Of a DNA stretch of 41,009 bases, positions 1-41,009 are shown one piece after another. The notes under the pieces are model-generated. The model was not told where the DNA came from and did no database searches. It saw only the letters and a list, made by a program, of their open reading frames with translations. The translations under genes and the position numbers were made by a program. Each line of letters begins with the position of its first letter. The first letter of the stretch is position 1. The stretch comes from a virus: IMG/VR virus record IMGVR_UViG_3300024939_000001, positions 1 through 41,009 of that record. The stretch is one strand, 5' to 3'.

Positions 1-50
1 CAAGGGGTATTCCAACCAGCCGGGACAGGCTTAGGACATAGCGGGAATTG
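1..50. repeat. Terminal overlap, copy 1 (circular assembly)
   Basis: These 50 bases are identical to 40960-41009, the last 50 of the window. The repeat lies inside one small gene that reads through the junction in frame (start at 350, stop at 40941), so it is best explained as the overlap left by assembling a circular or terminally redundant molecule rather than as a natural 50-bp terminal repeat. T7-like genomes normally have longer terminal repeats, located between the terminase gene and the early promoter. Confidence 0.9.
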
Positions 51-350
51 CTGCTGCTGAGGTTCGTTGTGTGAAGGCTGTGCTAAACGACTACCGATGT
101 ATGAACCGACACCAGCACCAATCACTGTACCTAAGATGCCTGTACCGTTGTTCTGAGTAACGTGGTTGTGTTGCTGTACGATTGTGGTTCGTTTAACTAC
201 AGGACGTGGGGTTGTATAACGAGGCATTGAAGGACGACTATATGAACGACTAAAGCCCCCTGAACGGAAGCCTCCTCCGTAGCGGCCAGCTTCAGCCATT
301 GTGGAGATTGTCATTAGAGCCGTTAAGATTAATGCTGAGAGTTTTTTCAT
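1..350 (-). CDS. Small secreted glycine-zipper protein, 5' part (continues at 40941-40959)
   Basis: Reading starts at ATG 350 and runs off the window edge; joined to the other end (40959 down to 40941) it gives a 122-residue protein. A sec-type signal peptide is visible: MKK, a hydrophobic run, then a likely cut after AEA near residue 21. It is followed by a Gly/Arg/Ser/Tyr-rich stretch, a basic Thr-rich part, and a glycine-zipper-like segment (GTVIGAGVGSYIG) that could insert in or pack against a membrane. Two cysteines lie near the C-terminus (PLCPKP and TPCIPQ). The start overlaps TGA of a possible 17-codon ORF. Function unknown; export to the envelope is the only role supported. It lies between the Cys-rich gene at 407 and the membrane-protein gene at 40650. 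Confidence 0.8.
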   Translation of the reverse strand, partial: MKKLSALILTALMTISTMAEAGRYGGGFRSGGFSRSYSRPSMPRYTTPRPVVKRTTIVQQHNHVTQNNGTGILGTVIGAGVGSYIGSRLAQPSHNEPQQQQFPLCPKPVPAGWNTP

Positions 351-406
351 AGTTCGGTAGATTCCATAGGTTTATCGGAGGGAACTTCAGAGGAAGCCAT
401 TGGATT

Positions 407-583
407 CTATTCAGGACACCAGCAGTATCTGCAAGGTGCGCCCCCACAAGGACAGGTGTTAACTGGTTGTGGTAGAGGTTCTGTAGGTTTCTTTCTGAAG
501 ATGTTGTCGTAGTTTGTTTCGTAGAGTTTGCTGGTGGTTTTACTTCGGAGTTCATCACCAGTTACATCGTTAATCGCAGCCAT
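407..583 (-). CDS. Cys-rich small protein, 58 aa
   Basis: ATG at 583 lies inside the end of the preceding gene (stop at 570), a 14-nt overlap typical of this block. The last 20 residues hold five cysteines in CPC, CRYC and WCPE contexts (NTCPCGGAPCRYCWCPE), suggesting a metal-binding or disulphide knuckle; the N-terminal 40 residues are polar. I prefer this frame over a competing 88-aa minus-strand frame (292-558), which looks like low-complexity shadow translation and runs 59 nt into the next gene. Function unknown. A start further downstream cannot be ruled out because the ribosome-binding site is weak. Confidence 0.6.
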   Translation of the reverse strand: MAAINDVTGDELRSKTTSKLYETNYDNIFRKKPTEPLPQPVNTCPCGGAPCRYCWCPE

Positions 584-962
584 CATCTAACAGGTCATCG
601 TAGTAACCATTACGGACTAACTCAAAGAGGTCTATACGGTCTTGCTTGTTAAGGAGGTTGAATCTCTTAGCCAGCTTTGTGCATTGAACACACTTCTCAA
701 ATTCAATCTTGCCGTTCACTATGATTAAATTTAGGGCGCCTTTACGAAGTGCTGTGAACTTAGTATCCAAGTAGTCAGGGTTACAGCAAAGTTCCCATCC
801 CAATTCTTGAAGCTCACGGATTACTTTCTCGTAGTTAAAACCCCATGCGAAGTAGTCTTCGTCTGTAGACATAACCGGAGGGTTGCAGATAAATTTACTT
901 CCAGTAGGTTGTAATCTTAGGATTAATCCATCGGGGAAGTCGTCAAGCGTTAGCTCGAACAT
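570..962 (-). CDS. Hypothetical protein, 130 aa
   Basis: Complete ORF whose ATG overlaps the stop of the upstream gene by one base (TAATG at 962). The protein is mixed alpha/beta in look, with a conserved-looking core around EDYFAWGFNYEKVIRELQELGWEL and two cysteines (KCVQC) near residue 92 that may bind metal or be structural. The C-terminus is acidic (YDDLLDDGCD). It belongs to the replication/nucleotide-metabolism transcription unit behind the exonuclease and DUF3310 genes, but I do not recognise a family. Confidence 0.8.
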   Translation of the reverse strand: MFELTLDDFPDGLILRLQPTGSKFICNPPVMSTDEDYFAWGFNYEKVIRELQELGWELCCNPDYLDTKFTALRKGALNLIIVNGKIEFEKCVQCTKLAKRFNLLNKQDRIDLFELVRNGYYDDLLDDGCD

Positions 963-1420
963 TACTGGTCAGCTCCATACTCAAACTCGATAAGCATATC
1001 AATAGCGTGTTTAGCTTTCTCTAAGTCTTGCTTACCACCCTTACTACGGAAGCGTGTGATGTACTTAATAGCTGTGTGCTGACAAGCATCAAGTTTGTTA
1101 CCCATTGAGTATTCCATAGGTTGAATCTTGAGATGCTTATAGTGACTACCAGCTACCTGAGTATCTAAGGCTGACTTAGGAGCTTCTGTCTCTTGATGTA
1201 ATGCTGCGTACTCCGTACCTGTCAACTTAGGACGGGGAACGTCAGGAGCTTCGACCGTTGGAGGGTCAGGTAAGGTACGCGGTGTAGGCATGAACATAAT
1301 GGGTTCCCAATGAATAAGGTTACGTGTCCCTACACAATTCCAACACTTGGTCGGAGCTTCTGTTAGGGGCTGTTCTTGTTTGTGGTGTTCACAGGTATTA
1401 CAACTGCGCTGGTCAGTCAT
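962..1420 (-). CDS. DUF3310 (T7 gp1.7-like) protein with N-terminal Zn-knuckle
   Basis: The C-terminal half (about residues 88-148) carries the DUF3310 signature: GSHYKHLKIQPMEY, a Cys/His region (ACQHTAIKYITRF), then a KGGKQDLEKAKHAIDMLIE helix. Phage DUF3310 proteins are often annotated as nucleotide-kinase-like because of T7 gp1.7; this is family knowledge, not shown here. The N-terminus has paired cysteines (CNTCEHH ... CWNC, residues 7-29) typical of a small zinc knuckle, followed by a Pro-rich linker (residues 45-70). The start shares ATGA with the stop of the preceding 57-aa gene. A role in phage nucleotide metabolism fits the neighbours, but catalytic activity is unproven. Confidence 0.85.
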   Translation of the reverse strand: MTDQRSCNTCEHHKQEQPLTEAPTKCWNCVGTRNLIHWEPIMFMPTPRTLPDPPTVEAPDVPRPKLTGTEYAALHQETEAPKSALDTQVAGSHYKHLKIQPMEYSMGNKLDACQHTAIKYITRFRSKGGKQDLEKAKHAIDMLIEFEYGADQ

Positions 1421-1590
1421 TCAGTAGCCTTTCGATAAATCGTATTGAGTGTCTCGAACTCACCGTCTTCCTCTAGGCGTACTACTGCTGTAGTTAATCG
1501 TAAGACTTCTCCTAGTTTCACTACCGCGTGATTACCTACGAGAGAGGCTGAGTCGTAAGAGACTACTGGTTTAGTTTGTTGGGTGTCCAA
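1417..1590 (-). CDS. Small protein, 57 aa, TTG start
   Basis: This fills the gap between the exonuclease (stop 1563) and the DUF3310 gene. No ATG exists in frame; a TTG at 1588-1590 stands 9 nt behind AGGA, and the ORF ends in ATGA overlapping the next start. The product is MDTQQTKPVV followed by a compact domain rich in V, L, E and T (AVVKLGEVLRLTTAVVRLEE). The good coding look and exact coupling to the downstream gene support it. Family not recognised. Confidence 0.6.
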   Translation of the reverse strand: MDTQQTKPVVSYDSASLVGNHAVVKLGEVLRLTTAVVRLEEDGEFETLNTIYRKATE

Positions 1591-2462
1591 TAGATGGGTT
1601 CCTGTGTTGTGAAGTTATAGTCTGTGTGTCTACAAATACGAGCGACCCTAGCTTGAGTCAATGCGTCTTTCTCAGAGAGACCCTTGAAGTTGTATTGCGA
1701 TACCACCGCATCCCATAAGTTACTTGTGGATTCCTTACGGTAGCGAATCTCTACCTCACCTTTACGTTTTCCGGACTTCATGATGTGTTCATAAGGTACG
1801 AGTAAGTACGGGTTCTTGAGGACATCATCAGCAGTCTCAAGGCCAACTCCGGGACATCCTTTATAACCATCCGTGGTATCACCCATAAGAGTCTGTAAGA
1901 GATGCCAGTAGTCAGCTACTTCAGGAGTAACGAACCAAGGCTTCCTATCCTTACGTGGATTCCATAGCCATCCGGGGATTGTCTTCATGTCCTTATCTTC
2001 GGACACAATGATTTTCTTACCGGGGATTAGCTTAGGGTGTGTACTAAGGATTCCCATGATGTCATCAGCTTCCAGTGTTGGCTTACGATAACTAGGGTAG
2101 GTCTTAGCGAGATGTTCTTTCAGAGGGTAGAGCCACTCAGGACGACTAGAGATACCGTCAGGTGTCTTACGGTGTTGCTTGTAGCTTGGTAGGACTTTGT
2201 TACGCCAGTTGATTGTGTCGTCTGAGAGACAGATAATTAAGTCATCAGCTTTAGTTACTTCGAGATAGTCCTTAAGACAATCATCAATTTCCTTAGCGAT
2301 TTTTCCTATGTCCTCAGTGACCTCTTTAGATACCACACCGTCACCCCAATCGAACTTCTTCTCATTGGTTGAAGCGTATTTGAAGGCAATGATGTCAGCG
2401 TCTATAAGGAGGGTAGTCTTTACCTTAGCACCCACAGTAAACACACTCTTGGGATTCAGCAC
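1563..2462 (-). CDS. 5'-3' exonuclease (T7 gp6-like)
   Basis: A PIN/FEN-type 5' nuclease. Acidic metal-binding residues are visible in LLIDADIIAF (near residue 21), PTLEADDIMG (near 130), IVSEDKDMKT (near 155) and GDTTDGYKGCPGVG, the helix-hairpin-helix-like DNA-binding segment near residue 200. The family removes RNA primers and degrades host DNA during T7-type replication. Its place after DNA polymerase in the operon matches T7. The start is uncertain: 2462 is GTG, with further GTG codons at residues 7 and 10, and the catalytic core begins only near residue 17. The 5' end overlaps the 42-aa gene at 2425. Length (299 aa) is normal for the family (T7 gp6 about 300). Confidence 0.92.
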   Translation of the reverse strand: MLNPKSVFTVGAKVKTTLLIDADIIAFKYASTNEKKFDWGDGVVSKEVTEDIGKIAKEIDDCLKDYLEVTKADDLIICLSDDTINWRNKVLPSYKQHRKTPDGISSRPEWLYPLKEHLAKTYPSYRKPTLEADDIMGILSTHPKLIPGKKIIVSEDKDMKTIPGWLWNPRKDRKPWFVTPEVADYWHLLQTLMGDTTDGYKGCPGVGLETADDVLKNPYLLVPYEHIMKSGKRKGEVEIRYRKESTSNLWDAVVSQYNFKGLSEKDALTQARVARICRHTDYNFTTQEPIYWTPNKLNQ

Positions 2463-2553
2463 CGACTTTAATACCGGATTGAGGGCATGTAAAAAAGGCC
2501 TTGAAGACCCATTCCTTAAGATGAAACCCTAAGAAACACTTAAGTTTTCTCAT
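2425..2553 (-). CDS. Small Cys-rich protein, 42 aa
   Basis: ATG 2553 overlaps the stop of the preceding gene (ATGA), and the ORF ends 38 nt inside the exonuclease frame. The protein starts MRKLKCFLGFHLKEW and ends ECVYCGC. The pattern of one N-terminal Cys, a GFH motif, and a C-terminal CxxC is common in tiny phage zinc-binding proteins. It has four further Cys-containing positions (KCF, FTCP, ECV, CGC). Function unknown; coupling of start and stop signals supports that it is translated. Confidence 0.6.
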   Translation of the reverse strand: MRKLKCFLGFHLKEWVFKAFFTCPQSGIKVGAESQECVYCGC

Positions 2554-2717
2554 ATAGGTTCTACTTTCTTTTTGGTTGTCATATCTTTAATGAAGTAACC
2601 CCCCGGTAACTGCGAGAGTTTCTGAGAGGCTTCCTTAAGTGAGATGTACATGGTTGACTTAACGGGGCTGACATCCATGTATAGATTGCCGTTGTGATCG
2701 TGAATCGTGTAAGCCAT
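2550..2717 (-). CDS. Small protein, 55 aa
   Basis: ATG 2717 overlaps the previous stop by one base (TAATG) and the stop overlaps the next start (ATGA). The product begins MAYTIHDHNGNLYMDVSP, with a basic C-terminus (TTKKKVEPI). It is short, probably a single alpha/beta unit, with no recognised family. It sits between an envelope-type protein and the exonuclease. Confidence 0.7.
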   Translation of the reverse strand: MAYTIHDHNGNLYMDVSPVKSTMYISLKEASQKLSQLPGGYFIKDMTTKKKVEPI

Positions 2718-3292
2718 TACCAGCGATAAGCTCCACCGATACCTACGAAGTAATCGCCATCGCTGTACGCTGAGGCTGATACCCCTAAGTGAATCTGTTT
2801 GAGTTGCACTAAATCGTGTCGGTAATTAAAACGAACTGTGGGCGTAGTCTCTTGACGTTTAAATCCATAGTCGAGTGAGACACTCCCCCGATTCTCGAAG
2901 GCGAACCAAGGTGTTCCACCGTCTGATACATACGTTGTAGTTTCACCAGTTCCAGTGTCAATGACCTGAGATACGATTTGCCGTGCCTCCTTGGGTTGAA
3001 CGATATTTGAGCTGGTGACTTGCTTGACAGGATTGATAATAACTTCTGCTGGTAAGGGTAGAGAGGCTTTGATTGAGGGCTTATAAGTTTTAACAGTTCC
3101 TGAAGCGATGGCTGTTTCAATCTTGGCCTCTTTCTTTAGTACCGGAACTGGTAAGGCTTCCGTGACCATCGCTGGTGTCGGTACTGGCTGAGGTAGCGAA
3201 CAGCTCTTGAGTGTCAAAGCGAGACTCAATGTTGCCACTAGCAACCAAGGGAGATACTGTCCGTACCCCTTCAGATTCTCTTGTAGATTCAT
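2717..3292 (-). CDS. Putative envelope protein: N-terminal TM/signal anchor, Pro-rich linker, beta-rich C-terminus
   Basis: From ATG 3292 (preceded by GGAATCACAAG) the protein has 191 residues. Residues about 13-33 form one hydrophobic segment (LPWLLVATLSLALTLKSC) ending in a Cys, so either a signal anchor or an imperfect lipobox. A Pro/Val/Thr-rich linker follows, then a C-terminal half rich in alternating aromatic and polar residues that ends GGAYRW; a terminal aromatic is typical of outer-membrane strands. An inner-to-outer membrane spanning protein (spanin-like role) is possible, but I infer this from layout only. The first 176 nt overlap the previous gene in another frame. An ATG at 3331 would add 13 residues. 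Confidence 0.75.
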   Translation of the reverse strand: MNLQENLKGYGQYLPWLLVATLSLALTLKSCSLPQPVPTPAMVTEALPVPVLKKEAKIETAIASGTVKTYKPSIKASLPLPAEVIINPVKQVTSSNIVQPKEARQIVSQVIDTGTGETTTYVSDGGTPWFAFENRGSVSLDYGFKRQETTPTVRFNYRHDLVQLKQIHLGVSASAYSDGDYFVGIGGAYRW

Positions 3293-3506
3293 CTTGTGAT
3301 TCCTGTGGGTTAAATAGTTGATAGCACCCATCAGGAGTAACCCTCCACGTTCCCCCGTAGTTTCCTTCAGGGTCTAACGTAGTGATTAATCCTAACGATG
3401 CTGCTAGTGCTACGAGCTTGGGATGTTCTCGAAAGAACTGAGATTGAACTGTGATACCCAATCTCCAAGCCCGGTCTAGCACTTTGATTAGTGGGTGTCT
3501 TTCCAT
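3117..3506 (-). CDS. Hypothetical protein with winged-helix-like N-terminus, 129 aa
   Basis: ATG 3506 lies 19 nt inside the 3' end of the DNA polymerase gene. Residues 1-65 look like a compact helical domain followed by a beta-hairpin (HPKLVALAASLGLI, then GGTWRVTPDGCYQLF), suggestive of a winged helix. Residues 66-129 are Ser/Thr/Glu/Asp-rich and probably disordered; this half is encoded on DNA that also encodes the start of the envelope protein at 2717-3292. Function unknown. Confidence 0.65.
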   Translation of the reverse strand: MERHPLIKVLDRAWRLGITVQSQFFREHPKLVALAASLGLITTLDPEGNYGGTWRVTPDGCYQLFNPQESQDESTRESEGVRTVSPLVASGNIESRFDTQELFATSASTDTSDGHGSLTSSGTKERGQD

Positions 3507-5392
3507 GTGCTTCCTATGACATACTCACCAGTAATCGGACAAGCAAAGTTAAGTTGTTGACCAGCTAACTGCATGGCCTTGACGCACATCTGTCCGACAT
3601 ACTCCGCGTGTTGTGGTAAGACTTCTATCTGCCACTCGTCATGAACGTTAGCGACAAACTCGTACTCAACTCCGGGAGTAAATGTTTCTTTGAGGAGACC
3701 ATCAAGACAAACTAAGGCTTGCTTCATGATGACTGCACCCGCTGATTGTAAGAGAGTGTTCAATGCTGAATGGGCTGACCTTACGTGCAGTAACCTACCG
3801 TCAAGTCCCTTCAGATACCCTACGAATTTAGGGTTAGGCTTTGATACCCTACGCCCGTCTACCCATTTGGTAATCTTAGGTTCAACTTTAGCTTTCACAC
3901 GTTTAGATAACTCAGCCATCGCAGGGATAGCCTCAAGGAATTTAGCCCTAGATGCTTTACCAGCTTTAACCGCTTGAGCACCTTTAGGGAATCCTAAGAC
4001 AGTCCCTAGCTTCTCATCACCCGCACCATAGAGGTACGCATAAATCCAAGTCTTAGCGACATCCCTAGATTCAATCCCTAGAGCCTTACGGTTAACGGTG
4101 TGAATCTCAGTACCGTCTTCCTTCTTACCGCTTACAACAACTGTAATGTAATCACCGTTATCGAAAGCAGCCATGTAACCAGCAAGACAGCGTAGCTCCA
4201 ATGCAGAAGCGTCAGCCCCTACAAGAACATAGCCCTTACGAGCATAGAATAAATCCCTACACTCCTTACCGAAGGGGTTGTGTGAAGCAGGAACCTGAGC
4301 CATGTTAGGATTACTGTGAGTCATCCTTCCGGTCACAGCTCCGTTGGTTACTACACCACCGTATATGATTCCGTTCTTCTGTAGCTTAAGCCATGCTTGT
4401 TCACCCTCAGCTATCTGACCGATACGCTTACCAATCATCATGTACCTAGCTAAGAGTTTCGCTTCAGGGTATGGGAGATTCTCAAGTACGGTATCGTCTA
4501 CCTTGGGCTTACCATCGTTAGTGAACTCTGAAGGTTTCCACCCTCGCATCTCACGAAGACGATAAGCGATATGGTCTCGGCTACCCGGATTGAACTCTAC
4601 AAGTTTCACCTTGGAGAACTGACAGCCCTTAAGGTAGCCACTCTTAGAGTTGTTTACCTTGGGAGTAAATGGTTCGACACCCTCACGCCTGTAGATAGGA
4701 GGGAAGGTATCTCTAAGTGAACCCTCAAGAACCATACGTTCCTTAGCGAGTACACTGTATAGGTCTACAGCTTTCTTAGTATCGAAGCTGAATCCTCTAC
4801 GTTCCTGTCTAGCTACGATGAGTGCTACGTCATGCTCAAGGCGTAAAGATTGTTCGCTGAAGCCTATGTTAAGGAAGTGCTTGTGAATTGCTTCAAGAGT
4901 CTCTACGTCACCCGCACAGTAGTCTTCCATATCCTGAGTCCACACCTCGAAACCTCCGGTGTAGCCAATCTTATGAATACCTACACGTTGACCCCATGCT
5001 TCCAGTGAGTGCTTGCCTATGAGTTTTGGCTGTAGCTTTCCTCGCTTGATTAGCTCAGGGTCAGTGTCGAAGAGGTTTGTGAACATTAACCTAGACATCA
5101 CTAAGGTATCTACAAGCCGGGAGTCATCTACATGAAACCAAGGGTAGACCTTAGTGAGTGCGGGTATATCGAACTTGATACCGTTGTGGGCTACGATGTC
5201 ACCTGTAGCTTCCATCATGTACCGTAAGCCCTGCTCTACTGTGCCTGTCGTAGTGAAGGTGTACTTAGGTTGATTGTTATATCTAGTCGCCTGACCTCGA
5301 ACCTTAAGTACCATACAGTGGACTTGTGTAGTCTCTGCAAGGTAACCATCAGTTTCAATGTCTAGGTATATTGGTTCGCCTTTATTGCTCAT
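3488..5392 (-). CDS. DNA polymerase, family A, with 3'-5' exonuclease (T7 gp5-like)
   Basis: Replicative polymerase, 634 residues (T7 gp5 has 704). The N-terminal exonuclease shows IYLDIETDG (D11, E13), VAHNGIKFDIPAL, and an ExoIII-type YCAGDVETLEAI. The polymerase domain shows motif A (VGADASALELR, near residue 392), motif B region (DVAKTWIYAYLYGAGDEKLG) and motif C (VANVHDEWQIEV, near residue 582). All catalytic acids appear intact. The gene overlaps the primase-helicase stop by one base (TGATG), so the two replication proteins are translationally coupled. T7 gp5 uses host thioredoxin as a processivity factor; whether this shorter enzyme has the thioredoxin-binding loop I cannot tell. Confidence 0.97.
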   Translation of the reverse strand: MSNKGEPIYLDIETDGYLAETTQVHCMVLKVRGQATRYNNQPKYTFTTTGTVEQGLRYMMEATGDIVAHNGIKFDIPALTKVYPWFHVDDSRLVDTLVMSRLMFTNLFDTDPELIKRGKLQPKLIGKHSLEAWGQRVGIHKIGYTGGFEVWTQDMEDYCAGDVETLEAIHKHFLNIGFSEQSLRLEHDVALIVARQERRGFSFDTKKAVDLYSVLAKERMVLEGSLRDTFPPIYRREGVEPFTPKVNNSKSGYLKGCQFSKVKLVEFNPGSRDHIAYRLREMRGWKPSEFTNDGKPKVDDTVLENLPYPEAKLLARYMMIGKRIGQIAEGEQAWLKLQKNGIIYGGVVTNGAVTGRMTHSNPNMAQVPASHNPFGKECRDLFYARKGYVLVGADASALELRCLAGYMAAFDNGDYITVVVSGKKEDGTEIHTVNRKALGIESRDVAKTWIYAYLYGAGDEKLGTVLGFPKGAQAVKAGKASRAKFLEAIPAMAELSKRVKAKVEPKITKWVDGRRVSKPNPKFVGYLKGLDGRLLHVRSAHSALNTLLQSAGAVIMKQALVCLDGLLKETFTPGVEYEFVANVHDEWQIEVLPQHAEYVGQMCVKAMQLAGQQLNFACPITGEYVIGSTWKDTH

Positions 5393-7038
5393 CAGAATTG
5401 ACTAGGGGTTTCATCAGGTTCAAAGGGAGAATCTTCAGGTTCTAAGAACTGGTCAGTCTCTTCGTTGTAGAACACAGGGAAGCGACCCGCACGACCATAC
5501 TCACGGTCTTTAAGTAATACGATATGAGCTAGGTTACGTTCTTCAGGAGGTAACTCAGGGTCTTTGTTACGCTCGATACCTAACATGTAGTTACCGAATC
5601 GCATGAGTCCACGGCTGCCTGTGAATTGACTCTCAAGAACCTTACCGCCTTCCTCATGGCTTGAACCCTTTTCAGGTTTGTTCAAGTGGGAGAAGCCATA
5701 TAAGGTGAAGTCCAGTTCCTGTAGAAGCTCTTTGATTTCCTTAGCGATACGGTTCACTTCATCGTTAGCTTCTGAAGCCGGGAGATGTGCGACCATTACT
5801 GTGAGGTTGTCTAAGAAAATATCTTTCACACCACACGATACGACCATGTAGCGCATTGCTTTCTTGATGTCGCCCCACTCAGTACCGGACGTAGGATGGT
5901 TGTACAGGAATACCTTCTCGTCTAACGTGCCGATTGCCTCAGTGATTTCTTCCTGAGTGAATCCCTTATCAGGGCGATGGAAGGCTTTACCTACGAACTT
6001 ACCAGCGATACCCTTTAAGGTTTTACCTAGGGGTTCCTCAAGCATGAACACACCGACCTTAAGATTATGGACGTTGACTAACCATGACTGAAGTTCCTTA
6101 GCCCAATTGGTCTTACCGATACCGACACCAGCACCAATGTAATATGAAGTTCTACGTTGGATTCCAAAGGTTAGGTCAGTAAGGCTAGGCCAGCACCAAG
6201 GAATACCCATCTCAGGAACCTTAGTAGCTTCATCACGTATATCAGCAGCGGAGACTACAGCTTCAGGACGATAGACCCTAGCATCCCAAATAGCACTTAT
6301 GATCTCTTGACCTCGACCAGCCATAAGCATCTCGTTAGCATCCTTAAGAGGAAGCCTAGCGACCTTACACTTGCCGGGAGTGAACAGTGAGACACACTCT
6401 TCTAGGGCTGCATTACCAGCCTCATCATTGTCGAACATCAAGACTACTTCATCGAAGTTCTCTAGCCACTCAAGGTCTTGTTGTATAGATTTCTTAGCGG
6501 CTGATGCGCCGTTAGGGAGTGAGACTACAGCCCACTTATTGTTTTGTACTTGGGAGACTGACAGTGCGTCAATCTCTCCTTCAGTAATAACTACTCGTAA
6601 ACCACCATCTCTCCACAAGTGTTTACCGTAGAGTGTCATCAGTTTACCTTGACCTACTACTGAGAATGTCTTATCAGCGAACCGTAGCTTCTGCGCTACT
6701 ATCTGTCCGTCTTTAATATGTGAGGCAATTTGAACTGTCTTACCTGACTTATGCTTACCTACTTTGTAACCCCACTTCTCGCAAGTCTCCTGTGAGATTC
6801 CTCGCTTGGGTAGGGCTTGTACTTCACCATCTAAAATTAAATCACCAGCCATCTTGTTCTGTTTCCTAGGTGTGTTTGGGGAGGGTCTATCTGAATCGGG
6901 GAATCTGAAGTAGTCACACCCCATAGAGAAGCAGGAGACATGACCATTGGTGTAAACCGCTAGGCCGTTCCTGCTTCCACACTTAGGACAGGACTCATGA
7001 TGACTAAAGATTTTCTCTGTCGAGTCCTGTCTTTCCAT
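5392..7038 (-). CDS. Primase-helicase (T7 gp4-like)
   Basis: Bifunctional fork protein of 548 residues, close to T7 gp4A. An N-terminal zinc ribbon (C17, C20, C36, C41) reads the primase start site. The TOPRIM primase core shows VVITEGEIDALS and VVLMFDNDEAGNAAL. A RecA-type helicase domain has Walker A GAGVGIGKTN (near residues 301-310), a DIFLDN Walker B-like segment, and YGFSHLNKP as motif H3-like. The C-terminus is very acidic (EPEDSPFEPDETP), as in gp4 where the tail contacts polymerase. ATG 7038 follows the TAG of the upstream gene directly (TAGGAGATG), the GAG of which serves as part of the ribosome-binding site. Confidence 0.97.
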   Translation of the reverse strand: MERQDSTEKIFSHHESCPKCGSRNGLAVYTNGHVSCFSMGCDYFRFPDSDRPSPNTPRKQNKMAGDLILDGEVQALPKRGISQETCEKWGYKVGKHKSGKTVQIASHIKDGQIVAQKLRFADKTFSVVGQGKLMTLYGKHLWRDGGLRVVITEGEIDALSVSQVQNNKWAVVSLPNGASAAKKSIQQDLEWLENFDEVVLMFDNDEAGNAALEECVSLFTPGKCKVARLPLKDANEMLMAGRGQEIISAIWDARVYRPEAVVSAADIRDEATKVPEMGIPWCWPSLTDLTFGIQRRTSYYIGAGVGIGKTNWAKELQSWLVNVHNLKVGVFMLEEPLGKTLKGIAGKFVGKAFHRPDKGFTQEEITEAIGTLDEKVFLYNHPTSGTEWGDIKKAMRYMVVSCGVKDIFLDNLTVMVAHLPASEANDEVNRIAKEIKELLQELDFTLYGFSHLNKPEKGSSHEEGGKVLESQFTGSRGLMRFGNYMLGIERNKDPELPPEERNLAHIVLLKDREYGRAGRFPVFYNEETDQFLEPEDSPFEPDETPSQF

Positions 7039-7041
7039 CTC

Positions 7042-7215
7042 CTAGATGAACCCTAAGATTGCGCCTAGGGGAGCTACGAAGATACCGATAGCACGTAGGA
7101 GTACGAGACCAGTGATACCTGTAGCAGTAGCTAAGGCGATGACGTTAAGTACCCACCCCCATGCAGCCACTCCGATTACGGCGAACAATGCCAACCAAGC
7201 TAATCCACGATTCAT
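7042..7215 (-). CDS. Small membrane protein, 57 aa, two TM segments
   Basis: ATG 7215 follows AAGGAG at good spacing and overlaps the previous stop (ATGA). The product is almost wholly hydrophobic: one helix about residues 4-24 (LAWLALFAVIGVAAWGW) and a second about 27-54, rich in Ile, Leu, Gly and Ala, ending GAILGFI. No charged residues occur apart from two Arg. It is an inner-membrane protein of unknown role, directly upstream of the primase-helicase. A plus-strand ORF over the same bases (7046-7255) is its antisense shadow. Confidence 0.75.
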   Translation of the reverse strand: MNRGLAWLALFAVIGVAAWGWVLNVIALATATGITGLVLLRAIGIFVAPLGAILGFI

Positions 7216-7364
7216 GCTAAGACTCCTTCACGTTGTAATTTTTTGTAGGTTTTGAAAGAGACCGAAGCGTTCCACATAGGCTTCTTACTTGGTCTCACGA
7301 GTTGACTTACAGGGATTCCTAAGAATTTACTGAAGGCTTGTTGCATCTGAGTAGCTAAAGGCAT
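7212..7364 (-). CDS. Small basic protein, 50 aa
   Basis: ATG 7364 overlaps the preceding TAA by one base (TAATG) and the TGA overlaps the next ATG. The product starts MPLATQMQQAFSKFLGIP and is basic toward the C-terminus (RPSKKP, FKTYKKLQRE), consistent with nucleic-acid or membrane contact. Family not recognised; the exact linkage to both neighbours argues that it is real. Confidence 0.7.
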   Translation of the reverse strand: MPLATQMQQAFSKFLGIPVSQLVRPSKKPMWNASVSFKTYKKLQREGVLA

Positions 7365-7756
7365 TAAGCAATCACCTCTACTTCTTTAAACCAAAGGAAG
7401 GGTGGGATGATAGGTTTGTGGTCGAAGTCCACGTAAAGCATTTCATCTTCAGTGTCAACTTCGGTTACCGTACCGACATCGCCTAGGTTGTAAGTATTGA
7501 AGGTCTCGTCAGCGAGAATCACACGAACTCGGTCGCCGACTTTAGGTATAACAGTAGGCTTAACCAATGAGTAACGCGCATATCGCTGACCTGTAGGGTC
7601 TTTCTTAAGCTCTTTACTAATCTTGTAACCTAAGGCTTTCAGCTCGAACACTCGTGTAGGTAAGCAACGAATTTTATAAACTACGTTAGCCTCTGCCTGA
7701 GAGATGCTGCCATGTTCCTGTAAGTGGGTCAGTAAGGTTTTTACTTGTGGTGTCAT
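7364..7756 (-). CDS. Winged-helix plus SH3/KOW-like protein, 130 aa
   Basis: Residues 1-65 form a winged helix-turn-helix: LLTHLQEHGSISQAEAN, then CLPTRVFELKALGYKISKEL, and a wing GQRYARYSLV. This resembles the small DNA-binding helix domains common in phage proteins. Residues about 73-130 look like a KOW/SH3 barrel (VGDRVRVILADE, GDVGTVTEVD, YVDFDHK). The same barrel pattern occurs in the middle of the protein at 8117-8851, so the two may be partners or share a fold by duplication. DNA or RNA binding is likely; target unknown. Confidence 0.8.
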   Translation of the reverse strand: MTPQVKTLLTHLQEHGSISQAEANVVYKIRCLPTRVFELKALGYKISKELKKDPTGQRYARYSLVKPTVIPKVGDRVRVILADETFNTYNLGDVGTVTEVDTEDEMLYVDFDHKPIIPPFLWFKEVEVIA

Positions 7757-7821
7757 TTATCTTTCCTTCTTAAAAGATGTAAAAGAAAAGGGAACGCTGT
7801 TAAGCAATTCCCTCGAAGAGA

Positions 7822-8085
7822 CTAAACGGTTAAACCGAATTGGTCTGAGATACGTGCAGCTAATGCAGAAGCGTTGTTAGCCTCGATACGTGCAGCGATT
7901 AAGACTTCTTCTTTGTCGTCAGCCTTAGCCCATAGCTTTTCAATCTGAGCGTCCAACTTATCAGCCTTAAGATTCTGACGGGCTGAAACTTTATGAAGGT
8001 TGTTGACTGTCTTTTGGAATGAACCTAAGACACCTTGAACTGTTGACGGGTAGATGAAGTTAATGATTGATGCGATGAATTTCAT
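7822..8085 (-). CDS. Coiled-coil protein with hydrophobic N-terminus, 87 aa
   Basis: Begins MKFIASIINFIYPST, an amphipathic or weak membrane-anchor segment, followed by a long charged helix (residues 25-80) with heptad spacing (LKADKLDAQIEKLWAKADDKEEVLIAARIE is its core, given here by type only). The ORF stands alone with a 65-nt gap to the next gene and a preceding AAGGATTCCCTC ribosome-binding site. Function unknown; oligomerisation is likely. Confidence 0.75.
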   Translation of the reverse strand: MKFIASIINFIYPSTVQGVLGSFQKTVNNLHKVSARQNLKADKLDAQIEKLWAKADDKEEVLIAARIEANNASALAARISDQFGLTV

Positions 8086-8116
8086 GAGGGAATCCTTGAG
8101 GAATTGTTAGGAGAAA

Positions 8117-8851
8117 CTACAGGGTGACCGGGAAGGTCTTGTCGGTCTTTTGATACCAAGCGTTAAGTACATCTAGTAAGGTACTGCTGGTTGCACCATT
8201 CTTATGTACTCCTGATTCATCTAAGAAAACGTAGCCATCGTTAACGTAAACAACCAAGCGTAGCTCTGCCTTATTAACAAGAGAAGGTGCTAACTCAACT
8301 ACCATAAGGTTCTTGATGTCAGCTTGAGTAAACTCACGACTAGCTTTATTGAACTCTTCGATTGCCTTACCGTGTGCTGCATCAGCCATCTTGAAAGCAG
8401 CTTGAGCTGACTCAAGGACTTCACTAGCTTCATCGTAGATACGTTGTGTACCAGCTAAACGAGCCTTAGCAGTCTCTAATGGTGTAGACGCAATGACTAC
8501 AACCTCTGTAGGCCATATCCAAGCTGTATTACCGTTGTCAAACTGTACTTGAGATGACCGAGCATCTACATTTAGAACAACACCTTCTGAATGTCTATCG
8601 TACTTACCACCTGTCAGCACAGGGTCTACTACGCGTACTCGTTGGCCTACTTCAAGAGTTGGCTTAGGTGCCTGTGGAGAGACCGCCGATACGTGTACCC
8701 ATTGCTTCTGGTTGTCTGTAATGCGTCTGAATTGTGGAGATGATGTACCATCGTTGTAGTGGAAGGCGACTACATCACCTGTTCTAAATTCCGTACCACA
8801 AGGGTCATCTACTACATACAAGCTACCTACTACTAAGTCTTCTTTATTCAT
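8117..8851 (-). CDS. SH3/KOW-like and coiled-coil protein, 244 aa
   Basis: I choose ATG 8851 (MNKEDLVVGS) because it overlaps the amidase stop as ATGA and follows AAGGAAA; a start at 8881 would add 10 residues inside the amidase gene. Residues about 4-55 hold one barrel-like unit (GDVVAFHYNDG), residues about 66-120 a second (VGQRVRVVDP, GVVLNVDARS, VQFDNGNTAWIW), then a helical, probably coiled-coil region (120-180), then a small C-terminal domain. The second barrel matches the C-terminal half of the 7364-7756 protein in pattern. Function unknown. Confidence 0.8.
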   Translation of the reverse strand: MNKEDLVVGSLYVVDDPCGTEFRTGDVVAFHYNDGTSSPQFRRITDNQKQWVHVSAVSPQAPKPTLEVGQRVRVVDPVLTGGKYDRHSEGVVLNVDARSSQVQFDNGNTAWIWPTEVVVIASTPLETAKARLAGTQRIYDEASEVLESAQAAFKMADAAHGKAIEEFNKASREFTQADIKNLMVVELAPSLVNKAELRLVVYVNDGYVFLDESGVHKNGATSSTLLDVLNAWYQKTDKTFPVTL

Positions 8852-9324
8852 AATTTTTCCTTGGTTTCTTTCACCCACCACTCAGTAACATCAAAGCAGG
8901 GACAGTCCTTTAACCACTCAGAGCGTTCTATACGTCCGTTCTTGTTGAGGTCAGGGGATAAGTCACGATGTCCTAAGATAATCGCTTGGGGGTGTGCTAC
9001 TGTTAATTTGAATAGCAGTCCTGATAGAGCTGCTAGTTGTTTATCTGTGTAGTTGTTCTCAGGTTTCCCTGTGATGTCGTTAAGACCACCTACAAGACAT
9101 ATACCTAGGGAGCCAGTGTTCTTACCTGATACATGCGCTCCTACTTCATCGTCAGGCCGACCCTTCTGAATCGTACCGTCCCTCAAGATAACGTAGTGAT
9201 ACCCTACAGTAGCGAAGCCCCGTAGCTTATGGTCTTTGGTTATCGTTGTGATGTCGGTGTGATTCTTCGGGCGGGATGCTGAACAGTGAACTACTAGGTA
9301 CTTAAGGATTGCTGGTTGTTTCAA
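8848..9324 (-). CDS. N-acetylmuramoyl-L-alanine amidase (T7 gp3.5 lysozyme-like)
   Basis: Peptidoglycan amidase of the T7 lysozyme/PGRP family, 158 residues (T7: 151). Zinc ligands fit H13 (VVHCSAS), H119 (LGHRDLSPD) and C141 (DCPCFDV); the catalytic-Tyr region is GYHYVILRDG (residues 41-50), and GSLGICLVGG matches the family core. In T7 the same protein both cuts the cell wall and binds the phage RNA polymerase to dampen transcription. Its position between endonuclease I and the primase-helicase is the T7 position, so a dual role is plausible, though inhibition cannot be read from sequence. The start overlaps the preceding gene by 23 nt. Confidence 0.95.
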   Translation of the reverse strand: MKQPAILKYLVVHCSASRPKNHTDITTITKDHKLRGFATVGYHYVILRDGTIQKGRPDDEVGAHVSGKNTGSLGICLVGGLNDITGKPENNYTDKQLAALSGLLFKLTVAHPQAIILGHRDLSPDLNKNGRIERSEWLKDCPCFDVTEWWVKETKEKL

Positions 9325-9514
9325 TCGCTTGCTTTAAACTACTGTGTAAGTATGTTGAGGTAAGTTCTACATCCTCATAGGTATAGTCCTCACCATCGTA
9401 AGTGCCTTTGTCTAGAAAACCACTCAGACTTAAAAGCTGCTTGAGTTTCTTAGCGTCTTCTATGGTTAACTCCATTACCACTATTGGCTTGCTTACCACA
9501 TAAACGGTACTCAT
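9302..9514 (-). CDS. Hypothetical protein, 70 aa
   Basis: ATG 9514 (MSTVYVVSKP) overlaps the endonuclease stop by one base (TAATG), which is why I prefer it to the ATG at 9535. The protein has a beta-start, a helix ELTIEDAKKLKQLL, and an acidic stretch (YDGEDYTYEDVEL). It resembles no family I know. It lies between the endonuclease and amidase genes. Confidence 0.75.
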   Translation of the reverse strand: MSTVYVVSKPIVVMELTIEDAKKLKQLLSLSGFLDKGTYDGEDYTYEDVELTSTYLHSSLKQAIETTSNP

Positions 9515-9945
9515 TAAGATTTCTCCTTGAGCCATTCGTCAGGGACTACCTTGTCTGCAAACTTGAAGCCGTTCTTCTCACACCACATAGCGTATGTAGT
9601 CTTAGAGATTTTCGAGAGGCGAGCTTTAGAGTTACTGAAGACAAAGCGAATGTCGTACTGAGGGAATTGCTTTTTGATTAATAGATGTTTCTGTCTGTCG
9701 CTGGTGAGGAATCTACCCTTGGTTTCAATGATGATTCCATTCTCCAACTCAAAGTCAGGTGTGTACTTACGAGTCTTCACAGGTTCTGTGTACCCTATGA
9801 CTAACTCTTCGTACTTGTACCCTACCCCTTTCGAGGTAAGGTATTGAGCTGTGACTTCTTCTAGTCCACTTCGATAGCCCTCAGCGATTGCACGTTGACG
9901 AACCGCTGAAGAGAAATGACGGGGTTTCTTAGAAGTTATCTTCAT
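9514..9945 (-). CDS. Endonuclease I, Holliday junction resolvase (T7 gp3-like)
   Basis: 143 residues from ATG 9945 (MKITSKKPRHF); T7 gp3 has 149. The longest open frame starts at 10092, but its first 49 residues are a hydrophobic shadow of the SSB gene. Catalytic residues match T7 endonuclease I: E29 (SGLEE), D64 (YTPDFEL), E74 and K76 (IIETKGRF). The enzyme resolves branched DNA and breaks down host DNA to feed replication. It overlaps the SSB gene by 17 nt, the T7 order (2.5, 3, 3.5). Confidence 0.95.
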   Translation of the reverse strand: MKITSKKPRHFSSAVRQRAIAEGYRSGLEEVTAQYLTSKGVGYKYEELVIGYTEPVKTRKYTPDFELENGIIIETKGRFLTSDRQKHLLIKKQFPQYDIRFVFSNSKARLSKISKTTYAMWCEKNGFKFADKVVPDEWLKEKS

Positions 9946-10639
9946 CGCCACCGGAGTCAGGAGTGTCGTCACCTGAAGCATCAGCAGCACCAAAGCCACC
10001 ATCATCCTCAGACTCAGGGTCTTCGTAGCCAGCCTCAGAACCAAAGCCATAGCTACCAGCAGAACCGCCGCCGCTACCTTCAGACAACTCAAGAATCTGA
10101 GCAGCTACTAGGTATAACTTAACGCCAGCTACACCAGTACCGGGAATGAAGTAAGGTGCTGCCTCGAAGGAGACCTTACCTAACGTACCCCCACCTACCA
10201 TAGTCGGTTTGAATTTCTTACCTGAAGCTGAGAACAAAGGGATGCTACGATTCCAAGGCTCTTTAGTTTTCTTATTGACACCGCTAGCTTTTGTGGAGAA
10301 CTTAAAGATGATCTCACCAGTTGGAGCTTCAGTATCAGGGTCGTACACAGTTTCGTACAAGTCAGTAACAGTCAGAGACTTCAGTTTCTTACGAGCCTCT
10401 ACTTTTAACTGAGCGAACTTCTGTTCACCCTCTTTAACTGCTTCATCGTGAATCGGTTGGAGAGCTTCTAGGATTGGTGCAGCGTCCTCTTCAGATAACT
10501 TAAGGTTTACCTTGTAGATACCTTCAGTGTTCTCGAACCCCTCACGACCATAATCAGGCTTGATGAGGTAAGGGTACTGAAAGATACCCTTCGGGGTAAT
10601 ATATTGTTTAGCTTTCGGCTTTTTATCAGTAGTTGCCAT
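9929..10639 (-). CDS. Single-stranded DNA-binding protein (T7 gp2.5-like)
   Basis: 236 residues, the length of T7 gp2.5 (232). An OB-fold core shows TPKGIFQYPYLIKPD, then YKVNLKLSEEDAAP, and a beta-strand AAPYFIPGTGVAGVKLYLVAAQIL. The last 45 residues are Gly/Ser then strongly acidic (DDTPDSGGDEDNF), with a terminal Phe exactly as in gp2.5, where the acidic tail with its aromatic end binds polymerase and helicase. It coats single strands and promotes annealing at the fork. ATG 10639 stands six bases after the previous stop. Confidence 0.95.
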   Translation of the reverse strand: MATTDKKPKAKQYITPKGIFQYPYLIKPDYGREGFENTEGIYKVNLKLSEEDAAPILEALQPIHDEAVKEGEQKFAQLKVEARKKLKSLTVTDLYETVYDPDTEAPTGEIIFKFSTKASGVNKKTKEPWNRSIPLFSASGKKFKPTMVGGGTLGKVSFEAAPYFIPGTGVAGVKLYLVAAQILELSEGSGGGSAGSYGFGSEAGYEDPESEDDGGFGAADASGDDTPDSGGDEDNF

Positions 10640-10644
10640 GATGT

Positions 10645-10863
10645 TTAATGTTTTCCTTGTAGACGTTTAGTTGATTGATGTGGTTTGTCGTACTTGTTGC
10701 GGTCACGTTGTCGCATAGCGCGGGGAGCTAACAAAGATTGAGTCCACTCTAAGCCTGTTACATCGTCCTTAAAGTGATAGTCAGTCTTAGTGCCTACATA
10801 AGCCCATTGACCCGCCTTCACTACTGCGTTCTCAGTGACCATCGTTACTTTTTGCTGAATCAT
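10645..10863 (-). CDS. Hypothetical protein, 72 aa
   Basis: Complete small ORF upstream of the SSB gene with AAGGAG 10 nt before ATG 10863. The first half is beta-like (VVKAGQWAYVGTKTDYHF), the last third strongly basic (RAMRQRDRNKYDKPHQ). A nucleic-acid contact is possible. Family not recognised. Confidence 0.75.
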   Translation of the reverse strand: MIQQKVTMVTENAVVKAGQWAYVGTKTDYHFKDDVTGLEWTQSLLAPRAMRQRDRNKYDKPHQSTKRLQGKH

Positions 10864-10867
10864 TTTG

Positions 10868-11011
10868 TTACTCCTTGTAGTAAGTTTCTTCTAGGGTTTG
10901 TACATCTAAACCTTCCTGTGCCATACGAGCGTAGAGGTCAGTAGGAATACGGTGTCCGCGTTCCCACATATCACGAGCTTCGGATAGCAGACGTTCTTGA
11001 TAAGCTGTCAT
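10868..11011 (-). CDS. Small helical protein, 47 aa
   Basis: ATG 11011 overlaps the previous stop (TAATG). The product, MTAYQERLLSEARDMWERG onward, is acidic and mostly helical, ending in ETYYKE. The next gene starts five bases after the stop. Function unknown; coding look and spacing are convincing. Confidence 0.7.
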   Translation of the reverse strand: MTAYQERLLSEARDMWERGHRIPTDLYARMAQEGLDVQTLEETYYKE

Positions 11012-11298
11012 TACGTTTTAATCTCCATGTTTAGGAATTGTTTGATAGCCCGTGTGTGTTCACCTCGACCAATCGAAAGGGAGTCGTAGAGAACACGGGA
11101 GCCAACGGAAAGAACATCACGGGGGTCTTGCTTGAATCGTTCGCACATCATCAGGAACAACATAGCGATACCTACTAGCTGGTCGCCTTGAGGTTCACTT
11201 GAGATACCATCGAGTAACTTGAAGGCGACTATCTGACCTTTGTGTACGTTCGTGCGGCTGATTTGGTCACGTACTGTTCGTGGGCTAGGTGTATTCAT
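11011..11298 (-). CDS. Hypothetical protein, 95 aa
   Basis: ATG 11298 overlaps the previous stop (ATGA). Basic N-terminus (TPSPRTVRDQISRTNVHKGQ) followed by a helical core with a hydrophobic stretch (LVGIAMLFLMMCERF) that looks like a buried helix rather than a membrane span. Sequence pattern and position (first genes after the polymerase, before SSB) resemble small conserved phage proteins, but I cannot name the family. Confidence 0.8.
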   Translation of the reverse strand: MNTPSPRTVRDQISRTNVHKGQIVAFKLLDGISSEPQGDQLVGIAMLFLMMCERFKQDPRDVLSVGSRVLYDSLSIGRGEHTRAIKQFLNMEIKT

Positions 11299-11471
11299 TT
11301 GGAACTAACACATGTGTAGACGAACGAGTTAGCAACGCGCTTGTTAAACTGCTGCACAGTCTTATATGTTTGGTTAGCTGCTTGCACACAGGCTTCTTTA
11401 GTTTCAAAGAAAGGGGTCTGCTGCATCTGAGGTTCGCTGTGCCAGCCGAACAAGAAAAGTAAAGTCCACAT
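11295..11471 (-). CDS. Small protein, 58 aa, possible secreted/membrane N-terminus
   Basis: ATG 11471 is preceded by AAGGACATTCAACC and the TGA overlaps the next start. The product begins MWTLLFLFGWHSE, a short hydrophobic head, then a polar body with two Cys (EACVQA and YTCVSS) spaced as if to form one disulphide, which would suit the periplasm. It is the first gene behind the terminator at 11494, hence read by phage polymerase. Function unknown. Confidence 0.65.
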   Translation of the reverse strand: MWTLLFLFGWHSEPQMQQTPFFETKEACVQAANQTYKTVQQFNKRVANSFVYTCVSSK

Positions 11472-11493
11472 GGTTGAATGTCCTTATCGAGAA

Positions 11494-11527
11494 TAAAAAG
11501 AACCCCTAGGGATTTCTCCGAAGGGGT
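11494..11527 (-). terminator. Intrinsic terminator after the polymerase gene
   Basis: On the minus strand, stem arms ACCCCT and AGGGGT (positions 11527-11522 and 11507-11502) with an inner GGA/TCC pair closed by GAAA, followed by TTCTTTTT. It comes after the phage polymerase gene and the following 32-aa ORF, the position of the T7 early terminator that stops host RNA polymerase. Confidence 0.85.
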
Positions 11528-11558
11528 CTGAGGGAGGGAACTTTGGAGGTTCTCATTG

Positions 11559-11592
11559 CTAAGGTGTACACATCAGCGTGTAAGTTATTGAT
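11559..11592 (-). promoter_or_regulatory. Candidate phage RNA polymerase promoter, copy 2 of 4
   Basis: Minus-strand 34-bp element with the shared parts ATCAA, TTAC, CTGA and GTGTACACCTTA. It is nearly identical to the copy at 40279. It lies after the polymerase gene and before the early terminator and replication genes, which is where T7 has class II promoters. Identification as promoter is by recurrence and position only. Confidence 0.6.
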
Positions 11593-11683
11593 TTCTTTCT
11601 AAATCCAGCCGTTTACAGCGTATTTCTACACTTGCTCCATACATCACCATGTACCACCACATCTTGTATAACTTATCATTCAT
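11585..11683 (-). CDS. Small ORF, 32 aa
   Basis: ATG 11683 stands behind a strong AGGAGAAAGTATC site, 26 nt after the polymerase stop. The peptide MNDKLYKMWWYMVMYGASVE is Met/Trp/Tyr-rich then basic (RCKRLDLERNQ). Its last codons lie within the promoter-like repeat at 11559. The excellent ribosome-binding site argues for translation, the length argues for caution. Confidence 0.5.
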   Translation of the reverse strand: MNDKLYKMWWYMVMYGASVEIRCKRLDLERNQ

Positions 11684-11708
11684 GATACTTTCTCCTCGTA
11701 GATACTAT

Positions 11709-14165
11709 TTAGGCAAAGAAATACTCACTGTCTAATACAGTAGCTAAATCCAGTGAGCCATACTTAGGCATTGGCGGGATGTCTTTAATCAACTCCTCAC
11801 CTCCTGAGTTGTTGAGTTGGTAGATTATCTCCTCCCGGAATTTACCTAACACATCCTCAGAGTATTGATACACGAAGGCTTCCCTTAGAGTATCTGCAAG
11901 TAACCTAGTGTCACAGGCATGAACCCCATAGGAGTCATGAATCATAGAGAAACTATTGATACCCTTGGATTTACATAGAGCCACCGTCCGCATCATGTGT
12001 GCTGCATCACAGCTATGAACGAAGTTAGGAGAGATACCCGCAGATTGCTTACGTGAGTTAAGAGTCGAGCCTTGCTTGTTGTACTGTATGTTAGTTGCCT
12101 CCCCTGCTATGAAGACTCTTAAGGTTTCTGCAAGATTGTTCGTATAGAATTGACGTACAGGTAAACCTACGGGAGTAGTCCACACAACTGCGATGTCCAA
12201 CTTAGAGACAACCTTAGAGACATCTTGCAACCACTTCATAGCCTCCTCAGCAGCCACAACTACAGTGCTGATAGCTTGGAGATTACGGTCAGCTAGATAG
12301 TAAGCAGCTTTAGCGATGTCTACATCCTCACCTATGAACATAATCTCCCCCTCCTCTATCATGGTGTCCAATTCTTGAATCAACTGGTCACGCATACCAA
12401 AGGCTGTCACTGAGTAGGGTCTAGTCATCGTGTTACGCTTGGTTAACTTACGACCAATCGGTTTGTTTACATACTGTTCACCGTCACGATAGAGTGCAGA
12501 CTTCCATATAAGAGCTTCAAGGTGTCCGATAGCTGCATCCTCATCAATGAACCCTTGGACAACACTAGCGACTTCCTGATAGATGTCTGAAGGCTTCTCT
12601 GAGGGTACTAAATTGGTAGCACGTCCACCGCGTTCATCACGTAGCATCGCTGAGAAGTTCTGAAGACCATTACAAGAACCGTCTAGGGCTACTGCTATGC
12701 GACTTACGAAGGCTTCCCCTTGCATGGTGTACCCTAACCACTCGAAACAAGCTGCAAGGAACTGGAAGGGCTTGTCTGCAAGTAACCAAAAGCGATTACC
12801 CTCAACAGGTTTTAACGCTGAGTCAAGGATCGCTTGAGTATTCTCTTCAGCCCACTCGATACGCTTGTCAAAGTCTACCTTATCGTACCCAAAGGTATTA
12901 GCTAACTGAATCGCTAACCAAGCAGCCCCTTCAGAGCCTAGTGGTTTACCTTGGGAGAACTGTAAGAGTGCCTTACCGAAGTCATCAGACTGAGGATTAA
13001 CGAAGCCGGGTACAGCATAAGCTCTGCCTCTCCAATCCATTACGTGAGGGAAGTAGATAGCTTCCTCATCAATGAACTTCTCAGCTAACCATAGCTTCTG
13101 TGTCAGTGCTACTACCTTGCTACGGTTCTTGAAGTTCTCGTTATGAGTTGCTGCTGCCCTAGCCTTCCACTCTTTCAGTGCTTCAGGATTAGTGTCAATA
13201 TCAATAGGCTTCATAGGGATAGGCTTACCTTCACGTAAGGGCATCTTAGCGATTCCCCCTCCGGTGGTGTCCCACAGTGTACGCATGACATTGTAGATAG
13301 CCTTATTGATTGTCCAAGGGGTATCTTGCAGGGCGTTGATTGATTCATAGACGATAGGCATGTCTACCTCATCTAATTCAGCTAGATACTTCTTGTTACG
13401 TGTCTTCATTAAAGTTAAGGGAGTCTCAAGATACCCTCCGTCCTTCATAGTTGACCATGCTTTAGGCTTAGTGACCATCGGAAGGAATACCGGGGACAGT
13501 AAAGAACACGTTCTATTCTGCATAGCTAACCACACCTGAAGAGAATCTGTAGACTCCACATAGACAACTGTTTTGTTCTTACCTTCGACATGGGTGACTA
13601 ACTGGCAAAGGTTTAACTCTGTGACTAATTCAATCAGCTTAACCCCAATACGGATACGCACCTCATCAGGTAGTGTAGTGTTCTCAATTCCCGCTAACTT
13701 AGTCTTAGCTCCCATCAATACTTTCTTCTTATGCTGTGTATTAGCAGCGGTAGACTTAAGATTCCGTATGATTGCATCCATCAAGCGGGGAGCCTCTTTA
13801 CGAAACGCACGATAGTTAAGTTCATCCTCAAGTAACTTAGCGATTGCCTCAGCCATAGAAACCATACGTTCCTTACCTGAGATACCGTTAATGACTCTAC
13901 GCAATGTAAGGAAAGCTACCTCCTTGTGACCAATCATCTCAAGGTATCTTGCAGTAGAGCCTAAGCGTCTTGCTTGGCCTGACTTAGTGGACTCAGTGAA
14001 CTCCTTAAGTCTCTCTATCAGGGGTTGGAGGGAATGATTGATTAAGGCCATACCTACTACGTTCTCAGCTTGACCTTGCTTCTCTAGGTTCTTAAAGTAA
14101 CTTGCTACACCCATACTGCCCATCTCAGCTTCTAATGCTAACTGCTTATCTACTAGGGTACTCAT
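11709..14165 (-). CDS. T7-type single-subunit RNA polymerase
   Basis: 818 residues (T7: 883). Motif A DGSCNGLQNFSAMLRDE with catalytic Asp near residue 495, motif B with LTKRNTMTRPYSVTAFG (Lys, Tyr, Gly) near 575, and motif C MIHDSYGVH with catalytic Asp near 743; SPNFVHSCDAAHM is the conserved element before motif C. It transcribes the phage middle and late genes from its own promoters, for which the 34-bp repeats are candidates. The first copy of that repeat, a hairpin and a palindrome stand in the leader, so the polymerase could boost its own synthesis. Start ATG 14165 follows AGGAGAAATACT. Integrase and attP lie immediately upstream, as in some integrating marine T7-like phages. Confidence 0.98.
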   Translation of the reverse strand: MSTLVDKQLALEAEMGSMGVASYFKNLEKQGQAENVVGMALINHSLQPLIERLKEFTESTKSGQARRLGSTARYLEMIGHKEVAFLTLRRVINGISGKERMVSMAEAIAKLLEDELNYRAFRKEAPRLMDAIIRNLKSTAANTQHKKKVLMGAKTKLAGIENTTLPDEVRIRIGVKLIELVTELNLCQLVTHVEGKNKTVVYVESTDSLQVWLAMQNRTCSLLSPVFLPMVTKPKAWSTMKDGGYLETPLTLMKTRNKKYLAELDEVDMPIVYESINALQDTPWTINKAIYNVMRTLWDTTGGGIAKMPLREGKPIPMKPIDIDTNPEALKEWKARAAATHNENFKNRSKVVALTQKLWLAEKFIDEEAIYFPHVMDWRGRAYAVPGFVNPQSDDFGKALLQFSQGKPLGSEGAAWLAIQLANTFGYDKVDFDKRIEWAEENTQAILDSALKPVEGNRFWLLADKPFQFLAACFEWLGYTMQGEAFVSRIAVALDGSCNGLQNFSAMLRDERGGRATNLVPSEKPSDIYQEVASVVQGFIDEDAAIGHLEALIWKSALYRDGEQYVNKPIGRKLTKRNTMTRPYSVTAFGMRDQLIQELDTMIEEGEIMFIGEDVDIAKAAYYLADRNLQAISTVVVAAEEAMKWLQDVSKVVSKLDIAVVWTTPVGLPVRQFYTNNLAETLRVFIAGEATNIQYNKQGSTLNSRKQSAGISPNFVHSCDAAHMMRTVALCKSKGINSFSMIHDSYGVHACDTRLLADTLREAFVYQYSEDVLGKFREEIIYQLNNSGGEELIKDIPPMPKYGSLDLATVLDSEYFFA

Positions 14166-14221
14166 AGTATTTCTCCTATTGGTTATTGTTGATTCGTGGT
14201 TACTATTTGGTTAATAGAAAC

Positions 14222-14256
14222 CCTGAAGACTTCTCTCTCAGGGAGGTGTCTTCAGG
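14222..14256 (-). promoter_or_regulatory. Stem-loop in the polymerase leader
   Basis: Perfect 9-bp inverted repeat (CCTGAAGAC and GTCTTCAGG) with a 17-nt loop, followed on the minus strand by GTTTCTATT. It lies between the candidate promoter at 14334 and the polymerase start. It may be an RNase III site, a weak terminator or an attenuator; the short U-run makes a full terminator unlikely. Confidence 0.6.
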
Positions 14257-14294
14257 CTATCTACTAGATAATCTACTACTGCTGGTGAGTTACT

Positions 14295-14311
14295 CTTAAG
14301 ATTATCTTAAG
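14295..14311. repeat. 17-bp palindrome downstream of promoter copy 3
   Basis: CTTAAGATTATCTTAAG, arms of 8 bp around one base. The identical 17-mer recurs at 20017-20033 and a near copy at 40222-40237, each downstream (minus sense) of a 34-bp promoter-like element. It may be a protein-binding site or a 5' hairpin in transcripts. Confidence 0.75.
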
Positions 14312-14333
14312 GTATATCTTAGGGTGTCCTCTC

Positions 14334-14367
14334 TTAAGGTGTACACTTCAGCTCGTAAGTCATTGAT
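14334..14367 (-). promoter_or_regulatory. Candidate phage RNA polymerase promoter, copy 3 of 4
   Basis: Minus-strand copy with ATCAATGACTTAC, CTGAAG and TGTACACCTTA. Two extra partial copies of its upstream half (AATCACTTACA) lie just upstream near 14377-14387 and 14441-14451, giving three spaced TTAC boxes. It would direct autogenous transcription of the polymerase gene. Confidence 0.6.
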
Positions 14368-14469
14368 ATTTCTTGTAAGTGATTGTTTCTTAAAGGAAAC
14401 TATTTTCATGTCAAAGTCAAACTCCGGTCAAACTAAAATGTAAGTGATTGAATCGGGTGGAGAACTGCA

Positions 14470-14511
14470 AGATTTTAAGTCTCTTGTGTCTACCAATTTC
14501 ACCACCCGGGC
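14470..14511 (-). other. Putative attP: 42 bp matching the 5' half of a tRNA-Leu(UAA) gene
   Basis: Read on the minus strand from 14511, this starts GCCCGGGTGGTGAAATTGG, continues GTAGACACAAGAGA and includes the anticodon loop CTTAAAA (anticodon UAA). This is the acceptor 5' strand, D arm and anticodon arm of a bacterial tRNA-Leu(UAA); the match breaks in the 3' anticodon stem and no variable or T arm follows. A truncated tRNA next to a tyrosine integrase is the classic form of attP. A tRNA-Leu attachment core of similar length is known for the T7-like cyanophage P-SSP7. Confidence 0.85.
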
Positions 14512-14530
14512 TTAGGGTAAGTCCTTGTTT

Positions 14531-15601
14531 TTACAAGGCTTGGATTTGAACTACTGTATCTCTACTGTTACCACTTTGACCTTCGTAAGACAAACTATAG
14601 TCAAAGTCTTTTACTTCATTTAGTGCACTTACAACATCTCTCAGGTGTGTATTGGATAACTGAGCGTATCTTAAGGTGGTCGAATAACTCTTATGTCCTA
14701 ACCACAATTGAACACGCTTTAAATCCATTCCTGAAGCTACCAATCTTGAGGCGCACGTATGTCTCAGACTGTGAATAACGAAAGTTTCATCGTCCTGATA
14801 CCCTAGGTGAATCCTAAAGTATTTCCAATAGCTTTCTACCATATCCGTAGTGTAAGGGAACGGCTTGATTAAACCCTTACGACTCTCTAGGACAGTCCGC
14901 ATGATTCTAGTCATAGGTTTGTGTAAGGTGTCCCCTGATTTAGTATCAACGAACTTAACTACACCATCCTTAAAATCTACATCGAACCATGTGAGCTTGA
15001 GTACCTCACCTAGACGATTAGCACTCGATAAGAGAAACTCAAAGAGTCCTACTTGTTCGGGGTACTTCTCAGAAAAGAAGCGCATCATACTGACTTCCTC
15101 AGCGTCGGTCAATACCCTGTGCCTACTTGGTGGTTCTTTTAGAGTTGCTATCTTAGGTACATGGGTCAGCTTCCCCCAATCTACGCATAAGTTCAATAGC
15201 TTCTTCAGGACAGCCATTTTACGATTAATAGTTGCTGGTGCGTTACCTTGCTTGGCTAACTCCTTAGAAACATCCTTGAGTACCTCAGCGTTTACCTTAG
15301 TGACATCTAAAGTCTTGTCTAAGAGAGGCTTCTTTCCTTCGGTCAATAAAGACCAATTCTGTTCAACCTTATAGGCATACTTGAGACCCTTCCAGTGAGC
15401 TAACATAGCATCTCTATAGGCTGTCTCAAGGTTATATGTTTTCTTAGTGAGTCCCCACGATCCCTTAAGCATCTCAGCCTCAGTCAGTGAGTGTAGCTTC
15501 TCAGCTAACTTCTTGTCCTTCGTTCGTGTTGACTTCCTGACCCTCTGACCATCAACGGTCAAGTCAATCTGCCATACACCAAAATCATTCTGTACCAGCA
15601 T
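14531..15601 (-). CDS. int: Tyrosine recombinase (integrase)
   Basis: 356 residues. Catalytic set visible: Arg near 195 (SSANRLGEVL), HSLRH near 276-280, LGHKS near 300, and nucleophile Tyr near 313 (TTLRYAQLS). The N-terminal part has an arm-binding-like strand start (GVWQIDLTVDGQRVRKSTRT) and a SAM-like core-binding domain (residues 60-150). The stop is 20 nt from the tRNA-derived attP. It overlaps the MarR gene end by 17 nt, so regulator and integrase are probably one transcript. It would integrate the genome into a host tRNA-Leu gene. Confidence 0.95.
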   Translation of the reverse strand: MLVQNDFGVWQIDLTVDGQRVRKSTRTKDKKLAEKLHSLTEAEMLKGSWGLTKKTYNLETAYRDAMLAHWKGLKYAYKVEQNWSLLTEGKKPLLDKTLDVTKVNAEVLKDVSKELAKQGNAPATINRKMAVLKKLLNLCVDWGKLTHVPKIATLKEPPSRHRVLTDAEEVSMMRFFSEKYPEQVGLFEFLLSSANRLGEVLKLTWFDVDFKDGVVKFVDTKSGDTLHKPMTRIMRTVLESRKGLIKPFPYTTDMVESYWKYFRIHLGYQDDETFVIHSLRHTCASRLVASGMDLKRVQLWLGHKSYSTTLRYAQLSNTHLRDVVSALNEVKDFDYSLSYEGQSGNSRDTVVQIQAL

Positions 15602-16001
15602 CGAGTATTCTCCTCATGTTCTTGTCTAAATACGTGGTAAGTTCTGTTACTACCTCTACGCCCTTCGGTGTGAGCGTTAATAAGACCCTCCTTCTATCGT
15701 TATAATCAACTAGAGACTTGATTAAATCCAAGCCTCCCTCTCCTCCCTTACCATCAGCTAGACGATAAAAATTACGTGATGCAGCAGCCTTAGAGATTCC
15801 TAGCTTTTGTCCAACACTAGATAAATCTGTAGGTTCTACCTGAGCAGCTACCTCTAACAAAAACATGACCGTCTGAGCTTCTACGTTTTCATGTAAGTGT
15901 TTCTGTATGATTCCCTGTATGCTAAAAATAGCTCCGGCTAACTTTCGTTGCTGTGCTGACAGTAATTTTGTATCTGTACCAGTTGATTTCGCGTTCATCA
16001 T
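15585..16001 (-). CDS. MarR-family transcriptional regulator
   Basis: 138 residues with the MarR winged helix: DLSSVGQKLGISKAAASRNFYRL as the helix-turn-helix (residues 75-100) and a wing YNDRRRVLLTLTPKGVEVVTEL (given by its key pieces DRRR and LTPKG). Dimerisation helices flank it. MarR proteins are dimeric repressors often released by small ligands. Two palindromes (16023-16039 and 16068-16081) lie directly upstream of its start and could be autoregulatory operators. Coupling to integrase suggests control of lysogeny; no classical CI/Cro pair is present. ATG 16001 follows AAAAAGGAATCTA. Confidence 0.9.
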   Translation of the reverse strand: MMNAKSTGTDTKLLSAQQRKLAGAIFSIQGIIQKHLHENVEAQTVMFLLEVAAQVEPTDLSSVGQKLGISKAAASRNFYRLADGKGGEGGLDLIKSLVDYNDRRRVLLTLTPKGVEVVTELTTYLDKNMRRILDAGTE

Positions 16002-16022
16002 TAGATTCCTTTTTGTAATTTA

Positions 16023-16039
16023 TTGTTATAAGCGAACAA
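16023..16039. promoter_or_regulatory. Candidate MarR operator, inverted repeat 1
   Basis: TTGTT and AACAA arms around a 7-bp centre, located 22 bp before the MarR start, overlapping the ribosome-binding region. MarR dimers bind such inverted repeats; assignment is inference. Confidence 0.45.
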
Positions 16040-16067
16040 TCTCCGCAATGATTCCCTACACGTTCGA

Positions 16068-16081
16068 CTATGATGTCATAG
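16068..16081. promoter_or_regulatory. Candidate MarR operator, inverted repeat 2
   Basis: Palindrome CTATGATGTCATAG with perfect 6-bp arms, between the sigma70-like promoter at 16174 and the MarR start. Confidence 0.5.
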
Positions 16082-16173
16082 CCAAATAAACAAATATCTA
16101 ATACCAAGTCCATTATGTGTCTGCCTTTTATAGTGTTATAGGTGTCAGCTCTGAAGTCTGTGAACTCCTGAAC

Positions 16174-16202
16174 ATTATGTAGTGATGATTGATTAAGGTC
16201 AA
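16174..16202 (-). promoter_or_regulatory. Sigma70-type promoter for marR-int
   Basis: Minus strand: -35 TTGACC (16202-16197), 17-bp spacer, -10 CATAAT (16179-16174). It matches host consensus at 5 of 6 in each box. It would allow transcription of marR and int by host polymerase independent of the early promoter, for example in a lysogen. Confidence 0.6.
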
Positions 16203-16203
16203 T

Positions 16204-16220
16204 CCCTTAAGAGACTGTCA
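16204..16220. repeat. 17-bp direct repeat, copy A
   Basis: The 17-mer CCCTTAAGAGACTGTCA occurs here, abutting the -35 box of the marR promoter, and again at 17998-18014 in the gap between two early genes. A shared regulator-binding site is possible. Confidence 0.6.
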
Positions 16221-16264
16221 CCCTCTTAAGAAATAACCCTAACAGAAACCTTATGCCCCAAAAA

Positions 16265-16414
16265 CTAAAGGCTTCCTTGGTATAAACGCCTAGGCTTACG
16301 TTTATGATTCAGCTTTGCGATTAACTCTTTGATAATCTCAATGAGGCCAAAGAGTCCTAGAAAGCTAAATACAACCAAGACCATCAACACTACTTTAAAC
16401 TCTGACTGTGACAA
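16265..16414 (-). CDS. Small single-span membrane protein, 49 aa, TTG start
   Basis: No ATG suits; a TTG at 16414 stands 7 nt after AAGGAG. The peptide begins MSQSEFKVVLMVLVVF (first residue by initiation), one hydrophobic span through GLFGLIEI, then a basic tail (KLNHKRKPRRLYQ), so N-out or N-in orientation by the positive-inside rule with the tail in the cytoplasm. Last gene of the early block before the marR promoter. Function unknown. Confidence 0.6.
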   Translation of the reverse strand: MSQSEFKVVLMVLVVFSFLGLFGLIEIIKELIAKLNHKRKPRRLYQGSL

Positions 16415-16466
16415 TTTAATACTCCTTTACGTTATGCTATATAGCTCAATTGGGTACTTGCTAAGG

Positions 16467-16640
16467 CTAGTCTGATAGCGGGTTAACATCGTAAATTGAC
16501 CACCCACCTTCGTAGTCCTGCTCGGTAAACTCACCACCATCAGCCTCCTTCCCTAGCTGCCAAGCTGCTTCAACGTCTTCAGCCTCCACGATTAGCTCAT
16601 AGGTAATTATTGACTGCGCGATTACTTTGAATTTAGGCAT
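16467..16640 (-). CDS. DpnD/PcfM-like small protein, 57 aa
   Basis: I prefer ATG 16640 (MPKFKVIAQS) over 16649. The pattern, a beta-strand KFKVIAQS, ELIVEAEDVEAAW helix and a closing acidic GGWSIYDV strand, is like the DpnD/PcfM family of small proteins of unknown role. The gene upstream (16643-17008) ends in a domain of the same pattern (KFTVIQYAYIEKEIEAETPEEA), so the two are likely relatives by duplication. Confidence 0.7.
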   Translation of the reverse strand: MPKFKVIAQSIITYELIVEAEDVEAAWQLGKEADGGEFTEQDYEGGWSIYDVNPLSD

Positions 16641-16642
16641 GA

Positions 16643-17008
16643 TTACCAATCCCCTAACACTGATTCACCTGATTCATCTTGCACCTCAATGCCCATAGCT
16701 TCAGATAGTGACCAATCGACCTTCACACCGTCTAAGGTAATGGTTCCCTCTACGTCCATCTTTTCGTAGATCGCTAAGGCCTCTTCAGGAGTCTCCGCTT
16801 CGATTTCCTTTTCGATATAGGCGTACTGGATAACGGTAAATTTAGGCAAAGCTGGTGGCTTGGGTAAACCGTCCAACTCAGCGATTACTGACTGAGCCTT
16901 ACGGATTAAAGACTTGTCCCCTTCAAGCTCCCCATTTCCCCCTGATATACACGATTCAAAGGCAGCAAGTAGTTCTCGCATTGTGTTGCTTACTGTCGTA
17001 TTAAGCAT
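16643..17008 (-). CDS. Hypothetical early protein with DpnD-like C-terminal part, 121 aa
   Basis: Residues 1-45 form a helical head (MLNTTVSNTMRELLAAF, SLIRKAQSVIAEL); residues 50-110 repeat the KFTVIQ-strand, EAETPEEALAIYE-helix pattern of the next gene. The whole is acidic. It overlaps the upstream gene by 8 nt and the stop is just upstream of the next start. Early timing and small acidic nature are common in proteins that bind host enzymes, but no target can be named. Confidence 0.75.
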   Translation of the reverse strand: MLNTTVSNTMRELLAAFESCISGGNGELEGDKSLIRKAQSVIAELDGLPKPPALPKFTVIQYAYIEKEIEAETPEEALAIYEKMDVEGTITLDGVKVDWSLSEAMGIEVQDESGESVLGDW

Positions 17009-17312
17009 AGTGATTCACCCCATGAGTAGTCACATGAGAAACTAAACGATTCACTTCATGTGTCTCCATGTACATAGTTGAATAGTCATTGAAAGCTACA
17101 CCCTTACGAGGTAAAGCCTTGAACTCTTGACGGGCAATTTCAGCGCGAAGCTGTACGCGGCTATCAATCTTTTCCTTGAGTTCGGCTAGACTATCAGCGG
17201 TCAATCTTAAGCCTTGCTGTGTGCCTACATACTTAAGGTTTCCGTTTAGATTGTCGCGTGTTAACTTCACGAAAAACTCTTTGTAAACTGTCTTGAATGA
17301 TGGTGTGACCAT
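17001..17312 (-). CDS. Hypothetical early protein, 103 aa
   Basis: ATG 17312 follows AAAAGGATTCAACGAT. The protein is mixed charged, with VYKEFFVKLTRDN at the start, a helix LAELKEKIDSRVQLRAEIARQ in the middle, and a histidine-bearing end (HEVNRLVSHVTTHGVNHYA). Function unknown. A 62-aa GTG-started frame upstream (17233-17421) overlaps it and I do not accept it. Confidence 0.75.
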   Translation of the reverse strand: MVTPSFKTVYKEFFVKLTRDNLNGNLKYVGTQQGLRLTADSLAELKEKIDSRVQLRAEIARQEFKALPRKGVAFNDYSTMYMETHEVNRLVSHVTTHGVNHYA

Positions 17313-17417
17313 ATCGTTGAATCCTTTTGTATCGGTTAATTAAAGACTCTGTGAGCCTGTCTATGAGAGTGAATCTCCTTGATAACCCTAGGGAATCTCT
17401 AAGGCCATCTAAGTGAT

Positions 17418-17582
17418 TCACTGACTCTTCAGAAATTTAGTTACCTGACATTTAGCGGCGTGTAGGCTCTTTGCTGTACCTTTTTTTCGGTCATCAGTTA
17501 CCTCATTAACGTGAAGCCATGTACAGAAATCAAGGGCATAGGAACCTTGTATATATGCGCCTTTATATTTAATAGTCCACAT
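17418..17582 (-). CDS. Hypothetical early protein, 54 aa
   Basis: ATG 17582 lies inside the end of the preceding gene. The peptide MWTIKYKGAYIQGSYALDF starts like a small beta-sheet protein and ends in a basic helix (KGTAKSLHAAKCQVTKFLKSQ, given to show charge only in part: KSLHAAKC). Good codon look; family unknown. Confidence 0.65.
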   Translation of the reverse strand: MWTIKYKGAYIQGSYALDFCTWLHVNEVTDDRKKGTAKSLHAAKCQVTKFLKSQ

Positions 17583-17793
17583 GATTAATCGCCTTGGTTA
17601 ATCCTTCAGTACAGCTCACACAATCACAGGGCGTAACACTTGAGAGTGTCTTAAGAACATCTGTTAAGGTGTCTTCACCAAAGCAATGTGCATCGTCTAA
17701 CTGATAGCCATAAGCAAGCCATACGAATATATCGGGTGAGGTCTCTAGCTCTTGCACTTTCTTGTTCTTCCTGATTCTGTCTACTGTTTTCAT
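17569..17793 (-). CDS. Hypothetical early protein, 74 aa
   Basis: ATG 17793 shares ATGA with the previous stop. A basic N-terminus (MKTVDRIRKNKKVQEL) leads to an acidic middle (SPDIFVWLAYGYQLDDAHCF) and a CDCVSC motif near residue 58 that could bind metal. Function unknown. Confidence 0.75.
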   Translation of the reverse strand: MKTVDRIRKNKKVQELETSPDIFVWLAYGYQLDDAHCFGEDTLTDVLKTLSSVTPCDCVSCTEGLTKAINHVDY

Positions 17794-17960
17794 TTAGTTA
17801 TCTCCTTGTTAAAATGTCGTGATGCTTCTTTGTGTCCATTCAGATATAGCCAGTTAATCGCTTGGTCACTGTCAGTAAACTCGCTGAGTTCCTTAGTGTC
17901 TTCGTTAGAAAGGAGCCAGTTCGCTACGCCCTTCCATAAGTGCCAATTCTTGAAAATCAT
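17790..17960 (-). CDS. Hypothetical early protein, 56 aa
   Basis: ATG 17960 follows AAGGAGATAACAAG. Trp-rich N-terminus (MIFKNWHLWKGVANWLL), acidic centre, then NWLYLNGHKEASRHF. It ends inside the next start (ATGA), and the next ribosome-binding site AAGGAG lies within its last codons. Function unknown. Confidence 0.7.
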   Translation of the reverse strand: MIFKNWHLWKGVANWLLSNEDTKELSEFTDSDQAINWLYLNGHKEASRHFNKEITK

Positions 17961-17997
17961 CTTGTTATCTCCTTGATTATCTACTAGGGAACAGTCC

Positions 17998-18014
17998 CCC
18001 TTAAGAGACTGTCA
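17998..18014. repeat. 17-bp direct repeat, copy B
   Basis: Identical to 16204-16220. Here it is part of a larger arrangement in which TGACA and TGTCA boxes face each other over 5 bp (18010-18024 area), in the gap between the 18047 and 17960 genes. Confidence 0.6.
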
Positions 18015-18046
18015 GAGCGTGACAATCCCTTAAAAGTGAGTGTTTC

Positions 18047-18403
18047 TTAGGCGTTAAATCCTGACATTCTAATCATCTCCATCTGTGCAATTCTCATGCT
18101 AGGAACGTACATTGAAACACCTTCAGAATTAAGCATAAAGAAGTAGACCGCACCTGAATCAGTAGTCACCTTTTCATACCCTAAGTGAGACCACTGTGCG
18201 ATATAACCTACAGTAAAATCATCACGATTAAAACTAAACTCCATATCATGATAAATTACTACTGGATGATGTATGTGCTCATACTTGTTATAAAGGGATA
18301 AGAAGCACTCCTCCACGTTTAACCCTTGTGTGGTCTCAGTGAATGACTGACAGACCCCTAAAGAACCTTTATAGCTACCAGTGAACTTGAATGTTATTTT
18401 CAT
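18047..18403 (-). CDS. Hypothetical early protein, 118 aa
   Basis: ATG 18403 overlaps the previous stop (ATGA). Beta-rich start (KITFKFTGSYKGSLGVCQSF) and a core with MEFSFNRDDFTVGYIAQWSH; ends with a Met-rich helix (MRIAQMEMIRMSGF). No family recognised. After its stop lies the 17-bp repeat and inverted TGTCA boxes. Confidence 0.75.
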   Translation of the reverse strand: MKITFKFTGSYKGSLGVCQSFTETTQGLNVEECFLSLYNKYEHIHHPVVIYHDMEFSFNRDDFTVGYIAQWSHLGYEKVTTDSGAVYFFMLNSEGVSMYVPSMRIAQMEMIRMSGFNA

Positions 18404-18630
18404 GATTGTTTCCAGCCTTTCTGTTGCATACGTGAAAGTACATTGTCCATAGTTACGAGCTGGTCATATAACTCACGCTTAGTTAGACGATAGCTAATAT
18501 CTACTGAGCCTTTGTTAGCCTCAAGGCGCACACCTCCGTAAGCATAGCCTAGGCAAAAATCGCCACCAGTTAGCTTGTTGATTCTCTCAACATAGTATTC
18601 AAGATTCTCATTAGTGATTCTTTGTGACAT
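18400..18630 (-). CDS. Hypothetical early protein, 76 aa
   Basis: ATG 18630 follows AAGGAGAAATAACC. Helix, GGDFCLGYAYGGVRLEA hairpin, then a helical C-terminus (TKRELYDQLVTMDNVLSRM). The fold looks like a small alpha/beta protein. Function unknown. Confidence 0.75.
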   Translation of the reverse strand: MSQRITNENLEYYVERINKLTGGDFCLGYAYGGVRLEANKGSVDISYRLTKRELYDQLVTMDNVLSRMQQKGWKQS

Positions 18631-18656
18631 GGTTATTTCTCCTTAATGGTTAATGT

Positions 18657-18800
18657 TTAGCGGTAATCGTTTAGCTCGCACTGTGTATCTGTTTCACACT
18701 GAAGAACTCGCTGGTCTCTCTCATTGAGTAAACCGTTAAGTAACAGTAAGCAAAACATAACGACTACTATGCGAACTCTTAATATTGTTGATTGTTTCAT
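18657..18800 (-). CDS. Small membrane-anchored early protein, 47 aa
   Basis: ATG 18800 stands behind GAAGGGATTAACACTGAC. The peptide has a basic head (MKQSTILRVR), one hydrophobic span (IVVVMFCLLLLNGLL) and a polar tail with two Cys (LQCETDTQCEL) likely on the periplasmic side. Too short for a standard ORF cut-off. Function unknown. Confidence 0.65.
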   Translation of the reverse strand: MKQSTILRVRIVVVMFCLLLLNGLLNERDQRVLQCETDTQCELNDYR

Positions 18801-18825
18801 GTCAGTGTTAATCCCTTCGTAGTTA

Positions 18826-18948
18826 CTATTTAGACGTTAAAAAGTGCAAGGCTTGGTCTAGCGTATATCCTAAGCTCTTGAGATGTTTAGCTGTCGCATA
18901 AGTACCACACATTGCTTGTAAACGTTTGATTTCGTTAGTAGGTTTCAT
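18826..18948 (-). CDS. First early protein, 40 aa
   Basis: I take ATG 18948 (MKPTNEIKRLQAMCG), which stands behind AAGGAGCTAACATC. A start at 19023 would lie on the -35 box of the promoter at 18995-19023, so it cannot be used by that transcript. The product is a small basic helix-turn-helix-like peptide (TAKHLKSLGYTLDQALHFL). As the first gene read on entry it sits where T7 has its anti-restriction gene 0.3, though size and sequence differ. Confidence 0.65.
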   Translation of the reverse strand: MKPTNEIKRLQAMCGTYATAKHLKSLGYTLDQALHFLTSK

Positions 18949-18994
18949 GATGTTAGCTCCTTGTGATTGATTGAAAATGTACTGCATGAACCGC

Positions 18995-19023
18995 ATCATA
19001 AAGAGATAGTTTCTACGTGTCAA
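18995..19023 (-). promoter_or_regulatory. Strong sigma70 early promoter
   Basis: Minus strand: perfect -35 TTGACA (19023-19018), 17-bp spacer, -10 TATGAT (19000-18995). It stands before the first early gene and after the long non-coding end region, equivalent to the T7 A promoters used by host polymerase. Confidence 0.88.
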
Positions 19024-19134
19024 CTGTTTTCTTAAGGGAACTATAAATAAATCTTAGGCCATCGCTGGATAACTAGAGATTGACTCAAAGATTACTCTTA
19101 GGGCTAGTGTAAGAGTATCTGAAGGACTACGCAT

Positions 19135-19222
19135 AGATTCCACTTAGGGTTACTTAGAGACTTACTCAAAGATTCCACTTAGGGTTACTTAGAGACTTAC
19201 TCATAGATTCCACTTAGGGTTG
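19135..19222. repeat. 35-bp tandem direct repeats, about 2.5 copies
   Basis: Units begin at 19135, 19170 and 19205 with AGATTCCACTTAGGGTT, followed in the full copies by ACTTAGAGACTTACTCA. The unit itself is made of two related halves (ACTTAGGG and ACTTAGAG). A more diverged unit lies just before (19086-19117). T7 has short-repeat arrays next to its terminal repeats; this is the likely counterpart. Confidence 0.85.
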
Positions 19223-19233
19223 GGAAGTGTTGC

Positions 19234-19326
19234 TGATAAGTTTTATTTATCAAACATTACTTATCAATCATTAATACTTATCAAAAAAAAATAGGGCAAT
19301 ACTCAACCATATACAGACCAGTATAT
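19234..19326. repeat. AT-rich segment with spaced TTATCA boxes and an inverted repeat
   Basis: TGATAA at 19234 and TTATCA at 19247, 19261 and 19278, then nine As, then ATATAC-N6-GTATAT at 19309-19326. The pattern could be a replication or protein-binding site, or part of the terminal repeat. Confidence 0.5.
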
Positions 19327-19635
19327 ATGCCAATCAGCATACACCTAACCTATCTACAGTTGACTATTGCCCACCTTAAGACACCCTAAGAGTTCTATTA
19401 TCTCTTTCACTACTATATAATTCAATAACTTAGCTACTACTTTGACCACACATTGACTTAGCCCTGTGGAAAATCACATGATTACCTAGCGAACCGCTTC
19501 GATTTACCTAGGGAATATGTAAGAGCGACCACCCTAGAGGGGGGAACGGCTAACCCGTAGCGTAGAGTTACCTACTCATATTTTTACCATAAAATTATTC
19601 AGCCCCCTAGGGGAATCTATTAGTTCACTACAGGC

Positions 19636-19908
19636 TTAATCAGTATTAATAATCAGGCCATTGTTATTTATTTGGTTACCGCTACGGTATGCACCGTTAG
19701 AAGACCCTTGCGAGTCCCTGTCAGACTTCCTAGCGTTATACCCTGAGTCATCGCTACGATTCCGTCTGTAGTCATCACCGGAGAGGGTGTAAGACTTAGG
19801 CTCGTTACGCTGGTTTACATACTTACCATTGTCCTTACGGGAATCGTCCCATGCAAAGGATGAGATTGAGGTAAGGAGTGCTACGATTACTACGCTTAGT
19901 TTAATCAT
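19636..19908 (-). CDS. Small secreted hydrophilic protein, 90 aa
   Basis: A sec signal peptide is clear (MIKLSVVIVALLTSISSFA, cut before WDD), followed by an Arg/Asp/Ser/Asn-rich, probably disordered body (DDYRRNRSDDSGYNARKSDR) with no Cys. It is the only gene between the right-end promoter-like element (20058) and the presumed genome end, the place of T7 gene 19.5, though unlike it in sequence. Function unknown; periplasmic or outer location predicted. Confidence 0.75.
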   Translation of the reverse strand: MIKLSVVIVALLTSISSFAWDDSRKDNGKYVNQRNEPKSYTLSGDDYRRNRSDDSGYNARKSDRDSQGSSNGAYRSGNQINNNGLIINTD

Positions 19909-19978
19909 TATTAATATTGTTCTATGTAATTAAGGTGTCAGGAATCTTAGCATAAAAGGTAAGACAATCTCTACCATT

Positions 19979-20015
19979 GAATCTTATAGATACCTATAGT
20001 GAATCTTATAGATAC
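19979..20015. repeat. Direct repeat of 15 bp, spacing 22 bp
   Basis: GAATCTTATAGATAC at 19979 and again at 20001. Together with the palindrome at 20017 it forms a repeat cluster on the other side of the 19636 gene from the 35-bp repeats. Confidence 0.7.
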
Positions 20016-20016
20016 T

Positions 20017-20033
20017 CTTAAGATTATCTTAAG
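20017..20033. repeat. 17-bp palindrome downstream of promoter copy 4
   Basis: CTTAAGATTATCTTAAG, identical to 14295-14311. Confidence 0.75.
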
Positions 20034-20057
20034 TATATTAATCTTCCCGGCTTATTA

Positions 20058-20091
20058 CTAAGGTGTACACTTCAGATTGTAAGTCATTGAT
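20058..20091 (-). promoter_or_regulatory. Candidate phage RNA polymerase promoter, copy 4 of 4 (right end)
   Basis: Minus-strand element sharing ATCAATGACTTAC, CTGAAG and TGTACACCTTAG with copy 3. A further TTAC box lies upstream (20098 area). It stands after the terL terminator, the place of the T7 right-end promoter/origin. Confidence 0.6.
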
Positions 20092-20114
20092 ATTTTTTGT
20101 AAGAGATTGATACT

Positions 20115-20170
20115 AAAAAGAAAAAATAAGGCACACCTAGAGTCTCTAAAAGAGGTCTAAAGTGTACCTT
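20115..20170 (-). terminator. Intrinsic terminator after terL
   Basis: Minus strand: arms AAGGTACAC and GTGTGCCTT (9 bp, one G-U) enclosing an inner imperfect stem, followed by ATTTTTTCTTTTT. It ends the late transcript 13 nt after the terL stop. Confidence 0.85.
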
Positions 20171-20182
20171 AAGTGGGTTAGA

Positions 20183-21862
20183 TTACACCCATGAATCTTC
20201 GTTTATTGACCCACCAGCTAACTCCATAAAATCACGGAGCTGCTTAATACGATGTTCTTCTAAGTGTTCATTATGGACAGCCTCTTGATTCTTCCTAAGA
20301 GAGTCTTGCCAATAAGCTACAGCCCCTGCTAGTGCATCCAATCTATCGTCATGAGCTAACGCCCCTCTGTCCCTAGTAATACGAGACAACTGATAGAACA
20401 AAGCATACTTAGGGTCTTCAGCCTTCAGGTCTTCTTCGATTACCTTACGATCAACCACAAGACGATGCTGGGACAGCACAGGTTCGAGAATATCAATGAT
20501 ACGCTTCTCTTTCTGTGTGTTAGTTCTATTAGACTCAGGATTGATAGTCACCGGGTAGATGCTAACCATCACTGATTCTAGTAAGGTCTTGAACATTCCG
20601 TCACCGAAGTTATCCTCAATGTCAATGAAGTTCACTTGATGATTCTTCGCTAGGTTCGCTAGAGCCTTAAGAGTTACCTCAGAGTAACCGTCACGAAAAC
20701 CGCCGGAGGCTACAAGGTACAACATACCGTTTAACTGCTTAACGATAGCATACCCTGTCTCATCCTTACCCTTACCTGAAGGGTCGATGAACATGACACA
20801 CCCTGAATAATCAATCCACTCAGGAGCTACCCACATAGGCTTGTACCACTTATCACCAGCAAGACCACTAGACTCTAAAGGTAACAGTTGGTCTTTACCT
20901 GAAGCCCACGATACTTTCACAGGAGCTACTTCTTTGTGTAAGTCCATGACTGCGAAGTCAGCAAGTTTCAGAGGGAACTTATCAATATCGGATAAGCTGG
21001 TGTCGAGCATGAACTGTAGAGCAAAGCCAGCCTTACCATAGGATGCCTCACGTTCCACTAAGTCTAGGTCAGTGAATCGTTTAGGGTCTGTAGGTTCACC
21101 CCTACCACCACAATTAGTAGCAAGCTCAGGATTCTTCTCAAGAGCCTTAAGGACATATTCAGATAACTGTCCGTCATACTTAAGAGTATTCTTAGGGTAT
21201 CTAGCAGTCCAAATACGAATCTGATAGCCCCTCTCAGGGAGACTCTTATAAATTGACATCTCAGATTGTGGAGTTCCTAGGTAGGTAATCTCCCCGCCCG
21301 GTAAGATAATCGCATCGAACTCTTTGATGATATTTAGTAAGGTGTCTCTAGCTGTCTGTGTGACTGAGTTATTCAGAGATTCAATGTCATCAGCAATAAT
21401 ACGACTAGCGCGAGAACCTGTAAGTTGACCAGTGATACCTACAGATTTAACTGAGGGGGCATGAGCTGGTTTAGCTGGTGCAACATCAAACGCGATATTA
21501 GAATCCCGTTGACCATCCTTGGCCTTAAGATGCTGTAAGAACGGTACGTCATTAATCAGACGTTTAGTAAAGATACTGAAGTCATCCGAACGAGTCTTAG
21601 AAGCTGATACCACTAAGATTTTCTCATCAGGATTATTGAGGAGCAACCAGCAGCAGTAAGCTGAGGTAATCCACGATTTACCAATCCCCCGGAAGGCTTG
21701 AATCATCCTTCGCTTGGGAGCGTGTTGTAAGTAGAACGCTATGTCATACTGTACAGGGGTAGGGTCAGGTAACCCTAGGTGTTTCCAAATAACGTATAGA
21801 AACTTACGAAAATCCTTTTTGATGTCTTGAAGTTGAGCTTCAGACAGATTTAAAGCAGCTAT
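20183..21862 (-). CDS. terL: Terminase large subunit, apparent non-AUG start
   Basis: DNA-packaging motor and headful/terminal nuclease, T7 gp19-like (586 aa). ATPase: Walker A QAFRGIGKSW, Walker B RIIADDIES. Nuclease: MFIDPSGKGKDETGY, IDIEDNFGDG and HDDRLDALAGA. The first in-frame ATG (21706) is only 4 codons before FRGIGKS, but T7 gp19 has about 55 residues before it. The frame upstream continues with a matching N-terminus (LSEAQLQDIKKDF, VIWKHLGLPDPTPVQYD) back to a stop at 21893. AAAGGA at 21874-21869 stands 6 nt before ATA 21862, which I take as the start, giving 559 residues. No ATG, GTG or TTG exists between that stop and FRGIGKS other than the late ATG. A base error changing ATG to ATA is the main alternative. 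Confidence 0.93.
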   Translation of the reverse strand: MAALNLSEAQLQDIKKDFRKFLYVIWKHLGLPDPTPVQYDIAFYLQHAPKRRMIQAFRGIGKSWITSAYCCWLLLNNPDEKILVVSASKTRSDDFSIFTKRLINDVPFLQHLKAKDGQRDSNIAFDVAPAKPAHAPSVKSVGITGQLTGSRASRIIADDIESLNNSVTQTARDTLLNIIKEFDAIILPGGEITYLGTPQSEMSIYKSLPERGYQIRIWTARYPKNTLKYDGQLSEYVLKALEKNPELATNCGGRGEPTDPKRFTDLDLVEREASYGKAGFALQFMLDTSLSDIDKFPLKLADFAVMDLHKEVAPVKVSWASGKDQLLPLESSGLAGDKWYKPMWVAPEWIDYSGCVMFIDPSGKGKDETGYAIVKQLNGMLYLVASGGFRDGYSEVTLKALANLAKNHQVNFIDIEDNFGDGMFKTLLESVMVSIYPVTINPESNRTNTQKEKRIIDILEPVLSQHRLVVDRKVIEEDLKAEDPKYALFYQLSRITRDRGALAHDDRLDALAGAVAYWQDSLRKNQEAVHNEHLEEHRIKQLRDFMELAGGSINEDSWV

Positions 21863-21907
21863 AGTGATTCCTTTGTTACGATGAGGAAATGATTACCTCT
21901 AGGGAAG

Positions 21908-21976
21908 CTCTAGGACGAACGAACGAACCTTGGGTGAACCAAAGATATGTCCGAAGATACTTAACTCGTCCTAGAG
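21908..21976. repeat. Perfect 11-bp inverted repeat between terS and terL
   Basis: CTCTAGGACGA (21908-21918) and TCGTCCTAGAG (21966-21976) with a loop that holds GAAC three times in tandem (21915 onward) and an inner TTGG/CCAA hairpin. In RNA it would hide or shape the terL leader; RNase III processing or translational control are possible. Confidence 0.8.
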
Positions 21977-21995
21977 GGGTTAGCGTTTAAATTAG

Positions 21996-22277
21996 CTAGT
22001 GAAATGCGCTTTCGTCACTGAAGTCAGGTAGAGAATCGGTAACCGGAGTTACTTTAGAACCTGTCAGTGGATTATCAATCTTATTGTCCTTCAAGAATTG
22101 TCGGATAAGATTCATGTACGCTGGTGAAGGAGGTACAAGCCAAGGTTGACCGTCCGGTTTAAGGACAGCCTTCCCTTCATCGTTCAACAAGGGGACACCC
22201 TGAAGAACTAACTTACACCACTCAGCCATGCTTCCGTGAATCTCACCTAACTCTTCTTCAGTTGCTTTAGATGTCAT
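21996..22277 (-). CDS. terS: Terminase small subunit (T7 gp18-like)
   Basis: 93 residues, as T7 gp18 (89). N-terminal helix (ATEEELGEIHGSMAEWCKLVL) followed by a linker and PSPAYMNLIRQFLKDNKID, the conserved C-terminal region of the family, and an acidic end. It overlaps the previous gene stop by one base. It selects phage DNA and regulates the large subunit during packaging. Confidence 0.9.
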   Translation of the reverse strand: MTSKATEEELGEIHGSMAEWCKLVLQGVPLLNDEGKAVLKPDGQPWLVPPSPAYMNLIRQFLKDNKIDNPLTGSKVTPVTDSLPDFSDESAFH

Positions 22278-22999
22278 TAGATATTTAGTCCTGCGTCTAG
22301 TTGTCCATAAGGGTTAAGTGAAGTTGTCCCTGAGATTCCCGTACCGACTGTCTTAGGAATCTTAAGGTCAGTCTGAGCTTTAAGCTCCGTACCTGATTGA
22401 GTTTGCTGACCGTTACGTTGAGCAGCTAAATCATTGTCTTCAGCTATGCGAGATGTACGGTAGCTACCTTCAAAGTAGTTATTCCAGTTATCTCCGTAGA
22501 ACTGAAAGGATGGCAACATCTTTTCTTTCTGAACGTAGTTGTTTTGGAACTTACCAAGCTCTGAGCGAGCTTCTTCAAGCTGTTTAGTGTACGAGGTAAT
22601 TACCTTCTGCTTATCCTCTTCAGTGAAAGGCATTACAGGTAAGGAGTTGCCCATTACACTAGCCATACCGCCTTCACCTACCTGACTCCTCATGTCTCTA
22701 GGGAGGGGCTTACCGTTCTTATTGATATACTCAAGGGCTTTCTCAAGACCTTTCACCATCTGTTCATAGTGTTGAATGAACGAGCTAGAGTCAGCTTCCC
22801 CATAGTATTTACCGCTGAAAGGGTCTACAACTACTTTGAGGTCGCCACCATTAGAAGCAAAACTACCTAAGCTCCCAATAGACAGGTTACCTACGTCCCG
22901 CTGTCTAACAGTCTTGACGTAAGCCTTACCTGAGTCTTTCAACTGAGCGTTTTTATCTAGCTTAATCCCTAGGTTACTAGCGATAGAGCCGATGTTCAT
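22277..22999 (-). CDS. Hypothetical late protein, 240 aa
   Basis: Lies between holin and terS, overlapping both by one base (TAATG style). Coiled-coil-like helices in the middle (SFIQHYEQMVKGLEKALEY and KVITSYTKQLEEARSELGKF), Gln/Thr/Gly-rich end. No membrane segment and no enzyme motif. A virion or assembly factor is possible; the T7 slot here holds none of comparable size. Confidence 0.8.
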   Translation of the reverse strand: MNIGSIASNLGIKLDKNAQLKDSGKAYVKTVRQRDVGNLSIGSLGSFASNGGDLKVVVDPFSGKYYGEADSSSFIQHYEQMVKGLEKALEYINKNGKPLPRDMRSQVGEGGMASVMGNSLPVMPFTEEDKQKVITSYTKQLEEARSELGKFQNNYVQKEKMLPSFQFYGDNWNNYFEGSYRTSRIAEDNDLAAQRNGQQTQSGTELKAQTDLKIPKTVGTGISGTTSLNPYGQLDAGLNI

Positions 23000-23277
23000 T
23001 AGCTACCGCCGAATACACGTTGAACGATACGCTCTAACGCACTTGTACCTAGACTAGCTAAGACAGCCGCTAACCCTAATTGAGCAGCGAACGGAATAGC
23101 CGGGATAAAGCTGATAGCAGCAGCAGCAGCCATACCTAAAGCCCCGCTAGAAATAGCCCTACCGATAACCAAGCGAGGTGTCAGGGTCTCTTTAGATGCT
23201 AAGAGTTGACCTAAGCCAATTGCGGCTCCAACTACAGCAAGCCATAAGGCTCCCTTTGATGCTTCATCGTGAATCAT
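22999..23277 (-). CDS. Holin (LydA/holin superfamily III-like)
   Basis: 92 residues with three hydrophobic stretches: ALWLAVVGAAIGLGQLLA, GALGMAAAAAISFIPAIPF and AAQLGLAAVLASLGTSAL, with charged turns (SKETLTPRLVIGRA) and a basic end (ERIVQRVFGG). This is the pattern of the LydA-type holins found between fibre and terminase genes of podoviruses. It would form membrane pores that release the amidase (8848). Confidence 0.88.
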   Translation of the reverse strand: MIHDEASKGALWLAVVGAAIGLGQLLASKETLTPRLVIGRAISSGALGMAAAAAISFIPAIPFAAQLGLAAVLASLGTSALERIVQRVFGGS

Positions 23278-23879
23278 TATGCTTCTACCTTTTTAGGGAA
23301 TGAGATTAATCTATCTGCTTGCATAAGCCGGGTGAAAGTCTTGTGAGCTTTCCATCCGATGTTAATGCTGAGATAGTATTGTTTAGTTAAGAAGAGGTTA
23401 CCTTTGACGTTGAAAGCCTTACGACCGTCAGGGTTAGACCAAGTGGTAATCTCAAAGGTCTTCCATGTTTTACTTTTAGTGATCGTAGCGTCATCTCTAG
23501 GGAACCCTAAGACAGTATGTCCAAAGCCATAGGCCGGGTTACGTGTGAGCCATGCGATACGATACCAATAACGGAGTAAGATACTTGCTTCGTACTCTTC
23601 TACCGTTACCTTGTCGCTATCGCCATAGACACCCCAAAAGTATTCATCACAAGCATTGTCGTGAGTTTGAAACCAATTGAGCCACTTCCATAAGTAGTAT
23701 CTATTGAACCCTACCGTTGCCTTACCGTATCTCTTAACGACATCTAAGCGATATTCCTTACGGACGCATAAGGCCAACAAAGGAGAAGCTATCCAAGCTA
23801 CAAGAGTTGCCACAAGGGACACAGGGTAAGTCACCAGCCAGCGACCTACCATTAGAGTATTCCTTAGAGCTTCACGCAT
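23277..23879 (-). CDS. DUF7338-like membrane-associated protein, 200 aa
   Basis: An N-terminal hydrophobic pair (VTYPVSLVATLVAWIASPLLALCV) is followed by a soluble domain with WLNWFQTHDNACDEYFWG, RIAWLTRNPAYGF and a C-terminal beta region (FNVKGNLFLTKQYYLSINIG). The FQTHDN and RNPAYGF motifs are those of a widespread phage family of unknown function, typically next to lysis genes. It overlaps the fibre gene by 16 nt and the holin by one base. Confidence 0.8.
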   Translation of the reverse strand: MREALRNTLMVGRWLVTYPVSLVATLVAWIASPLLALCVRKEYRLDVVKRYGKATVGFNRYYLWKWLNWFQTHDNACDEYFWGVYGDSDKVTVEEYEASILLRYWYRIAWLTRNPAYGFGHTVLGFPRDDATITKSKTWKTFEITTWSNPDGRKAFNVKGNLFLTKQYYLSINIGWKAHKTFTRLMQADRLISFPKKVEA

Positions 23880-24919
23880 TTTAGTACCTTCATACCAGCT
23901 GCCAAGTTAGCAGCTCCACCTGTAGGCTCAATGACAAATGAAGTAGCAGGGTTTCCGGAACCATCATAACCGGGGAAGCTAGTACCAGCTGCTGCAGTAC
24001 CATAAGCATTACCTGTATGTGTGTGAGTCTTAATTTCACCAGTAGTAGCATCACCGACATCTCCAATAGCTTGTACCATTGCATAATTAGCAGGACAGTA
24101 AGGAAGACCGAAGGTAGTAGAACCATCACCAGTACCCCAAGTAGTTCCAATAGCTATGAACAGAGCTGCATATATTCCACCTCGACTTACATTAGTGGGT
24201 ACTAAAGGTAACGCTAGGTAACCTGAAGGAGCTGCATCACCAGCGAAGTCAATGAGAGTACCAGCAGGAACTCCGGGAGGTGTCAGAGCGACAATCGCTT
24301 GTTTAGTCTTCAAGGCTGTCATGAAGGCTGTGTCTTCTACACCAGCTTCAGCTTGTGCCTGAGTTGCTTTAGTGTGACCTAGAGCTGCTTTAGCTGCCCA
24401 ATGTTTAGCACTATACTTACCTGTCTCTACCTGAGAGTCTTCAGCTTTCTCTGCCCATTGGAAGGCTTTATCAGCATTGACTAGAGCGGCATCCTTAGCA
24501 ACAACTGTTAGGACTTTCTGATTCTCAGCTTCAGTAGCACTAGCGAGGGCTTCAGTAGCATAGAAGGCTGTCGCTGTGATTGCATCTTGAATAGCTGAGG
24601 ATGTCGCTACACCATCAAAGGCTTCCTGAGCGATGTATAAGGACTGTAAGGTAGCAGTATCTAAGAGCTGCTCAGTCATTGTGGAACCATCCACAAAGTC
24701 CACTAAAGGAGTCTGTGGGGTATTACGTTGAATTTCTACTAAAGCGTTTTCTAACGGGGTAGTAGACACCCTGATTGTAGTAGGATTTACCCACGTATAG
24801 GTTGTATCAATAGTGCCGCCAACCTTAACTTCAACATGACTCTTATCCAAATAAGGGAAGGTTACGATGAAGTTACGATTACCGCCAACACTATGATAGG
24901 AAACTGACGAAGAGGCCAT
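23864..24919 (-). CDS. Tail fibre with T7 gp17-type N-terminus and collar domain
   Basis: Residues 1-100 match the T7 fibre attachment domain (FIVTFPYLDKSHVEVKVGG, then TPLENALVEIQRNTP), which plugs into the tail tube. Residues about 100-200 are an Ala-rich coiled-coil/shaft (AEKAEDSQVETGKYSAKHW). From about 220 the tail collar domain appears (PSGYLALPLVPTNVS, YAALFIAIGTTWGTGDGS, TFGLPYCPA). At 351 residues it is short (T7: 553), so receptor binding may be shared with the 33942-35789 proteins. Confidence 0.9.
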   Translation of the reverse strand: MASSSVSYHSVGGNRNFIVTFPYLDKSHVEVKVGGTIDTTYTWVNPTTIRVSTTPLENALVEIQRNTPQTPLVDFVDGSTMTEQLLDTATLQSLYIAQEAFDGVATSSAIQDAITATAFYATEALASATEAENQKVLTVVAKDAALVNADKAFQWAEKAEDSQVETGKYSAKHWAAKAALGHTKATQAQAEAGVEDTAFMTALKTKQAIVALTPPGVPAGTLIDFAGDAAPSGYLALPLVPTNVSRGGIYAALFIAIGTTWGTGDGSTTFGLPYCPANYAMVQAIGDVGDATTGEIKTHTHTGNAYGTAAAGTSFPGYDGSGNPATSFVIEPTGGAANLAAGMKVLKCVKL

Positions 24920-24945
24920 TTAGTTCCTTGAGATAATTGGGAGAT

Positions 24946-24969
24946 ACCCCTAAGACTGAGCCTAGGGGT
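24946..24969 (-). other. Hairpin between internal core gene and tail fibre
   Basis: Minus strand arms ACCCCTA and TAGGGGT (7 bp, perfect) around a 10-nt loop, 26 nt ahead of the fibre start. No U-run follows, so an RNase III site or weak terminator rather than a strong terminator. Confidence 0.55.
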
Positions 24970-24979
24970 TTACTGCTTG

Positions 24980-27900
24980 TTACTTAAGGTCAGTACCTAA
25001 GTTACTACGAATGATTTCTTCATTACGAGTATCAATGAAGTCATCACGAGACATACCTACGTCCCCGAACAGTGCCTTGTTCTTCGTGTACTCTTTAGTA
25101 CCTACCTTGTTTGCTAGTGGAGTCACTCGCTTGTAGTCATACAGGTCATACTCTTCAGCATAAGGCCGTGGCATACCCTGAGAGAACATCATTGAGTCAT
25201 ACTCTAAGGCTTTCTTAGCGAGGTCTTTACGTTTGTTGTAGACATCTGCAAGAAGGTTGTTACGCATCGTATCGGTCATCTTAGGGTCTTGATAGTCAGG
25301 CGAGGCAATCAGCTCTTGTAGAGTGTCTACCAAGTCCTTACCGTCAGCATCCTTAAGCTGTCTTACGAACTGCATATAGTTCCACTTCTCGATACCGTCT
25401 AGTTTTACCCCTCCGACCTCTCTAGTGACACCACCTAAGATAACCTTGTTAGGTTCTAAGAGTTGTAAACGTCTAAGCTCATTCATTACCGGGTGGTCTG
25501 TAGGAACCTTTTGAGTTACCGGGTTAAGACCAGCCATGCTAAGTTCCTTAACTAGAGCTGGATTACCTAACAGGTCAGGGACAGGAGGTAAGGTACGCGA
25601 TAGACCGGGGATTTTCGCTTGGATTTCTTCAAGAGCTGACGAGGCTTCCCTTAAGAACGGGTCTTCAGCTTGTTTGTTAATCCACTTGATAGTGTTACCA
25701 GCCGGAAGCGCGTTACCAGCTAGACGTTGAAGGTAGTTACCCTCAGTATCTTTCTGTATCGCGTCAAGAGCTTGTGACATACCCTGAGTCCATGTCTTAC
25801 TTAGCACATACTTAGCAGCTACAGCCATAGGAGTCGCTAGAATCTCCAAGATTGAAGACTCCATCTCTTCAGGTGTAACCTCTTCAGCGTTTGCAGCGAT
25901 GTACGCTTGGACAGTCTCGTGAACTGTAGCAGCGAATAAAAGGAAACTGATAGGGTTACCGTCAAGACGGCCTAGAGCTGTTTGTTCGCCCGTCTCCGGG
26001 TCTACATAAGCCTGTTGTTCTACCTCCAACTGAGATAAGTTACGTCTAGCTGTAGCGTTATCAGTGATTGACCCACGGGTATAACCACCGCCAGCTAATG
26101 CAAGACCAGCAGTAAGGTACATAGCCCCCGCACTAATCTGAGCTTCAGCTAAATCAGCTCTCGCACCACCAGCAGCAATCTCACCTTGCATGTAGTCAGA
26201 CATTCCGGCAAGGCCGGGAGTACGTCTAGTCATATACTTAACAAGATTGGTAGGTGTCTTAATGAAAGGTAATGCCACATACGACATAGGGAAAGCTCTC
26301 ACACCTTCCATCAGTTTAGTCCCACCATCACCTAGGGCTTCCGTAAATGTACTCCGGTGAGCAGCATCTTGAGATGACATAGAGATACCATAGTAGGGGT
26401 CTCCCACTTTAGCGGTAGAGGCTCCAACTTCAATCTCACGAATCTTAGCAAGATACTCAGGTGTACCAGCTTTAAGGCCAGCCTTTTGAGCTTCCCTTTG
26501 AGCTAGTGCTGACAGTTCACCACGGTAGAACATAGCCTTGAAGAACTCATCAGAGGCCATCAGTGAACGTGTGCCGCCCGGTAGACTCCGTAAGCCGACT
26601 CCAAGTAAGTCAAGACCCTTACCAAGTTTCTGCATGATAGGCGCGTCACCCTCTTTGATACCGAAGGATGCGCCAGTGAATCCCTTGAGCTGGTCAGTGT
26701 CTAACTTATTACCAGTACCCATGATAGGCGCGTTAGTTTTCCACGACTGAGAGAACGCTAAGACACCTTCAGATACACCTTTAACCAGCCCTAGAGCGTA
26801 GTTATTAGCTTCCTTAAAGGTTAGGTCTCCTGAGCCTACAACTTGGCTTCTAGCAGCTCCTAAGTATCGCTCACCTACGCTACTCGCCATCGAAAGAGTG
26901 TTCGATAAGGCATTTACTACGAATGTCGGAGGGCTAAACAAGGCGTTGATATACACCTCTGTAGCTGCGTCCTTCCAGTTAGGGAGTGATGCGGCCTTAG
27001 CCATGCGAGTAATACTTACGGAATCCGGTAGGTCACCCACCATCTCCGCTAGTTTGTCCCAATTGGTTTGACCATTAAAGCCTACAGCACCTTTAGCTGT
27101 AGATGCGATACTGTTTGCTATGTCACCACCAGTAGCAGGACGTTGCATAGCCTTCATAGCACGAGCGATTTCACTCTTGTTATTGGAGACCATAGCGTCT
27201 AACACTACCAGCTTCTTGAAAGCATCTTTAAACTCACCAGTAGTAGCTTCTGTAGGTGCAGCCTTAGCGATGTTCGCCAGTTCTTTCACCTTATAGGCTA
27301 CAGCAGCGCGAGTCTCTTCAGCTTTAATCACGAAGGAGTCTAGTCCCTCTACTCTAGCGGAGGCTTCAGGGATTGCATCAGGAGCTAACTTACCAGCTTT
27401 CTTAGCGGCTTCTTCCCATCCACGGCGAGTCTTACCGATGGCTTGGTCTTTCACTAAAGCGAAGGCTTCAATCATATCCCGCACACCTTCTTCGGTATTC
27501 AGGTATTTCAGATTGACTAGGCCACTAGCTTTACTTGCAGCTCCCTCATAGTTTCCATCGAGGTAATCTGTAGCAAAGGCTCGTTGAGTCTCTTCATCCG
27601 GGATAGTGATAGTAGGTTCCTTAAGAGTAAACCTAGGAGCCTCCTCACCTAACTGCTCAGTGACATCCACCTTAGCACCTGTAGCCGGGTCAGTCATATA
27701 AGAAGCTGTTGCTGGTGACTTAGGAGTAATCCCGTGTTCTTCACCATAGACAACTTTAGTCTTCTTATAGGCTCCAAGCATAGCGATGAACGGTTCAAGA
27801 ACCTTACCTACTACAAAGCCTTCTGCTGTCTGTTTCACGCGACCTAGTAACTCCGGGTCATCGTTGTCAGCGGCTAGGTACTGGGTGAGTGCATTGTCCA

Positions 27901-28591
27901 TACCGGGAATCCCGGAGTTAATCGCCATGTTACTCAAGCGTTCCTCGTAAGGATTGAACACTGAGAGGTCAGCTACAGCACCAGCCGTACCTACACCTAC
28001 AGCAGTCTTGATAGTCGTAGCTATCTTACCTGTACTACCGATAGCCTTAATACTCCGCACAGCCTTCAGAGCCGGAAGGAACCCGGTCATGAACTGTGTG
28101 ATTCCCTTAGAGATATTCCCTACGGTTGTCACAGGGGCTTTTAACCCTACTTCCTTAAGGTCACCATCCGTCAACCGGGGAGAATACTCCTCAGCTAACT
28201 TAGTGAAGTAGTCAGGGTCTTTCGTCCAAGCATCAGGAGCGAGGAAGTCAGCGATGTTAGCTAAGGTATGATTGATTTCAGTACCCGCATTGATGACACC
28301 ATTGACAGCCCCATAACCCACATCAGCAGCGTACCCGCCGATACCCTTAACTTCCTCTTTAGGAGTCTCTTCAGGATTCTCTGAGGGAACCTCGAAGGCC
28401 GGGTCTACTTCCCCCGGAGCCAACTCAGGCGCACCCTTATTACCAATTACAGGGATAGGCTCTAAATTAATCGGGGGTGCGTCCTCTTCAGGGTCATAAG
28501 GTGTCTGCTCGATACGCTGTAATTCTGCTTGGAAGTCCTCGTTACTCTGAGGCGATACTACTTTTAAATAATCGCTACTAGCGTCTGTCAT
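24980..28591 (-). CDS. Internal virion (core) protein D, T7 gp16-like
   Basis: 1203 residues, the longest gene, in the place of T7 gene 16 (1318). N-terminal 80 residues are acidic and Pro-rich; the rest is mainly helical, with Gly/Ala-rich stretches that could insert in membranes (AVGVGTAGAVADLSVFNPYEE, given as type; AMYLTAGLALAGGGYTRG). In T7 such proteins leave the capsid to build the channel for DNA entry. I see no lytic transglycosylase motif that T7 gp16 carries at its N-terminus. It abuts the gp15-like gene with no gap. Confidence 0.88.
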   Translation of the reverse strand: MTDASSDYLKVVSPQSNEDFQAELQRIEQTPYDPEEDAPPINLEPIPVIGNKGAPELAPGEVDPAFEVPSENPEETPKEEVKGIGGYAADVGYGAVNGVINAGTEINHTLANIADFLAPDAWTKDPDYFTKLAEEYSPRLTDGDLKEVGLKAPVTTVGNISKGITQFMTGFLPALKAVRSIKAIGSTGKIATTIKTAVGVGTAGAVADLSVFNPYEERLSNMAINSGIPGMDNALTQYLAADNDDPELLGRVKQTAEGFVVGKVLEPFIAMLGAYKKTKVVYGEEHGITPKSPATASYMTDPATGAKVDVTEQLGEEAPRFTLKEPTITIPDEETQRAFATDYLDGNYEGAASKASGLVNLKYLNTEEGVRDMIEAFALVKDQAIGKTRRGWEEAAKKAGKLAPDAIPEASARVEGLDSFVIKAEETRAAVAYKVKELANIAKAAPTEATTGEFKDAFKKLVVLDAMVSNNKSEIARAMKAMQRPATGGDIANSIASTAKGAVGFNGQTNWDKLAEMVGDLPDSVSITRMAKAASLPNWKDAATEVYINALFSPPTFVVNALSNTLSMASSVGERYLGAARSQVVGSGDLTFKEANNYALGLVKGVSEGVLAFSQSWKTNAPIMGTGNKLDTDQLKGFTGASFGIKEGDAPIMQKLGKGLDLLGVGLRSLPGGTRSLMASDEFFKAMFYRGELSALAQREAQKAGLKAGTPEYLAKIREIEVGASTAKVGDPYYGISMSSQDAAHRSTFTEALGDGGTKLMEGVRAFPMSYVALPFIKTPTNLVKYMTRRTPGLAGMSDYMQGEIAAGGARADLAEAQISAGAMYLTAGLALAGGGYTRGSITDNATARRNLSQLEVEQQAYVDPETGEQTALGRLDGNPISFLLFAATVHETVQAYIAANAEEVTPEEMESSILEILATPMAVAAKYVLSKTWTQGMSQALDAIQKDTEGNYLQRLAGNALPAGNTIKWINKQAEDPFLREASSALEEIQAKIPGLSRTLPPVPDLLGNPALVKELSMAGLNPVTQKVPTDHPVMNELRRLQLLEPNKVILGGVTREVGGVKLDGIEKWNYMQFVRQLKDADGKDLVDTLQELIASPDYQDPKMTDTMRNNLLADVYNKRKDLAKKALEYDSMMFSQGMPRPYAEEYDLYDYKRVTPLANKVGTKEYTKNKALFGDVGMSRDDFIDTRNEEIIRSNLGTDLK

Positions 28592-30325
28592 CTATTTTGT
28601 ACTTTCGTGTCGTTTAAGTTTCTTCTCAGCGATAGCTTGAGCTTTAGCCTTACGTTGTAACTCTAAGAGGTCTTTAGGAGGCATAGCGGGTACTGCACCA
28701 TTACGGGTATCGTTAACGAACTCTGTAAGATTTGAACCATAGAAAGCTACAGGGTTTTTCTTCTTAGCTTCCACCGCGTCAATCTTACTGTTAGCAGCAT
28801 TGACAGCTTTATTGGATAGGCCGGACTCTTTGAGCATCTTGATACCTAACTCTTCACCCTGAGCAGCAGCGTCTTTTTTAGAGACACCTGAATCCACTAG
28901 GTCTTCGATATAGTCCAACACACGAGCCTTAACTGCGTTAGCGTTACTTCGCGCTTCCTCACCATCCTTGGTCATATTGAAAGGTGAATAACCAGCATTA
29001 GCTTCGATACTCTTCATAGCCGACTTAACAAACAAGTCAGAGGAGATGGGTTTCTCAGTAGAGCCTTTCTCAGCACGTCTAGCAGCTTCCTCTTTCTTAG
29101 TCATTAGCTTATCGAAAGCAGTCTGACTAATATCCCCACTGTAGTAAGCCTTAGCGATCTGTTGATTACTTGGATTACCTAAGCGTAAGGTCACGTAGTT
29201 CTGTGATTGATAGGCTGTCTCCTGCTTCTTATCAATACCTGTAGAAGCCGTTAAGAGCTTACTCAAGATACCGTCAGAGATAGGGATGCCACTTTCAGAT
29301 ACCTTCTGTGACTCAGCGGTAATCTCGCGGATTTTCTCAGCTCTTACTGTAGGGTCTTCAAAGGTATTAGCATCAATCAACTTGAACATGATTTCACGCT
29401 CTTTAGTATCAGCAGCTACCTTAAGAGCCTTCTCATTATCGGAGTCGGTCTTACTACGTTTAGCCACTTTATCCGCGAGGATGCGATGTACCTCAGAGTC
29501 AATCTTGTCTTTCCACTTAGGAATCTCATAGAGACCCGGAGTCTTATCCGCGTGTGGTTGTTTAAAGACTTTGAATAAGCTAGTGTCCCCGGTCTCTTCA
29601 GCAGTTGCTAACACGGCCTGATAAGCCAGCTCGTCTAGTTGACTGTTTGTTTTACCCGGAAACATGGCTTTCAGATTAGCCCTACGAGCTTCGTATTGAG
29701 ATACTCCGTAGTCCTGACCAGCGCCCATAACGTCTGAGATGTCAGCCTTGAACATACGTGTCAGCTCTACGTTATTTAACTCTTCCTGACGGGTTGCCTT
29801 GAAGACACCTTGAGCCTCTCTCAGTTTAGCCATAGTCTTACCAGCTAACGGAGTGAACTTACTAAGGTAGTTCTCAGACTTGTCAGTGAAAGGGTGGGTC
29901 TCCCACTTGTCCTTCATGAAAGCCTCTATGTCACCGTTTTCTTTGTCAAAGCCTTGCTCATACTCTTGAAGGACTTGTTGGTTCCAATCCGTCCAATCGT
30001 TCACAGCCTTAACGTTGTCATACCCATACTGCTCCATCTCACCCTGAGCTACTTCACCAGTTTGAGCTTTACGCTTACCTAGTTCAATAGACTGTTTGTA
30101 AGATTCAGCTTGACGGTTTACAGCCCAATCCATGAGCTGAGGTTTGATAGTTCCCAAGGCTTCTGTCAGTTGGGCTAACTGTGTCTCCTTGGGGTTCGTC
30201 ATGATTCTCAGAGGGTCAGCGACCACCCGTAGTCTACGTGAATCACCTGTCTGATACTTGGAGGTGTCTTCAATCGTATTGATTACTTGCCGCTGCCCGT
30301 TGTTAAACTCTTGAGTTCTCGCCAT
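28592..30325 (-). CDS. Internal virion (core) protein C, T7 gp15-like
   Basis: 577 residues (T7: 747), largely helical and charged. N-terminus MARTQEFNNGQRQV, with LRIMTNPKETQLAQLTEAL typical of the family start, then repeated helix pairs, ending in a basic helix (KAQAIAEKKLKRHESTK). By position and size it is the second ejection-channel protein. Adjacent genes touch by one base each side. Confidence 0.85.
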   Translation of the reverse strand: MARTQEFNNGQRQVINTIEDTSKYQTGDSRRLRVVADPLRIMTNPKETQLAQLTEALGTIKPQLMDWAVNRQAESYKQSIELGKRKAQTGEVAQGEMEQYGYDNVKAVNDWTDWNQQVLQEYEQGFDKENGDIEAFMKDKWETHPFTDKSENYLSKFTPLAGKTMAKLREAQGVFKATRQEELNNVELTRMFKADISDVMGAGQDYGVSQYEARRANLKAMFPGKTNSQLDELAYQAVLATAEETGDTSLFKVFKQPHADKTPGLYEIPKWKDKIDSEVHRILADKVAKRSKTDSDNEKALKVAADTKEREIMFKLIDANTFEDPTVRAEKIREITAESQKVSESGIPISDGILSKLLTASTGIDKKQETAYQSQNYVTLRLGNPSNQQIAKAYYSGDISQTAFDKLMTKKEEAARRAEKGSTEKPISSDLFVKSAMKSIEANAGYSPFNMTKDGEEARSNANAVKARVLDYIEDLVDSGVSKKDAAAQGEELGIKMLKESGLSNKAVNAANSKIDAVEAKKKNPVAFYGSNLTEFVNDTRNGAVPAMPPKDLLELQRKAKAQAIAEKKLKRHESTK

Positions 30326-30831
30326 TAGACTTCAGCCTTTGCTTTCTTCTTAGCGGCCTGTGATGCACCATACACATCACTACCAATCTGTAGGCCAGTG
30401 CCGATTAGTGAAGGCGCACTACCATAAGCGTTATTGATTGTTGATTGACCCCCTGCTTCAGCTTGTTGTTTTGACCATGCAGACTGCTTTTCATTGTTCA
30501 ACCGATTCTTCTCAAGGGAGGCCATATCAGTACCTTCCTGCATGAATGAGTCTAAGATTAAACGGTCAGAGGACAAGCCTAATGCTCCACTCTCACCAGC
30601 GATGGTAGCTAACTTAGCCCTCTCTAAGAGGCCTTGCTTGATACGCTCAGATTGGTCTAAAGAGGACTGCTCATTGATTTGTTGGAGCCTCTCGTTCTCT
30701 TGCTGATATGAAATGGATGTACTCTTGTTAGCAGCCTTAGCGACATTAGACGCTTGTTGCTGCCCCTGTACATAGGACACACCAGCAGACACCGCTGAGA
30801 TAATCAACGGGATTGCAGCAGGACTACACAT
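30325..30831 (-). CDS. Internal virion (core) protein B, T7 gp14-like
   Basis: 168 residues (T7: 196). Begins MCSPAAIPLIISAVSAGVSYV, a hydrophobic helix characteristic of this family, then a Gln-rich helical body with NAYGSAPSLIGTGLQIGSD near the C-terminus and a Lys-rich end. In T7 gp14 sits in the outer membrane after ejection. It overlaps the gp13-like gene by 8 nt. Confidence 0.88.
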   Translation of the reverse strand: MCSPAAIPLIISAVSAGVSYVQGQQQASNVAKAANKSTSISYQQENERLQQINEQSSLDQSERIKQGLLERAKLATIAGESGALGLSSDRLILDSFMQEGTDMASLEKNRLNNEKQSAWSKQQAEAGGQSTINNAYGSAPSLIGTGLQIGSDVYGASQAAKKKAKAEV

Positions 30832-31309
30832 TGTCGTTCCTTAGATAAATGAAAGGATAGAAACTCACCCCATTCACGGTTCGGGTTACCTCCTTGTTAA
30901 TATGAAAGCCCATCCACGATAGCCAGCGATGAGCCTTAAGATTTGTTGCTGCTACATAGTTGAAGTAGTAATAGAAGTCTTCTGTGACTTCCTTAAGGTA
31001 CTCTTTAGATTCCTTAATGAACTTCTTGCAGCCACTCTTGAAAAGCTCGTCTGAGCATAATAGCCAAGGGACTCCGAAGGGTTTCCCTGTAGGGGGTTCA
31101 CACTTACGCATACCAAAGATAGCGATACAACCCACCCCTTCCTCCATGACTGCATACGTCTTGTAAGACATCTGTACACAATCATGAAGGGCTTGCGCTA
31201 GTGGGATGTTAGGTTGAAACGCTCGTACTTCCTTCCGGTCTTCGCTACGAAGTCTTGACGACAACTCACGACAATCCTTAAGGGTTACTACACGTTTTAC
31301 AGTTACCAT
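30824..31309 (-). CDS. Internal virion protein A-like / GNAT-type protein (T7 gp13 position)
   Basis: 161 residues (T7 gp13: 138). The pattern of VMEEGVGCIAIFGMRKC, FGVPWLLCSD, and FNYVAATNLKAHRWLSWMGF resembles an acetyltransferase-like fold common to the gp13 group; the AHRWLSWMGF segment is the typical GNAT end. Whether it is catalytic is doubtful. ATG overlaps the tail tube B stop by one base. Confidence 0.8.
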   Translation of the reverse strand: MVTVKRVVTLKDCRELSSRLRSEDRKEVRAFQPNIPLAQALHDCVQMSYKTYAVMEEGVGCIAIFGMRKCEPPTGKPFGVPWLLCSDELFKSGCKKFIKESKEYLKEVTEDFYYYFNYVAATNLKAHRWLSWMGFHINKEVTRTVNGVSFYPFIYLRNDNV

Positions 31310-33345
31310 TACAAGTGCTTAGAACCTGTAGATAGTACGCCTTCCCATTCAGCAGCTTGGAAGACGCTAGGTAGTACGGAATCATTGACTAATGTGATAG
31401 TTGACTTACCACTATCTCCCATCACCGGGAACCGGAACTTACCAGTACCTAGAGTTATATCCCCAAGTTTCCATGAGGTGTCACCTAGGGTATTCCCTGT
31501 GTAAACGTAAGAGTATTCACCCCTACCGTCAGGGTTAACCTCAGCTCTGAAGTAGCCAGTGTCATCAAAGAGAATCTCAAAGTTCTTGAGCTTAACCTTG
31601 TAATGAACTACAGCTACCTTCTGTTCATCCTTAAAGACAACCGGGGAGAACGTAAACCGGAACGTGTAAGGTCTACCAATGAATACTGCACCTGAAGCAA
31701 AGTTACCCGGAACCCGTAGCGTGTAAGCTGTAGGAGCTGAAGGTGACAATACAGTTGCTACCTGTGAAGTGAAAGATTCTCCTAAGACAATCTTAAAGGT
31801 ATCGTCTACAGGGTATGGGAGCGTCCATGTAGTCTGTCCAGTACCAGCATCGAAGACACCTGTGACTGATACTTTTTGGTCGAGTAAGATACGCCCATCC
31901 AAAGCATCATTGATAGCCTCTAGGTTTAAAGACTCTAGGTATGTACCATCACTACGTTTAACTACTAAGTCCAATACAGTGTTGCGGAACTCAGCATCTA
32001 AGATGACTGCACCAGCATCTAAGGTGAACTTAGACCATGATGACTGCACCTTCTCTTCAGGAGAACTCCAATAGTATCTATACACATATAAGGTACTACG
32101 CTCATCTTTCGATAAGGCAATGACCACATTGTCTAGGTTACTGGAAGCTAACTTAAAGAGATTCTTAGGGATGTACTTAGGAACGTGCGCCGTTAAATCT
32201 GAAGCATCGTTAGTGTACGTGAGAGGCTGTACTAGGTATTCTTTGATACCTGAGTGTTGGCCTTTAGTGACACCGAAGAAAATGCTTGTACCTGAAGTCG
32301 TAGGCTTACACTTAGCCTCAATATCGAACTCAGTCGTTACATTGATAACTGCTGTCTTCGGACTTAAGATGTCCTTAGCAGTCAATTGAAACTGTGCTTG
32401 GTCAGCGAACAACATCAAGGAAGTGTTGAAGGCTAAAGCGTGTCGTAGTACCGCTACCTTAGTGTGACTCACAGCGACATCTACAGGGTCTGTATCGAGA
32501 ACTACAGTGACAGTCTCAGGGAAGAAGTTAAAGAAACTCCCTGCCCTACTGAAAATCACATTCTCACTAGCAATGAACCCTAGACGGTTACGATGGAAGT
32601 ACACGTCCCCAATGGTATGACCTACGAATGATGGGAAGGAAGCTGAGGTGTCATCCCCTACTAACCTATTAGCCCACACGTTTTTACTACAAGTGAACGT
32701 ACCGTCACCATTGTTTACTAATCTGAAAGGCATGGTAGCAGCATCCAAGGCTACCTTAATACCCGGCTTGATTGTCTCTCGCCAAGTGCCTGACCCATCC
32801 CACTTAACATAGTAACTGTCGAATGAGTTCGTACCTGTCCCTGCGATTTCCCACACATCACCTACGGTATTCCCGCTGGTGGGTAAGTCTACGAACTGCT
32901 GTTTAGAACCTTTAGATGTACCTGTGGATAGCGTAGCAGCAGAGGCCACTACAACATTCTTATTCACGATAAAGGTATAGTCAGCTACGGTTACACAAGC
33001 AAAGCTCGTAGAGGGGTCTACAGCGTTTAGGTAAGCTGTCCCATCAGGGAAACTTACAGTCTTCTCTAGGCCAGTAGCTACAGCGTAAACCTTAAGACCA
33101 CCGTTAGTAATGATGACTTTGTATTGTTCTGTAGCATCACGATTGATTGTGTGTACAAAGGAATCCTCTAAAACTGAAGTGCTTAACTTCGCTACGTGTT
33201 TCGTAGGAGGCCGTTTAGCTAGACCATAGACAACTGAGGATAAACCGTTGATTTGTTCTGTAGCTTGGGAAGTGAGTCGGAGGGAGGGAGGTTGTTGACT
33301 AACCCCGTTGTAGAGGTTAGGGATGCTTCTGTTTACTAATCCCAA
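31309..33345 (-). CDS. Tail tubular protein B / nozzle (T7 gp12-like)
   Basis: 678 residues (T7: 794). The start is diagnostic: SIPNLYNGVSQQPPSLRLTS, followed by NGLSSVVYGLAKRPPTKHV and the long beta-propeller-like body with VGHTIGDVYFHRNRLGF. Forms the tail nozzle to which fibres attach. It follows tail tube A by 3 nt and overlaps the next gene by one base. Confidence 0.95.
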   Translation of the reverse strand: MGLVNRSIPNLYNGVSQQPPSLRLTSQATEQINGLSSVVYGLAKRPPTKHVAKLSTSVLEDSFVHTINRDATEQYKVIITNGGLKVYAVATGLEKTVSFPDGTAYLNAVDPSTSFACVTVADYTFIVNKNVVVASAATLSTGTSKGSKQQFVDLPTSGNTVGDVWEIAGTGTNSFDSYYVKWDGSGTWRETIKPGIKVALDAATMPFRLVNNGDGTFTCSKNVWANRLVGDDTSASFPSFVGHTIGDVYFHRNRLGFIASENVIFSRAGSFFNFFPETVTVVLDTDPVDVAVSHTKVAVLRHALAFNTSLMLFADQAQFQLTAKDILSPKTAVINVTTEFDIEAKCKPTTSGTSIFFGVTKGQHSGIKEYLVQPLTYTNDASDLTAHVPKYIPKNLFKLASSNLDNVVIALSKDERSTLYVYRYYWSSPEEKVQSSWSKFTLDAGAVILDAEFRNTVLDLVVKRSDGTYLESLNLEAINDALDGRILLDQKVSVTGVFDAGTGQTTWTLPYPVDDTFKIVLGESFTSQVATVLSPSAPTAYTLRVPGNFASGAVFIGRPYTFRFTFSPVVFKDEQKVAVVHYKVKLKNFEILFDDTGYFRAEVNPDGRGEYSYVYTGNTLGDTSWKLGDITLGTGKFRFPVMGDSGKSTITLVNDSVLPSVFQAAEWEGVLSTGSKHL

Positions 33346-33348
33346 GTA

Positions 33349-33933
33349 TTACCTTGAGATGATTTGAAATACATCGTAGTTATCTCCTAAGTTGTAATCA
33401 CGGGTTGAAGAGTCAAAGTCTTCCAGTTGTGCTAAGGCTTTTGATTCTTCTACGGCTGTGTACTTCTCAATAGCTTCATCACCTTGAACCCTACGTTGGA
33501 ATCTACGAGCTGCCTTTACAGCGATATACTGACGAGCTGCTTGTGGTAGTTCATCCCAAGGTAGAAAGAACGTGATGTCTACGTTAATAGCTTCACTGAA
33601 GGTATATGAATGACTCTTACGGTCATACAGTCGGGTTCCCCTCATGGCTACATCGAACTTCTGACTGTGAGTATCAGAGACATCTAACCTAAGCGTGTTT
33701 GCCGGGTAGAGAATCTCTGAGTTAATGTTCAGGGCTAACGGATAGTTCTCTTCGGAATTGAAGTGATACCCTACGTCCTGAACATCTCGACTATCATCGA
33801 AGAGGAATTGTTTTGCCATTGAGACCTGTAGATCACTGGTGGTTACCAATGAAGAGACAGGCGAGGAACCTACGGTAGCTAACATAAGATTCACCGCTTC
33901 GAGTTCACTTAGGGGTGCGTATGTGAGTGCCAT
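33349..33933 (-). CDS. Tail tubular protein A / gatekeeper (T7 gp11-like)
   Basis: 194 residues (T7: 196). Typical start LSELEAVNLMLATVGSSPV, then YHFNSEENYPLALN and WDELPQAARQYIAVKAARRFQ, all hallmarks of the family. Connects portal to nozzle. It starts 8 nt after the inserted esterase gene, so the insertion has not broken the tail operon. Confidence 0.95.
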   Translation of the reverse strand: MALTYAPLSELEAVNLMLATVGSSPVSSLVTTSDLQVSMAKQFLFDDSRDVQDVGYHFNSEENYPLALNINSEILYPANTLRLDVSDTHSQKFDVAMRGTRLYDRKSHSYTFSEAINVDITFFLPWDELPQAARQYIAVKAARRFQRRVQGDEAIEKYTAVEESKALAQLEDFDSSTRDYNLGDNYDVFQIISR

Positions 33934-33941
33934 AGGTTTCC

Positions 33942-34862
33942 TTAAGTAGTTTTAGATTGTTGTTGTACAATAGCCTTACCCCATCCCACCCCACAAGCAG
34001 TAGCCGCGGCTAGGTTCATGTGGATGTTATCTGCAAGTAAGCCGGGACGGGAATCTGTAGGGTTTGTAGGCAATACACCTAACCCAGCTCTAGCATCATA
34101 ACCAACTTTAACAAACTGATTACCAGCCAGCTCTGTCAGTGCTTGTAATCTAGCTGGTTGCAGGGTGACAGTTAAATACGCATCCAAACCAGCAGTTGCG
34201 CCGTAGTTAGTCATTCCAAGGTAAGTGTAAATATCTAAGCTAGAAAAGTAGTTGGCTACATTTACCATAGCTTGTTTGTACTGCTCCTGCGTACTGCCAA
34301 GCGTTTTATCGCCTTGACCAATAGCAACTAATACAGCTTTTCTATCGTAGCCAGTCTGTAGACTTAAATCAGATACAATAGCTGCAAGTAATCCGTTAGG
34401 GTCGAAGCGACTCGAACCTACTGCGTACACTTTACCGTCAGTATCTTCTGCTGTTACTGTTCCTAAATTAGTCCAAGAAGCTAAACCGCTAGTACCTACA
34501 CCTGAACTGGGCGCTACGTTCAATGTGTAAACAGTTCCTATTGCGCCAACTGCTTTGTATAAGTTACCCCCTGAGATGATGTAACTACCGTGAGCAACTG
34601 TCATCGCAAAAACATAATTCTTAGCGATTCCAACCCAAGTATCACACAAGCCTGTAGCCCCTCGCGCATGATTCCTGAATGTAACCCAATGCCCAAGTTC
34701 ACCTGCTTTCTGTGCTGCACTAGGCCATGGACTTCCATAGCCACCTTGCGGCGCAATAATATCTAGTGCGGGTGCGCCAAAGCCAGCGGTTCGGTTAACC
34801 TGCCCAATAACATTTGCACCTTGCTCATTACTCTGTCCAAGTACAGCGCATATAACTTTCAT
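33942..34862 (-). CDS. SGNH-type esterase (sialate O-acetylesterase-like)
   Basis: 306 residues. Block I is VLGQSNEQGANV with nucleophile S11, the GQSN form of the sialate/carbohydrate O-acetylesterase group; a GQGD segment (AIGQGDKT) lies near residue 180, and the DxxH triad end is DNIHMN (D278, H281). A region around 95-145 looks inserted, beta-rich. Such enzymes remove O-acetyl groups from polysaccharides. No signal peptide. It starts one base after the lectin-like gene stop and lies between capsid and tail genes, so a virion enzyme acting on host surface glycans is likely. Confidence 0.82.
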   Translation of the reverse strand: MKVICAVLGQSNEQGANVIGQVNRTAGFGAPALDIIAPQGGYGSPWPSAAQKAGELGHWVTFRNHARGATGLCDTWVGIAKNYVFAMTVAHGSYIISGGNLYKAVGAIGTVYTLNVAPSSGVGTSGLASWTNLGTVTAEDTDGKVYAVGSSRFDPNGLLAAIVSDLSLQTGYDRKAVLVAIGQGDKTLGSTQEQYKQAMVNVANYFSSLDIYTYLGMTNYGATAGLDAYLTVTLQPARLQALTELAGNQFVKVGYDARAGLGVLPTNPTDSRPGLLADNIHMNLAAATACGVGWGKAIVQQQSKTT

Positions 34863-35789
34863 CTACCACTCCATTGCTGATAGTGGGATGGATGGCGTTT
34901 CTGCAAGTCTTGCAGCGATTAGACCAATGTTAGTAGGAAGCGCACCTTGGAATTTAGCTAGTTGAATACCGCGTGTAAGAGTAGCTACTACAGCACCGTT
35001 TGCTGCGGCTCCTAAGCTCCCAATACGAAGTTCTGCGTTTGATACCGCATTTGAATAGGCGTTAGCACCTGTCATTAATCCTACTGAAGAGACTGTTAGA
35101 ATACCGTCACGCCATATATAAACAGAGCCTGTGGGCGCGTCAATTGCAACTACACACACACGGTCTTTCGGCGTACCGTCAGAAAATGAAAGTGTTGTAT
35201 CAACATTAGAACCGGCTGAACCTGAGTTTAAGATAGGCACAAACTTAAATATTCCGGTTGTGCGGTGAGATAAATAAAAGCCTTGGTTACCAGCCACTGT
35301 AGCCCCTAAGCTTAGTACGTTTTCATTAGCCCCCGGAGCCGATTTTTTCATAACAAAGCTTAATAGTAAACTCTCAGTTATCGGGTTCCATTTAATAACA
35401 GACTGTGGAATATTCAAACCTGTGGAACCACTACCAGCCGCAGTAGTAGTTGCGTAGCCGTCATTATTGAATGCGTTGGTATTACTGGCTTCAACTAATA
35501 GATGGTTTGCATTGCCTGTAACATCTGTGAATCGCGTAGCTGCATCGTGTGCAGGGACACAGGCTATGAGTTTAGCTGATAGACCTGTACCAGCCACAGC
35601 GAGGCCTTCAGGCGTGTAATCAATACTGATAGTCTGCCCATTGGTGCCGGGATTTGCTAATACAGCATAGTCACCCACTTCCTGCACGTCTACGGTAAGC
35701 CCGTTAACAGTTGCATAATTAATCTTGGTGAATGGAGGGAGTTGGAAAGATTTAGTATAACCATCAGAAGTTACTGAAAATTTTGACAT
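34863..35789 (-). CDS. Lectin-like (LamG/concanavalin fold) virion protein, putative receptor binder
   Basis: 308 residues. Residues 1-65 form a small beta domain (TKSFQLPPFTKINYATVNG) whose pattern recalls the start of the tail fibre. The remainder has the LamG order: DVTGNANHLL, ITESLLLSFVMKKS, then FKFVPILNSG, DRVCVVAIDAPTGSVYIWRDG (key part VYIWRDG), and a final ARLAETPS typical of these domains after the last strand. It is the first gene behind the capsid terminator (35807-35842). Probably displayed on the virion; binding of sugars is inferred. Confidence 0.7.
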   Translation of the reverse strand: MSKFSVTSDGYTKSFQLPPFTKINYATVNGLTVDVQEVGDYAVLANPGTNGQTISIDYTPEGLAVAGTGLSAKLIACVPAHDAATRFTDVTGNANHLLVEASNTNAFNNDGYATTTAAGSGSTGLNIPQSVIKWNPITESLLLSFVMKKSAPGANENVLSLGATVAGNQGFYLSHRTTGIFKFVPILNSGSAGSNVDTTLSFSDGTPKDRVCVVAIDAPTGSVYIWRDGILTVSSVGLMTGANAYSNAVSNAELRIGSLGAAANGAVVATLTRGIQLAKFQGALPTNIGLIAARLAETPSIPLSAMEW

Positions 35790-35806
35790 TATGTTCCTAG
35801 TGATTG

Positions 35807-35842
35807 AAAAAAAACCCTACCACCTGTGAAAGTGATAGGGTT
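35807..35842 (-). terminator. Strong intrinsic terminator after the capsid gene
   Basis: Minus strand: 11-bp stem AACCCTATCAC / GTGGTAGGGTT (one G-U), 8-nt loop, then eight Ts. It is 7 nt after the capsid stop, the place of the T7 late terminator that makes capsid the most abundant product. Confidence 0.93.
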
Positions 35843-35848
35843 AAAGAC

Positions 35849-36772
35849 TTAAGCTGTCTTAAGTTCGATAGCGCACTCAGGACGTAAGATACCGTGACCT
35901 ACAGCGTATTTGCTGACAATCAATGTACCTTGACGGCGAATGTCGTACTCAGACTCTGAAGCCAAGTCCAGTAACTTCACAGTACCGATAGCGGCCTTGT
36001 TCATTACTAAACCTACAGTTGTCGAGAAGTTGCCTTGGTAAGCAGCTACACCAGTGTTTACGTTAGTCTTAGGTAACGCATTAGTTTTCACTACTTCGAT
36101 ACCTGCAACTTTCAACACAGTACCGTCAGAGATAGCACCTTTACCGCCGTACCATTGATTGATAACAGTAGTGTTCTGAGCCAACAAGTAATACTGAGCT
36201 GGACGTAAGAATACGTTACGGTCACTACCGATGTTTTTCTCGTCTAATGTTTGAGCAGCCGTGAATAAACCAGCAGCTAACACAGCGGAGTCAGTACCGT
36301 AAGCAGCGTTTGTTAACACAGTACCGCCATTACCACCTGTGATAGTGGCTGAAGCACGAGCAGCTAATACGCCTACTTGAGCTAAGTTGCTGTCCATTGT
36401 TTCTGAGAGAACTTTACCAGCCTCATCAGAGTAAATTGAGCGTACATCGTAGTGATTCATTGCTTCGTCAATACGAGCGATAAACGCTTGAGCGACTAAC
36501 AAGTCATCAATTACGATAGTGCGTTCAGCAGCAGCTACAGTCGTACCTACTAATTCAGTACCCGGAGTGTGGTACGCGGCTGTAATAGTGCCTGTAGTTG
36601 GAAACTGAGCAGAGCTACCTGATTGAATTGAACGAACCATTGAACGGTTCAGGAATACGTTTTCACGGTGGAAAGCTGTTAAGACTTCACCTGACCATAC
36701 TTTTAAGAATAACGCTTTAGCGTCACCCGTTAAGTTAGCTTGACCTAAACGTGAAGGGGTTGCATTTGCCAT
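35849..36772 (-). CDS. Major capsid protein (T7 gp10-like)
   Basis: 307 residues (T7 gp10A: 345), HK97-type shell protein. Matching signatures: LFLKVWSGEVLTAFHRENVF at the start, SGSSAQFPTTGTITAAYHTPG, the VIDDLLVAQAFIARIDEAMN segment, and a C-terminal GTLIVSKYAVGHGILRPECA. A long leader with a tRNA-like structure and hairpins stands upstream and a strong terminator downstream, so this gene has its own RNA-level control. Confidence 0.96.
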   Translation of the reverse strand: MANATPSRLGQANLTGDAKALFLKVWSGEVLTAFHRENVFLNRSMVRSIQSGSSAQFPTTGTITAAYHTPGTELVGTTVAAAERTIVIDDLLVAQAFIARIDEAMNHYDVRSIYSDEAGKVLSETMDSNLAQVGVLAARASATITGGNGGTVLTNAAYGTDSAVLAAGLFTAAQTLDEKNIGSDRNVFLRPAQYYLLAQNTTVINQWYGGKGAISDGTVLKVAGIEVVKTNALPKTNVNTGVAAYQGNFSTTVGLVMNKAAIGTVKLLDLASESEYDIRRQGTLIVSKYAVGHGILRPECAIELKTA

Positions 36773-36804
36773 GTATTTATTACTTTCGTAGAAATGATAT
36801 AAGC

Positions 36805-36822
36805 GATAACTGGAACGTTATC
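36805..36822 (-). promoter_or_regulatory. Leader hairpin before the capsid gene
   Basis: GATAAC and GTTATC arms around 6 nt, 33 nt upstream of the capsid start. With the AGGGATTCCCT palindrome near 36930 it makes the 190-nt leader highly structured. Likely an mRNA stability or processing element. Confidence 0.5.
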
Positions 36823-36965
36823 TGTGGGGTATCACTTCAATGACTTACTACGTGCATCTCAAAGTTGTCCTCCTCAGAGGGCTAAGAGTTACTTCGTGTT
36901 ACGCCATCGTTGCAATGGGTACTACAAGGGAATCCCTGAGCGTTGCACTTAAGGATGTACTACAG

Positions 36966-37092
36966 GGAGAAGAGTGGGAATCGAACCCACGGAAGGCCAT
37001 CACATTGAGATTCTAAGAACTCTGTGACATACCCTCAGTAATGATGTATGTTATAAACATTACTTGCCTTAAGCCACTCAGCCATCTTCCCC
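36966..37092 (-). tRNA. tRNA-like element with long variable arm and abnormal anticodon arm
   Basis: On the minus strand: acceptor GGGGAAGA (37092-37085) pairs over 8 bp with TCTTCTCC (36973-36966); then TG, a class II D arm (GCTGAGTGGCTTAAGGC), and at the 3' side a perfect T arm, GTGGG-TTCGATT-CCCAC. Between them lie 75 nt, about 40 more than in normal Ser/Leu tRNAs: a stem AGTAATG/CATTACT closing a 14-nt loop where the anticodon should be, then a long variable-arm hairpin (TCACA/TGTGA, GAG/CTC, TTC/GAA). No CCA is encoded and no standard 7-nt anticodon loop can be drawn. It begins 6 nt after the scaffold stop and precedes the capsid leader. It may be a decayed tRNA, a tRNA with an insertion, or a tRNA mimic used as a processing signal. 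Confidence 0.6.
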
Positions 37093-37098
37093 ATAAAA

Positions 37099-37929
37099 CT
37101 AGAAAATGTTACTTACTGCTAACTTAGCTTGAACCTTAGCGCGGAAGGCTTCGTCAGTCTTGTACAATGGGTTCCCCATATCAGCCATCATCTCAGCACG
37201 AGATTGATAAGCACCGTTGCCTACCTTCGTATTGGAATTAGGAGTAATGAGGTCAGTACCGTTTGTACCATTACCTGTCTCAGCACTGTATTTAGTCCAA
37301 AGACCACGTACAGCTTCTTCACGAGAGGTAGCGTCACCTGAGTTAACTGCTTTGTTGTATGCTGCGATGTCAGCTTCAGACAGGTTCGCCTTAGCATAAT
37401 CAATCATAGCTTTGTAACCGTCTTCACCATCAGTGATGCCGAAGGCTTGGGTACGGGCTACTTCAACTTTGGCTTGTTGACCAGCGATGTAGTCATCCAC
37501 CATTGCACGAGGAATACCGGCTTTCTCTAACTTAGCATAGCTGTCATCAGACAATGTACCGGACTCATCATACTCTTTAGACAAACTAGGCATATCAAGA
37601 CCAGCGGCCTCAACTGCTTCCTGAGCAGCGTCTTTAGGAGCGTCTTCAGGTTTGTCTTTAGGAGTTACTTCAGGTTCTTTCTTAGTGCTGTTAGCTTTCT
37701 CTAACTCAGTGTAACTCTTAGCTAGTGCAGCATAATCTACTACACCTGTCTCAGCGTTATAGAACTTGTCAGGGATGCCTTCAGGCTTCGCAGGAACTTC
37801 AGGAGGGGCTTCTTCAGCTACGGGAGCTACACCACCATTTACAGCAGCTTCACCCATAGCAGCCATCTTAGCGATGTACTCAGGATTCTCAGGAGTTACT
37901 TCCGTACCAATCTGTAAAGTATCTGCCAT
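37099..37929 (-). CDS. Capsid assembly scaffold protein (T7 gp9-like)
   Basis: 276 residues from ATG 37929 (MADTLQIGTEVTPENP); ATG 37962 lies inside the previous gene. Acidic, Glu/Ala/Pro/Lys-rich and helical, with EEAPPEVPAKPEGIPDKFYN and a DUF-like end (GAYQSRAEMMADMGNPLY, FRAKVQAKLAVSNIF). Typical of T7-type scaffolds, which guide procapsid assembly and then leave. Directly precedes the capsid gene region as in T7. Confidence 0.9.
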   Translation of the reverse strand: MADTLQIGTEVTPENPEYIAKMAAMGEAAVNGGVAPVAEEAPPEVPAKPEGIPDKFYNAETGVVDYAALAKSYTELEKANSTKKEPEVTPKDKPEDAPKDAAQEAVEAAGLDMPSLSKEYDESGTLSDDSYAKLEKAGIPRAMVDDYIAGQQAKVEVARTQAFGITDGEDGYKAMIDYAKANLSEADIAAYNKAVNSGDATSREEAVRGLWTKYSAETGNGTNGTDLITPNSNTKVGNGAYQSRAEMMADMGNPLYKTDEAFRAKVQAKLAVSNIF

Positions 37930-37930
37930 A

Positions 37931-38236
37931 TTAGTTATGTGTAATCGTAGTACCGTCAGCAAGAACTACAGTAGTGCCAGGTTCTACTCCACCATTACTG
38001 ATAGGAGGCGAATAGCCTTCAGGAACTGCTGCTTGAACAGGTAAGGTTTCTACCGGAGCTAAATCAATAGCTGCTGTATCAATGTTTACCGGAGCTGTAT
38101 CAACTACTTCTTGACTTTCATTGACTACTTCTACGGGAGCTTGAGACTGCTCAGTTACTTCAGTGATCGCTACGGTTTCTACCGGGGCTGTTGGAACTAC
38201 TTCTTGTGTTACTGGTTGTTTAGGCTTAGTGGCCAT
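37931..38236 (-). CDS. Low-complexity Val/Pro/Thr/Glu-rich protein, 101 aa
   Basis: Lies between portal and scaffold. Built of repeated PVE/TAPV motifs (TAPVETVAITEV, APVEVVNES, LAPVETLPVQA), probably unstructured, with a short C-terminal beta end (TTVVLADGTTITHN). Its stop is 1-2 bases from the scaffold start. Perhaps an accessory or decoration protein; T7 has no counterpart here. Confidence 0.75.
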   Translation of the reverse strand: MATKPKQPVTQEVVPTAPVETVAITEVTEQSQAPVEVVNESQEVVDTAPVNIDTAAIDLAPVETLPVQAAVPEGYSPPISNGGVEPGTTVVLADGTTITHN

Positions 38237-38242
38237 AATTGA

Positions 38243-39811
38243 TTATCCTTGTGAGGGTTGAGGCTGTGCTTGTTGCTGCATCATTGAACTAGCCCCATCA
38301 ACTACACCGGGGATAGCTGTCTGCATCATCTGCATAGCTTGTTGTTGTTGCTGTTTCTGCTCGACTTCAGCTTGGGTCTTGATAAGGTTCTTAGTATCAA
38401 TCTGTAGAGCTGAAGCCCTACGTTTGAAATACTCATCCACACTAAGGTACTGTGCGATGGTTTCCGCACCAAGGGCTTGAGCAGAGGATTGAATGAACAT
38501 ATCGAGTTTCTGAAGGTCAGCAGTTCGACCAAGTGCTTCCATACCAGTAGTGATAGTCGGTTTGACCATCTCTTTAGGTAATGCTGGAATTGAACCTTGA
38601 CGTTGCATACGAGACATCAAGAGTGAAACTAACGGTAACTGAAGTTCCTGAGCTAACACACTGTAGATACCCCCTAGAGCATCTTCCAGTTCACTAGCCA
38701 TGTATCGGATTTCTTCGGCTGTTACCCTATCACCCTTACGTTGTACGGCTGAGTTAAGCATGAAGGCATACGAGAGTCGCTCAGAGATTGCGTCAGTGAC
38801 TTCTTTAGCTACTCTAAAGTCCCCTTGCTTATCTGTCCGCATCGTAGAGATGTCTTCAGCATTACCCGCCAGTACCGCTAAGTTCTTCGCTTCTGCTACG
38901 TCACGCTTACGTGTAGTACCGTTAGGCTTTACAAAAATAAGCATCTTAGCAGCAGCAGCGGAAGCCTCTACGATTGCCTTAGTGAGTCCCTCTAGGGATT
39001 TAAGGTCGCCTAGGTATTCCTCAACATAGCTACGTCCGTAGTCCTCGTTATCCACTGAGATTAATCTTAGGGGTAACCAAGGCGACTTATCTTTAGCGTA
39101 TGAGGTTTTCGTAGACTCAATGACCATACCTTCAATCTCTTGAGTAACTTCCCACTTACCGGAGCGAGTCCGTTCAATCAGGGTGTAGATTTCTATTTCT
39201 TTGTCTTCATCGTTTAGCTTGGCCTTGGCCTCATCGGTTGCGGTTAGCTTCAGCTCCTCACGGAGTTTTTCGTCTAATACTTTTACTGCGATTTCTTCTT
39301 TAGTGATAATTCTTACTACAGCTCCCATAGGGTCACGAGAGACAACATAACGGTCTAACCTGAAGACTCTCAATGAGGTTGTCTTAGGAGGGAGATATAG
39401 AAGAACATTACCAGCTACGACTAACTGTTTAATAGCCTCAAACAATTGGATGCGAATAGCTGAGGAGTTAACCTCGCTGACTACGCGCTTCTCAATCGTA
39501 GAGAGTGCCTCTTCGGTGTCACCGCGAGATGAGCCTAGGGCTTCTAAGATAGAGTCGTCTACAGATAATCTAAAGAAAGGCTGTGAGGGTGGGAAGAGAG
39601 CTAACAGGAGTTTGGACGAAAGGTTGTTTAAACCTCGCGCACCGACACCTTGATAGGGAGTAATGAATTTGGTTGCACTACCCTTAACACTTGGAGGGAC
39701 TAACGTAGGGATTGTCAGTAATGCACATTCCCTAGCTCTGTCTAAGTAAATGTTTCTATCAGACTCTAATTTTGAATACTCACCAGCAATGGTAGATGAA
39801 CTACCTGTCAT
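38243..39811 (-). CDS. Head-tail connector (portal), T7 gp8-like
   Basis: 522 residues (T7: 536). Recognisable segments: YSKLESDRNIYLDRARECAL at the start, KFITPYQGVGARGLNNLSSKLL, LFPPSQPFFRL, and DRVTAEEIRYMASELEDALGG at the wing/stem; C-terminus Gln-rich (a QQQQQ run and MMQQQAQPQ). Forms the 12-mer through which DNA enters and leaves. Confidence 0.96.
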   Translation of the reverse strand: MTGSSSTIAGEYSKLESDRNIYLDRARECALLTIPTLVPPSVKGSATKFITPYQGVGARGLNNLSSKLLLALFPPSQPFFRLSVDDSILEALGSSRGDTEEALSTIEKRVVSEVNSSAIRIQLFEAIKQLVVAGNVLLYLPPKTTSLRVFRLDRYVVSRDPMGAVVRIITKEEIAVKVLDEKLREELKLTATDEAKAKLNDEDKEIEIYTLIERTRSGKWEVTQEIEGMVIESTKTSYAKDKSPWLPLRLISVDNEDYGRSYVEEYLGDLKSLEGLTKAIVEASAAAAKMLIFVKPNGTTRKRDVAEAKNLAVLAGNAEDISTMRTDKQGDFRVAKEVTDAISERLSYAFMLNSAVQRKGDRVTAEEIRYMASELEDALGGIYSVLAQELQLPLVSLLMSRMQRQGSIPALPKEMVKPTITTGMEALGRTADLQKLDMFIQSSAQALGAETIAQYLSVDEYFKRRASALQIDTKNLIKTQAEVEQKQQQQQAMQMMQTAIPGVVDGASSMMQQQAQPQPSQG

Positions 39812-39819
39812 TAGGTTTG

Positions 39820-40008
39820 TTACGCACCTGTAGGAATACTAAGGCCAACTTCACCACGAGGAGTAGTGAGAGATTGTTTACCACGTTTAGCACCCGCGTT
39901 AACATCTAAGCTATCCGCGTCCAACTCAGAACCCGGCTGAAACACAGGGGTAGGTGGTGGAGGTGGTGGAGGTGGGGGTGCATCAGGGATGTCTGCGCCA
40001 AAGCACAT
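39820..40008 (-). CDS. Poly-proline small virion-type protein, 62 aa
   Basis: MCFGADIPDAP followed by a run of nine prolines, then FQPGSELDADSLDVNAGAKR and a Gly-rich end. Small MCFG...PPPP proteins directly before the portal are common in T7-like phages and occupy the place of T7 gp7.3, a virion/adsorption protein. ATG overlaps the preceding stop by one base. Role by position only. Confidence 0.75.
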   Translation of the reverse strand: MCFGADIPDAPPPPPPPPPTPVFQPGSELDADSLDVNAGAKRGKQSLTTPRGEVGLSIPTGA

Positions 40009-40211
40009 TAATCGTCTTCGCTTTCTTTACCGATATGGTAAGTATGTTCTTTTGAAATGGAATACGAGACCATGAGAGAATCAATCAGTCGCCTTTGGTA
40101 AATCCTCCCCCATAACTCCCGGTCTGAAATATCAGTGCTAGGAGATACGGAGGGGTACTGTTGGTCTAACTGCTTGATAAGGTCTACGCTTAAGGGTGGA
40201 AGTGAATCCAT
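40008..40211 (-). CDS. Small late protein, 67 aa
   Basis: MDSLPPLSVDLIKQLDQQYP, then SPSTDISDRELWGRIYQRRLIDSL. The LPPLSxxLIxxLD start recurs in small genes before the portal of T7-like phages. First gene after promoter copy 1, so probably the first of the late transcript. Function unknown. Confidence 0.78.
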   Translation of the reverse strand: MDSLPPLSVDLIKQLDQQYPSVSPSTDISDRELWGRIYQRRLIDSLMVSYSISKEHTYHIGKESEDD

Positions 40212-40221
40212 TGGTGTAATC

Positions 40222-40237
40222 CTTAAGATAATCTTAG
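40222..40237. repeat. Near copy of the 17-bp palindrome, downstream of promoter copy 1
   Basis: CTTAAGATAATCTTAG; differs from the palindromes at 14295 and 20017 only at the centre and last arm base. Confidence 0.6.
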
Positions 40238-40278
40238 GAGACTTAGAGAGAATTGTTTAGATAATCTGTTAGTCATTA

Positions 40279-40312
40279 CTAAGGTGTACACATCAGCGTG
40301 TAACTTGTTGAT
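40279..40312 (-). promoter_or_regulatory. Candidate phage RNA polymerase promoter, copy 1 of 4 (late genes)
   Basis: Minus-strand element with ATCAAC, TTACACGCTGATGTGTACAC and CTTAG. It is nearly the same as copy 2 (11559). It lies in the 124-nt gap before the small late genes and portal and would drive all structural genes. Confidence 0.6.
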
Positions 40313-40335
40313 TTAAAACTAGAAGGTAGTGATTT

Positions 40336-40653
40336 TTAGTGATACTCGCTAGGAGCTACTACGATACGTTCTCCTAGTACAGTTGTCATCTCTACAGGGA
40401 ATCTACGAGTATCTAAGTGATGTCCATTACGAGGCTTCAGGACTACACATTCAAAGGTCATAGCGGAGACTTTTGCTTCTGAAGGACTATACATAGGAAA
40501 GCTGAGTGCTGTATAAGCGTATCGGTCAGAGCGAAGTTCATTCCACTCACCCGGAGTCAGTAAGAAGTAATCAATGGTCTTACCTTCACGTTCAGCTTCG
40601 TACTTCTTTTCCATCAAACGGCCTAGGATTGTTTTCTTGAAAACTACTTTCAT
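40336..40653 (-). CDS. Hypothetical protein, 105 aa
   Basis: ATG 40653 overlaps the stop of the membrane-protein gene (ATGA). Basic start (MKVVFKKTILGRLMEKKYEAE), then YFLLTPGEWNELRSD and a beta-rich rest. Ends the middle block before promoter copy 1. Family not recognised. Confidence 0.8.
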   Translation of the reverse strand: MKVVFKKTILGRLMEKKYEAEREGKTIDYFLLTPGEWNELRSDRYAYTALSFPMYSPSEAKVSAMTFECVVLKPRNGHHLDTRRFPVEMTTVLGERIVVAPSEYH

Positions 40654-40931
40654 TTACGTGCCTTTCGATAGACTGTCTTGAGACCACGGGTTAGCAACGT
40701 AAAGATTGCTGCTAAGACTACCCAAGCAATTAAGACTAGGTTCATCAGCATATTAAAAGCGATCACTGGTAACATAAGAGCTACACCTAAGAACCCTACG
40801 AAAATCTCTAGGTTAGAAACGTTCTTGAAGAATCTCACGTCAAAGTCTTTAATAGCAGGACGTTCGACAAGTTCGGTGTGCCATACCCCCGCTAAGAGTG
40901 TCGGGAGTAATTCTAAAAATTCTTTAAACAT
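40650..40931 (-). CDS. Membrane protein, 93 aa, two TM segments
   Basis: ATG 40931 follows AAGGAACCCTC. A soluble head (MFKEFLELLPTLLAGVWHTEL) is followed by hydrophobic helices LEIFVGFLGVALMLPVIAFN and LVLIAWVVLAAIFTLLT, ending in a basic tail (RGLKTVYRKARK). Inner-membrane location, function unknown. It could be an exclusion or lysis-timing factor; nothing in the sequence decides. Confidence 0.78.
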   Translation of the reverse strand: MFKEFLELLPTLLAGVWHTELVERPAIKDFDVRFFKNVSNLEIFVGFLGVALMLPVIAFNMLMNLVLIAWVVLAAIFTLLTRGLKTVYRKARK

Positions 40932-40940
40932 GAGGGTTCC

Positions 40941-41009
40941 TTAGTTATGTTGAGGGATGCAAGGGGTATTCCAACCAGCCGGGACAGGCTTAGGACATAG
41001 CGGGAATTG
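40941..41009 (-). CDS. Secreted glycine-zipper protein, 3' end (same gene as 1-350)
   Basis: The last 22 codons plus TAA of the gene that starts at 350; frame is kept exactly across the junction once the 50-base overlap is removed. Contains the two cysteines. The stop lies 9 nt before the next gene start at 40931. Confidence 0.85.
   Translation of the reverse strand, partial: QFPLCPKPVPAGWNTPCIPQHN
40960..41009. repeat. Terminal overlap, copy 2
   Basis: Identical to bases 1-50. Confidence 0.9.

Follow-up and report, generated by a model that had tools for sequence, protein, structure and literature searches.

We analysed a 41,009-nucleotide stretch of viral DNA (IMGVR_UViG_3300024939_000001, positions 1 to 41,009, one strand, 5' to 3'; hereafter the window) and propose that a 42-bp tRNA half within it is the attP core of a T7-like temperate phage of Methylophilaceae, whose integrase would recombine this core with the host tRNA-Leu(UAA) gene and thereby rebuild the tRNA. 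We place the probability of this reading at about 90%. Because the window carries an exact 50-bp terminal repeat, it is probably a complete, circularised genome of about 40,959 bp. The T7 type claimed in the initial annotation is confirmed, and the phage is known here as Autographiviridae-like from its genes: a single-subunit T7-type RNA polymerase (RNAP; 11709..14165, minus strand; PF00940, 8e-116; PHROG 414, 1e-241) is accompanied by matches to primase/helicase, DNA polymerase, exonuclease, SSB, terminase, MCP, scaffold and connector. The T7-type replication, packaging and head genes are collinear, every one on the minus strand. A DNA similarity search against catalogued phages gave a single match, to a piece of tRNA-Leu in an Acinetobacter phage.

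Read on the minus strand from 14511, the window has GCCCGGGTGGTGAAATTGGTAGACACAAGAGACTTAAAATCT, followed by TGCAG. The interval 14470..14511 is identical to the 5' half of tRNA-Leu(UAA), beginning at tRNA position 1 and reaching into the 3' strand of the anticodon stem, as had been claimed when the DNA was first read. A search for bacterial tRNA-Leu(UAA) genes that match over the full length found exact copies: the 42-mer is present in at least 120 stretches of bacterial or archaeal genome contigs and, among the matches listed, nearly all contexts are complete tRNA-Leu(UAA) genes, which excludes a chance match. ARAGORN found no complete tRNA in the window, and a complete phage-borne tRNA was rejected as a candidate on this ground. 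On the minus strand the order is integrase, a 19-bp gap (20 bp in the initial annotation), the tRNA half and then the RNAP gene. The integrase is a complete tyrosine integrase ORF of 356 aa, as first described (14531..15601, minus strand; PF00589, 6e-21; PHROG 1 'integrase'), and its catalytic residues R196, K221, H277, R280, H303 and Y312 are invariant among relatives. Two integrase relatives, 61-68% identical, were found by protein search in IMG/VR. In the locus L126 (G178) an integrase 35% identical to that of the window is directly followed by an intact tRNA-Leu(UAG); no T7-type RNAP was found in the G178 genome.

The 42-mer occurs in nine IMG/VR stretches. Free attP sites are found in L122 (contig G001, 38 kb), L123, L136 and L138, all with the order regulator, integrase, tRNA half and RNAP, and their RNAPs are 71-78% identical to that of the window. 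In every free-attP relative the 42 nt are unchanged beside the integrase gene and both flanks diverge. This conservation speaks against the view that the half is an inert relic of a past integration, or a captured fragment, and that the integrase uses another site. A phage tRNA fragment can indeed remain after imprecise excision, as was proposed for the complete tRNA-Leu of LUZ100 (PMC10134795). The junctions of relatives described below nevertheless break exactly at the core, and we regard a relic as extremely improbable. The DNA polymerase gene of G001 is interrupted and that of the window is not; at the break in G001 a partial match to a group I intron, scoring below the gathering threshold, spans L134:1-125 and the end of L133.

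Junctions between relatives and host DNA of both types were found, and they support the earlier proposal of a tRNA-derived attP with its attB in the host tRNA-Leu(UAA) gene. The integrase end is represented by L093 (Methylotenera sp. 24-45-7), in which a 58% identical integrase directly adjoins an intact tRNA-Leu(UAA) at 2797-2882, as anticipated for a prophage of this integrase family. Along 2.6 kb, L093 matches the viral contig L123 at 96% identity, and this match stops where the core ends and the host 3' half begins; the other junction of this prophage was not found within that MAG. Two loci represent the opposite end. In L139, 83 bp of host DNA are followed by the tRNA half, the phage arm and RNAP, and this flank is identical at 83 of 83 positions to the flank upstream of tRNA-Leu in another MAG, L098. 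The strongest case is G074 (Methylophilaceae), where 6,931 bp of host DNA run up to tRNA position 41 and phage DNA follows. Across 5.76 kb the host DNA of G074 aligns at 77% identity with an unoccupied Methylophilus site (L015), with the alignment ending at position 41, and the phage part of G074, about 10 kb long, has an RNAP 83% identical to that of the window and 80% nucleotide identity over 3 kb. The gene ahead of the tRNA is homologous in G074 and L015; we take its protein to be TolC-like. Comparison of the junctions shows that the 3' end of the core varies with the phage between positions 41 and 44. The 3 kb behind the rebuilt tRNA-Leu in L093 (3059-5824) lack synteny with other tRNA-Leu flanks and contain a 345-aa ORF that resembles a plasmid replication initiator; this segment may be another mobile element at that tRNA.

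All three junctions come from metagenome assemblies or draft contigs, and the shared core of 41-44 bp is of a length that an assembler could in principle bridge. The junctions might then be chimeras of phage and host DNA, a possibility to which the damaged tRNA-Leu of L098, which is of the same host type as L139, lends something, as that damage could itself be an assembly error. We consider chimeras very unlikely, given three separate records with two junction types in the predicted orientation, in one of which, G074, a host segment of 6.9 kb continues into about 10 kb of phage DNA. The prophages found belong to relatives, with none of the window phage itself, and no single contig spanning both ends of a tRNA-Leu(UAA) integration was found.

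The tRNA half had also been expected to name the host, and this did not hold. The 42 nt are identical in Methylophilaceae, Rhodocyclaceae (Dechloromonas/Azonexus), Marinobacter, Methylophaga and Oxalobacter, and the 42-mer was therefore rejected as a unique host label. The half alone cannot name the host because several families share it, but the junctions of relatives can, and they point to Methylophilaceae. The G+C content agrees with this assignment, at 44.7% in the window, 36-48% in Methylophilaceae loci and about 57% in Dechloromonas.

In the integration that we propose, the integrase would recombine attP with the host tRNA-Leu(UAA) gene, with the crossover most likely in the anticodon loop, as the limits of the core and general knowledge of tRNA-targeting tyrosine integrases suggest. 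Because the phage carries the 5' half, an intact tRNA-Leu would be rebuilt at the integrase end of the prophage, and at the opposite end the host tRNA promoter and the host 5' half would be joined to the leader of the phage RNAP. Among the relatives, an intact restored tRNA-Leu lies behind the phage integrase in L093, and the host tRNA promoter faces the phage RNAP in G074 and L139. By extension the window phage itself would integrate at tRNA-Leu(UAA), and its lysogens would presumably be stable.

This geometry has a predicted consequence for the host tRNA. Ten of the 11 Methylophilaceae genomes checked hold one full-length close match to tRNA-Leu(UAA) each, and the further full-length matches in genomes of the family, at 72-83%, look like other leucine isoacceptors. 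The eleventh genome, G123, to which L098 belongs, has only the first 43 nt. In this MAG (HGW-Betaproteobacteria-22; L098 / G123:C9:8795-8837) the gene lacks the variable and T arms directly after the 43-nt core, which makes it a candidate deletion scar, or an assembly error at a mixed occupied and empty site. Since tRNA-Leu(UAA) is single-copy and integration separates the host promoter from the intact tRNA, expression of the rebuilt tRNA is expected from the phage side, from the regulator-integrase operon. This source is a prediction, as a consensus scan for promoters immediately in front of the rebuilt tRNA did no better than on shuffled sequences.

The exchange of promoters may even serve the phage, although this idea is tentative and on balance doubtful. 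The host tRNA-Leu promoter would read into RNAP through the leftover half, and the only tRNA-Leu(UAA) of the cell would depend on transcription of the phage regulator-integrase operon. The junction sequences display the physical arrangement itself, and the coupling of lysogeny to an essential tRNA is our proposal. If it were true, the cell could not silence the lysogeny operon, and the growth rate of the host would feed the lytic polymerase.

Several further elements lie between the core and RNAP. The motif CACCCG (14454..14459, minus strand; inverted repeat I4) is complementary to CGGGTG (C4-G9) of the tRNA half and can on this basis pair with the acceptor strand of the tRNA, including that of the half left over ahead of RNAP after integration; its spacing from the core is nearly constant across L139, G074 and all free-attP relatives. 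The P' arm (14356..14450, minus strand; direct repeat D2) contains three CAAT(C/G)ACTTA repeats, at 14450-14441, 14385-14376 and 14365-14356. Three of the five copies in the genome thus fall within 95 bp beside the core, and the repeats are conserved in relatives; they are candidate integrase arm sites or operator sites for the regulator. Further downstream, the RNAP leader has a hairpin with the arms CCTGAAGAC and GTCTTCAGG (14222..14256, minus strand). Near the corresponding position relatives also have hairpins, which differ in sequence; in five of the seven genomes their stems comprise 14-16 pairs, and L136 is the exception in the perfect-stem scan. Because these hairpins have no U run they were not called terminators, and a scan of the phage strand found no terminator between the tRNA half and RNAP. 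Elsewhere in the window, a tRNA-like structure lies between the scaffold and major capsid genes (36966-37091, minus strand; Rfam tRNA, 30.8 bits, above the gathering score). Its acceptor, D and T arms are good, but the anticodon stem is 7 bp long and closes a loop of 14 nt, and the variable arm is long. It received no ARAGORN call, has no match in the phage collection and is not kept at that place in G001; it is a candidate decayed tRNA-Ser-like gene or RNA-processing element.

The gene overlapping the start of the integrase gene (15585..16001, minus strand) encodes a MarR-like winged-helix protein, a putative lysogeny regulator with 30% identity to LUZ100 gp10. Its assignment rests on PHROG 9665, because Pfam has no match and the best NCBIfam and PDB matches are MarR-type but weak. 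PHROG 9665 also holds the regulators of LUZ100, RHEph01, CRP-171 and S-SRP02, which are annotated as MarR in those records. Ahead of this gene lies a probable promoter of the regulator-integrase operon (16174..16204, minus strand; TTGACC-17-CATAAT), with the operator-like palindrome GATTGACCTTAATCAATC (16187-16204) over its -35 element. The consensus scan for this promoter was not by itself above chance. The 18-bp palindrome is identical in the window and five relatives, and it is unique in the window save for one copy with three mismatches. In LUZ100 the regulator and integrase genes are co-transcribed, and the MarR protein was proposed to repress RNAP (PMC10134795). By analogy, the MarR-like protein of the window may repress lytic genes.

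The presence of this regulator bears on whether integration belongs to a lysogenic cycle at all. For T7-like cyanophages, PCR has demonstrated integration, but no stable lysogens could be obtained (PMC8776855). The half, the tRNA and the gene order of the window are those of P-SSP7, a phage of this type, and RNAP relatives turned up in just 2 of the 187 Methylophilaceae genomes examined. The window phage could accordingly be essentially lytic and integrate only transiently. We think this possible but improbable, since a PHROG 9665 regulator is joined to the integrase gene, whereas no repressor homologues were found in T7-like cyanophages (PMC8776855), and since prophage junctions occur in genome assemblies and a complete distant relative resides in a Methylovorus genome.

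That relative, a T7-like prophage of about 40.3 kb, occupies 1,168,909-1,209,302 of a 1,617,787-bp contig of Methylovorus sp. MM2. It is flanked by 60-bp direct repeats, with RNAP and integrase genes at opposite ends. The host family is that proposed for the window phage, and the RNAP and integrase are 44% and 36% identical to those of the window. The att site differs: the repeat corresponds to the 3' part of tRNA-Leu(UAG), starting ahead of the anticodon loop and extending to CCA, whereas the window carries the 5' half of tRNA-Leu(UAA). Because its att is the 3' part, the Methylovorus tRNA keeps its own promoter, and related phages thus use the anticodon region of tRNA-Leu and carry opposite halves. 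The 5'-half arrangement displaces the promoter of a single-copy tRNA and therefore yields a clear prediction on tRNA expression in lysogens.

Integrating T7-like phages with a similar gene order had been described to us by the initial annotation as known from marine lineages. They are not confined to such lineages, as rhizobiophages, LUZ100, BB8 and freshwater phages carry the same module. The closest parallel is the Prochlorococcus phage P-SSP7, which has GGGAGTGTGGCGGAATTGGTAGACGCGCCGGACTTAAAA between integrase and RNAP genes, the same half in the same order as in the window. In 11 T7-like cyanophages the 39-bp site corresponds to the first half of tRNA-Leu; experiments have shown that S-TIP37 and P-SSP7 insert at the host tRNA-Leu, and S-TIP37 requires both the integrase and attP to do so (PMC8776855). 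The window shares with P-SSP7 a tyrosine integrase ahead of RNAP and, between them, an attP formed by the first half of tRNA-Leu; integration at tRNA-Leu is seen in the junction sequences of its relatives. The cyanophages differ in the phylum of their hosts and in having no reported MarR-like regulator or other repressor and no stable lysogens, in contrast to the PHROG 9665 regulator of the window and the prophage junctions of its relatives in genomes.

MarR-integrase-RNAP modules are likewise already known, from LUZ100, rhizobiophages and roseophages. As in the window, the integrase gene lies just ahead of RNAP in LUZ100, RHEph01/RHEph21, CRP-171/CRP-361, S-SRP02, Bordetella BB8 and Limnohabitans YIMV22061, and a MarR-type regulator precedes it in LUZ100, RHEph01/21, CRP-171/361 and S-SRP02. 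Unlike the window, LUZ100, RHEph01/21 and the Limnohabitans phage have an entire tRNA close by, encoded on the other strand. A 5'-half tRNA was not observed behind the integrase in these LUZ100-type, temperate-like Autographiviridae, and their integrases are only 25-31% identical to that of the window. For LUZ100, no lysogens could be confirmed among the tested strains (PMC10134795). The arrangement also differs from tRNA-dependent lysogeny, in which a phage-encoded tRNA is needed for lysogeny (PMC10865867) and a complete phage tRNA takes the place of the host tRNA that integration disrupts: a complete tRNA-Leu is absent from the window, and in L093 integration restores the tRNA.

The arrangement of integrase, tRNA-Leu half and RNAP is thus known from marine cyanophages, and here it is joined by a putative repressor and recognisable prophages. 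T7-like integration at tRNA-Leu(UAA) is extended from cyanobacteria to the methylotrophic Methylophilaceae, with natural junction sequences on both sides that support actual integration. In the window phage, the 5'-half attP of the cyanophage type occurs together with a MarR-integrase module like that of other temperate T7-like phages, and it therefore offers a system for asking why such cyanophages integrate without forming lysogens.
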